A stretch of DNA of 30,342 bases from a virus: IMG/VR virus record IMGVR_UViG_3300046028_004516, positions 1 to 30,342 of that record; one strand, 5' to 3'. Position numbers and translations under genes: made by a program. Below, piece after piece: positions 1 to 30,342 of the stretch. Position 1 is the first letter of the stretch. The number at the start of each line of letters is the position of its first letter. Below the pieces are notes generated by a model. The model did not search any database, was not told where the DNA came from, and was given only the letters and a program-made list of their open reading frames with translations.

Positions 1-73
1 GAAACTCGCGTGGTATGCGTGGACAAAGATTCACGATTTTGGGCCTTTTTCATGATGTTTATGGAGTAGTGGT

Positions 74-547
74 ATGAAAGGTAGAAAAAAAACACCGACG
101 GCGATACTAAAAATGCGAGGGTCGTGGCGTGCGAAGACGCGCCCAGGCGAACCCGCTCCGAGCGCATCGCAACTCGACTCGCCTGAGTTTCTTGGGGCCC
201 GTGAAAAGATTATCTTCGACCAGATGAGCGAGGCGTTGTTCCGCGTTGGCGTCCTCACCGAGATCGATGGCTCGAGTCTTTCCCGCTATGCGATCTGCCT
301 CGTCCGATGGATTGACGCAGAAGCTTCTTTGAGCGCTGGAACTCCCACGCATATCGAGATCATGGGTGATGACGAACGAGTCAAGGGTTACAAGGAAACC
401 CCGCCTTACATGGTCTCATGCAAAATGCACGATCAACTCTTGAAGTTGGAGTGCCAGTTCGGATTGACGCCCGCATCGCGTCCTAATCTCCAAAGCACGA
501 ACGGCGGCAAAGACGGGATCATCGACATCATGAGGGCTATACAATAA
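74..547 (+). CDS. terS: Phage terminase small subunit (P27 family)
   Basis: Probable DNA-recognition subunit of the packaging motor; it would bind the packaging site and hand DNA to the large terminase. The 157-residue protein opens with GRKKTPTAILKMRGSW, the basic N-terminus typical of P27-type small terminases, followed by the usual Pro-rich RPGEPAP segment and a helical middle around residues 35-130. The length is normal for the family. The start at 74 has GGAG at 63-66. It lies directly before the large terminase, portal and protease, the canonical order. Its stop TAA (545-547) overlaps the proposed AUA start of the next gene at 544. Family call from sequence pattern; fairly sure. Confidence 0.88.
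   Translation: MKGRKKTPTAILKMRGSWRAKTRPGEPAPSASQLDSPEFLGAREKIIFDQMSEALFRVGVLTEIDGSSLSRYAICLVRWIDAEASLSAGTPTHIEIMGDDERVKGYKETPPYMVSCKMHDQLLKLECQFGLTPASRPNLQSTNGGKDGIIDIMRAIQ
532..546 (+). promoter_or_regulatory. Shine-Dalgarno and proposed AUA initiation codon of the large terminase
   Basis: GAGGG at 532-536 is followed after 7 nt by ATA at 544-546, which overlaps the upstream TAA stop (ATAA). This is the geometry of a translationally coupled ATGA start with the third base changed. No standard start is available in this frame until TTG 622, inside the conserved N-terminus. Confidence 0.55.
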
Positions 548-2121
548 CCACCCGAGCGCCAAGGAAAAAGAAGCCTGCACCCGCCAAGGATCACCCGATC
601 GTTCGGTTCTTTGGTGACCACTTGCGCCATACGAAGGGCGAGTGGGCGGGCACGGGTTTCGTCCTGGCTGAATGGCAGCGTCAGTTCTTGAATGAACTCT
701 TCGGGACGGTGCGCAAGGATGGCCTGCGCCAGTACCGCACCGCCTACCTCGAGGTGCCCAGAAAGAACGGTAAGTCAACTCTCGCAGCGGGCATCGCCTT
801 GTTTCTTCTCTGCCTTGATCGTGAAGAGGGTGCGGAAATCTACAGCGCAGCATCCGACAAAGATCAAGCCAGTATCGTCTTTGACCAAGCCTGCCAGATG
901 ATCGAGGAAAACCCGAACCTCTCAACCATGCTCAGGATCTATCGCAACAAAACGATCGAGCACAAAGCCTCGAACTCTTTCTACAGATCGCTATCCTCGG
1001 ATGCCTTCACCAAACACGGGCTCAATGCTCATGGCGTGATCGTCGACGAGGTTCATGCCCAACCAAACCGAGAGCTATGGGATGTGTTGACAACCTCAAC
1101 GGGTGCCCGCAGGCAACCGCTCACGCTCGCATTGACTACCGCTGGGCACGATCGCCAGAGTCTGTGCTGGGAGCTTCGCCAGTATGCTGAAGGGGTCAAC
1201 GATAAGCTCATTCACGACCCGACTTTCTACTCTAAAATCTACACCAGCACAGGCGACTGGAAAGCAGAATCAACTTGGAAACAAGCCAACCCGAACTATG
1301 GCGTGACCGTGAAAGAGGATTACTTCGTGAAGGCAGTAGCTGAAGCCAGCGCCAACCCTTCCCGCGAAAACGCCTTCAGAAGATTACACTTGAACCAGTG
1401 GACATCGCAGGAGACGAGATGGATCTCGCTCGAGCGCTGGGATGCGTGCTCCCGCGATCTCCCTGACCTTTCCGGGAGGATGGCGTTCGGGGGTCTTGAT
1501 CTCAGCAGTACCTTAGATCTCACGGCGTTTGTGCTTCTCTTTCCGCCTATCGAACCGCATGAACCCTACTGGATCGTGCCGACCTTCTTCGCACCAGCGG
1601 ACGCAGCGAGGGAACGAGAGCGCAACAACAAGCACAGGCTCGATGACTGGGAGCGCCAAGGTCTGATCGTGACTACACCAGGGCGATCGCTCGACTATAG
1701 GGCAGTCGTGGCGGTGATTGATGGCCTAGCAAGAAAGTACAACATCCAAGAGATCGCAGTCGATCGCTGGAACATCAACCAGATCAGTAAGGATTTGGAA
1801 ACGCTGGGCAAGAATAACGGCAGGCCCGATTGGCTTGTCGGCTTCGGGCAAGGCTTCGCAGCGATGACCGCACCCTCGAAAGAGTTAGAGGTCTTGGTGC
1901 TCTCTGAGAAGATCGCACACGATGGCAACCCGGTGCTGCGTTGGATGTTTTCCAATGTCCAAGTCGAGCGAGACAACGCAGGCAACATCAAAATGCATAA
2001 GGGAAAAGCGGTCGAGAAAATCGATGGCATCGTGGCGACTATCATGGCACTCGGTCGGGCGCAGGTCAGCACCTTAAACGCAACAAATATTTACGACACC
2101 CAAGGAATCACACTACTATGA
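544..2121 (+). CDS. terL: Phage terminase large subunit, proposed AUA start
   Basis: ATPase-nuclease that drives DNA into the prohead and cuts it. With the start at ATA 544 it has 525 residues. Walker A is PRKNGKST (about 72-79), Walker B is VIVDEVH (about 165-171), and the C-terminal nuclease has Asp residues in GGLDLSS, VDRWN and KIDGIVA. The only standard start nearby is TTG 622, which removes 26 residues including the usual IVRFFGDHLRHTKGEWAG stretch and has no Shine-Dalgarno. Reading back in frame there is no ATG, GTG or other TTG; ATA 544 yields ITTRAPRKKKPAP, sits 7 nt after GAGGG (532-536) and overlaps the terS stop as ATAA. Function is near certain; the start is inferred. Confidence 0.93.
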   Translation: MTTRAPRKKKPAPAKDHPIVRFFGDHLRHTKGEWAGTGFVLAEWQRQFLNELFGTVRKDGLRQYRTAYLEVPRKNGKSTLAAGIALFLLCLDREEGAEIYSAASDKDQASIVFDQACQMIEENPNLSTMLRIYRNKTIEHKASNSFYRSLSSDAFTKHGLNAHGVIVDEVHAQPNRELWDVLTTSTGARRQPLTLALTTAGHDRQSLCWELRQYAEGVNDKLIHDPTFYSKIYTSTGDWKAESTWKQANPNYGVTVKEDYFVKAVAEASANPSRENAFRRLHLNQWTSQETRWISLERWDACSRDLPDLSGRMAFGGLDLSSTLDLTAFVLLFPPIEPHEPYWIVPTFFAPADAARERERNNKHRLDDWERQGLIVTTPGRSLDYRAVVAVIDGLARKYNIQEIAVDRWNINQISKDLETLGKNNGRPDWLVGFGQGFAAMTAPSKELEVLVLSEKIAHDGNPVLRWMFSNVQVERDNAGNIKMHKGKAVEKIDGIVATIMALGRAQVSTLNATNIYDTQGITLL

Positions 2122-3968
2122 TTGAACGCATAAAAGGCTTTATCTCTCGGGCGCTTTCCCTATCGGGTGGCAACCTGAAAGACCCTAGGCTCAACGAGTT
2201 ATTTGGTGGCGCATCAACTGACTCGGGCGTCAGCGTCACACCCGATACGGCCCTCACCTACTCTGCCGTATATGCTGCGGTCAGGTGCATTGCCGAGTCG
2301 GTTTCGAGTCTACCGCTCAACTACTACGAACGCCTGCCGGGTGGTGGCAAGGCACACGCAAAAGCGAACCCGCTGCACACGCTCCTTCATGATGAGCCCA
2401 ACCCCGAGATGAGCTCGCTCCAATGGCGTGAGGCTTCGATGGCGCACTTGCTTCTTCATGGAAATTCTTACAGCGAAATCGTGCGTGACCTCGAGGGCAA
2501 TGTGGTCGAGCTCTGGCCCATTGACCCTACTATGGTAACGCCCAGGCGCACCGACTCGGGTGAGCTTTACTACGAACTCAACCGGGGAAAGTCTTTCATC
2601 ACCGCTGGCAATATGCTTCATATACCCGGTCTATCATTCGATGGCATCTCAGGCATCAGCGTGATTGGGTTGGCCCGCCAGTCGATCGGGTTATCAATGG
2701 CGATTGAAAGCTTCGGTGCTGGTTACTTTGGGCGAGGAGCTCGGCCCGGTGGCGTGTTAACTTTCCCTGGTCAACTCTCACCCGAAGCAAGGCAGAACCT
2801 TCGCAGATCGTTTGAGGAACTTCATGCAGGTGGGGCAAACTCTCACCGAGTCGCCCTCTTGGAAGCGGGCCTAAAGTGGGAGGCCATCGGCGTGCCACCC
2901 GATGACTCGCAGTTCCTTCAGTCGAGAGAGTTCCAGGTCATCGAGATCGCCCGCTGGTTTAACCTACCACCGAACAAACTTAAGGATCTTTCCAAGACGA
3001 GCTACAACTCCCTCGAACAGATGGAAATCAGCTTCGTCGTGGATACCCTGCGCCCTTGGCTAGTTCGTTGGGAACAGCAACTCAACCGCAAGATTATCAG
3101 ACCGAAAGACAAAGGCACTTTCTTTTTCGAGTTCAATGTAGACGGGAAATTACGGGGCGAGATCGCTGCCCGTTATCAGTCGTACTCGGTCGCTCGCAAC
3201 TGGGGCTGGCTGTCGGTGAACGAGATCCGAGAAAAAGAAAACATGAACCCGATCGAGGGTGGCGATGTGTATATGCAACCCATGAATATGCAATCGATTA
3301 ACACCGCACCCACGGCAGCGCCTGCAACCGATCCGAGTTTGGTGGCAGTGCCCACACCCGAGACCCAAGACCCGACAGCAATCGCAGCACCCGCAGCAGC
3401 AGGGGCAGATGTCGCCAGCACCGCATTGAACGGCGCACAGATCACCAGTCTCGTTGACTTGGTTACTCAGGTAGGCATGAAGCTCATCCCGATCGCATCG
3501 GCCAAGGCGATTGCAATTGCCTCGTTCCCATTCCTCTCGCAAGCGGTGGTCGATCAAATCTTCAACGGGCTCGACAGTGTGCCAACTCCACCAACCTTAC
3601 CAAACCCTCCAGCGACCACACCCGCTCGCTCTCACGAATCAATCATCCTGAGACTCTTGGATGATGCAGGTGAACGCCTTCAAAATGTGGAGTGTTCAGC
3701 CGTGAAGCGCTTTGCCAACAAACCAGCAGAGTTCTTGACCAAGCTCGATCACTTCTGTGCCGAGCATCGGGCCCGCGTCGTGTCCGCCTATTCACCCGTG
3801 CTCGAGGCGTTTGGCCTGACCACCGATCTCGATGGCCATGTCCAGCGCCACCTCGACCAGTTCCGCTCAACTTGGTTGGACTTCTCAGGATCAGTGACCG
3901 CAGCGAAACTTGCCGAAGCGGTTTCGCTTAAGATTCAAAACATGAAAGGGGTCAAAGATGAAAACTAA
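2118..3968 (+). CDS. HK97-family portal protein with long C-terminal extension
   Basis: Forms the dodecameric DNA gate at one head vertex. The core (about residues 1-390) shows standard HK97 portal features: TYSAVYAAVRCIAESVSSLP near the N-terminus, LHTLLHDEPNPEMSS, LLLHGNSY, and the stem/clip stretch ARWFNLPPNKLKDLSKTSY. The core is of usual length, but the 616-residue protein carries about 220 extra residues: an Ala/Pro/Thr-rich linker (about 397-445) and two helical segments (about 445-490 and 505-616). ATG 2118 overlaps the terminase stop as ATGA. The last codons overlap the prohead protease start by 11 nt. The extension could be a fused scaffold-like or head-interior domain; I do not recognise it. 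Confidence 0.93.
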   Translation: MIERIKGFISRALSLSGGNLKDPRLNELFGGASTDSGVSVTPDTALTYSAVYAAVRCIAESVSSLPLNYYERLPGGGKAHAKANPLHTLLHDEPNPEMSSLQWREASMAHLLLHGNSYSEIVRDLEGNVVELWPIDPTMVTPRRTDSGELYYELNRGKSFITAGNMLHIPGLSFDGISGISVIGLARQSIGLSMAIESFGAGYFGRGARPGGVLTFPGQLSPEARQNLRRSFEELHAGGANSHRVALLEAGLKWEAIGVPPDDSQFLQSREFQVIEIARWFNLPPNKLKDLSKTSYNSLEQMEISFVVDTLRPWLVRWEQQLNRKIIRPKDKGTFFFEFNVDGKLRGEIAARYQSYSVARNWGWLSVNEIREKENMNPIEGGDVYMQPMNMQSINTAPTAAPATDPSLVAVPTPETQDPTAIAAPAAAGADVASTALNGAQITSLVDLVTQVGMKLIPIASAKAIAIASFPFLSQAVVDQIFNGLDSVPTPPTLPNPPATTPARSHESIILRLLDDAGERLQNVECSAVKRFANKPAEFLTKLDHFCAEHRARVVSAYSPVLEAFGLTTDLDGHVQRHLDQFRSTWLDFSGSVTAAKLAEAVSLKIQNMKGVKDEN

Positions 3969-4518
3969 TACGATTGAACGCAGGTTCTCTACCGAACTTA
4001 GAGTTGATGTCGCAGCGCAGAAGATCATCGGCTACGCTGCCAAGTATGATCTCTCAAGCGAAGACCTCGGCGGCTTTCGGGAGTTCGTTCGCCCTGGTGC
4101 ATTCCAGAGGTCGCTTGACTCTAACCCCGATGTGAGGGCGCTCATTGATCATAATCCGAGCCTCATCCTCGGTCGCACCGTCTCGGGCACGCTAAGACTC
4201 GAGAGCGATGCGACAGGGCTCAAGGTTACCATCGACCCGCCTGATACCCAGTATGCTGCCGACTTGATGGCGGTCATGTCTCGGGGTGATGTCTCGCAGA
4301 TGAGCTTCGCCTTTACGACTTCCGAAGACGCTTGGGATCTGGTGGACGGTAAACGGGTGCGCAGTCTTCTCGCCGTGGAGCTCCACGATGTGAGTGTGGT
4401 CACTTACCCCGCCTACCCCGATACCTCGGTGGCAGTTCGCTCGCTCTCGATCTACACCCAGGACGCAATAAGATCAGCGCAACGCATCCGAGAACTTCGC
4501 CTGCGTGGTGATCGGTAG
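3958..4518 (+). CDS. HK97-family prohead protease (peptidase U35)
   Basis: Assembly protease that cleaves the capsid delta domain during head maturation. The 186 residues match the family in length and motifs: IIGYAAKYD near the start, FREFVRPGAF, the catalytic-His motif ALIDHNPSLILGRT (His65) and the Ser motif SQMSFAF (Ser116), followed by ELHDVSVVTYPAYPDT, the typical C-terminal signature. It lies just before the capsid region with only a small membrane protein gene between, and it overlaps the portal gene end. The start at ATG 3958 follows GGGG in the portal coding sequence. Confidence 0.94.
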   Translation: MKTNTIERRFSTELRVDVAAQKIIGYAAKYDLSSEDLGGFREFVRPGAFQRSLDSNPDVRALIDHNPSLILGRTVSGTLRLESDATGLKVTIDPPDTQYAADLMAVMSRGDVSQMSFAFTTSEDAWDLVDGKRVRSLLAVELHDVSVVTYPAYPDTSVAVRSLSIYTQDAIRSAQRIRELRLRGDR

Positions 4519-4574
4519 TCCAGCAACTTGGACTAAGTCGCTCGCTTAGTTCACGCAAACGCCTTTCCGTGGAC

Positions 4575-4601
4575 TAGGGGTGGGGGAATTCCTCCACCCT
4601 A
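4575..4601 (+). other. GC-rich imperfect hairpin after the protease gene
   Basis: The segment from TAGGGG to CCCTA around a central GGAATTCC forms an imperfect near-palindrome. It lacks a T-run, so it is not a convincing intrinsic terminator; it may be an RNA-processing or stability hairpin between the protease operon and the next gene. The rest of 4519-4758 is AT-leaning and holds no ORF I can support. Confidence 0.3.
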
Positions 4602-4758
4602 CAAAAACCCTAGGAAAATTGACTTTCTGGAAGCTTTCTAACCAACCATATCGTGATTATCCATAATAAAGTGCGTGCTCCCACGAACAATAGGCTACGA
4701 TAGCAATACGGCGACCGGCGTTTGCCCGGTTGAATGGATCGAAAAAAGGAGCAGAAAC

Positions 4759-5064
4759 ATGGATAGTAAGACAAAGATCAACCTTTTGGTTGCAGCGGTG
4801 GCGTGCCTGACAGTCAGCTTGATCGTGTCGTGTGTGGTCGTGGTGGTGTTAGTGAAGGGTGGTAACCAACAAATGACCCAAGAGTCGGCAGCGCAGAGCG
4901 TGACAGATATGGCGGCGGCGATGAAGAAGAATGCCATCGAGGCCGAGGAGCGGGAAGCGGTTCGCAGAGAGAGCGAGAGAGTTGCGGAAAGAGAACGAGT
5001 AAGGATTCAGACTTCCCGAGATAAAACTGACGCAATGTTCAGAGATGCTTATAAGGGTCGTTAA
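4759..5064 (+). CDS. Small single-pass membrane protein with charged helical tail
   Basis: Unrecognised protein of 101 residues. The start at 4759 is preferred over the upstream in-frame ATG 4675 because AAAGGAG lies just before it. Residues 1-8 are polar (MDSKTKIN), residues 9-34 form a strong hydrophobic helix (LLVAAVACLTVSLIVSC...VVVVLV), and from about residue 50 on it is a highly charged E/R-rich stretch (EAEEREAVRRESERVAERER) likely to be a coiled coil. The topology resembles an inner-membrane spanin or a small phage membrane effector, but the position between protease and capsid is unusual for a lysis gene. It has its own RBS and is followed by a strong terminator, so it may be a separately expressed insertion (moron-like). 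Function unknown. Confidence 0.65.
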   Translation: MDSKTKINLLVAAVACLTVSLIVSCVVVVVLVKGGNQQMTQESAAQSVTDMAAAMKKNAIEAEEREAVRRESERVAERERVRIQTSRDKTDAMFRDAYKGR

Positions 5065-5086
5065 CCCTTCCCCCCCGCTCTCCCTA

Positions 5087-5116
5087 GGCTCGCCTTTACC
5101 GGCGGGCCTTTTTTTT
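5087..5116 (+). terminator. Intrinsic terminator after the small membrane protein gene
   Basis: GGCTCGCC (5087-5094) pairs with GGCGGGCC (5101-5108), eight pairs with one U-G wobble, across a 6-nt loop. It is followed by eight T residues (5109-5116). Confidence 0.88.
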
Positions 5117-5126
5117 GGCACGATGG

Positions 5127-5154
5127 TTGACGAACTAGGAATCCGTGGTTTAAT
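5127..5154 (+). promoter_or_regulatory. Sigma70-like promoter between two terminators
   Basis: TTGACG (5127-5132) and TTTAAT (5149-5154), each one mismatch from consensus, are separated by 16 bp. It lies directly after one intrinsic terminator and about 60 bp before the next, so transcripts would start near 5161. Motif-based call only. Confidence 0.5.
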
Positions 5155-5160
5155 CGGTCT

Positions 5161-5220
5161 ATCGAAATCAGTGCAGTCTTTACGCACAGTTTCCCGAACT
5201 AGGGGCCTGTGCGTTTTTTT
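5161..5220 (+). ncRNA. Possible short RNA or attenuated leader upstream of the capsid gene
   Basis: A transcript from the promoter at 5127-5154 would end at the terminator at 5182-5220, giving an RNA of about 60 nt with no ORF. It may be a free small RNA, or the leader of the major capsid gene with read-through controlled at the terminator. Inference from site order only. Confidence 0.3.
5182..5220 (+). terminator. Intrinsic terminator 60 bp upstream of the capsid gene
   Basis: ACGCACAG (5182-5189) pairs perfectly with CTGTGCGT (5207-5214), with inner CCC/GGG pairing possible in the loop. A T-run continues to 5220. Its position between promoter and capsid start suggests either isolation of the capsid gene or an attenuator. 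Confidence 0.85.
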
Positions 5221-5278
5221 ATGCTTCTCACCGGAGCAGATGCACGAGTCCTAATAAGCCATATTAGGAAGAAATCCA

Positions 5279-6643
5279 ATGACCGAAATTGAAACCCTGC
5301 GCAACCAGCGCACCGCAAAACTAGCTGAAGCCCGAGCTATTCACGCTCACGGCACCACCGAAAAGCGAGAACTAACCCCCGAAGAAGCCGCAGCTTTTGA
5401 GGCTTTGGTTTCTCAGGTTGATGAACACGAAGCCCGCATCACCGAGATTGAAGGCGGCGCAGCTCCCGCAGAAGAAGCAGCACCCGAAGAAGCCGCTTCT
5501 GCTCGCAGTAATAAACTTGCAAGCTTGGAAGCTTCCTCCAAAAGACCCGCAGCACGAAGGTCTTCACCGATCGAAGCGCCTGCGTTTGTGCGCGATTTTG
5601 GCGATCGTCAAAGCACTTCAGATAGAGCATTGGCCTTACGAGGATGGCTCGGATTTCATAGCGTAAACGGTGCTTCCAATGAGCAGAGAAACGCTGCACA
5701 GCGCTCTGGCCTTGAACTTGGGAACAATCGCCTATCATTCAAATTGAATGCCAAGGCTCCTAAGAACCAAGCCGAAGCCCGTGCTCAGTCCTTGACCGCT
5801 GCCGCTGGTGGTTATACCGTTCCCCAAGGTTTCATCAATCAGCTCGAAGCTTCTTTGTTGGCTTTCGGTGGGATGCGAGAAGTCGCAACCATCTTAAGGA
5901 CAGCAGAAGGCAATGACCTACCAATTCCTACCGTGAGTGATCACAGTAATGTTGGTGCGATCCTTGCTGAAAATACTCAAGTTGCTGAGCAAGATATCAC
6001 TTTTGCCCAGATCACCATGAAGGCTTATAAGTATTCATCGAAACTCATTAGGGTTTCTGCTGAACTCTTGCAAGACTCTGCGATTGATTTGGAGTCGTTC
6101 ATCGGTGGCGCACTTGGGGAGAGGATCGCAAGGATCTTTAATACTCACGCCACAACTGGTGACAATTCCTCAAAACCACAGGGGATCTCGGCATCCGGTG
6201 CAGGTAAAACTGCTACCGCTGATGACGCAATCACCTTCGCTGAGTTGCTTGATCTTCAGCATTCGCTCGATCCAGCTTATCGTGCGAACGCCAAATTCAT
6301 GATGCACGACTCGACCTTCAAGCTTGTGCGAAAACTGGTGGATGATCAGAACAGGCCGATCTTTATGAACGACCTTTCTGCGACTTCTCCTGGTACTTTG
6401 TTCGGCGTTCCCGTCGTGATCAACCAGGATGTGGCAACAGTTGCGGCTAGCGCCAAAGTTATATACTACGGTGATTTTTCTAAGTACCTCATTCGAGATG
6501 TGCAGGACTTCACACTCTTGCGCCTCGAAGAACGATACGCTGATTACCACCAAGTTGGCTTTGTTGGCTTCTCCCGTCATGATGGTCGCATCCTCGACGC
6601 TGGCACTGATCCGATCAAGCATTTAGTAATGGCAGCTAGCTAA
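5279..6643 (+). CDS. HK97-fold major capsid protein
   Basis: Main shell protein. It has 454 residues in two parts. Residues 1-110 are a charged helical delta/scaffold-like domain (MTEIETLRNQRTAKLAEARA, EEAAAFEALVSQVDEHEARI), expected to be removed by the prohead protease. From about 115 on is the HK97 core: the GGYTVPQGFINQLEASLL N-arm junction, an E-loop/P-domain region with NDLPIPTVSD and MKAYKYSSKLIRVSAELLQD, and the C-terminal ASAKVIYYGDFSKYLIRDVQDFTLLRLEERYADYHQVGF signature. AGGAAG lies before ATG 5279. It sits two genes after the protease and is insulated upstream by two terminators, so it needs its own promoter or read-through. Confidence 0.95.
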   Translation: MTEIETLRNQRTAKLAEARAIHAHGTTEKRELTPEEAAAFEALVSQVDEHEARITEIEGGAAPAEEAAPEEAASARSNKLASLEASSKRPAARRSSPIEAPAFVRDFGDRQSTSDRALALRGWLGFHSVNGASNEQRNAAQRSGLELGNNRLSFKLNAKAPKNQAEARAQSLTAAAGGYTVPQGFINQLEASLLAFGGMREVATILRTAEGNDLPIPTVSDHSNVGAILAENTQVAEQDITFAQITMKAYKYSSKLIRVSAELLQDSAIDLESFIGGALGERIARIFNTHATTGDNSSKPQGISASGAGKTATADDAITFAELLDLQHSLDPAYRANAKFMMHDSTFKLVRKLVDDQNRPIFMNDLSATSPGTLFGVPVVINQDVATVAASAKVIYYGDFSKYLIRDVQDFTLLRLEERYADYHQVGFVGFSRHDGRILDAGTDPIKHLVMAAS

Positions 6644-6645
6644 AC

Positions 6646-6852
6646 ATGAAAGTTAAATTTCATACTTCTGTAGCGGGCTTGTCGTTCACTTATGATGCAA
6701 ATCTGGTGTACGACCTCCCGCTCGATGAAGCGGCTAATTGCATCCGACTCGGCTGGGCGAGCGCTGAAGAAGCGCTCGTTCCTCCGGTCTCGGAAACCCG
6801 ACAAATCAAGGCTGAGAAGGCAACCTCGAAAAAACAAAAAGAGAAACGCTAA
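6646..6852 (+). CDS. Small conserved head-region protein of unknown function
   Basis: A 68-residue protein starting 2 nt after the capsid stop. It looks like a common small phage protein found after the capsid gene: a short beta-rich opening (MKVKFHTSVAGLSFTYDAN), then a DLPLDEAANCIRLGWASAEE segment typical of the family, and a Lys-rich tail (KAEKATSKKQKEKR). Its stop overlaps the next start as TAATG, so it is likely co-translated with the connector gene. No function is established that I can name; a role in the head or head-tail joint is inferred from position. Confidence 0.75.
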   Translation: MKVKFHTSVAGLSFTYDANLVYDLPLDEAANCIRLGWASAEEALVPPVSETRQIKAEKATSKKQKEKR

Positions 6853-7421
6853 TGTTGACAGTTGTCACTCCTCCAGCGACGGAACCGATCACCCTTGCAG
6901 AGATGAAGCTCCACTCGCGCATCGATGGCAACGACGATGACGCTCTAATTAATACGCTCATCACCGCAGCACGACAGCAGCTCGAGCAGATGGCTAGCCA
7001 TAAAATGGTGACGCAGACTCTTGCGCTTTCGATCGATGACTTCCCCGACTCTGGCATCCTCTACCTTGAGGGCCCAGTGCAATCGGTGAGCTCAATCCAA
7101 TATTACGACCTCGATGGCAACCTTCAAACTTGGGATGACGAACTTTATCAGGTTGACATCACGGCTAACCCTGCCCGTGTTATGCCCGCCTACGATGAGG
7201 ATTGGCCTGATTACTTAGACGATTACAACTCGATCGTGGTGACTTATGTCGCAGGTTGCGGCAACGCTAACGAAGTCCCAGCGATATTAAAGCAAGCGAT
7301 CAAGATGCTGGTGGCGCACTGGTACAACCAGCGCGAGACCGTAGGAGAAGCGCAGGGCTACGAAGTGCCCTACGCCGTCGATAACATCGTCAAAATGTTC
7401 AGTCGAGGCATTGTTAACTAA
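6852..7421 (+). CDS. Head-tail connector protein (phiE125 gp8 / HK97 gp6 type)
   Basis: Probable adaptor ring that docks on the portal. The 189-residue protein starts with PPATEPITLAEMKLHSRIDG, the hallmark of the phiE125 gp8 family, followed by DDALINTLITAARQQLEQM (the QLRG-like helical core) and a mid-domain beta region. It ends in VPAILKQAIKMLVAHWYNQRE, the conserved C-terminal helix. The length is normal. It is coupled on both sides by TAATG overlaps (6852 and 7421), which fits a tightly co-translated neck module. Confidence 0.88.
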   Translation: MLTVVTPPATEPITLAEMKLHSRIDGNDDDALINTLITAARQQLEQMASHKMVTQTLALSIDDFPDSGILYLEGPVQSVSSIQYYDLDGNLQTWDDELYQVDITANPARVMPAYDEDWPDYLDDYNSIVVTYVAGCGNANEVPAILKQAIKMLVAHWYNQRETVGEAQGYEVPYAVDNIVKMFSRGIVN

Positions 7422-7747
7422 TGCTCAAAGCAGGCGAATTAACACAGAGAATAAGCTTTCAGCGTGATGAATCAACCACCGTTGATGATTACGGTCAGGT
7501 GACCCGCTCATGGAATACCTACTACACGACCTGGGCGAGTGTTCGACCGCTCTCAGGCAGGGAGCAAGAGCAGGGCATGGCGAGGCAGGCTTCGATCTCG
7601 CATCGTGTGCGTGTGCGTTTTAAAGATGGCATCCTTCACGGCGATCGCATCTCGATGGGAAACCGCACGCTTGAAATCGTCAGCATTAGAAACATTGACG
7701 AGGGCTCATGGGAGCTCGAGATTGATGCGGTTGAAAGGGGTGCGTAA
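7421..7747 (+). CDS. Phage head closure / head-tail joining protein (SPP1 gp16-like)
   Basis: Stopper/adaptor that closes the filled head and joins the tail. At 108 residues it has the typical Phage_H_T_join layout: MLKAGELTQRISFQR at the start, a central TWASVRPLSGREQEQ stretch, then the HRVRVRFKDGILHGDRI and RTLEIVSIRNIDEGSWELEI beta strands. Length and order (after the connector, before the HK97 gp10-like gene) both match the family. Confidence 0.9.
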   Translation: MLKAGELTQRISFQRDESTTVDDYGQVTRSWNTYYTTWASVRPLSGREQEQGMARQASISHRVRVRFKDGILHGDRISMGNRTLEIVSIRNIDEGSWELEIDAVERGA

Positions 7748-8364
7748 TGGGAAGACCACGATCAACATCCACGGCAGGCAAACGAGGAAGCAAGATATTC
7801 ATCGAAGCTGGTGCATTAGAAGGCATCCTCAAAAACATGGAACACATTGATAAGTATATCAAGCGGGTTGCCCTTGCCGACGCTTTGGAAGCTGGTGGCG
7901 AAATCATTCTTCAGGCTGCACGACAGAAAGCAAAAAGAAAGAGCGGTCACCTTGCAAACTCTTTGGGACTAAGAAAGAAAATCGTACTTCAGAAAAACGC
8001 ACAGTACAGCTACGCAGTGATCGGCCCGCTCCGCAGAAGTTACGCAGCAACGATCAAGAGGCTGCACATGAACCGCTCACAGAAAAGACAGCAAACAAGA
8101 TCCGGCACCGAAGCGGTCAACAGTGCTACCCAGTACGCTCACTTTGTCGAGTACGGCACCGCAGCGCATCCGATAGGAAGTGGCGACCTCACCAACGAAA
8201 CTCTACTCGGTCGCAAGGGTGCTGTGCGAAAAGCGCAGGGTGCGAATCATCCAGGCGCAAGGCCACAACCTTTCTTGAGGCCTGCATATGATGAAACAAA
8301 AGATCGCGTTATTAAAGTCATGGGTGACATTCTCGCCGATGGCGTGGAAAGGGGCGCATCATGA
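7747..8364 (+). CDS. HK97 gp10-like neck/tail-completion protein
   Basis: A 205-residue protein with the HK97 gp10 pattern: a helical first half with LADALEAGGEIILQAARQKA, then KSGHLANSLGLR, a beta-rich middle ending in YAHFVEYGTAAHP, and ARPQPFLRPAYDETKDRVIK near the C-terminus. The VEYGT...PQPFLRPA signature is characteristic. The family average is nearer 130-160 residues; the extra length is mostly a basic N-terminal tail (MGRPRSTSTAGKRGSK) and a basic insert around residues 105-125. It starts by a TAATG overlap at 7747 and ends by ATGA at 8361. Confidence 0.87.
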   Translation: MGRPRSTSTAGKRGSKIFIEAGALEGILKNMEHIDKYIKRVALADALEAGGEIILQAARQKAKRKSGHLANSLGLRKKIVLQKNAQYSYAVIGPLRRSYAATIKRLHMNRSQKRQQTRSGTEAVNSATQYAHFVEYGTAAHPIGSGDLTNETLLGRKGAVRKAQGANHPGARPQPFLRPAYDETKDRVIKVMGDILADGVERGAS

Positions 8365-8768
8365 GTGCTAGCAAAGCCCTTCGAGCCCGACTGATCGACG
8401 ATGCTACGATGGCAGGTTATGTGGGCACCCGCATCTATCCGGGCAGAGCACCACAAAAGCCCGTTCTTCCTTATATCGTCTACCACCGCATCAGCACGGT
8501 GCGCTCGGCCACGCTCGACAGCGGCAACACCAAGGTGCCTGAAGTGCGAATGCAGTGCGATGTAATCGCAACAACACAATCGGAAGTCGAAACCATCATG
8601 AATCAAATGCGAATCGTGATGGACAACTTTCGCGGCACCTCTTCCGGGGTGGTCGTTCTCGGTGTTAGCGTGAGTGATGAGCAAGACCAGCCCGAGTTTT
8701 TTGAAGGCTCGGACACCGTGTTTTATCATTCGTCTTTGGATTTTTCCATCATCTATAGGGAGTCTTAG
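8361..8768 (+). CDS. Tail completion protein (DUF3168-like)
   Basis: A 135-residue protein of the DUF3168 type: it opens with an ALRARLIDDATMAGYVGTRI helix, then the conserved RAPQKPVLPYIVYHRIS segment, a VQ-like strand (RMQCDVIATTQSEVETIMNQ) and a C-terminal beta pair (DTVFYHSSLDFSIIYRES). These proteins sit at the tail-side face of the neck and cap the tube. It is coupled to the upstream gene by ATGA and is followed by the tail tube gene. Confidence 0.85.
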   Translation: MSASKALRARLIDDATMAGYVGTRIYPGRAPQKPVLPYIVYHRISTVRSATLDSGNTKVPEVRMQCDVIATTQSEVETIMNQMRIVMDNFRGTSSGVVVLGVSVSDEQDQPEFFEGSDTVFYHSSLDFSIIYRES

Positions 8769-8770
8769 TT

Positions 8771-9178
8771 ATGGCAGCAGTACTGACCCAAGGCACGGCA
8801 ATCTCGATCGGCGGCACCACCCTCACCGGCGTGACCGATATCACACCACCCAGTGCGACCCGTGGCACCGTGGACATCACCAACCTTTTGAGCCCAGACC
8901 ATGCGAAGGAATACGCTGGCGGTCTGATCGATGGTGGCGAAATGTCAGCAACCGCAATCGTGGGCGTTGGCTCCGCAGCACTCGGCACGATCAGCGCTTA
9001 CATCGAAGATTACGGCGAAGCTAAAGCTTGCGTGATAACCCTCGCCGATACCTCGACTATTTCTTTCGATGGCATCGTGACGAAGTTTCAAGTCGATGGC
9101 GTTGCAACGGGCGACAACACGGTGAAAGCAACCGTGGGCGTTAAACCAGTAGGCAAAATAACCTACGCATTAGATTAA
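8771..9178 (+). CDS. Major tail tube protein
   Basis: Likely polymerises into the tail tube. The 135-residue beta-rich protein has ISIGGTTLTGVTDITPPSAT at the start, TRGTVDITNLLSPDHAKEYAGG, a GGEMSATAIVG turn and a C-terminal ISFDGIVTKFQVDGVATGDN...TVGVKPVGKI stretch. This is a familiar arrangement in short siphovirus tube proteins. AGGGAG lies upstream of ATG 8771. It precedes the chaperone pair and tape measure, the canonical position. Confidence 0.87.
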   Translation: MAAVLTQGTAISIGGTTLTGVTDITPPSATRGTVDITNLLSPDHAKEYAGGLIDGGEMSATAIVGVGSAALGTISAYIEDYGEAKACVITLADTSTISFDGIVTKFQVDGVATGDNTVKATVGVKPVGKITYALD

Positions 9179-9191
9179 GGAGTTTCTCATT
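9179..9191 (+). promoter_or_regulatory. Shine-Dalgarno and proposed AUU initiation codon of the tail chaperone
   Basis: GGAG at 9179-9182 is followed after 6 nt by ATT at 9189-9191. The arrangement AAGGAG-TTTCTCAT closely matches the csrA start in this window (AAGGAGGTTTCTCATG before 25940). No ATG, GTG or TTG exists in this frame between the preceding gene's stop and GTG 9270. Confidence 0.6.
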
Positions 9192-9536
9192 TTAGATAAG
9201 CAAAAGTTATTAAGTGCAGGCAGTGCATACAAGCTCGGGGAGATCGAGATCCCCGAGCTCGGTGGCAAAGTGTTCCTCCGAGTGATTAGCTCCCGTGAGC
9301 GTGATCAACTTGAAAGCGAAATCAGTGCGGGCTCAAAGTCAGGTAACCTGACGAACATTCGAGCCAAGCTGGTGGTGAGGTCTATCGCTGATGATCAAGG
9401 CAAGCGAATCTTTACCGATGCCGAGGTCGAAGCTGTGGGCGAGATGCCTGCGCCTCTTGTTGGCATCCTCTTCGATGCGTGTGCCCGTCATAACGGCATG
9501 AGTGGCGGTGCAGTCGAGGAAGCAAGAAAAAACTAA
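9189..9536 (+). CDS. Tail assembly chaperone (lambda gpG-like), proposed AUU start
   Basis: Probable chaperone that coats the tape measure during tail assembly. GTG 9270 gives 88 residues but cuts the family's opening strand region; the in-frame sequence upstream encodes ILDKQKLLSAGSAYKLGEIE and then IPELGGKVFLRVISSRERDQ, the usual chaperone N-terminus. The likely start is ATT 9189, 6 nt after GGAG, giving 115 residues. The 0-frame ends at TAA 9534-9536, immediately after the slippery heptamer AAAAAAC. It lies between tail tube and tape measure genes. Gene identity rests on position, fold pattern and frameshift; the start is inferred. Confidence 0.85.
   Translation: MLDKQKLLSAGSAYKLGEIEIPELGGKVFLRVISSRERDQLESEISAGSKSGNLTNIRAKLVVRSIADDQGKRIFTDAEVEAVGEMPAPLVGILFDACARHNGMSGGAVEEARKN
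9527..9533 (+). promoter_or_regulatory. Programmed -1 ribosomal frameshift site
   Basis: The heptamer A AAA AAC is in the correct phase (0-frame ...AGA AAA AAC TAA) and directly abuts the stop. A slip of -1 continues with CTA ATC GAG and stays open to 9856. A Shine-Dalgarno-like GAGGA at 9516-9520 lies 6 nt upstream, as in dnaX-type stimulation. A weak 6-bp stem (9551-9556 with 9565-9570) follows, rather far away. Confidence 0.88.
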
Positions 9537-9856
9537 TCGAGCGTCCGGGGAGGCGGTTTCTATTCCGTCTTGCTGGGCACTTGAAGAAGACCGTCGGTGA
9601 ACTCCTAGATGGCATGGACGCCCAGGAGTTGACCGAGTGGATGGCTTTCTCAACGATCGAGCCACTTGACGCAGACCGTGCCGACATTCATGCAGCGCAG
9701 GTGTGCAGCACAACAGCGAATGTGTGGCGGGGTGCAGAGTCGAAGGTGCTCGAGGTAAAGGATTTTATCCCGGACTGGTACGGTGAAAACAAGAAGGTTG
9801 ACAACTTCGCAGGGCTCAAGGCGTGGGCGACAGCGATGGGCACTAAGAAAACCTAG
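9533..9856 (+). CDS. Frameshift extension of the tail assembly chaperone (gpT-like part)
   Basis: The -1 frame is open from the heptamer to TAG 9854-9856 and encodes 107 residues, beginning LIERPGRRFLFRLAGHLKKT followed by VGELLDGMDAQELTEWMAF. That GELL/ELTEW pattern is the usual second domain of siphovirus chaperones (lambda gpGT style). A fusion of 115 + 107 residues (222) is predicted. An internal TTG at 9581 has no Shine-Dalgarno and would remove the RPGRRFLFRLAGH part, so independent translation is unlikely. It ends just before the tape measure start. Confidence 0.87.
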   Translation, partial: LIERPGRRFLFRLAGHLKKTVGELLDGMDAQELTEWMAFSTIEPLDADRADIHAAQVCSTTANVWRGAESKVLEVKDFIPDWYGENKKVDNFAGLKAWATAMGTKKT

Positions 9857-9862
9857 GAGTCG

Positions 9863-12571
9863 ATGATGGCAAAAACTATCGGATCATTGAATGTTTCGAT
9901 GGGCCTGTCGATCACCGACTTCATCACCAATCTCGACAAAGTCAAAGAGGACATGGGAAGTCTTGAGGCAGTGACCTCAGAGGCCTCCAAGCATTTCGAT
10001 GATGATGTCGCCGGGGTCATGGGCGACGCCTTGCACAAGTTCGCCAAGACTTCAAAGCTCGGAGCAGATGATGCTCTCGCCTTTGCGGTCTCGCTCAAGA
10101 AGCTCGGCCTCGATGCGGACACGATTACCAGCACCCTGGACAAGTTCGGTAAAGGTATAGGTAAGTTTGCCAAGAACGCAGGCGAAGCGAGCAAGGCTTT
10201 CGCTGGCATCCTCGGAAAGATCGGCGAGTCGGATAAGGTCTTACTCAAAGATATACAAGCGCTGGAAAGCATGGGCGTGAAAGCGTTCGATGCGATGGCC
10301 AAGGAACTTTCCAAGGTTGAAGGTAAAGCAGTAACAACCGCAGAAGTCATGAAGCGGATCGCCTCGGGTGCGATCTCAGGCAAGGATGCTTTGAAACTTC
10401 TCACGCAAGGCGGGCAAGCTCCAGTGGGTGGTGGCGATGCCGCCAAGGAATCGCAAGCGAAGAGCAAGCTCGCATCGTTCCTCACCCATGTCGAAACCAA
10501 AATCAAGTCCGCTGCCTCATCTATTTTTAAAAGCGTAACCAACCTCATCATGAACCCGGTCACCGCGATCGGGGGCGCTCTCGCCTCTTATGGTGTGTAC
10601 AAAATCTACGACCGAGCGGTGATGGCTTTTGCCAACACCGAAGAGATCCTGACCCGAATCAAAGGGCTCGCTGGCGAAGCCAATGCCGAGCGTCTTGGTG
10701 GCGTGATGGGCGAGATCGCTGATCAGGGGCGCATCGCTCAAGATGCAGTCGGCAAGCTAGCTACCGGGTTCCTCGGCCTCGGGGTCTCGGGTAAAGATGC
10801 TGCCACGATGATTGAAAGCTTCGGGCGCACTAGTTTGGTTGCTGGTTCGGGTGCCACGGATGTCTTTAACAAATTAGGGGAAGTCGCTCAGAACATGACC
10901 CGCACGGGTCAAGCTTCCAAGGATGATTTCGCAGCGCTCGCAGCGATGGGCCTGCCTGTTTACCAAGCTTTGGCTGATCGATTAAATCTGGTAAACAACA
11001 CAGCGATCAGCGCTAATGATGCCATGCGTTTGCTTGCTGAAAACAAAGTCGGAACTGGGAGCGCACTCAACGCACTTGCTGGGATGAGTAACAATGCAGA
11101 TGTGATCAAGCAGGCAGAAGAACAGGCTGGAACACTTAAAGGAATTTATGCTCGACTTTCAGGAGAGGTGCAAGGGTTCTTTACTGAGTTCGGTGCCGAC
11201 ATTGTAGACGCTTTGGATCTCAAAGGTTTTTCAAAAAGCCTCATTGGGTTTATGCAAAGTCTCAGAGCGAACTTTGATTCACTAACCCCAGCGATCAAAA
11301 ATATCGGTATGGTGCTCGCCGTGGTTCGAGATGTGTTATTCGATGCGTTCAAGGGTTTGGTGAGTTTCTTCACCACGATGGGCGGGGCCGATGTGGCGGT
11401 GGGGAGTATCGACAACATTAGGGCTGTGGTTGTTTCCTTTGCACAGGGCGTAATGGTAGCAATGCAGTCGGTGATGAGTGGGGCAATCACAGTCATCAAT
11501 GAGATCGTAGCTGCCGTGGGCGGGCTCAAGAAGTTTGCAGCCATCTTTGCAGGTGTGGTAGCAGGCGCCAAGGTTGGAACGCTCGCTGGTTCGTTTGGTG
11601 GCGTTACTGCTCTTCCCGCTGCGATCATTGGTGGTGTTGCGGGTGGCCTTTACGCTAATAGCAAGGTAAGTGGTGGTGGCCCTCAGATCGATGCAGAAGC
11701 GATCAAAACAAAAATGAATGCCTCCTTTGATGAAATAACGAGACGCATCGGGGGAAGCGGTGGCGAAGCCGGTAATCAGTTCTTAATGGAACTAGAGAAC
11801 ACGATCGTTGAAAGGTCGAAGGGCTTCGCAGATAAGGCCAACCCGTTCCGAAGGTTTTCACTCGCTGGCGTTGACACGCAGATCGACTCATTCTTCTCAT
11901 CGCTAACCGCCGCTAATGTAGGGCACACCACTTTCTTGAACACCTTGCAAGGTGGCGTAGGCTCGACAATCGCTATCCTTCGGCGCGAAATGGAACTTGG
12001 AAACCTTACTGCCGAAGAGTTTGCAGCCCAAATGACAAAGCTTTCCGAAGGTGCGATGGCATCGCTGGACGCCAAGCTTAAAGCTGGCATCATCACGAAC
12101 ACGGAATACTCAAACGCTATTGCGCTAATCTTCGAGAAGATCGACGCCCTCGATGTCTCAGGCCTTAACGCATTCATGGGTGGTGATCAAATGCCTGCAT
12201 GGATCAGGGAGCTTTCCAACATTGAAAGCCCGCTCGAAACCTACCGCAGAAAAATGGAAGAGTTACAGATGACCCTTGCGGATCGGCCTGATCTTTTTGC
12301 AGCGGGTGCAGCGCAACTTGCTGACGAACTAGAACGCAGCGTGGGAGCGATGGAAGAATTGAAAAACCCTGCCGCACTCATCAAGGGCACGGCAGGCGCA
12401 TTCTCGCAAGTGCTCAAGATCCAAAACGCAAAGGGAGGCGAGAGCGCAGCGGATCGATTGTTAAGGCTACAACAACGGGCAGAAGAAAAAGACACCGCAA
12501 GAAATAACTACTTGGCAGCGATCGCAGCAGCGACAGCAAACAACAATGCAATGAACATCGTTCAAGTGTAA
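9863..12571 (+). CDS. Tail tape measure protein
   Basis: Sets tail length and is ejected with DNA. It has 902 residues, the longest ORF, placed directly after the chaperone pair. The N-terminal 200 residues are helical and Lys/Asp-rich. The tape-measure domain lies around 225-420, with the typical MGEIADQGRIAQDAVGKLA, SFGRTSLVAGSGATDVFNKL and DDFAALAAMGLPVYQALAD. Hydrophobic Gly/Ala-rich segments follow (about 485-500, 540-550 and 558-597), likely membrane-active during ejection. The C-terminal 250 residues are predicted helix with many charged residues. The start is ATG 9863 (or 9866) after AGGAG. By the usual 1.5 angstrom per residue rule this predicts a tail of roughly 130-135 nm. Confidence 0.92.
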   Translation: MMAKTIGSLNVSMGLSITDFITNLDKVKEDMGSLEAVTSEASKHFDDDVAGVMGDALHKFAKTSKLGADDALAFAVSLKKLGLDADTITSTLDKFGKGIGKFAKNAGEASKAFAGILGKIGESDKVLLKDIQALESMGVKAFDAMAKELSKVEGKAVTTAEVMKRIASGAISGKDALKLLTQGGQAPVGGGDAAKESQAKSKLASFLTHVETKIKSAASSIFKSVTNLIMNPVTAIGGALASYGVYKIYDRAVMAFANTEEILTRIKGLAGEANAERLGGVMGEIADQGRIAQDAVGKLATGFLGLGVSGKDAATMIESFGRTSLVAGSGATDVFNKLGEVAQNMTRTGQASKDDFAALAAMGLPVYQALADRLNLVNNTAISANDAMRLLAENKVGTGSALNALAGMSNNADVIKQAEEQAGTLKGIYARLSGEVQGFFTEFGADIVDALDLKGFSKSLIGFMQSLRANFDSLTPAIKNIGMVLAVVRDVLFDAFKGLVSFFTTMGGADVAVGSIDNIRAVVVSFAQGVMVAMQSVMSGAITVINEIVAAVGGLKKFAAIFAGVVAGAKVGTLAGSFGGVTALPAAIIGGVAGGLYANSKVSGGGPQIDAEAIKTKMNASFDEITRRIGGSGGEAGNQFLMELENTIVERSKGFADKANPFRRFSLAGVDTQIDSFFSSLTAANVGHTTFLNTLQGGVGSTIAILRREMELGNLTAEEFAAQMTKLSEGAMASLDAKLKAGIITNTEYSNAIALIFEKIDALDVSGLNAFMGGDQMPAWIRELSNIESPLETYRRKMEELQMTLADRPDLFAAGAAQLADELERSVGAMEELKNPAALIKGTAGAFSQVLKIQNAKGGESAADRLLRLQQRAEEKDTARNNYLAAIAAATANNNAMNIVQV

Positions 12572-12581
12572 AGGAGACACT

Positions 12582-13532
12582 ATGGCAGTCGTGAACACCT
12601 ACGAAACTTTTGAAGGCCGAACCGGCAGTGATGACAGCAAACGCCAGGTCTCGCTGGTGCGCTCGTTCATTGTGCAGACGAACGATGTGGCCGACGATGT
12701 GCCCAACCTCTTCGGTGAGAACCTGCCCGCCATGTTCTCAGTGCATCCAAAATATGATAAAGCCTTCTGTGTCGGTAGGACTGCCTCGCAGATGGATGAC
12801 CCGCATTTCTGGAAAATCACTTGCAGTTACAATTCCAATATCGACACCGTGGCACCGAGCTCCACGCCGAGCGCAGCGCAGACGCCCGAGGTAGCGAGCC
12901 AGAACAAGGGAGCGAGCCCTGAAGAGAAGGCCAGCGAGGCGAACGAGAACCCGCTGACGAGGCCTACGGACATTGATTTTAGTACGGTCGATAAGGAATG
13001 GGTTCTCGACAAAGATTTTAGCACCCCCCGCAAGCCGATGGTGAATGGCAACGGCGAACGCTTTGACCCTCCGGTGATGTCTCACAAGCCGTTACTCACT
13101 ATGAAGCTAGAATTTAACAGTGCCACCTTCGTCGCTCTCACATGGATGGCACGGGTCAAGTGCGTCAATGCGGATGCGTTCTCGGGGTTCCCTGCCCGCA
13201 GTATGCTCCTCGATAAAGTCACCGCAAAGAGGGTCTATGAGAACGGCGTCAAGTACTGGCGCATCTCGCTTGAATACCTGCTAGATAAAGAAAGCTGGGA
13301 TGCGTTAGTCTTGAATCATAGCTACACCGAATGGAACGGCACCAAGCTGATCACGGCTCGAGATGTTGCGGGTAATGTTCTCCCGAATGGGGTAGTCATC
13401 ATAGGCACCACCGGCATCCCATTTGATCACGGGGTCTTCCCTACTGAGGCGAACGAAGGCTTCCTTCGCTTCCGTATTTACGACGACATTGATTACTCCT
13501 ATCTGACCCCCATCTACAGGAAAATACTTTAA
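12582..13532 (+). CDS. Probable tail protein of unknown function
   Basis: A 316-residue protein directly after the tape measure, with AAGGAGA before ATG 12582. I do not recognise a family. Visible parts are a beta-rich N-terminal region (residues 1-88, ending WKITCSYNSNID), a low-complexity Ser/Pro/Glu/Asn linker (about 92-125, SSTPSAAQTPEVASQNKGAS), and a beta-rich C-terminal domain with WVLDKDFSTPRKPMVNGNGE and LEYLLDKESWDALVLNHSYT. Position suggests a distal tail or baseplate component. The last base overlaps the next start (TAATG at 13530-13534). Confidence 0.7.
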   Translation: MAVVNTYETFEGRTGSDDSKRQVSLVRSFIVQTNDVADDVPNLFGENLPAMFSVHPKYDKAFCVGRTASQMDDPHFWKITCSYNSNIDTVAPSSTPSAAQTPEVASQNKGASPEEKASEANENPLTRPTDIDFSTVDKEWVLDKDFSTPRKPMVNGNGERFDPPVMSHKPLLTMKLEFNSATFVALTWMARVKCVNADAFSGFPARSMLLDKVTAKRVYENGVKYWRISLEYLLDKESWDALVLNHSYTEWNGTKLITARDVAGNVLPNGVVIIGTTGIPFDHGVFPTEANEGFLRFRIYDDIDYSYLTPIYRKIL

Positions 13533-14632
13533 TGAGCAGCGCCTATGGCTTCACTGAAGACTCAGCAAGACGCATCGCCCGCGTCGTGAAAGCGGTCGAG
13601 GGCGACACGACCGAACCCACACGCATCGGGCCCATGCTGGGTGGTTCCACGATGAGCGTGGTGAAGGTGACGGCGCTGGGCTCGCCACTCAATACCGGTC
13701 AGAGGGTGGACTACCACGCCAGCGCCAACACCATGAATGACATAAACGAGGTTAAGATCAAAGAGTTAAACGGGGCAGCGCTCACAGTTGGTAGTCACTA
13801 CATGGGGCAATTCTCGGGCTACACCTCGGCAGGCTTGCCGGTGTTTGTGGTGAAGACGAACGCAGGTGGTGCAGGCTCCACTTTCGAAGTGGTCACGGGG
13901 GTTGTTTGTCATACCGATGGGTCTGGCATAGGAGTGACCACTGCGAGCTTAACCACCTCCGACTATGATGGCGCAGTGTTCAAGAACTTTTTAGGTTTGG
14001 TGGATGTGGTGCCTAAAAGCTTTGTAGGGAATGCTTCTAGAATTGTGATGGTGAATGAAGCAGCAAACGCTTTAGAGTTTGGTCCGAACTTTTCAGGCGC
14101 ACCAACGGCAGCAGACTTTCTAGGGTTGACAGATACACCGAACACTTATTCAGGTGCTAGTTATAAATCAGTCATTTGTAATCTAGGTAATAGCGGAAAT
14201 GCTAACGCTTTAGATTTTGCAACTCCTAATGTGACCACCACCAATAGTCTTGTGGGTGGAGGTAATCCGAATAACTCTAGTGTGTTTACCACCCTGCAAT
14301 TAGTGAACGACACTACAACGCCTGGTAATGACAAATATTACGCAACGACTAACTCAGGGGTCAAGGGGTGGCGATCCCTTACCCTAAAAGGCGCAACCGA
14401 TTTCCCTTCATCTTACACCAGTGCAGGGGGGAAGTTATTAAAGGTTAATGCAGGTGCCACAGCGGTTGAGTTTGCAACACCACTTGCAGCGGTGACGGAT
14501 GTGGCAGCGCATACCATTTCTAATGTGGATTTAGCAACCGCAGCATCGACAACACAAACGGCTATTGATGATTTAAGAACGCAATTGAATTTATTGCTAG
14601 CTCGCATTAGATCCCATGGGCTAATCTCATGA
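13532..14632 (+). CDS. Tail fibre/tip protein with FLGLTDTP-type repeats
   Basis: A 366-residue protein of likely structural role. Residues 1-150 form a beta-rich domain typical of phage tail proteins that begin with an AYGFTEDSARRIARVVKAVE segment. A fibre-like middle follows, with FLGLTDTPNTYSGASYKSV and two copies of an A(x)AVEF/NALEFG-type strand (ANALEFGPNF and ATAVEFATPL). A C-terminal coiled-coil-like segment (AAHTISNVDLATAASTTQTA then IDDLRTQLNLLLARIRSHGL) may trimerise the fibre. The FLGLTDTP motif is common in fibre proteins of many phages. The stop overlaps the next start as ATGA. Confidence 0.72.
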   Translation: MSSAYGFTEDSARRIARVVKAVEGDTTEPTRIGPMLGGSTMSVVKVTALGSPLNTGQRVDYHASANTMNDINEVKIKELNGAALTVGSHYMGQFSGYTSAGLPVFVVKTNAGGAGSTFEVVTGVVCHTDGSGIGVTTASLTTSDYDGAVFKNFLGLVDVVPKSFVGNASRIVMVNEAANALEFGPNFSGAPTAADFLGLTDTPNTYSGASYKSVICNLGNSGNANALDFATPNVTTTNSLVGGGNPNNSSVFTTLQLVNDTTTPGNDKYYATTNSGVKGWRSLTLKGATDFPSSYTSAGGKLLKVNAGATAVEFATPLAAVTDVAAHTISNVDLATAASTTQTAIDDLRTQLNLLLARIRSHGLIS

Positions 14633-16044
14633 TTGTTAATAGTACACCCATTTATGGTTATGACTTTACAAACTATAACTCTGGTACTGGAATTTGGCAA
14701 TCTGGTTTAATACCTGCTCCTCTACCCAATGGAAATGTTCGATGCGGAACTTTAACGACCACTGGTGGTATATTACCTGGGGGATATAGTCCTACCGCTT
14801 TATACTTTTTGTTTTTTGTTTCTGGTGTTGGTGGTGGTTTCGGTCTTGCAAATTCTTATGCTAATGCCTTGGCAAAAATTCCAGTGATATTTACTACTGG
14901 AGGCACTGGAACCATAGTTTTTAGGGAATCAGGTGGCTATTACAACTTACAAGCAAAGGTTCCTGAGTGCTGCGATGAGCCATATTTTAATCAACAATTC
15001 CCTAGCTTTGACTATCCCGATAACGAAAACTTTTTTCCTGACAAGGTGCCATCATCAGTAACAATAACTCCATCTTTAGTTAGAAGTTCTGGCGCACTTT
15101 ATAGTTCCAACGCAGGATTTAGAGGTTGGAGAGAATCAGAAGTGATTGCAGCTATTGCTTTAATGAATGCTCCAGTTACCTTATATTTGACAACCGCAGA
15201 TAATTATGACAATAGCAAAAGCCCTTCCTGTCAGTTTAATCAGGTAATTACAACTGCAGATTTCTATGTTACCTACAACTTTGTTATCTCCAATACAGTG
15301 TTTGGATTAACTATATCTGTTTGGTTGAGGAGTAGGAATATTTACTTTTACATCCAGTTTGGGGGAACAATTCCTAGTGTTTCATTCACACTTGTATTTA
15401 CATCTTACTTTGATGAAAGCTTGCAACTTGTTGATTCTGTATCAAATCCAGTAATTAGTTTTGGCGCACCATTAACCAGCATGGTGTTACCATCTACACT
15501 GACATTAACGAAAAAGCCAGCAACCTACCTGCATACCTTGCCTGATGTGATTGCCTCCAATGCACCCTATCCAACTAGAGGCTGGACTACCAACGATTAC
15601 ACATCTGAACTTCCAAACTCAATCACATTAACTAAAGTTGCAGGGTACAACAATTATGAAGGCGAGTTTACCACTGCTGTGAATGTTAAGAACTATGTCA
15701 GACTTAAGTTAGTTGGCTCAGGTGCGAGAGGGTGGAAATATGCAGACTATGAAATGTTTTCATCATATCTAGGAAGCTCTAGCAAATACTTGCCATCAAC
15801 AGACTTTAACTTTAGTGGATACACAACACCAGTAGACTGGGCACCGCATAACGAACCAACAGAAGTTATAAGGCATCCAGATTTTTACGGCTACACCAAC
15901 CTTTATTTGCAAGAGGTTTCTCTTTTTCGCATGGAAGGCATACCACTTCTAACCTCAAGCGGTTATGTGGTCAGCAAGTGCAAAGGCTTTGCCAACTACT
16001 ATTTAGAAAACCCTGGTTATTCACCCACCCCACCACCAAGCTAA
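14629..16044 (+). CDS. Unrecognised tail/receptor-binding candidate with a duplicated C-terminal domain
   Basis: A 471-residue protein with no family I can name. It is rich in Tyr, Phe, Ser, Thr, Gly and Asn, as in beta-structured adhesins, and its coding sequence is visibly more AT-rich than the flanking morphogenesis genes. It has an NYNSGTGIWQSGLIPAPLPN opening and a Cys pair (PECCDEPYFNQQ). The C-terminal stretch from about residue 330 shares a pattern with the next protein: GARGWKYADYEMFSSYLG...FRMEG...KGFANYYLENPG. It follows a fibre gene and precedes other fibre genes, so receptor contact is the likeliest role. Coupled by ATGA at 14629. Confidence 0.65.
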   Translation: MIVNSTPIYGYDFTNYNSGTGIWQSGLIPAPLPNGNVRCGTLTTTGGILPGGYSPTALYFLFFVSGVGGGFGLANSYANALAKIPVIFTTGGTGTIVFRESGGYYNLQAKVPECCDEPYFNQQFPSFDYPDNENFFPDKVPSSVTITPSLVRSSGALYSSNAGFRGWRESEVIAAIALMNAPVTLYLTTADNYDNSKSPSCQFNQVITTADFYVTYNFVISNTVFGLTISVWLRSRNIYFYIQFGGTIPSVSFTLVFTSYFDESLQLVDSVSNPVISFGAPLTSMVLPSTLTLTKKPATYLHTLPDVIASNAPYPTRGWTTNDYTSELPNSITLTKVAGYNNYEGEFTTAVNVKNYVRLKLVGSGARGWKYADYEMFSSYLGSSSKYLPSTDFNFSGYTTPVDWAPHNEPTEVIRHPDFYGYTNLYLQEVSLFRMEGIPLLTSSGYVVSKCKGFANYYLENPGYSPTPPPS

Positions 16045-16055
16045 AGGATCCAACC

Positions 16056-16508
16056 ATGGTTATTCACTTTGAATTGCATCCTTCATGGACTCAATCTCTA
16101 CTGTTTGGAGATGCCATCAAAGCTGGGGTATCCTTAGGGAAGGATAATCACTGGCATTACAACGGCATCACCGGATTGTATGTGGTTTCCAATGGTTTAA
16201 AGCTAACTTATTTCTACCTTTCGTCAGAACTTAGAGGCGGTTGGGGTTACGCAAGTTACGACTGGTTTACAAATACTTATTTGCCTGGTGTAACTCGTTA
16301 TATGCAGTTTCCAATTCCTAACCCTTTTGCGTTTAACGGTGGAAATCCAATCGATGGAAGCCCATTCTTTACATGGCCTCCAGCCGTAGTGCAATCCGGC
16401 ACCGTGGCGATTGATCTTTTCAAGATGGCTGGAACGCCTAACACCGCAGGCGTTCAGTACTCTTACGGATTCGCAAACTACACGATGGAACCTACAGCAA
16501 TACCCTAA
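16056..16508 (+). CDS. Paralogue of the preceding protein's C-terminal domain
   Basis: A 150-residue protein; the start at ATG 16056 (after AAAGGA) is preferred over the in-frame ATG 15978, which lies inside the preceding gene. It repeats the C-terminal domain of the previous protein: RGGWGYASYDWFTNTYLPG matches ARGWKYADYEMFSSYLG, and VAIDLFKMAG...YSYGFANYTMEP matches LYLQEVSLFRMEG...KGFANYYLENP. It is likely a free-standing accessory tip or decoration module. Function unknown. Confidence 0.65.
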   Translation: MVIHFELHPSWTQSLLFGDAIKAGVSLGKDNHWHYNGITGLYVVSNGLKLTYFYLSSELRGGWGYASYDWFTNTYLPGVTRYMQFPIPNPFAFNGGNPIDGSPFFTWPPAVVQSGTVAIDLFKMAGTPNTAGVQYSYGFANYTMEPTAIP

Positions 16509-16579
16509 AAGTGCGAGCGATTTGCATCGCCACACAAGCCAGATTAACCTCGGTAATATTCTTTTTTTCGGAGGTCATT

Positions 16580-16930
16580 ATGCCAGCAGGAATCTACAAC
16601 TTTGCGGCAGAACAAGGGGCAACCCTCGCCCGTACCATATTGTACACCGACGCTGACGAGGTCGAGACCGATCTGACAGGCTACACCGCAGCGATGCAGG
16701 TACGGCCAACCGCAGCAAGCGCAACCGTAACGCTGGAGCTCACCACCGAAAACACCCGAATCACGCTAGGCGGTGCCGCTGGAACTGTGGATTTATTGGT
16801 TGACGCTGCCACGATGGAAGCGATTACGCCTGGTAAATACTTCTACGATTTAGAACTCTACACCGGCTCAACGGTGATCAGACTCATCGAAGGCACCTTC
16901 ACCGTGAAAGCGGAGGTGACCCGTGCCTGA
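16580..16930 (+). CDS. Beta-rich tail/baseplate-associated protein
   Basis: A 116-residue protein; the start at ATG 16580 is chosen because CGGAGGT lies 7-8 nt upstream, while the in-frame ATG 16511 has none. It has a pattern often seen in phage and prophage tail regions: IYNFAAEQGATLARTILYTD, VETDLTGYTAAMQVRPTAAS, ITLGGAAGTVDLLVDAATME, and a GKYFYDLELYTGSTVIRLIE...TVKAEVTR ending. These proteins look like Ig-like beta sandwiches linked to baseplate or fibre proteins. It overlaps the next GTG start by 8 nt. Confidence 0.75.
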   Translation: MPAGIYNFAAEQGATLARTILYTDADEVETDLTGYTAAMQVRPTAASATVTLELTTENTRITLGGAAGTVDLLVDAATMEAITPGKYFYDLELYTGSTVIRLIEGTFTVKAEVTRA

Positions 16931-17162
16931 TATCGTAGTGGTCACAGAATCTGGCATCGTCACAGTTTCGCAAGGCGAGACGCTGGTGACCGTCTACGAT
17001 GGCCGTGGCCTGACAGGGCCAGCGGGTGCCGCTGGTTCTTCGACCCTCGATGGCCTTACCGACACCACCATTACTGGGGTGGCAGATGGTGACCTTTTAA
17101 AATACTCATCGGCTTCCACGCAGTGGGTCAACACCAACAAACTAGATGGTGGTAATTTCTGA
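16923..17162 (+). CDS. Small collagen-like fibre adaptor
   Basis: A 79-residue protein starting at GTG 16923 with a strong GGAGGTG 4 nt upstream. It has a beta-rich N-terminus, a short collagen-like run (GLTGPAGAAGS) and then LDGLTDTTITGVADGDLLKY, a fibre motif common in tail proteins. It ends with LDGGNF, the same sort of C-terminus (DGGTF) seen in the next gene. Likely a linker or adaptor in the fibre set. Confidence 0.68.
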   Translation: MPDIVVVTESGIVTVSQGETLVTVYDGRGLTGPAGAAGSSTLDGLTDTTITGVADGDLLKYSSASTQWVNTNKLDGGNF

Positions 17163-17191
17163 AGGTAACTTTTAACTAAGGACTTTTTATC

Positions 17192-18046
17192 ATGGCGAAC
17201 ACGATCCGAATCAAACGCAGAATAGGTGGCTCAACTGGCGCACCTACAACTTTGGGTTCAGCGGAGCTGGCCTTCAACGAGAACTCAGGCGGGAGGATTC
17301 TGTACTACGGTCTAGGTGATGACTCATTTGGGGTGGCAACATCCGTAATCGCAATCGGTGGCCCTGACTTCGCAGTAACAACCACCACAAATGCCAACAT
17401 GACTGGCCCGATAACATCAGTAGGGAACGCGACCTCGATCGCTTCGCAAACTGGCACAGGCACCACCTTCGTGATGAACACTTCGCCTACGCTGGTAACA
17501 CCAGCACTCGGCACGCCTTCCTCGGGAACGCTCACCAATTGCACCTTTCCCACCCTGAACCAGTCCACAACTGGCAACGCTGCAACAGTGACCACGAACG
17601 CTAACCTTACCGGAGTGATCACAAGCAGTGGCAATGCTACTGTAATTGCTAGCCAGACCGGAACCGGATCAAAGTTCGTAGTTGATACGAGTCCTACGCT
17701 TATCACTCCTGACATTGGAGTGGCGACTGGCACTAGCTTGGTTCTCAGTGGTGACCTAACCGTCAACGGCACGACCACCACGATCTCTAGTACCACCCTT
17801 GCAGTGGGTGATAAGAACATTGTTCTTGCTAGCGCATCCACTACCGATGCGGGTGCAGATGGTGGCGGTCTAACCTTGAAGGGTTTAACTGATCACACAT
17901 GGAACTGGGTAGATGCCACCGATGCCTGGACATCGAGCGAGCATATCAACATCGCAGCAGCGAAATCCTACTACATCAACGGAACTGTAGTCTTATCAGC
18001 AACCAGTCTAGGCAGTGGCATCATTATCGATGGCGGGACTTTCTAA
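17192..18046 (+). CDS. Repeat-rich tail fibre protein
   Basis: A 284-residue protein with an N-terminal MANTIRIKRRIGGSTGAPTT and GSAELAFNENSGGRILYYG, the pattern of the Mtd-type N-terminal fibre domain. Two long imperfect repeats follow (about residues 60-170): TNANMTGPITSVGNATSIAS and TNANLTGVITSSGNATVIAS, each followed by QTGTG...FV..TSPTL(V/I)TP. The strand motif LGTPSSGTLTNC is widespread in phage fibres. The C-terminal part (LSGDLTVNGTTTTISSTTLA...VGDKNIVLA) is a common trimeric-fibre segment. The role is host attachment or structural fibre. Confidence 0.78.
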   Translation: MANTIRIKRRIGGSTGAPTTLGSAELAFNENSGGRILYYGLGDDSFGVATSVIAIGGPDFAVTTTTNANMTGPITSVGNATSIASQTGTGTTFVMNTSPTLVTPALGTPSSGTLTNCTFPTLNQSTTGNAATVTTNANLTGVITSSGNATVIASQTGTGSKFVVDTSPTLITPDIGVATGTSLVLSGDLTVNGTTTTISSTTLAVGDKNIVLASASTTDAGADGGGLTLKGLTDHTWNWVDATDAWTSSEHINIAAAKSYYINGTVVLSATSLGSGIIIDGGTF

Positions 18047-18047
18047 C

Positions 18048-18329
18048 ATGGCTAATCTAATTAAGATTAAACAAAGCGCAGTAGCTGCAAAGGTGCCAAC
18101 CACAAGTGATCTCGCACTGGGTGAGCTTGGGGTTAATACCTACGATGGCAAGCTCTACACACGCAAGGATAACGGAACTCCCAGCATCATTCAGATTGGG
18201 GCATCCACAGTCACAGCTTTACCTGTCACGCTCTACAGCGGAGCCGTGACCAATGTCAGTATTTCAAATGGCTCGTTGCCTGTGCTTTTATTTGGTGGCG
18301 TTACCACCGTTAATGTAACCGTCACCTAG
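18048..18329 (+). CDS. Short fibre protein with Mtd-type N-terminal domain
   Basis: A 93-residue protein starting at ATG 18048, one base after the previous stop; the in-frame ATG 18015 lies within the preceding gene. MANLIKIKQSAVAAKVPTTS followed by DLALGELGVNTYDGKLYTRK is the classic N-terminal fibre domain that docks fibres onto the tail. It parallels the opening of the preceding protein, so the two likely share an ancestor. It is followed by a beta-rich C-terminus. Confidence 0.74.
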   Translation: MANLIKIKQSAVAAKVPTTSDLALGELGVNTYDGKLYTRKDNGTPSIIQIGASTVTALPVTLYSGAVTNVSISNGSLPVLLFGGVTTVNVTVT

Positions 18330-18337
18330 GAGAAAAC

Positions 18338-18973
18338 ATGGCAGCAAGATATCCATTAGTACTGAACACGACCACAGTGCAAGAACTGCAAAGCGGTGAC
18401 ACACTTTCGCTAACCTCACCAACTTTGGTGACTCCTGTTCTCGGTACACCTTCCAGCGGTACGCTCACCAGTTGCACCGGCTTGCCAATATCGACAGGAG
18501 TTTCTGGTCTTGGAACTAGCGTTGCAACTTTCTTGGCTACACCATCGAGCGCAAATCTTGCCTCATGCCTCACGGATGAAACTGGAAGCGGTGCAAATGT
18601 TTTCGCAACCTCGCCAACGCTCACAAGCGCAACGATCACCAGCCTCATCGAAACGAAAACCGCACCAACGATATCCAGCGGAACGCTCACGCTAAATTGT
18701 GCCCTTGGGAATGTGTTTCATGTCTCGCTGAATGCAGCCATCACGACACTGAACATTTCAAATATCCCGACCACCGGAAACGCATACGGAATAACACTGG
18801 CATTCACGATGGATGGAACGGCTAGGGCTGTGACTTGGGGTGCTGCAATTAAGTGGAGTGGTGGAACTGCCCCCACGCTGACTAGCACTAACGCAAAAGT
18901 TGACATCTTTGTGCTGACCACTTGGGATGGTGGCACGACTTGGTATGCAATGGTTGGAGGCCAAAATCACTAA
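18338..18973 (+). CDS. Tail fibre protein sharing the LGTPSSGTL motif
   Basis: A 211-residue protein with AGGAG before ATG 18338. Its N-terminal half contains TSPTLVTPVLGTPSSGTLTS and a second TSPTLTSATITS strand pair, matching the repeats of the fibre gene at 17192. The C-terminal domain (about 105-211) is a beta sandwich with TLNCALGNVFHVSLNAAITT, TGNAYGITLAFTMDGTARAV and TWDGGTTWYAMVGG, common at the ends of phage fibre and pilus-like proteins. Its stop overlaps the next gene's ATG (TAATG). Confidence 0.75.
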   Translation: MAARYPLVLNTTTVQELQSGDTLSLTSPTLVTPVLGTPSSGTLTSCTGLPISTGVSGLGTSVATFLATPSSANLASCLTDETGSGANVFATSPTLTSATITSLIETKTAPTISSGTLTLNCALGNVFHVSLNAAITTLNISNIPTTGNAYGITLAFTMDGTARAVTWGAAIKWSGGTAPTLTSTNAKVDIFVLTTWDGGTTWYAMVGGQNH

Positions 18974-19701
18974 TGCCAATTAATAGAAAAGTTATGGGTG
19001 TGAGTAGGGGCCGAGTGTTTACTGGTGCGTTGAGTGGAAGTACTACAATTGCTGCTGGTACAACACCAAGAGGCGTTTGCATTTCTGCGGATGGGAAGTC
19101 AGTCTACGCAGCTAGGTCTGGGAATATTCAAATCTTTGACCGCAACACCACCACTGGTGCATTGAGTGGGACTAGCACTATTGCTGGATCTTCACCTTAT
19201 GGAATCTGTATTTCCGCAGATGGATCGAGCGTTTACGCAACAAATTTCAATAGCAACACAGTCTCAATCTTTAGTAGAAATGTAAGCACAGGGGCACTCT
19301 CTGGAACAAGCACCATTGCTACAGGAAGTGTCCCTAGGTCTATTTGCATTTCCGCAAATGGAGCGAGCGTTTACACGGCTAATTATTCGGGTGGCACTGT
19401 TTCCATCTTTGATCGCAACACATCGACAGGGGCACTCTCTGGAACTAGCACCATTGCTGCATTGTATCCTTATGGCATCTGCATTGCAGCAGATGGTGTA
19501 AGCGTTTACACCGCCAACCTAGGCAATGCAACTGTTGGTATTTATACAAGAAACACTGGAACAGGTGCACTCTCTGGAACTAGTACCATTGCTGCTGGAG
19601 ATGAACCTTTTGGTATTTGTATTGCAGCAGACGGCACTAATGTTTACTCAACTGGCAGCGGTTCTGGATCAAATAAAGTACACATCTTTACTCGGAGCTA
19701 A
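18973..19701 (+). CDS. YVTN/lactonase-type beta-propeller protein in the tail module
   Basis: A 242-residue protein; the start at ATG 18973 (TAATG overlap) is preferred to an in-frame upstream ATG at 18922. Apart from about 17 N-terminal residues it consists of five tandem repeats of 44-46 residues, each with the consensus TGALSGTSTIAxGxxPxGIC followed by I(S/A)ADGxSVYxxN and a (T)VxIFxRN strand. This is the pattern of YVTN-family beta-propeller blades. Five blades are few but possible for a closed propeller. Its place among fibre genes suggests a carbohydrate- or receptor-binding tip; enzymatic activity is not indicated. Function is inferred. Confidence 0.78.
   Translation: MPINRKVMGVSRGRVFTGALSGSTTIAAGTTPRGVCISADGKSVYAARSGNIQIFDRNTTTGALSGTSTIAGSSPYGICISADGSSVYATNFNSNTVSIFSRNVSTGALSGTSTIATGSVPRSICISANGASVYTANYSGGTVSIFDRNTSTGALSGTSTIAALYPYGICIAADGVSVYTANLGNATVGIYTRNTGTGALSGTSTIAAGDEPFGICIAADGTNVYSTGSGSGSNKVHIFTRS
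19024..19701 (+). repeat. Five tandem repeats of 132-138 bp encoding propeller blades
   Basis: The core GG(T/G)GCACTCTCTGGAAC recurs at 19024, 19156, 19291, 19429 and 19564, spaced 132, 135, 138 and 135 bp, all multiples of three. The DNA is most alike in copies 3-5, suggesting recent duplication or gene conversion. Confidence 0.9.
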
Positions 19702-19707
19702 CCAATC

Positions 19708-20067
19708 ATGCAGTACGCAAAAATAAACGGTGACACGATCTTAGAGTTTCCATCCTATCCACACACCAACCACCCGCAGACTAGCTTTGGCGATGGCTGG
19801 CAGGGTGGCGAGATTGAAGGCAGCACCTATGTGCTTGTGGAAATTGAAGACACACCAGCCACCGACTACCTCACGCAAGACACAGAAGTTGAACCACCGA
19901 AAAAGGTGAAGGGCAAATGGTCAGTGAAAACCAAGGTGAAGGATATCAGCATTGAGGAAAAGGCGAAACGCAAAGCCGATAAGCAACAGCGTGACGCAGA
20001 GCAAGAAGATAACTTTCTCAGCAAAGCAGAAATTAAAGCGATCAGAAAATTACTTAAGGCGCAGTAA
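19708..20067 (+). CDS. Probable tail fibre assembly-like protein
   Basis: A 119-residue protein. The opening MQYAKINGDTILEFPSYPHT followed by NHPQTSFGDGW resembles the start of small phage proteins found beside fibres (a YAKI..GxIxxYP...NPxTSF pattern). The C-terminal half is strongly charged (EEKAKRKADKQQRDAEQEDN) and probably helical. GGAG lies upstream. A role as fibre chaperone or assembly factor is inferred from position and the N-terminal pattern. Confidence 0.6.
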   Translation: MQYAKINGDTILEFPSYPHTNHPQTSFGDGWQGGEIEGSTYVLVEIEDTPATDYLTQDTEVEPPKKVKGKWSVKTKVKDISIEEKAKRKADKQQRDAEQEDNFLSKAEIKAIRKLLKAQ

Positions 20068-20079
20068 CCCGAAAGGCCC

Positions 20080-21597
20080 ATGATGAACCTCTTCCTATGG
20101 CTCTTGCTCTTCAATCAGATCGAGGCAACCTCCGTTGAGGGTGGTCGCACCTCTCCCGATGGCGCTGAAGAAATTCAAATTGACTTGCCCGGATCGCAAC
20201 AAATGAAGAACACCGGAGGCCGTGACGGCGCGGGCCTTTGCGTCTTCACCAGCATTGAGCACGCAGGCAGGTGGCAAAATGTGGATAGCATCCTCGGACT
20301 CCAGCAAAAAATGACACGGGAACAGGGTGGTGGCTATCCTTCCAAGGTCGAGAAGATGCTCGCCAAGTATTGCGACGGCGCACAATACCTGCAATACGAA
20401 GGAAGCGACCCCGCACTGATCAAGCTCGCACTCACCACCGGCAGAATGCCGTCAGTCACTTACGGCTACTCGCCCAGGTACACAGGCAAGATCGCGCATA
20501 TGGTCAACGCGGTACACCTCACAGAAAAATGGGCAGCGATCCTTGATAACAACTTCCCCGGCGAAACCAAGTACGAATGGATGAGCCCCGCAGAGTTCAA
20601 GAAACGCTGGGTCTCGGGTGGTGGTGGCTGGGCAGTGGTCGTGATCGCTCCCCCGCCTCCTCCTATGCCAGTCAACGAAAGCGAACCCGTCAAAGTCTAC
20701 GGTCAGAAATGGGGCACACCCTCGAGCGCTGCGGTCGTAGCGCCCTATGAGTGGAAAGTTATCGATGCCAACCAGATTGCACTCTACAGCGCAGGCAAGC
20801 AACTCGGCGTCTGGATCATGGCCCGCCAGTGCTACCGGGAACTATTACCCGATGGCAACTGGTCATCAGACCAGGAGCTCGCCCCGTTCGCACCACCCGC
20901 ATCGCACCTCATCAAAGTCATCGAGCAACAGGAGCAAAACTTCGGACTCGATCGCTCACGCATCGACTCAGGCGTTGAAAAGTTCTGGCTCGGTGGTCGA
21001 GAGGTTACCCGCAAACAAGCCTACAGCGCTATTGAGGGCAAGGGCAAAGACCTCATCGATGACCGGGAGAAATTGCGTCTAACTGTAATTGGGACGCCGT
21101 CTGAATGCAAGGCAGTGATCGCAGATCTCGAAAGCAACCCTGCACTGAGTGTGTTTGCTGACACCCTCTTGGTGCAAGCTTACCGACCCGATAACTGGGC
21201 AGTCAGGGAACTCGGGTTCCTTCCCGGTACACCTCGCATTATGGTGCAGGGTGGCCCAGATTCACGGGGCGCGGGCAAGGTGCTTCATAGTCAACCCGAT
21301 TACAATGGCGGGGCTAATGCCCTTGCGGATGCCCTCAGACGGGTAAGGCCTGACTACGATCCCAACAAGGATCTGGACAAACGAAAAGCCCCCGCAAAGC
21401 CCACGGCACCGGATGCGGGAAACAGCACCATCGCACTCGTTGTGATGCTGTTGGCAGGCGGTTTAACCGTGGCGGGTTTCCCTGCGTTGGCAGCGCTAGT
21501 GCGCATCGGTGGCACGATGTTCGCACCCAAGCCTGCCGAGGTCGTGGTGGAAACTGTAAAGAGGAAAGCCGTAAAGCCAAGAAAGAAAAAGGTTTAG
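20080..21597 (+). CDS. Secreted, membrane-anchored papain-like cysteine peptidase with thioredoxin-like region
   Basis: Candidate lysis or wall-acting enzyme. Its 505 residues begin with a short hydrophobic N-terminus (MMNLFLWLLLF, signal-like). A papain/C39-like peptidase domain follows: Cys54 in GLCVFTSIEHAGRW, His140/His146 in AHMVNAVHL, and Asp/Asn156-158 in ILDNNFPGE. A Pro-rich linker lies near residue 193. A region around 333-420 has a thioredoxin-like look (LRLTVIGTPSECKAVIADLE ... PRIMVQGG), ending in RPDYDPNKD. A C-terminal hydrophobic helix (about 446-475) and a Lys/Arg tail complete it. It precedes a holin-like gene. Endolysin function is inferred; exclusion or processing of host proteins is possible. 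Start 20080 or 20083. Confidence 0.72.
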   Translation: MMNLFLWLLLFNQIEATSVEGGRTSPDGAEEIQIDLPGSQQMKNTGGRDGAGLCVFTSIEHAGRWQNVDSILGLQQKMTREQGGGYPSKVEKMLAKYCDGAQYLQYEGSDPALIKLALTTGRMPSVTYGYSPRYTGKIAHMVNAVHLTEKWAAILDNNFPGETKYEWMSPAEFKKRWVSGGGGWAVVVIAPPPPPMPVNESEPVKVYGQKWGTPSSAAVVAPYEWKVIDANQIALYSAGKQLGVWIMARQCYRELLPDGNWSSDQELAPFAPPASHLIKVIEQQEQNFGLDRSRIDSGVEKFWLGGREVTRKQAYSAIEGKGKDLIDDREKLRLTVIGTPSECKAVIADLESNPALSVFADTLLVQAYRPDNWAVRELGFLPGTPRIMVQGGPDSRGAGKVLHSQPDYNGGANALADALRRVRPDYDPNKDLDKRKAPAKPTAPDAGNSTIALVVMLLAGGLTVAGFPALAALVRIGGTMFAPKPAEVVVETVKRKAVKPRKKKV

Positions 21598-21669
21598 CGA
21601 AAAGTTATTACGAGGCGGTTGATAAATGGAAATTCCGAGGGACGATGAACGAATAATAAGGAGTGCCTC

Positions 21670-21891
21670 ATGGATAAGTTAAAGTCAGGTTGGAAGACTT
21701 CAGAGTTCTGGACAACCCTTGTGCTCCAAGGTGTGAGTCTCGCGGTGATCGTGGGCATGGTCAATAGTACCGAGAGTGCAACGCTCACGGATTCGCTGAC
21801 TAAAATGGTCACCGCCATTTTTACCCTAGCCATTTCTGGCGGGACTACTCTTGCCTATATCAAGAGTCGATTCGATCTAAAAAACAAATGA
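21670..21891 (+). CDS. Holin-like small membrane protein
   Basis: A 73-residue protein with AAGGAG upstream of ATG 21670. Two hydrophobic helices are visible, about residues 14-31 (FWTTLVLQGVSLAVIVGM) and 45-63 (KMVTAIFTLAISGGTTLAYI), and it ends in a basic tail (KSRFDLKNK). Size, topology and placement after the candidate peptidase fit a holin. Holins are poorly conserved, so this rests on topology and context. The stop overlaps a tiny downstream ORF as ATGA. Confidence 0.65.
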   Translation: MDKLKSGWKTSEFWTTLVLQGVSLAVIVGMVNSTESATLTDSLTKMVTAIFTLAISGGTTLAYIKSRFDLKNK

Positions 21892-22037
21892 CTACCTTCC
21901 ACAGGGTCATCACTGGGATGCTCGTCGCGTGGTGCCTCTGGTTCACCCTCTATGGTGGTTGCCACTGCTACGCCGATCGACCTTTCCTCAAATTGGCAAA
22001 GCTCCTCCTCTGGCTCCTCGGGTCTTTCGCTCTCTAG
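21888..22037 (+). CDS. Tiny membrane protein translationally coupled to the holin-like gene
   Basis: A 49-residue ORF starting by ATGA overlap at 21888 and ending at TAG 22035-22037. The sequence has two hydrophobic stretches (GMLVAWCLWFTLYGG and FLKLAKLLLWLLGSFAL) separated by CHCYADRP. No family is recognised. It could be an antiholin, a second holin or an accessory lysis protein. Its location in the lysis region and the coupling favour a real gene, though its short length leaves doubt. Confidence 0.45.
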   Translation: MTTFHRVITGMLVAWCLWFTLYGGCHCYADRPFLKLAKLLLWLLGSFAL

Positions 22038-22050
22038 ACAGGGAACACAC

Positions 22051-22401
22051 ATGGAAGAAGACCCTTGGTTGAAACACTTAGAGCAATGCTACAGCGACCG
22101 TGATAACGGAGCCAAAGCCAGCGATCCCGAAGACTTGCGCACGCTGATGCTACGGAGGTTAGTGATCACCTTCGGCGTCGACAGTGATTATGTCAACTCC
22201 CTCATGCCGTTACTGATCCAGCAGTTCGTCATTGAATATGCGAGACACGGCTCGAGCAAGAAGTGCTTTGAATCCCTCGATGATAACTTCATCGACTTGA
22301 GCGACCCAAGATTCCAAGTCAAGTTAAAGAAGATCAGACGGGGCAGGGGAAACGACCCTTACGAAATACCACCAAAAACCAAAGGCAAACTGGATGGCTG
22401 A
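22051..22401 (+). CDS. Hypothetical acidic/helical phage protein
   Basis: A 116-residue protein of no recognised family. The start is taken at ATG 22051 (GGGA upstream); the in-frame ATG 21952 would add a Ser-rich stretch that lies antiphase over the tiny membrane ORF. Predicted helical: DPEDLRTLMLRRLVITFGVD, MPLLIQQFVIEYARHGSSKK, then a basic C-terminus (KVKLKKIRRGRGN-like). It overlaps the next gene by 8 nt. Confidence 0.65.
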   Translation: MEEDPWLKHLEQCYSDRDNGAKASDPEDLRTLMLRRLVITFGVDSDYVNSLMPLLIQQFVIEYARHGSSKKCFESLDDNFIDLSDPRFQVKLKKIRRGRGNDPYEIPPKTKGKLDG

Positions 22402-22849
22402 GATTACCTGCATCACCTGCGGAGAACGCAAACCACACCGAGCCAAGGGGCTTTGCATCAAGTGCTACGATCGCATACCCAGAAGGCTGATAACCTGCAT
22501 CTCATGCGGCGAGCGCAAGCCACACGAGGCGAGGCAACTCTGCCGCCAATGCTATAAGAGCACGGGGCCCGACACGCCGAAGATGTCGCACTCGCTCGGG
22601 TGCGTGAAAGCGGAAGAGGAAAACAAGCGCGACTCACTGCGGGTGCCACCGCTTGGGCCTACGCTAGCACGACCGGGCAGCGAGGAAAAGATTCAAGTCC
22701 TCATCGCCAGGCACACCCGCTTTGAAACACTCTATCACCCCAACGACTGCGTGATCCCGAAGGAGCTTGAAGGTGGTGGCAGCAAGCGCATCGATGGCGG
22801 CTGGCATAACGGGGCAACCATCTTTCACACACCCGATCTCGATGACTAG
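22394..22849 (+). CDS. Tandem zinc-ribbon protein
   Basis: A 151-residue protein with two near-identical zinc-binding modules 29 residues apart: CITCGERKPHRAKGLCIKCY (Cys6, 9, 21, 24) and CISCGERKPHEARQLCRQCY (Cys35, 38, 50, 53). The remainder has no recognised domain; it includes IQVLIARHTRFETLYHPNDC. Possible nucleic-acid or protein binding. A single copy of the same ribbon type occurs in the early gene at 26544. It overlaps both neighbours (22394-22401 and 22842-22849). Confidence 0.7.
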   Translation: MAEITCITCGERKPHRAKGLCIKCYDRIPRRLITCISCGERKPHEARQLCRQCYKSTGPDTPKMSHSLGCVKAEEENKRDSLRVPPLGPTLARPGSEEKIQVLIARHTRFETLYHPNDCVIPKELEGGGSKRIDGGWHNGATIFHTPDLDD

Positions 22850-23072
22850 CCAGACCCGGCGAATGTCCCTGGTCGAATCTATTGCGAACACCGCAGCTGG
22901 CTTTCTTGTTTCCTTGCTCATCCAGATTTCACTCTTCTCAATCATGGGAATCGAAACCACGACGACGCAGAACCTGACCATGAGTGGGGTGTTTACCTTG
23001 GCCAGCTTGGTGCGTGGCTACCTCATGCGGAGGCTCTTTATATGGTGGCAAAGTGGTACAACATTTTTTTAG
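22842..23072 (+). CDS. DUF7220-like small membrane protein
   Basis: A 76-residue protein; the start at ATG 22842, overlapping the previous stop by 8 nt, is preferred to the in-frame ATG 22767. The pattern RRMSLVESIANTAAGFLVSL then LIQISLFSIMGI and FTLASLVRGYLMRRLFIWW is that of a small phage protein with two hydrophobic helices (about 17-33 and 46-60), which I match to DUF7220. Family function is unknown; a membrane role is likely. It ends just before the attachment region. Confidence 0.72.
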   Translation: MTSQTRRMSLVESIANTAAGFLVSLLIQISLFSIMGIETTTTQNLTMSGVFTLASLVRGYLMRRLFIWWQSGTTFF

Positions 23073-23277
23073 AAATCATGCGTATTCCTGCATAATAATG
23101 CATAAGAAGTTTAACGGATTTTAAAAAATTAGCGATGATAATACGCTATCAGAATAGGGCTTTGCTGCTCTTCCATATTTCCGGTTGGGGTGGAAGAGGT
23201 CGCAGGTTCAAATCCTGTATCCCCGACCTTGTTTTTGATAGAAAAGTGATTTTGGGAAAGTTGTACTGTACAACATT
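23056..23277 (+). repeat. 10-bp direct repeats flanking the attachment core
   Basis: GTACAACATT occurs at 23056-23065 and again at 23268-23277, in the same orientation on either side of the tRNA-like core. They may be integrase arm-type binding sites. Between them, 23073-23180 is AT-rich with two copies of TGCATAA and no ORF. Confidence 0.45.
23183..23228 (+). other. attP-like core: 3' half of tRNA-Pro(GGG)
   Basis: From the anticodon loop on, the sequence fits a tRNA exactly: loop TTGGGGT (23185-23191, anticodon GGG), 3' anticodon stem GGAAG, variable loop AGGTC, T-stem and loop GCAGG-TTCAAAT-CCTGT, acceptor strand ATCCCCG, discriminator A, then CC. The matching 5' anticodon stem CTTCC is absent directly before the loop, so this is not a complete tRNA gene. 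Partial tRNA 3' ends beside a tyrosine integrase are typical attachment cores. The host site would be a tRNA-Pro(GGG) gene. Confidence 0.82.
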
Positions 23278-23296
23278 GTACACCTTCTGCTATGAT
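23260..23296 (+). promoter_or_regulatory. Integrase promoter/operator region with dyad
   Basis: A perfect 7-bp dyad GTTGTAC-T-GTACAAC (23260-23274) precedes a -10-like TATGAT (23291-23296). The -35 position falls within the dyad (TGTACA at 18-bp spacing). A third half-site-like ATTGTAC follows at 23275-23281. A protein bound to the dyad would block the promoter, which suggests autoregulation by the integrase or by a repressor. Confidence 0.5.
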
Positions 23297-23345
23297 TCTC
23301 CGCATGGAGGCCCGCTTTTGGGCTTCTTCCGTGCGAGTTCAAATC

Positions 23346-24560
23346 ATGGCAAAGAAAAAAGTACCCGGTCTGCTACACCATAAGGGAAAAAACTTAGGGT
23401 ATAGCATCAGCCCCGCAACCCGTAAGGCCACTTACCACGGGCAGTGGGGCCTCGTAGCTACCAAGCAGGCCTACCTCCGCTGGTGTGCCGACCTTCTTAC
23501 TGAGGATGTCTCACCCTCGATCGTGCCTGAACACGAACCCGTTGTCGCTGATCTGGTAAACGCCATGATCAAGCACTCCATCTCCTACTACCGAGACCCG
23601 ACGACCGGGAAACCCACATCGCAGGTGGGTGTCATCAAGTCGGCACTGCGGGAGCTCGACCTTTATCTTGAAATGAAAATAAAAGATTTTAAGCCCTCGG
23701 TGCTGGTGGCGGTTCGTGCTGCCATTGTCAACCGAGACATCATTCCCCAGTCGGAAGGCGCACCGAAAAAGAAATTGTGTATCAGTAGTGTGAACAATGC
23801 CATCGTAAAGATTCGCCAGATGTTTAAGCTCGGTGTCGGATGGGAACTTGTCCCAGTCGAGATATACCAAGCGCTCGCCTGTGTCCAGCACCTTAACTGG
23901 CGAACCGCACCAACCTTAAGGAACCCTGACAGGATCGCCCCCGTGCCTGTTGAGTACTTCAGACTGATCATGCCCCATTTGAAACCAATGTACCGTGCAG
24001 TGCTCACCGTCCACCTCGCAACCGGGATGCGTGTCAAGGAGCTCTGCTCCATGCGTTGGTCGGAGATGACGGAGGTCGAACCCGGTCTCTGGTGCTACGC
24101 TCCAGCGGAACACAAGAACTCTCACCGGGGTGATCCGAGATTAATCTACATGAAGACCGATCTCATCGACCTCATGCGCTCCGTACGCAAACCGCTTTGG
24201 GATAAAGATGCTGTCTGGTGCCAGCGTGGCGTTGGCAAGAGTGCTGGCTACAGCGGCATGATCAGTGGTGATGGCTACGCCCGAGCCATTGAGGGTGCAC
24301 AAAAAAGATACAACGAGGGCAGGCTCGCAATCAACCAGGGCGCTCGTACCGATAAAAAGAAACTCGACACCACCTCTGCAAAGCGTGCCCCGATGGAACA
24401 CTGGACACCGTTACAAATCCGACACACCGTGGCAACGCAGGTGCGGCGCACTCACGGGCTCGAGGGAGCGCAAGCGGTACTCGGTCACAGCACCCTTGAC
24501 GCCACACAAATCTATGCGGAAAAGCGTGATGATCTCGCACGGTGCGTAGCCCGAGGGTAA
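23346..24560 (+). CDS. int: Tyrosine recombinase (phage integrase) with atypical catalytic His position
   Basis: Site-specific recombinase for integration and excision at attP. It has 404 residues from ATG 23346; the in-frame ATG 23292 overlaps the promoter -10 and is rejected. Residues 65-185 form the core-binding SAM-like region, and 197-404 the catalytic domain. Catalytic residues: Arg229 (ATGMRVKEL), Lys257 (EHKNSHRG), Arg359 (LQIRHTVAT), His381 (LGHS) and Tyr390 (ATQIYAEKR). The expected first His of the HxxR motif is Leu356. It lies next to the tRNA-Pro-derived core. Likely active, though the substitution may alter activity. Confidence 0.93.
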   Translation: MAKKKVPGLLHHKGKNLGYSISPATRKATYHGQWGLVATKQAYLRWCADLLTEDVSPSIVPEHEPVVADLVNAMIKHSISYYRDPTTGKPTSQVGVIKSALRELDLYLEMKIKDFKPSVLVAVRAAIVNRDIIPQSEGAPKKKLCISSVNNAIVKIRQMFKLGVGWELVPVEIYQALACVQHLNWRTAPTLRNPDRIAPVPVEYFRLIMPHLKPMYRAVLTVHLATGMRVKELCSMRWSEMTEVEPGLWCYAPAEHKNSHRGDPRLIYMKTDLIDLMRSVRKPLWDKDAVWCQRGVGKSAGYSGMISGDGYARAIEGAQKRYNEGRLAINQGARTDKKKLDTTSAKRAPMEHWTPLQIRHTVATQVRRTHGLEGAQAVLGHSTLDATQIYAEKRDDLARCVARG

Positions 24561-24570
24561 ATAGTGCCAA

Positions 24571-24598
24571 AAAATATTTAATATAATTTAAATATTTT
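24571..24598 (+). promoter_or_regulatory. AT-rich dyad centred on TATAAT
   Basis: An 11-bp perfect inverted repeat (AAAATATTTAA / TTAAATATTTT) surrounds a perfect -10 hexamer TATAAT (24582-24587). No clear -35 is seen. It may be an operator covering the promoter of the regulator gene downstream, or simply an AT-rich hairpin after the integrase gene. Confidence 0.4.
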
Positions 24599-24675
24599 AT
24601 TTAGATTTAGTGGAAAATAGTGTTATCTTAATTTTTCTACGAACGACTTCCCCAGTTACTAAGGATATTTCGCCC

Positions 24676-25059
24676 ATGAGCTTGATTTTTGAGATGGCAA
24701 TAGAAAAAGCGGCAAAAGAAGCAATGCACAAATATCTATACAATGATTCGGAGGGCACTTCCGGTGGCGGGTATAATGATTCTGCGGTGCTAAATGCAGT
24801 AGCTAAAAGGAGGGACAGTAAAATGTCTTGGATGGATTTCTCAGACGAAGAACTAAAAATTGTGAACGAAGTCGAACGCAACCCTGGCATGAAGGGCGAC
24901 CAAATAATTAAATTCATGAGCGTCCATAACCCTACAGGCACGGGTGTGACTTGCGAAGCCGCTGTCACTAAGGGCCTATTGTCGAATCTCGTAAAGCGAA
25001 AAGTCCTCATCTCAAACGAAGGGTATACCCTTAACGATTCAAGTACCCCCCCCCTGTAA
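24676..25059 (+). CDS. Probable regulator with a winged-helix-like C-terminal region
   Basis: A 127-residue protein; ATG 24676 is preferred over GTG 24610 because AAGG lies upstream and the extension is AT-rich and unlike coding sequence. The N-terminal half is a helix (IFEMAIEKAAKEAMHKYLYN) and a Gly/Ser linker. The C-terminal half has a winged-helix-like layout: SDEELKIVNEVERNPGMKGD, a central helix, VTKGLLSNLVKRKVLISNEG and a YTL wing strand. It sits between int and the early control region and is closed by a strong terminator, a usual place for a lysogeny regulator. Fold assignment is tentative. Confidence 0.6.
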   Translation: MSLIFEMAIEKAAKEAMHKYLYNDSEGTSGGGYNDSAVLNAVAKRRDSKMSWMDFSDEELKIVNEVERNPGMKGDQIIKFMSVHNPTGTGVTCEAAVTKGLLSNLVKRKVLISNEGYTLNDSSTPPL

Positions 25060-25110
25060 ACTACCCATCTTACCACCCGAATAACTAAGTGCTTTAACGT
25101 AAAACAAATC

Positions 25111-25142
25111 AAAGCCCAGCGCTCGAAACGCTGGGCTTTTTT
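25111..25142 (+). terminator. Strong intrinsic terminator after the regulator gene
   Basis: AAAGCCCAGCG (25111-25121) pairs perfectly with CGCTGGGCTTT (25129-25139) across a 7-nt loop, with a T-tract to 25142. It separates the int/regulator transcript from the early control region. Confidence 0.93.
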
Positions 25143-25195
25143 CGTTTCTACACCTCAATAATAATACTAATCATATCGCTATTATCTTCTAGTAA

Positions 25196-25239
25196 TACCG
25201 CAGTCGTACCGCAGTCGTACCAGAGTAGTACCACAGTAT
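25196..25239 (+). repeat. Four tandem 11-bp repeats (iteron- or operator-like)
   Basis: TACCGCAGTCG at 25196-25206 and 25207-25217, TACCAGAGTAG at 25218-25228, and TACCACAGTAT at 25229-25239. The exact 11-bp phase places each copy on one face of the helix. The flanking sequence 25143-25195 is AT-rich. This fits a cooperative operator or a replication origin upstream of the early operon. No gene lies between 25143 and 25377. Confidence 0.7.
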
Positions 25240-25278
25240 GCTTGGTAAATAATTTCAAATAGTGAAGATTACCCGTGT

Positions 25279-25307
25279 CCTGAGTGTTTCCGATATTCGC
25301 ACTCGGG
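25279..25307 (+). other. Leader hairpin upstream of the early-operon terminator
   Basis: CCTGAGTG (25279-25286) pairs with CACTCGGG (25300-25307), eight pairs with one wobble, 13-nt loop. It is directly followed by the terminator at 25318-25355, the arrangement of an attenuator or anti-termination leader. Confidence 0.45.
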
Positions 25308-25317
25308 ATGAGATAAG

Positions 25318-25355
25318 GCGACGCAGTTTATCCTTTTTTACTGCGTCGCTTTTTT
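25318..25355 (+). terminator. Intrinsic terminator in the early leader
   Basis: GCGACGCAGT (25318-25327) pairs perfectly with ACTGCGTCGC (25340-25349), followed by six T. It lies 22 bp before the first early gene on the same strand, so early expression needs read-through or a later start. Confidence 0.9.
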
Positions 25356-25377
25356 AACACGAGGGATCTAACAACAA

Positions 25378-25674
25378 GTGACACGCATCATAATTCCAAA
25401 ACGACCTGTCTCGGTTCGCGAACTGTCCGAGCTTTTCAATGTGAACCTGCAAACAGTCTACCGCTGGGAGCGCCAAGGCATCGTCATTGATGGCCGCATT
25501 GTGCGTCTTCAAACCTATCGCATCGGCGGGTGCAAACGCATCGAGCCTGAGATGGTGGCGCAGTTCTACGACGAACTTAACCCGCCACCCGTAGAGCGAA
25601 AGCTCACAAAGAAGAAAGAAACAAAACTCGTCGAGGATGCGGTGGAGCAGGCGAGAGCTTGGCTTCAATCCTAA
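25378..25674 (+). CDS. Excisionase-like HTH protein (DUF1580-like)
   Basis: A 98-residue protein starting at GTG 25378, with GAGGG (25361-25365) upstream at a rather long spacing. Residues 10-60 contain a MerR/excisionase-like helix-turn-helix: VSVRELSELFNVNLQTVYRW followed by ERQGI...VRLQTYRIGGCKRIE. The pattern resembles DUF1580 proteins often found in planctomycete genomes. The C-terminal part is charged and helical. As the first early gene after the repeats and leader terminator it may control the lysis-lysogeny choice or excision. The stop overlaps the next ATG (TAATG). Confidence 0.72.
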   Translation: MTRIIIPKRPVSVRELSELFNVNLQTVYRWERQGIVIDGRIVRLQTYRIGGCKRIEPEMVAQFYDELNPPPVERKLTKKKETKLVEDAVEQARAWLQS

Positions 25675-25868
25675 TGGCACTCAAAGAGAACTACGTCGAA
25701 TATGTTCGTGACCTTCTCTTGCGCATGATTGATCACGCTCAAAGTGCAGACGCACCGAGCACCAAATTTCAACACGGAATCTATGACGCGCGCACCACAG
25801 CGCTCATCAACCATATGCTCGAGACCCTCGCGGACGCGATTCTCGAAGACGAGCCACCCCGATCGTAA
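25674..25868 (+). CDS. Small hypothetical early protein
   Basis: A 64-residue protein; ATG 25674 overlaps the previous stop (TAATG) and is preferred over TTG 25659. Helical and acidic (YVEYVRDLLLRMIDHAQSAD, INHMLETLADAILEDEPP). No family recognised. Its place in the tight early operon supports expression. Confidence 0.6.
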   Translation: MALKENYVEYVRDLLLRMIDHAQSADAPSTKFQHGIYDARTTALINHMLETLADAILEDEPPRS

Positions 25869-25936
25869 TGCGGGCAACACACTACCCTCGTTGGGTATCG
25901 CATCACGATCGAGTGGATTTAACAAGGAGGTTTCTC

Positions 25937-26119
25937 ATGCTTAATTTTACCCGCAGAAGCGGCGAGTCTCTCAGGTTTATTTCAGGTGAACACACCGTCA
26001 TCGTGCATCTCACGATGGACGGGCCAAGGATGAAGGTTGCAATCGATGCACCCAAGGCCGTAAAGATTTACCGCGAAGAACTGATGATTAAGGAAGCAAC
26101 TTTAAAGGGAGCGATTTAA
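25937..26119 (+). CDS. csrA: CsrA-family translational regulator
   Basis: A 60-residue RNA-binding protein of the CsrA/RsmA type, known to bind GGA motifs in mRNA leaders and block or promote translation. The sequence follows the family along its length: MLNFTRRSGESLRF matches the MLxLTRRxGES start, then VIVHLTMDGPRMKVAIDAPK and AVKIYREEL, with Arg46 corresponding to the key Arg of the VHREE motif. The start ATG 25937 has a perfect AAGGAGG 6 nt upstream; the ORF's upstream ATG at 25868 lacks one. Two GGA motifs (in GTGGATTT and AAGGAGG) in the leader could allow autoregulation. It lies within the early operon. Confidence 0.87.
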   Translation: MLNFTRRSGESLRFISGEHTVIVHLTMDGPRMKVAIDAPKAVKIYREELMIKEATLKGAI

Positions 26120-26547
26120 TGGCAGCGATACCAAACGACATCAGAGAAGGCATCGAGGCAGCGATCACCCGTGGGCTGCAAGATGATGTGGTCTGCACGA
26201 ACTCAGAGAAGAAACGCCGTGAGGAATACTTCGCCTCTCTCCCGCCTTGGATGGCCCAGTGTCATCGTCAGGACTACGAGTTTGACCCGACCTACGACAT
26301 CGCCTCGGCGACCTTCGCTCTTCCCGGTGGCGAGAAGATCTCAGTAAAGCGGGCGTGGGGCACACTCTATTCAAAGCCCGGTGAGGTTAGCACCTCGATG
26401 CACTTTAAGTATTGGGTACATAATCAATCACGCTGGGCGAAAGCCGACACCTTAGATCATGCGATCTATTGCGCAACCGAGCTCAGCCGTGAGGAGATGA
26501 TTGCCAAGGCTAAGAAGGAACTCGATGCGCAGGAGGAGTCGGCATGA
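26119..26547 (+). CDS. Hypothetical early protein
   Basis: A 142-residue protein coupled to csrA by TAATG at 26117-26121. No family recognised. It has a helical charged N-terminus (DIREGIEAAITRGLQDDVVC), SLPPWMAQCHRQDYEFDPTY, a beta middle (SATFALPGGEKISVKRAWGT, HFKYWVHNQSRWAKADTLDH) and a charged C-terminal helix. The ending overlaps the next gene as ATGA. Confidence 0.68.
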   Translation: MAAIPNDIREGIEAAITRGLQDDVVCTNSEKKRREEYFASLPPWMAQCHRQDYEFDPTYDIASATFALPGGEKISVKRAWGTLYSKPGEVSTSMHFKYWVHNQSRWAKADTLDHAIYCATELSREEMIAKAKKELDAQEESA

Positions 26548-26885
26548 GAAACTTTATGACCTGCGATAAGTGCGGGAAGGCAGTGGTTAAAAAGTATGGG
26601 TTCAAAGATCTCTGCAATCTGTGCTACACCAAAAGCCTGAACCTCTCAGCCCGCCAAACTTTGGAAATGAACAAACTAAAAGACGAATTAAAGCAGGTCA
26701 AGGCCATGCTGAAAACTCTCCGAACGACACTAGGGAACCACAAGCTATCCCTTCAGACCGCCGCCAGAAAAAACGAGAAGCTTAAGGCTGACAATGCCCA
26801 GCTCGAATCATTGTGGGCGTCACCGTTTAAAAACTTATCGATGATTGAAGAGCCTGTAAAGAAACAGAAAAGGAGACAAGCATGA
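26544..26885 (+). CDS. Zinc-ribbon plus coiled-coil early protein
   Basis: A 113-residue protein. The N-terminus carries a zinc ribbon, CDKCGKAVVKKYGFKDLCNL followed by CY (Cys7, 10, 24, 27), of the same CxxCG...LCxxCY type as the tandem copies in the gene at 22394. Residues 36-100 are a predicted coiled coil (LEMNKLKDELKQVKAMLKTL, NEKLKADNAQLESLWA), followed by a basic tail. It may bind nucleic acid or a partner protein. Coupled to both neighbours by ATGA overlaps. Confidence 0.68.
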   Translation: MRNFMTCDKCGKAVVKKYGFKDLCNLCYTKSLNLSARQTLEMNKLKDELKQVKAMLKTLRTTLGNHKLSLQTAARKNEKLKADNAQLESLWASPFKNLSMIEEPVKKQKRRQA

Positions 26886-27250
26886 ACCTTCCCGAAACCA
26901 AACCACGGGTGACGATCATCTCGCAACTCTGCACTAGGCAGGGCAAGACGGACATCGGCAAGCCTTATGTGGTCTACCTCAGTGATGGCCGCTGGTGGCT
27001 ACAGCAAGAGCAATCACTCTGGCCCGATCGTGAGCTTACTTTCCTCGAGATGTGGACGCTACTCAAAGGCGAGAACCATTACAACCTGACGAGACAGGGC
27101 ACCGCCATGCGGATCGATAAGCGCTGGGAAACCCTCCACAGCAAGGCCGAGTTCGACAACATCGATCGCTGGGATGAGACCGGCAACCTCATGAAGGAAG
27201 TCAAAGAAACGCTTGAGCGACTCATGAAAGAACTGGAGCTCATGAAATGA
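26882..27250 (+). CDS. Hypothetical early protein
   Basis: A 122-residue protein with AAGGAG before ATG 26882. No recognised family. The first half is beta-rich (RVTIISQLCTRQGKTDIGKP, YVVYLSDGRWWLQQEQSLW) and the last 40 residues are a charged helix (LMKEVKETLERLMKELELMK). It overlaps the primase-helicase gene as ATGA at 27247. Confidence 0.65.
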   Translation: MNLPETKPRVTIISQLCTRQGKTDIGKPYVVYLSDGRWWLQQEQSLWPDRELTFLEMWTLLKGENHYNLTRQGTAMRIDKRWETLHSKAEFDNIDRWDETGNLMKEVKETLERLMKELELMK

Positions 27251-29283
27251 CCGCTAAAGAATGCGCCCTTAAATATCTGGCAATGGGCTTGAGTGTTATC
27301 GCGATCGCACCCAACGGAAGCAAAGGCCCGGCAACCGTGGTCGGGTCGTGGTTACCCTTCATGACGGGAGCAAGGGCAACCCCGCAGCAGGTCGATGCGT
27401 GGTGGCCAGAAGGAACTCGCAACGGCGTCGCGATCGTGGGCGGGATCTTGTCCAACGATCTTGCGGTCATCGACATCGAAACCGGCGACGCTTACGCACA
27501 GTACCGCCAAGACTGCCAGCAAGAAGGCTTGCTCTACGCTTTGGATAGTTGCCCGATCGTAGTCACCCCGAATGGCGGCAGGCACATCTACTGCTTTGGT
27601 GTTCAGCGTAAGAACCTCAAGCTAGCCAAGTCTACCGAGGGCAAGACGCTCATCGAGATCAAGGGGAGCAACGGCTATGTCCTGGCACCGGGCTCGACGG
27701 AGGAGTGCCACCCGACTGGGCTACTCTATAGGTGGGAAAACAATTCGCTCTTGGATCTACCTGCACCCGCTCTGCCCGTAGACTCGGACGACTTCGATCT
27801 GATGGTAACCGTGGCGGTGTTACAAAATGTAGGAAAGTTTCCAGAGAAGTTTACACTACCGATACAAGCGGGCGAAATCAGAGACAACCGCAAGCGCCCC
27901 GGCGATGACTACAACGAGCGAGCCGACTGGGCAACCATCTTGCATGGTGCTGGCTGGGAGATCTCCCGCATCGGTCAGGACAAAATCTATTGGCGCAGGG
28001 CTGGTAAAGACGATGGCATCTCAGGCACGACTGGACACTGCCGCACTGATGGCTCTGGCGATATGCTTTATGTGTTCTCATCGAACGCTGCACCCTTTCA
28101 AGAGGCGAAGGCCTACAGCAAGTTTGCTGCCTACACCTTGTTATCCCATGACGGTAACTTTACCGCAGCAACTCGGGCTCTTGCGAGTGCAGGGTTCGGC
28201 GAACCTGAAGTTGAACTTAACTTTCTGCATAAGGCGAAGGCTGAAGATGCACCGCTAAAGATCGAGCCCGACCCAGTGACCGGGCTTGAGTATGAGATCA
28301 TCGGAAAGATGAAACGGGATACGACGGAGCGGGTCTGGCACTGGTACGGCTTCGTCACTGGGGGTGGTGTGACTTTGTTCAGTGCCATCTGGAAGATCGG
28401 CAAAACAACACTACTAACGGGCCTATTGAAGTCATGGATTATCGGAGATTCTTTTCTAGGGCAGAAGGTTGATAAGTGTAAGGCCTTAGTTATATCGGAA
28501 GAGCACAGAGACTTTTGGATTGACCGACACGCAGAGACTGGCGTAGGCGATGAAGACCAGCACGGGGTCTGGTGCAAACCATTCACGGCACAGATGACCA
28601 TGAAGCAATGGTTCGAGTATGTCGCACAGCTTGCCTTCATTATGCAGCGTGACGGGTTCAGTGTTTTGATCATCGACACCATCTCAAAGATCTGGCCGGT
28701 GAAAGATGAAAACTCTGCGACCGAAGTGCAACAAGCAATTAACGCTCTCGACTTCATCACTAAGCCGGGGATGTCAGTCATCCTTGTTCACCATCATCGC
28801 AAGGGTGGCGGCGAGAACCACACCGCATCCCGAGGCTCGGGTGCATTGTCTTCAGCAGTGGATATCTGCATGGACTTCACCAGGGAAGAAGGCGGCTACG
28901 GTAACAAAAGCAAAACCAGAAGGCTGATCACGACCACGGGGCGTTGCGGTAGAGCGACCCCATACGAAGTGCTTATCGACTTTGTTGATGAGCAATTAGT
29001 AAGACTCGGTGACAAAGACCAAGTCGATACCACCGCACGAAAGAAGTCCATCATCGAAGTGCTGGACAAGGACACCTACTACACCTTGGAATACATACAG
29101 GAGGCAAGCGGACAAAGACAGGCATTTGTTAGGAAACACTTAGAAGCCCTAGTCAACGACGGCGAAGTCGAGATGATTGGAACAGGCGGTCGAGGTGATA
29201 AAAAACGCTGGCGCAAAGTAACTATTCAACAACCTACTCAAAATAACCTTGGAGATTTCAATGGCAGTGCTCAGAGTTTGTGA
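27247..29283 (+). CDS. Primase-polymerase / RecA-like helicase fusion
   Basis: Central phage replication protein of 678 residues. The N-terminal prim-pol domain (about 1-165, bifunctional DNA primase/polymerase type) has Asp76 and Glu78 in AVIDIETG, and His113 in GGRHIYCF. The C-terminal RecA-like ATPase (about 340-590) has a Walker A variant SAIWKIGKTT (about 379-388), Walker B VLIIDTIS (Asp477) and a SVILVHHHRKGGG motif III-like strand. A winged-helix-like end follows (about 600-660). It lies in the early operon after small regulators. It may initiate replication at the 11-bp repeats upstream. The end overlaps the next gene by 23 nt. Confidence 0.88.
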   Translation: MTAKECALKYLAMGLSVIAIAPNGSKGPATVVGSWLPFMTGARATPQQVDAWWPEGTRNGVAIVGGILSNDLAVIDIETGDAYAQYRQDCQQEGLLYALDSCPIVVTPNGGRHIYCFGVQRKNLKLAKSTEGKTLIEIKGSNGYVLAPGSTEECHPTGLLYRWENNSLLDLPAPALPVDSDDFDLMVTVAVLQNVGKFPEKFTLPIQAGEIRDNRKRPGDDYNERADWATILHGAGWEISRIGQDKIYWRRAGKDDGISGTTGHCRTDGSGDMLYVFSSNAAPFQEAKAYSKFAAYTLLSHDGNFTAATRALASAGFGEPEVELNFLHKAKAEDAPLKIEPDPVTGLEYEIIGKMKRDTTERVWHWYGFVTGGGVTLFSAIWKIGKTTLLTGLLKSWIIGDSFLGQKVDKCKALVISEEHRDFWIDRHAETGVGDEDQHGVWCKPFTAQMTMKQWFEYVAQLAFIMQRDGFSVLIIDTISKIWPVKDENSATEVQQAINALDFITKPGMSVILVHHHRKGGGENHTASRGSGALSSAVDICMDFTREEGGYGNKSKTRRLITTTGRCGRATPYEVLIDFVDEQLVRLGDKDQVDTTARKKSIIEVLDKDTYYTLEYIQEASGQRQAFVRKHLEALVNDGEVEMIGTGGRGDKKRWRKVTIQQPTQNNLGDFNGSAQSL

Positions 29284-29884
29284 TTCTACAGATCAGTTTT
29301 CAGTACCTACCGGAACCTATGCAGCAAAGCTTCTTGGGTATAAGGAGATGCAACCCAGTGCGAAGTTTCCCGACTCAGGAACTTCCTACGCTTGGGAGTT
29401 TGAGATTGTCGAGGGCGTACACGCTCGGAAGACCACCTCGAGGTGGACACCCACTAAGCTCACGATGTCTAACAACTTCGGCAAGCTCATCAGGGAGATG
29501 CTCGGCAGGCCACTTATCAACGGTGAAGATATCGACCCAGATACTTTCATCAACAAGAAGTTTACGATCACCGTGGGGCCAAGTGCGGACGGGCTGAAGA
29601 CGAAGGTCATCATGTGCGCACCGCTCACCGCATCCCCAGCGATGGCGCCTCCTCCTCCTCCCGGAGCTCCGGCAGCGAAGCCCGCACCCGTGATCGCGGC
29701 ACCCGTGGCAGAAGACAAAAACCGGAAGGTGTTTGTTAGTCGTGATGGCGTCGAGCAGGGAACCTTCTGGGATTATGACCTCGCTTACGCTGAACTCGGC
29801 AATCCAACCTGGGCGAATGCTGTGGTCTACGACAACGAGAAGAAGGCGTATGTACCTGCAAGGGATTATCTCTTGCCGTTCTAG
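29261..29884 (+). CDS. Probable DNA-binding replication protein with GYF-like C-terminal domain
   Basis: A 207-residue protein; ATG 29261 has GGAG 6 nt upstream, so it is preferred to ATG 29249. Residues 1-120 match the look of phage DUF669/ssDNA-binding-like proteins: VPTGTYAAKLLGYKEMQPSA, YAWEFEIVEGVHARKT and KKFTITVGPSADGLKTKV. A Pro/Ala linker (about 128-148) leads to a C-terminal GYF-like motif (GTFWDYDLAYAELGNPTWAN). The context after the primase-helicase supports a role in replication or recombination. Fold calls are tentative. Confidence 0.6.
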   Translation: MAVLRVCDSTDQFSVPTGTYAAKLLGYKEMQPSAKFPDSGTSYAWEFEIVEGVHARKTTSRWTPTKLTMSNNFGKLIREMLGRPLINGEDIDPDTFINKKFTITVGPSADGLKTKVIMCAPLTASPAMAPPPPPGAPAAKPAPVIAAPVAEDKNRKVFVSRDGVEQGTFWDYDLAYAELGNPTWANAVVYDNEKKAYVPARDYLLPF

Positions 29885-29957
29885 TCAGTGACCACCTCTG
29901 CGCCTGGCATTGTGTCGGGCGCATTACTTAACTACTTTTCAGAAAGATAAAGACTCA

Positions 29958-30342
29958 ATGGCTACTACAGCAAAAGCATTACCTAAGTTTGAAGTTCCAA
30001 CCATCTCGGCACCTACGAAACTTCTTACTCTAGATCTAAAAACAATCCTGATAAACCTCGAAGGCATAACGCCTTTCTTGTGTCATGCTTGGGATCCAAA
30101 AATCGAGAAAAAAATGCAAGAGAAGCAAGCTGGCACAGCAAGCAAGGGCCGTGAAAAACGAGACCCGGTACAAGACTATGAGGGAGCGTTCTACCGTCTT
30201 CCCGATGGTCGCCCCGGCATGAAGATCATTGCTTTTAAAGATTGTGCGGTTACTGCGGTAACAAGCTTAGGCAAGGAGTTCACCAAGGTTGGAGCAAGGC
30301 AGGCGTTCTTTATCTCTCGTGATAAGGATGGCGGCGACTTAA
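29958..30342 (+). CDS. Early phage protein, cut by the window end
   Basis: The ORF starts at ATG 29958 and is open to the last base (128 complete codons and one extra base); the TAA seen at the very end is out of frame. MATTAKALPKFEVPTISAPT, then LINLEGITPFLCHAWDPKIE, YEGAFYRLPDGRPGMKIIAF and KDCAVTAVTSLGK follow a pattern common in phage proteins next to recombination genes (a VxGxTPLxxHxW...K...DFE.A.YR..DGRYG..A.AFK style). AGAAAGA lies upstream. Function unknown. Confidence 0.72.
   Translation, partial: MATTAKALPKFEVPTISAPTKLLTLDLKTILINLEGITPFLCHAWDPKIEKKMQEKQAGTASKGREKRDPVQDYEGAFYRLPDGRPGMKIIAFKDCAVTAVTSLGKEFTKVGARQAFFISRDKDGGDL

Follow-up and report, generated by a model that had tools for sequence, protein, structure and literature searches.

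The question raised by this locus is where translation of a predicted tail assembly chaperone gene begins. The gene lies in a 30,342-base window, which is the whole stretch of DNA analysed and comes from an IMG/VR virus record. The earliest in-frame ATG, GTG or TTG in the window is GTG 9270 at codon 28. The original prediction placed the start upstream of it, at an ATT preceded by a Shine-Dalgarno (SD) sequence. AUU and AUA are weak starts in bacteria. Comparison with relatives makes it very likely that the chaperone initiates at AUU 9189. The best explanation taken whole is that the lambda G/GT-type chaperone gene of this clade is translated from AUU 9189, and we put its probability at about 0.88.

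Structural Module and Phage Family

The window carries a siphovirus structural module (Table 1). The tail-tube gene lies directly upstream of the chaperone pair and a 902-aa ORF (9863–12571) lies downstream of it in the tape-measure position. This ORF had no family match in PHROG and Pfam profile searches. The interval from the head maturation protease to the capsid gene (4675–5254) contains ORFs without clear starts which are present in some relatives only. One of these ORFs was without a family match. A tyrosine-type phage integrase (PF00589) was predicted at 23292–24560, so the phage may be temperate. A protein with Prim-Pol and AAA domains (PF09250, PF13481) is encoded at 27247–29283 and represents a replication gene of the primase-polymerase/helicase type.

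The phage family is uncultured and known from metagenomes alone. The nearest phage isolates are only 26–36% identical in the chaperone. Bacterial genomes searched with the integrase and chaperone queries contained no relative, and no prophage relative was found with the integrase. No tRNA was found in the window when host identification was attempted.

Table 1. Positions of the features discussed, numbered from the first base of the window.
Feature	Position	Strand	Remarks
Small and large terminase, portal, head maturation protease, HK97-type capsid protein, connectors			Structural module genes
Tail terminator, tail tube, chaperone G, T domain, long ORF in tape-measure position			Structural module genes (continued)
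GAGGG, likely SD of large terminase	532..536	+	7 nt before ATA; unchanged in 18 distinct ATA and 13 distinct GTG sequences
ATA (AUA), predicted initiation codon of large terminase	544..546	+	Overlaps small-terminase stop TAA 545–547 (CAATAA)
Terminase large subunit	544..2121	+	PHROG 9, 3.4e-156 from the extended N-terminus
Major tail (tube) protein	8771..9178	+	ATG start; stop TAA 9176–9178; PHROG 158, 1.1e-11; PF16461, 26.9 bits (cut-off 26.1)
SD AAGGAG (UAAGGAG with 9176)	9177..9182	+	Overlaps TAA stop of tail-tube gene; 31/31 distinct sequences
ATT (AUU), predicted initiation codon of tail assembly chaperone	9189..9191	+	62/62 relatives; ATG/GTG in sister clades; SD gap 6, 7 or 8
Tail assembly chaperone G	9189..9536	+	115 codons and stop; PHROG 344, 5e-23; pN/pS 0.08 in codons 2–27, 0.14 in codons 28–115
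Inverted repeat AGCTCGGGGA-8 nt-TCCCCGAGCT	9232..9259	+	Codons 15–24; perfect 10-bp; about 45 nt downstream of AUU
Slippery heptamer A AAA AAC	9527..9533	+	Directly before G stop; predicted −1 frameshift giving G-T fusion
T domain, −1 frame	9533..9856	+	Stop-to-stop 9494–9856; PF06223; PHROG 337

Start Site of the Chaperone Gene

Direct reading of the window agreed exactly with the layout first described. AAGGAG, the six bases TTTCTC and ATT follow one another at normal spacing and no canonical codon precedes GTG 9270 in frame. An upstream TAG (9171–9173) bounds the frame, which ends with TAA 9534–9536. The SD duplex energy with the anti-SD is −8.7 kcal/mol in the ATT clade.

The check that had been suggested was an alignment of relatives at 9189. 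An IMG/VR search with the chaperone protein gave 65 loci, of which 62 were close relatives, from about 55 IMG datasets. The 62 close relatives collapsed to 31 distinct gene sequences. All 62 carry ATT at this position, and ATT TTA is found in 31/31 distinct genes. One further locus readable at the start position was a distant homologue with 33% identity. One of the six search patterns contained the start residue and the loci were therefore re-fetched with the T domain and with the tail-tube protein. ATT was present in 58/58 and 30/30 of these loci, respectively, counting loci with a readable site.

The UAAGGAG SD is likewise unchanged in the 62 close relatives, while nearby silent sites and the length of the spacer vary. 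Among the 31 distinct sequences the spacer is TTTCTC, TTTCAC or ATTCAC (6 bases), ATTTCAC (7 bases) or TTCTAGTT (8 bases). Fixation of ATT and the SD amid this variation is more than chance. Conservation of the third base of ATT is by itself weak evidence, with 3/34 four-fold silent positions outside the hairpin described below also unvaried and 10/46 other silent third positions outside it unvaried as well.

The T-domain search also gave two sister clades with 64–69% identity in T. The gene begins ATG-ATY-GAC-AAA-GCA behind TAATAAGGA in one of them (L194, L195, L196 and L202) and GTG-ATW-GAW-AAA-GCA behind GAAAGAGG in the other (L197–L201). Both starts align codon for codon with ATT-TTA-GAC-AAA-GCG of the ATT clade. 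ATG and GTG at the ATT position are the most telling evidence for the proposed AUU start, direct evidence on which the original prediction could not draw, and favor ATT, as originally chosen, over GTG 9270.

The SD duplex energies of the two sister clades are −6.0 and −7.0 kcal/mol. The SD of the ATT clade is stronger, so part of any loss from the weak codon would be offset. A stronger SD compensating for a weak codon holds against the nearest sisters but fails against the distant ATG relatives, whose SDs are stronger still (−11.6 to −13.4 kcal/mol), and there is thus no clear pattern of compensation. Rooting of the chaperone tree is unreliable for the direction of codon change because the outgroup branch is very long.

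Two other candidates at the 5' end were rejected. An upstream TTG at −15 (CTT TTG ATT AAG) occurs in many relatives; the window has TAG in its place, and in the TTCTAGTT subgroup this TTG lies out of frame. A long-range fold hiding the SD and AUU can be drawn in the window, but L053/L055 and the sister clades differ from the window in the 3' side of the fold (AGCTCC), which is therefore not supported.

The Chaperone as Part of a G/GT Pair

The identification of the product as a tail assembly chaperone was upheld by a PHROG 344 match spanning residues 4–115 (E = 5e-23). Pfam Phage_TAC_14 scored 19.6 bits, slightly short of the 22.1 cut-off. The end of the gene, AGA AAA AAC TAA, is invariant in 31/31 distinct sequences and is kept in both sister clades and in the more distant L205–L212. 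A stem-loop was predicted downstream of the slip site (9527–9620). A AAA AAC and the predicted stem-loop are likely to form a −1 frameshift signal for a G-T fusion. The T domain is without a plausible start of its own and matched Phage_tail_T (PF06223) with 62.6 bits (cut-off 25.9).

Judged by its family match, its position between the tube gene and the putative tape-measure ORF and its −1 slip site leading by predicted frameshift to a T domain, the chaperone gene represents G in a G/GT pair of the lambda type. It shares with lambda the order tube-G-T-tape measure and a −1 slip site with which G closes. In contrast to lambda, the start codon here is AUU and the slip site is A AAA AAC.

Alternative Readings of the Start

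The protein could begin at GTG 9270, the earliest canonical start in the frame of the window, or at another canonical codon downstream, with the upstream frame untranslated. GTG 9270 is not conserved, as codon 28 is GTA or GTC in 23/31 distinct sequences, and the first ATG, GTG or TTG common to all sequences is the ATG at codon 86. Codons 2–27 have a pS of 0.41 and a pN of 0.03, giving a pN/pS of 0.078 in frame compared to 1.7 and 5.3 in the other frames, which argues that they are translated. Codons 28–115 have a pN/pS of 0.14. With the family profile reaching back to residue 4 and the sister clades starting at the position of ATT, a downstream start is very improbable. The chaperone could instead be an extension of the tail-tube protein, entered by frameshift or by stop readthrough at 9176 and without a start of its own. 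Only 10 nt separate the two genes, and a fusion of tail proteins is conceivable. Among the relatives, however, ATT follows the upstream stop by 10, 11 or 12 nt, and the shift required would differ between members. Since all three phases occur, such entry is ruled out. In-frame stops also occur, TAA in some relatives and TAG in others, and the SD is invariant and normally spaced. This reading is rated just as improbable as a downstream start. Comparison of the sequences thereby establishes where the start lies and that it is fixed in the clade, and rejects both GTG 9270 and frameshift entry.

That ATT arose through faulty sequencing or assembly, or through local mutation of ATG, is the least probable reading of all. 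A single-base change would turn ATG into ATT, and an error at base 9191 had been allowed for in the original prediction. The same base is found in 62 separately assembled contigs and 31 distinct genes, and ATT recurs in every readable locus fetched with the neighboring queries, which excludes a sequencing error.

A Probable Second Non-canonical Start

The large terminase, which formed no part of the original prediction, was noticed on comparing the window with the genomes of relatives. A canonical start is absent from its frame until TTG 622, which is where a caller restricted to canonical codons would place the start. Upstream of this TTG lie 25 conserved residues, in a stretch that begins ITTRAPRKKKPAPAKDHPIVRFFGDH. 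ATA is present in 18/18 distinct sequences of the subclade of the window, and GTG stands at the same codon in 13/13 distinct sister sequences. The sister GTG overlaps TGA (GAGTGA). The pN/pS of terminase codons 2–26 is 0.06 in frame and 1.8 and 5.9 out of frame. These comparisons point to a start of the large terminase at AUA 544–546. The chaperone AUU and the terminase AUA each lie at SD distance, are conserved and have no canonical alternative. ATT and ATA occur together in ten contigs, and ATT occurs with GTG in six. No third non-canonical start stood out in the window.

Comparison With Known Non-canonical Starts

AUU and AUA starts are already known as a kind; the surprise is that one phage has both. 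Gene 26 of phage T4, a tail/baseplate gene, reportedly has an internal AUU start. It differs from the case here in that the internal AUU gives a shorter product and is not the main start. Such codons have very rarely been documented as starts, and here they appear fixed in two morphogenesis genes across many environmental contigs. A survey of start-codon evolution found 1 switch to AUU among 61,358 ancestral AUG starts (PMC5622118). Standard gene finders misread both genes because these starts are so rare. Gene callers limited to ATG, GTG and TTG truncate both proteins or vary the placement of the start between relatives. A literature search in which few subscription papers were covered found neither a chaperone reported to start at AUU nor a large terminase reported to start at AUA.

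In Escherichia coli infC, which encodes IF3, and pcnB also have AUU with an SD and weak initiation is expected (cited in PMC5472188 and PMC13009471). They differ in being cellular genes, infC being autoregulated by its own product, whereas the gene here is a phage morphogenesis gene 10 nt behind another. Staphylococcus aureus has conserved AUU and AUA starts with an extended SD, three of which, in poor medium, reached about 10% of the expression obtained with AUG (PMC13009471). Those of cvfC1 (AUU) and of ccpN, citZ and infC (AUA) are likewise conserved with a strong SD and were mapped by Ribo-Ret (PMC13009471). They are chromosomal and experimentally shown, while the phage case here is comparative only.

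The nearest phage likeness is TerS (orf28) of Streptococcus thermophilus phage TP-J34, with a predicted AUU in AAGGAGGT-ggatgt-ATT in the late structural/packaging region, for which resequencing excluded a sequencing error (PMC3952083). It concerns a small terminase predicted in one phage group, in contrast to the chaperone and large terminase here with their canonical-start sister clades. In Streptomyces, the non-canonical GTC start of sigR keeps the protein scarce compared to its neighbor and is repressed by IF3 (PMC5472188). The codon is another one and SigR is a cellular regulator.

Possible Mechanism and Stoichiometry

The UAAGGAG SD would position the 30S subunit on AUU 9189, and initiation would presumably be with fMet, as in infC and pcnB. 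The chaperone SD overlaps the tail-tube stop and the terminase start overlaps a stop, so coupling may supply ribosomes to both. Ribosomes terminating on the tail-tube gene may in this way also feed the chaperone start. An AUAA junction without an SD gave no reinitiation in Escherichia coli (PMC9955659), so the GAGGG preceding the terminase would be important.

An AUU working at a fraction of AUG efficiency would hold G and GT well below the amount of tail-tube protein. The G:GT ratio would be left unchanged by AUU and set by the slip site. In lambda G and GT are required at 30:1 and both leave the finished tail (PMC5009743). The AUA would likewise keep the terminase low, and this fits the same logic because the terminase is also needed in few copies beside abundant structural proteins. 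Weak initiation and IF3 discrimination could plausibly lower chaperone output. The AUU/AUA pair offers a natural system for asking whether phages dose assembly factors by start-codon weakness.

A tentative proposal is that the use of a small set of AUN starts in the lineage (AUU in the chaperone, AUA in the large terminase) is a stoichiometry control under selection. This would limit the amounts of scarce assembly factors encoded in operons with abundant structural proteins and may be tied to host IF3 activity; the odds are somewhat against it. The odds are also against the reading that AUU is the true start and has no regulatory meaning, being a product of neutral or slightly deleterious drift which is tolerated since enough initiation comes from the strong SD and from coupling to the tail-tube gene. 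The overlap of the strong SD with the upstream stop is consistent with drift, as is the overlap of the terminase AUA with a stop, and in the wider family there are AUG relatives that do well with no AUU. Restoring ATG would take a single T to G change, however, and this was seen in 0/62 relatives despite many silent-site changes. Drift alone is disfavored because some relatives should have reverted. An infC-like response of chaperone output to the IF3 level of the host or to its growth state is unlikely, and any IF3-dependent regulation of the start is speculative. IF3 does repress AUU and other non-canonical starts in Escherichia coli and GTC in Streptomyces (PMC5472188), but the AUU start of Staphylococcus aureus cvfC1 showed no medium dependence (PMC13009471).

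Inverted Repeat Within the Chaperone Gene

The chaperone gene contains a perfect inverted repeat in codons 15–24. An Rfam search gave no match. No two-sided compensatory change in the repeat was seen when the sister clades were compared. Silent-site diversity among the 31 ATT-clade sequences is 0.054 in the repeat compared to about 0.36 elsewhere (permutation p = 1e-5). The repeat is likely to form an RNA hairpin. The sister clades retain most of the pairing, with G-U pairs. The putative hairpin is present with ATG and GTG starts as well and is therefore not specific to AUU.

Follow-up and report, generated by a model that had tools for sequence, protein, structure and literature searches.

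What reads a short row of direct repeats ahead of the early operon of a virus, and what do these repeats control? The window analysed here spans an entire virus record (30,342 bases), with nearly all likely genes on the plus strand. Within it, an integrase gene (23292-24560) is followed by ORF1 (24676-25059), a terminator, the repeat array, a leader of two hairpins, a gene for a helix-turn-helix (HTH) protein (25378-25674), a CsrA-family gene (25940-26119) and a Prim-Pol/AAA primase-helicase gene (27247-29283), every feature from ORF1 onwards lying on the plus strand. A first-pass annotation had placed CsrA and primase genes downstream of the repeats, and Pfam confirmed both. The integrase gene lies 3' of an attP core (23185-23227) that corresponds to the 3' part of a planctomycete tRNA-Pro(GGG), and a 39-letter pattern of this core with two free positions retrieved eight stretches from a genome collection, all eight from planctomycetes and all within tRNA-Pro genes. 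The host is therefore probably a planctomycete. We conclude that the array is quite probably an operator that lies near a promoter and is bound by some phage regulator. The reader that we favour, at something close to even chances, is the product of the gene at 25378, which would bind the array cooperatively and regulate its own operon.

The four 11-bp repeats initially described at 25196-25239 are real, two being identical and two diverged (TACCGCAGTCG twice, TACCAGAGTAG and TACCACAGTAT in that register), and Tandem Repeats Finder (TRF) reports period 11 over 25196-25237 (3.8 copies) and 25191-25238 (4.4 copies). A more fitting frame is 25191-25245, with four AGTMRTACCNS units at 25191-25234 (AGTAATACCGC, AGTCGTACCGC, AGTCGTACCAG and AGTAGTACCAC) and a degenerate fifth unit, AGTATGCTTGG, at 25235-25245, which overlaps a -35-like TTGGTA and corresponds in position to an inverted unit in some relatives. 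The unit is asymmetric, and the four direct repeats and the degenerate one stand about one helical turn apart. Self-agreement at a lag of 11 reaches 28 of 33 positions in 44 nt, the strongest at any lag from 6 to 24 in the window. This periodicity is far beyond chance: when the whole window was shuffled 300 times with dinucleotides kept, the maxima were 22 at lag 11 and 23 at any lag (0/300 reaching 28), and none of 2000 local shuffles attained the score of 28. No other occurrence of AGTNGTACCNNAGT was found in the window at up to one mismatch.

The HTH protein, ORF1 and the primase served as queries to gather relatives from viral_contigs. Nine records cover the place of the array (the window, L002, L003, L004, L005, L006, L051, L087 and L089), and six stop before it or start after it (L009, L011, L012, L017, L018 and L021). 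A phased array occupies the matching place in 9/9 covering records, always next to a conserved block, TTGRKAAANAATTTCAAA, and with at least three units in the relatives; the comparison with relatives that the first-pass annotation had proposed thus bears out both place and phasing. The records fall into clade A (the window and L002-L006), with the unit AGTNGTACC, and clade B (L051, L087 and L089), with the unit ARTCRGAYC, and the step is 11 bp in both. Clade B arrays combine direct copies (two or three) with a single inverted one at the -35 position; one unit is inverted in L003, and a loss of 2 bp in L004 and L006 reduces one step to 9 bp. Since AGTCGGATCGT and AGTCGTACCGC can be aligned, the two clades appear to have homologous arrays whose letters have changed.

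Local shuffles of 44 nt never reached the observed lag-11 score for the window, L005 or L003 (0/1000 each), and did so 5, 13 and 47 times in 1000 for L089, L051 and L006, respectively; judged as repeats by themselves, the arrays of clade B and of L006 are weaker. These shuffles left out L002, L004 and L087, of which L087 has the same array letters as L051, and L004 the same as L006. The AT-rich setting ascribed to the repeats is present in the window, but it is not a constant feature of the locus, as the AT-rich stretch left of the array is replaced by a GC-rich palindrome in L003, L004 and L006.

A two-unit pattern matched 20 stretches among viral contigs, three from the family of the window and 17 from others. 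Several unrelated contigs (L035, L037, L038/L049, L039 and L050) carry 11-bp tandem arrays with a AGTNGTACC-like unit and real further copies, L038 and L049 looking like one sequence; the remaining matches have two units only. In L037, the similar array was judged by eye to lie directly 5' of an apparent integrase gene. We note these contigs and base no conclusion on them.

To the right, the array runs into a promoter-like block, TTGGTA-N17-AAGATT (25242-25270), whose interior, AATTTCAAA, is conserved among the relatives and whose -35-like hexamer reads TTGAGA in L003, L005, L051, L087 and L089. As a sigma-70 scan found no site above threshold, we infer a promoter here from this conservation. 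Terminators had been suggested on both sides of the array, and inverted repeats are indeed found at 25111-25139, where the terminator would close the integrase-ORF1 unit, and at 25315-25352, where the hairpin ends in a T6 tract; a simple scanner missed the latter because its loop exceeds the scanner limit. The downstream element is a terminator but also more than that, namely the second hairpin (25315-25355) of a two-hairpin leader RNA, whose first hairpin (25276-25310) has an 11-nt loop. From about position 25268, both clades share the same shape: first a hairpin whose 11-nt loop keeps its register, then a terminator hairpin and a T tract.

The window leader folds with a z-score of -5.2, and 0/200 shuffles were as good. 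Hairpin 1 differs between the clades by paired changes and folds in every sequence. An ungapped stem alignment of seven sequences, six of them distinct, omitted L002 and L004, whose leaders are identical to those of the window and L006. Across ten stem pairs, all 60 of 60 cells hold standard pairs, compared with 30-62% in slid controls; four pairs changed on both sides, three on one side and three never. The count of two-sided pairs alone is not above that of shuffles, 227 of 500 of which reach it, and the clades are separated by one deep split, so that support for the leader comes from the full pairing and not from many independent events. In all five one-sided variants (at four pairs of hairpin 1 and one of the terminator), pairing survives as G-U, and does so on the plus strand only; in 9/9 records this strand also folds more stably than the minus strand. 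The simplest reading of the leader is therefore a transcript that runs rightwards. About 22 nt separate the end of the terminator from the GTG start codon of the HTH gene, with no evident space for a second promoter, so expression of the operon probably needs read-through.

GGA triplets are present in leader hairpin 1 (25306), within a GGAUGA, and at the ribosome-binding site of the HTH gene (25364); both places carry them in the window, L051, L087 and L089. Together with the CsrA gene of the operon, these short motifs hint at a possible CsrA link.

The HTH gene is the nearest candidate for a reader of the array. Its earlier assignment as HTH holds up in part, as the structure model is winged-HTH-like while the Pfam match, to HTH_17, falls below the cut-off; a weak profile match links the product to phrog_66, annotated as 'excisionase and transcriptional regulator'. 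The model has a mean pLDDT of 69.9, with block means of 78-84 over residues 11-60. Its closest folds are those of the phage Pukovnik Xis and of BldC (PDB 6amk, 6ama and 4j2n), with the best match to Pukovnik Xis (Z 7.4, 1.8 Å over 55 residues), followed by BldC-DNA complexes (Z 7.2 and 7.0), and RdfS matches at Z 6.2. Sequence identity to Xis and BldC is about 24-26% over 50-55 residues, a Foldseek comparison with the PDB gave no match at E <= 0.001, and all fold-match Z scores are below 8; the likeness may reflect the common winged-HTH arrangement alone. We regard the product as a predicted Xis/BldC/RdfS-like winged-HTH protein.

The HTH protein also changes with the array. Proteins accompanying the AGTNGTACC unit are identical to that of the window at 92-95 of 96-97 residues, whereas those accompanying ARTCRGAYC match at 68/98, the clade B protein being 69% identical (two complete sequences). 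This argument rests on few events because there is one deep split only between the clades. Sequence searches added little to the picture. No relative of the HTH protein was found among annotated phages, none of 64 pattern-matching stretches was confirmed when the HTH alignment was compared with genome_contigs, and the HTH and ORF1 alignments each matched 0/392 planctomycete genomes, a set without a positive control. A PDB sequence search with the ORF1 or HTH profile gave no credible match, and the DNA of the region had only short weak matches in phages.

We propose that monomers of the 25378 product would occupy the asymmetric 11-bp units cooperatively and in head-to-tail order, along one face of the helix and up to the -35 position. 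Bound in this way, the protein would regulate the promoter at 25242-25270, most likely by repression as autoregulation. Transcripts from this promoter would form the short two-hairpin leader RNA, whose terminator lies some 22 nt 5' of the HTH start codon, with read-through allowing transcription of the HTH, CsrA and primase genes. Of the two readings first offered for the repeats, that of a cooperative operator, with the HTH protein as a possible ligand, is the better supported, by their conserved position and phasing beside the promoter-like block, the asymmetric repeat and the Xis/BldC-like product of the neighbouring gene; that of replication iterons finds no support.

A less likely but serious alternative is that the array is the operator of a phage repressor encoded by ORF1, expressed from the integrase-ORF1 unit and shutting the early promoter in the lysogen. 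ORF1 belongs to the integrase unit and lies directly 5' of the array, its low-confidence model suggests a winged HTH, and no other repressor gene was recognised by eye among the open reading frames of the window or in about 6 kb past the primase in L015 and L020. Its N-terminal half also follows the clades (45-48/50 versus 19-22/50 identical residues). However, ORF1 has no family match, its model has a pLDDT of 46, and its C-terminal half is equally distant (43/70 identical) between the window and L013, where the unit is unchanged, and between the window and L051, where it is changed. Within clade A, L013 and L012 carry an exchanged version of this half, which would be the one to read the DNA, with the unit unchanged in L006/L013, the L012 record ending before the array. 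On the one side, the clades are tracked by the HTH protein and not by the ORF1 C-terminal half; on the other, the ORF1 N-terminal half tracks them too, and the attP repeats do not change with the HTH protein. We would therefore place about half of our confidence in the HTH protein, a quarter in ORF1 and the rest elsewhere.

Two side observations concern the ends of ORF1. A run of C at its 3' end (25046-25054; 4691-4704 in L006) differs in length among relatives, with the L012 contig ending inside it, and is possibly a slippage tract. Just 5' of the gene, at 24572-24609, are AT-rich imperfect repeats with a period of 18 or 9.

It is rather unlikely that the array serves a host regulator or an unrecognised phage protein, a reading for which the similar units in several unrelated viral contigs would speak. 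Against a host regulator, the two-unit pattern is absent from all 392 planctomycete genomes searched, which is a weak test since at most about one match was expected by chance and a control pattern gave one match. A primase alignment found distant relatives in 32 of 102 genomes of one planctomycete order, and no HTH-array layout was recognised at six primase-relative loci (six of 20, with short flanks).

Replication iterons bound by an initiator, with the hairpins as single-strand initiation sites for the primase, are improbable, even though the Prim-Pol/AAA gene lies within the same operon and repeats, AT-rich stretch and hairpins are close together. The one-sided stem changes, 5/5 of which pair as G-U on the plus strand only, point to RNA. 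The T6 tract of hairpin 2 also speaks against the first-pass proposal of iterons, as does the fact that the array is followed by a plus-strand RNA structure with a terminator. The left AT-rich stretch, which would serve as an unwinding region, is not kept; the conserved block on the right is promoter-like, so that this comparison concerns the left side alone. GC skew, which had been suggested as a check for an origin, makes no turn near 25.2 kb.

The attP region has repeats of its own. Arm-like repeats at 23052-23065 and 23259-23284 have equivalents in L008, L012, L014, L087 and L089, and those flanking attP are of two kinds, GTACAAC-like (type 1) and TGACGGA-like (type 2). They are exchanged together with the first ~33 residues among otherwise related integrases, this N-terminus being identical to that of the window at 26/32 residues in L051 and 12/31 in L008, L087 and L089. 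Integrase types 1 and 2 both occur in both clades, and the array is unchanged by type. That the array consists of integrase arm-type sites displaced from attP is therefore very improbable: the type-1 repeats AGTGGTACAAC and AGTTGTACTG near attP resemble the array unit, and the array of L037 precedes an apparent integrase gene, but in both clades it is the arm repeats, and not the array, that change along with the integrase N-terminus, and the array is 2 kb from the attP core.

Left of the attP core, three TGCRTA repeats in exact 10-bp steps (23078-23105, plus strand) form the best lag-10 stretch of the window. These phased sites, separate from the array, are kept in 10/10 loci examined, across both integrase types and both clades, with small variation outside them and at R, and they are likely excisionase sites. 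They are constant across the clades, unlike the array unit. If the HTH protein is the excisionase, either it reads two motifs or the array has another reader, since TGCRTA differs from the array unit; a single motif through which it would read both attP and the array is unsupported, as the motifs differ.

Phased sites of this kind are known from other mobile elements. The Apl protein of coliphage 186 is an excisionase and regulator that binds cooperatively to several direct repeats one turn apart, at attP as well as in the region of early control (PMC7498355). Common to Apl and the window locus are several direct repeats one helical turn apart at an early control region and phased sites at attP. 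However, phage 186 uses a single motif at the two places and has promoters pointing towards one another, whereas here the two motifs differ, nearly all genes run in one direction and a terminator leader follows the array. BldC of Streptomyces is described as lining up head to tail on direct repeats whose number varies (PMC5859096). RdfS of ICEMlSym-R7A is a small winged-HTH excisionase that binds and lowers its own promoter; the accessible part of the report states that the authors found no consensus motif and mentions no such leader RNA, unlike the window locus (PMC11963761). By analogy, the layout would be like that of Apl and RdfS, in that phased sites occur at attP as well as at the promoter of the regulator itself, although membership is unproven, the fold match being middling and the motifs different.

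The leader has its own counterparts. P4/P1 CI and C4 immunity RNAs hold off an early operon with a primase by termination in a structured leader, a likeness to the window leader in layout. In the Gifsy-1 prophage, the transcript from a prophage promoter either ends at a terminator as the small RNA IsrK or reads through (PMC4825925). The window leader resembles IsrK in being terminator-ended and placed before the first gene of the operon, a likeness in layout alone. The paired changes fall on the transcribed strand and the terminator precedes the first gene of the operon, across one deep split. Rfam gave no family above its gathering threshold for the leader, the scores being 30.4 bits against 110 for LhrC and 27.9 against 37 for isrJ. 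The locus is best seen as a further case of a known kind of viral switch, with a leader RNA that has no Rfam family above threshold.

A more far-reaching and doubtful proposal is that array and leader form a two-layer immunity switch whose parts diverge together, in which the array would pick the regulator of the lineage and the leader RNA, possibly read by CsrA, would set read-through into the replication genes. Literature searches found no study of gene control in temperate planctomycete phages and nothing related on planctomycete phages with an excisionase and direct repeats. If true, such a two-layer switch would be an RNA-plus-array immunity system in planctomycete phages. The locus is a compact and testable switch, in which the letters of the array have changed between lineages with the geometry kept and the leader carries paired changes. 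Through it one could study how specificity shifts in a cooperative array, and test whether the CsrA protein of a phage acts upon its own leader.
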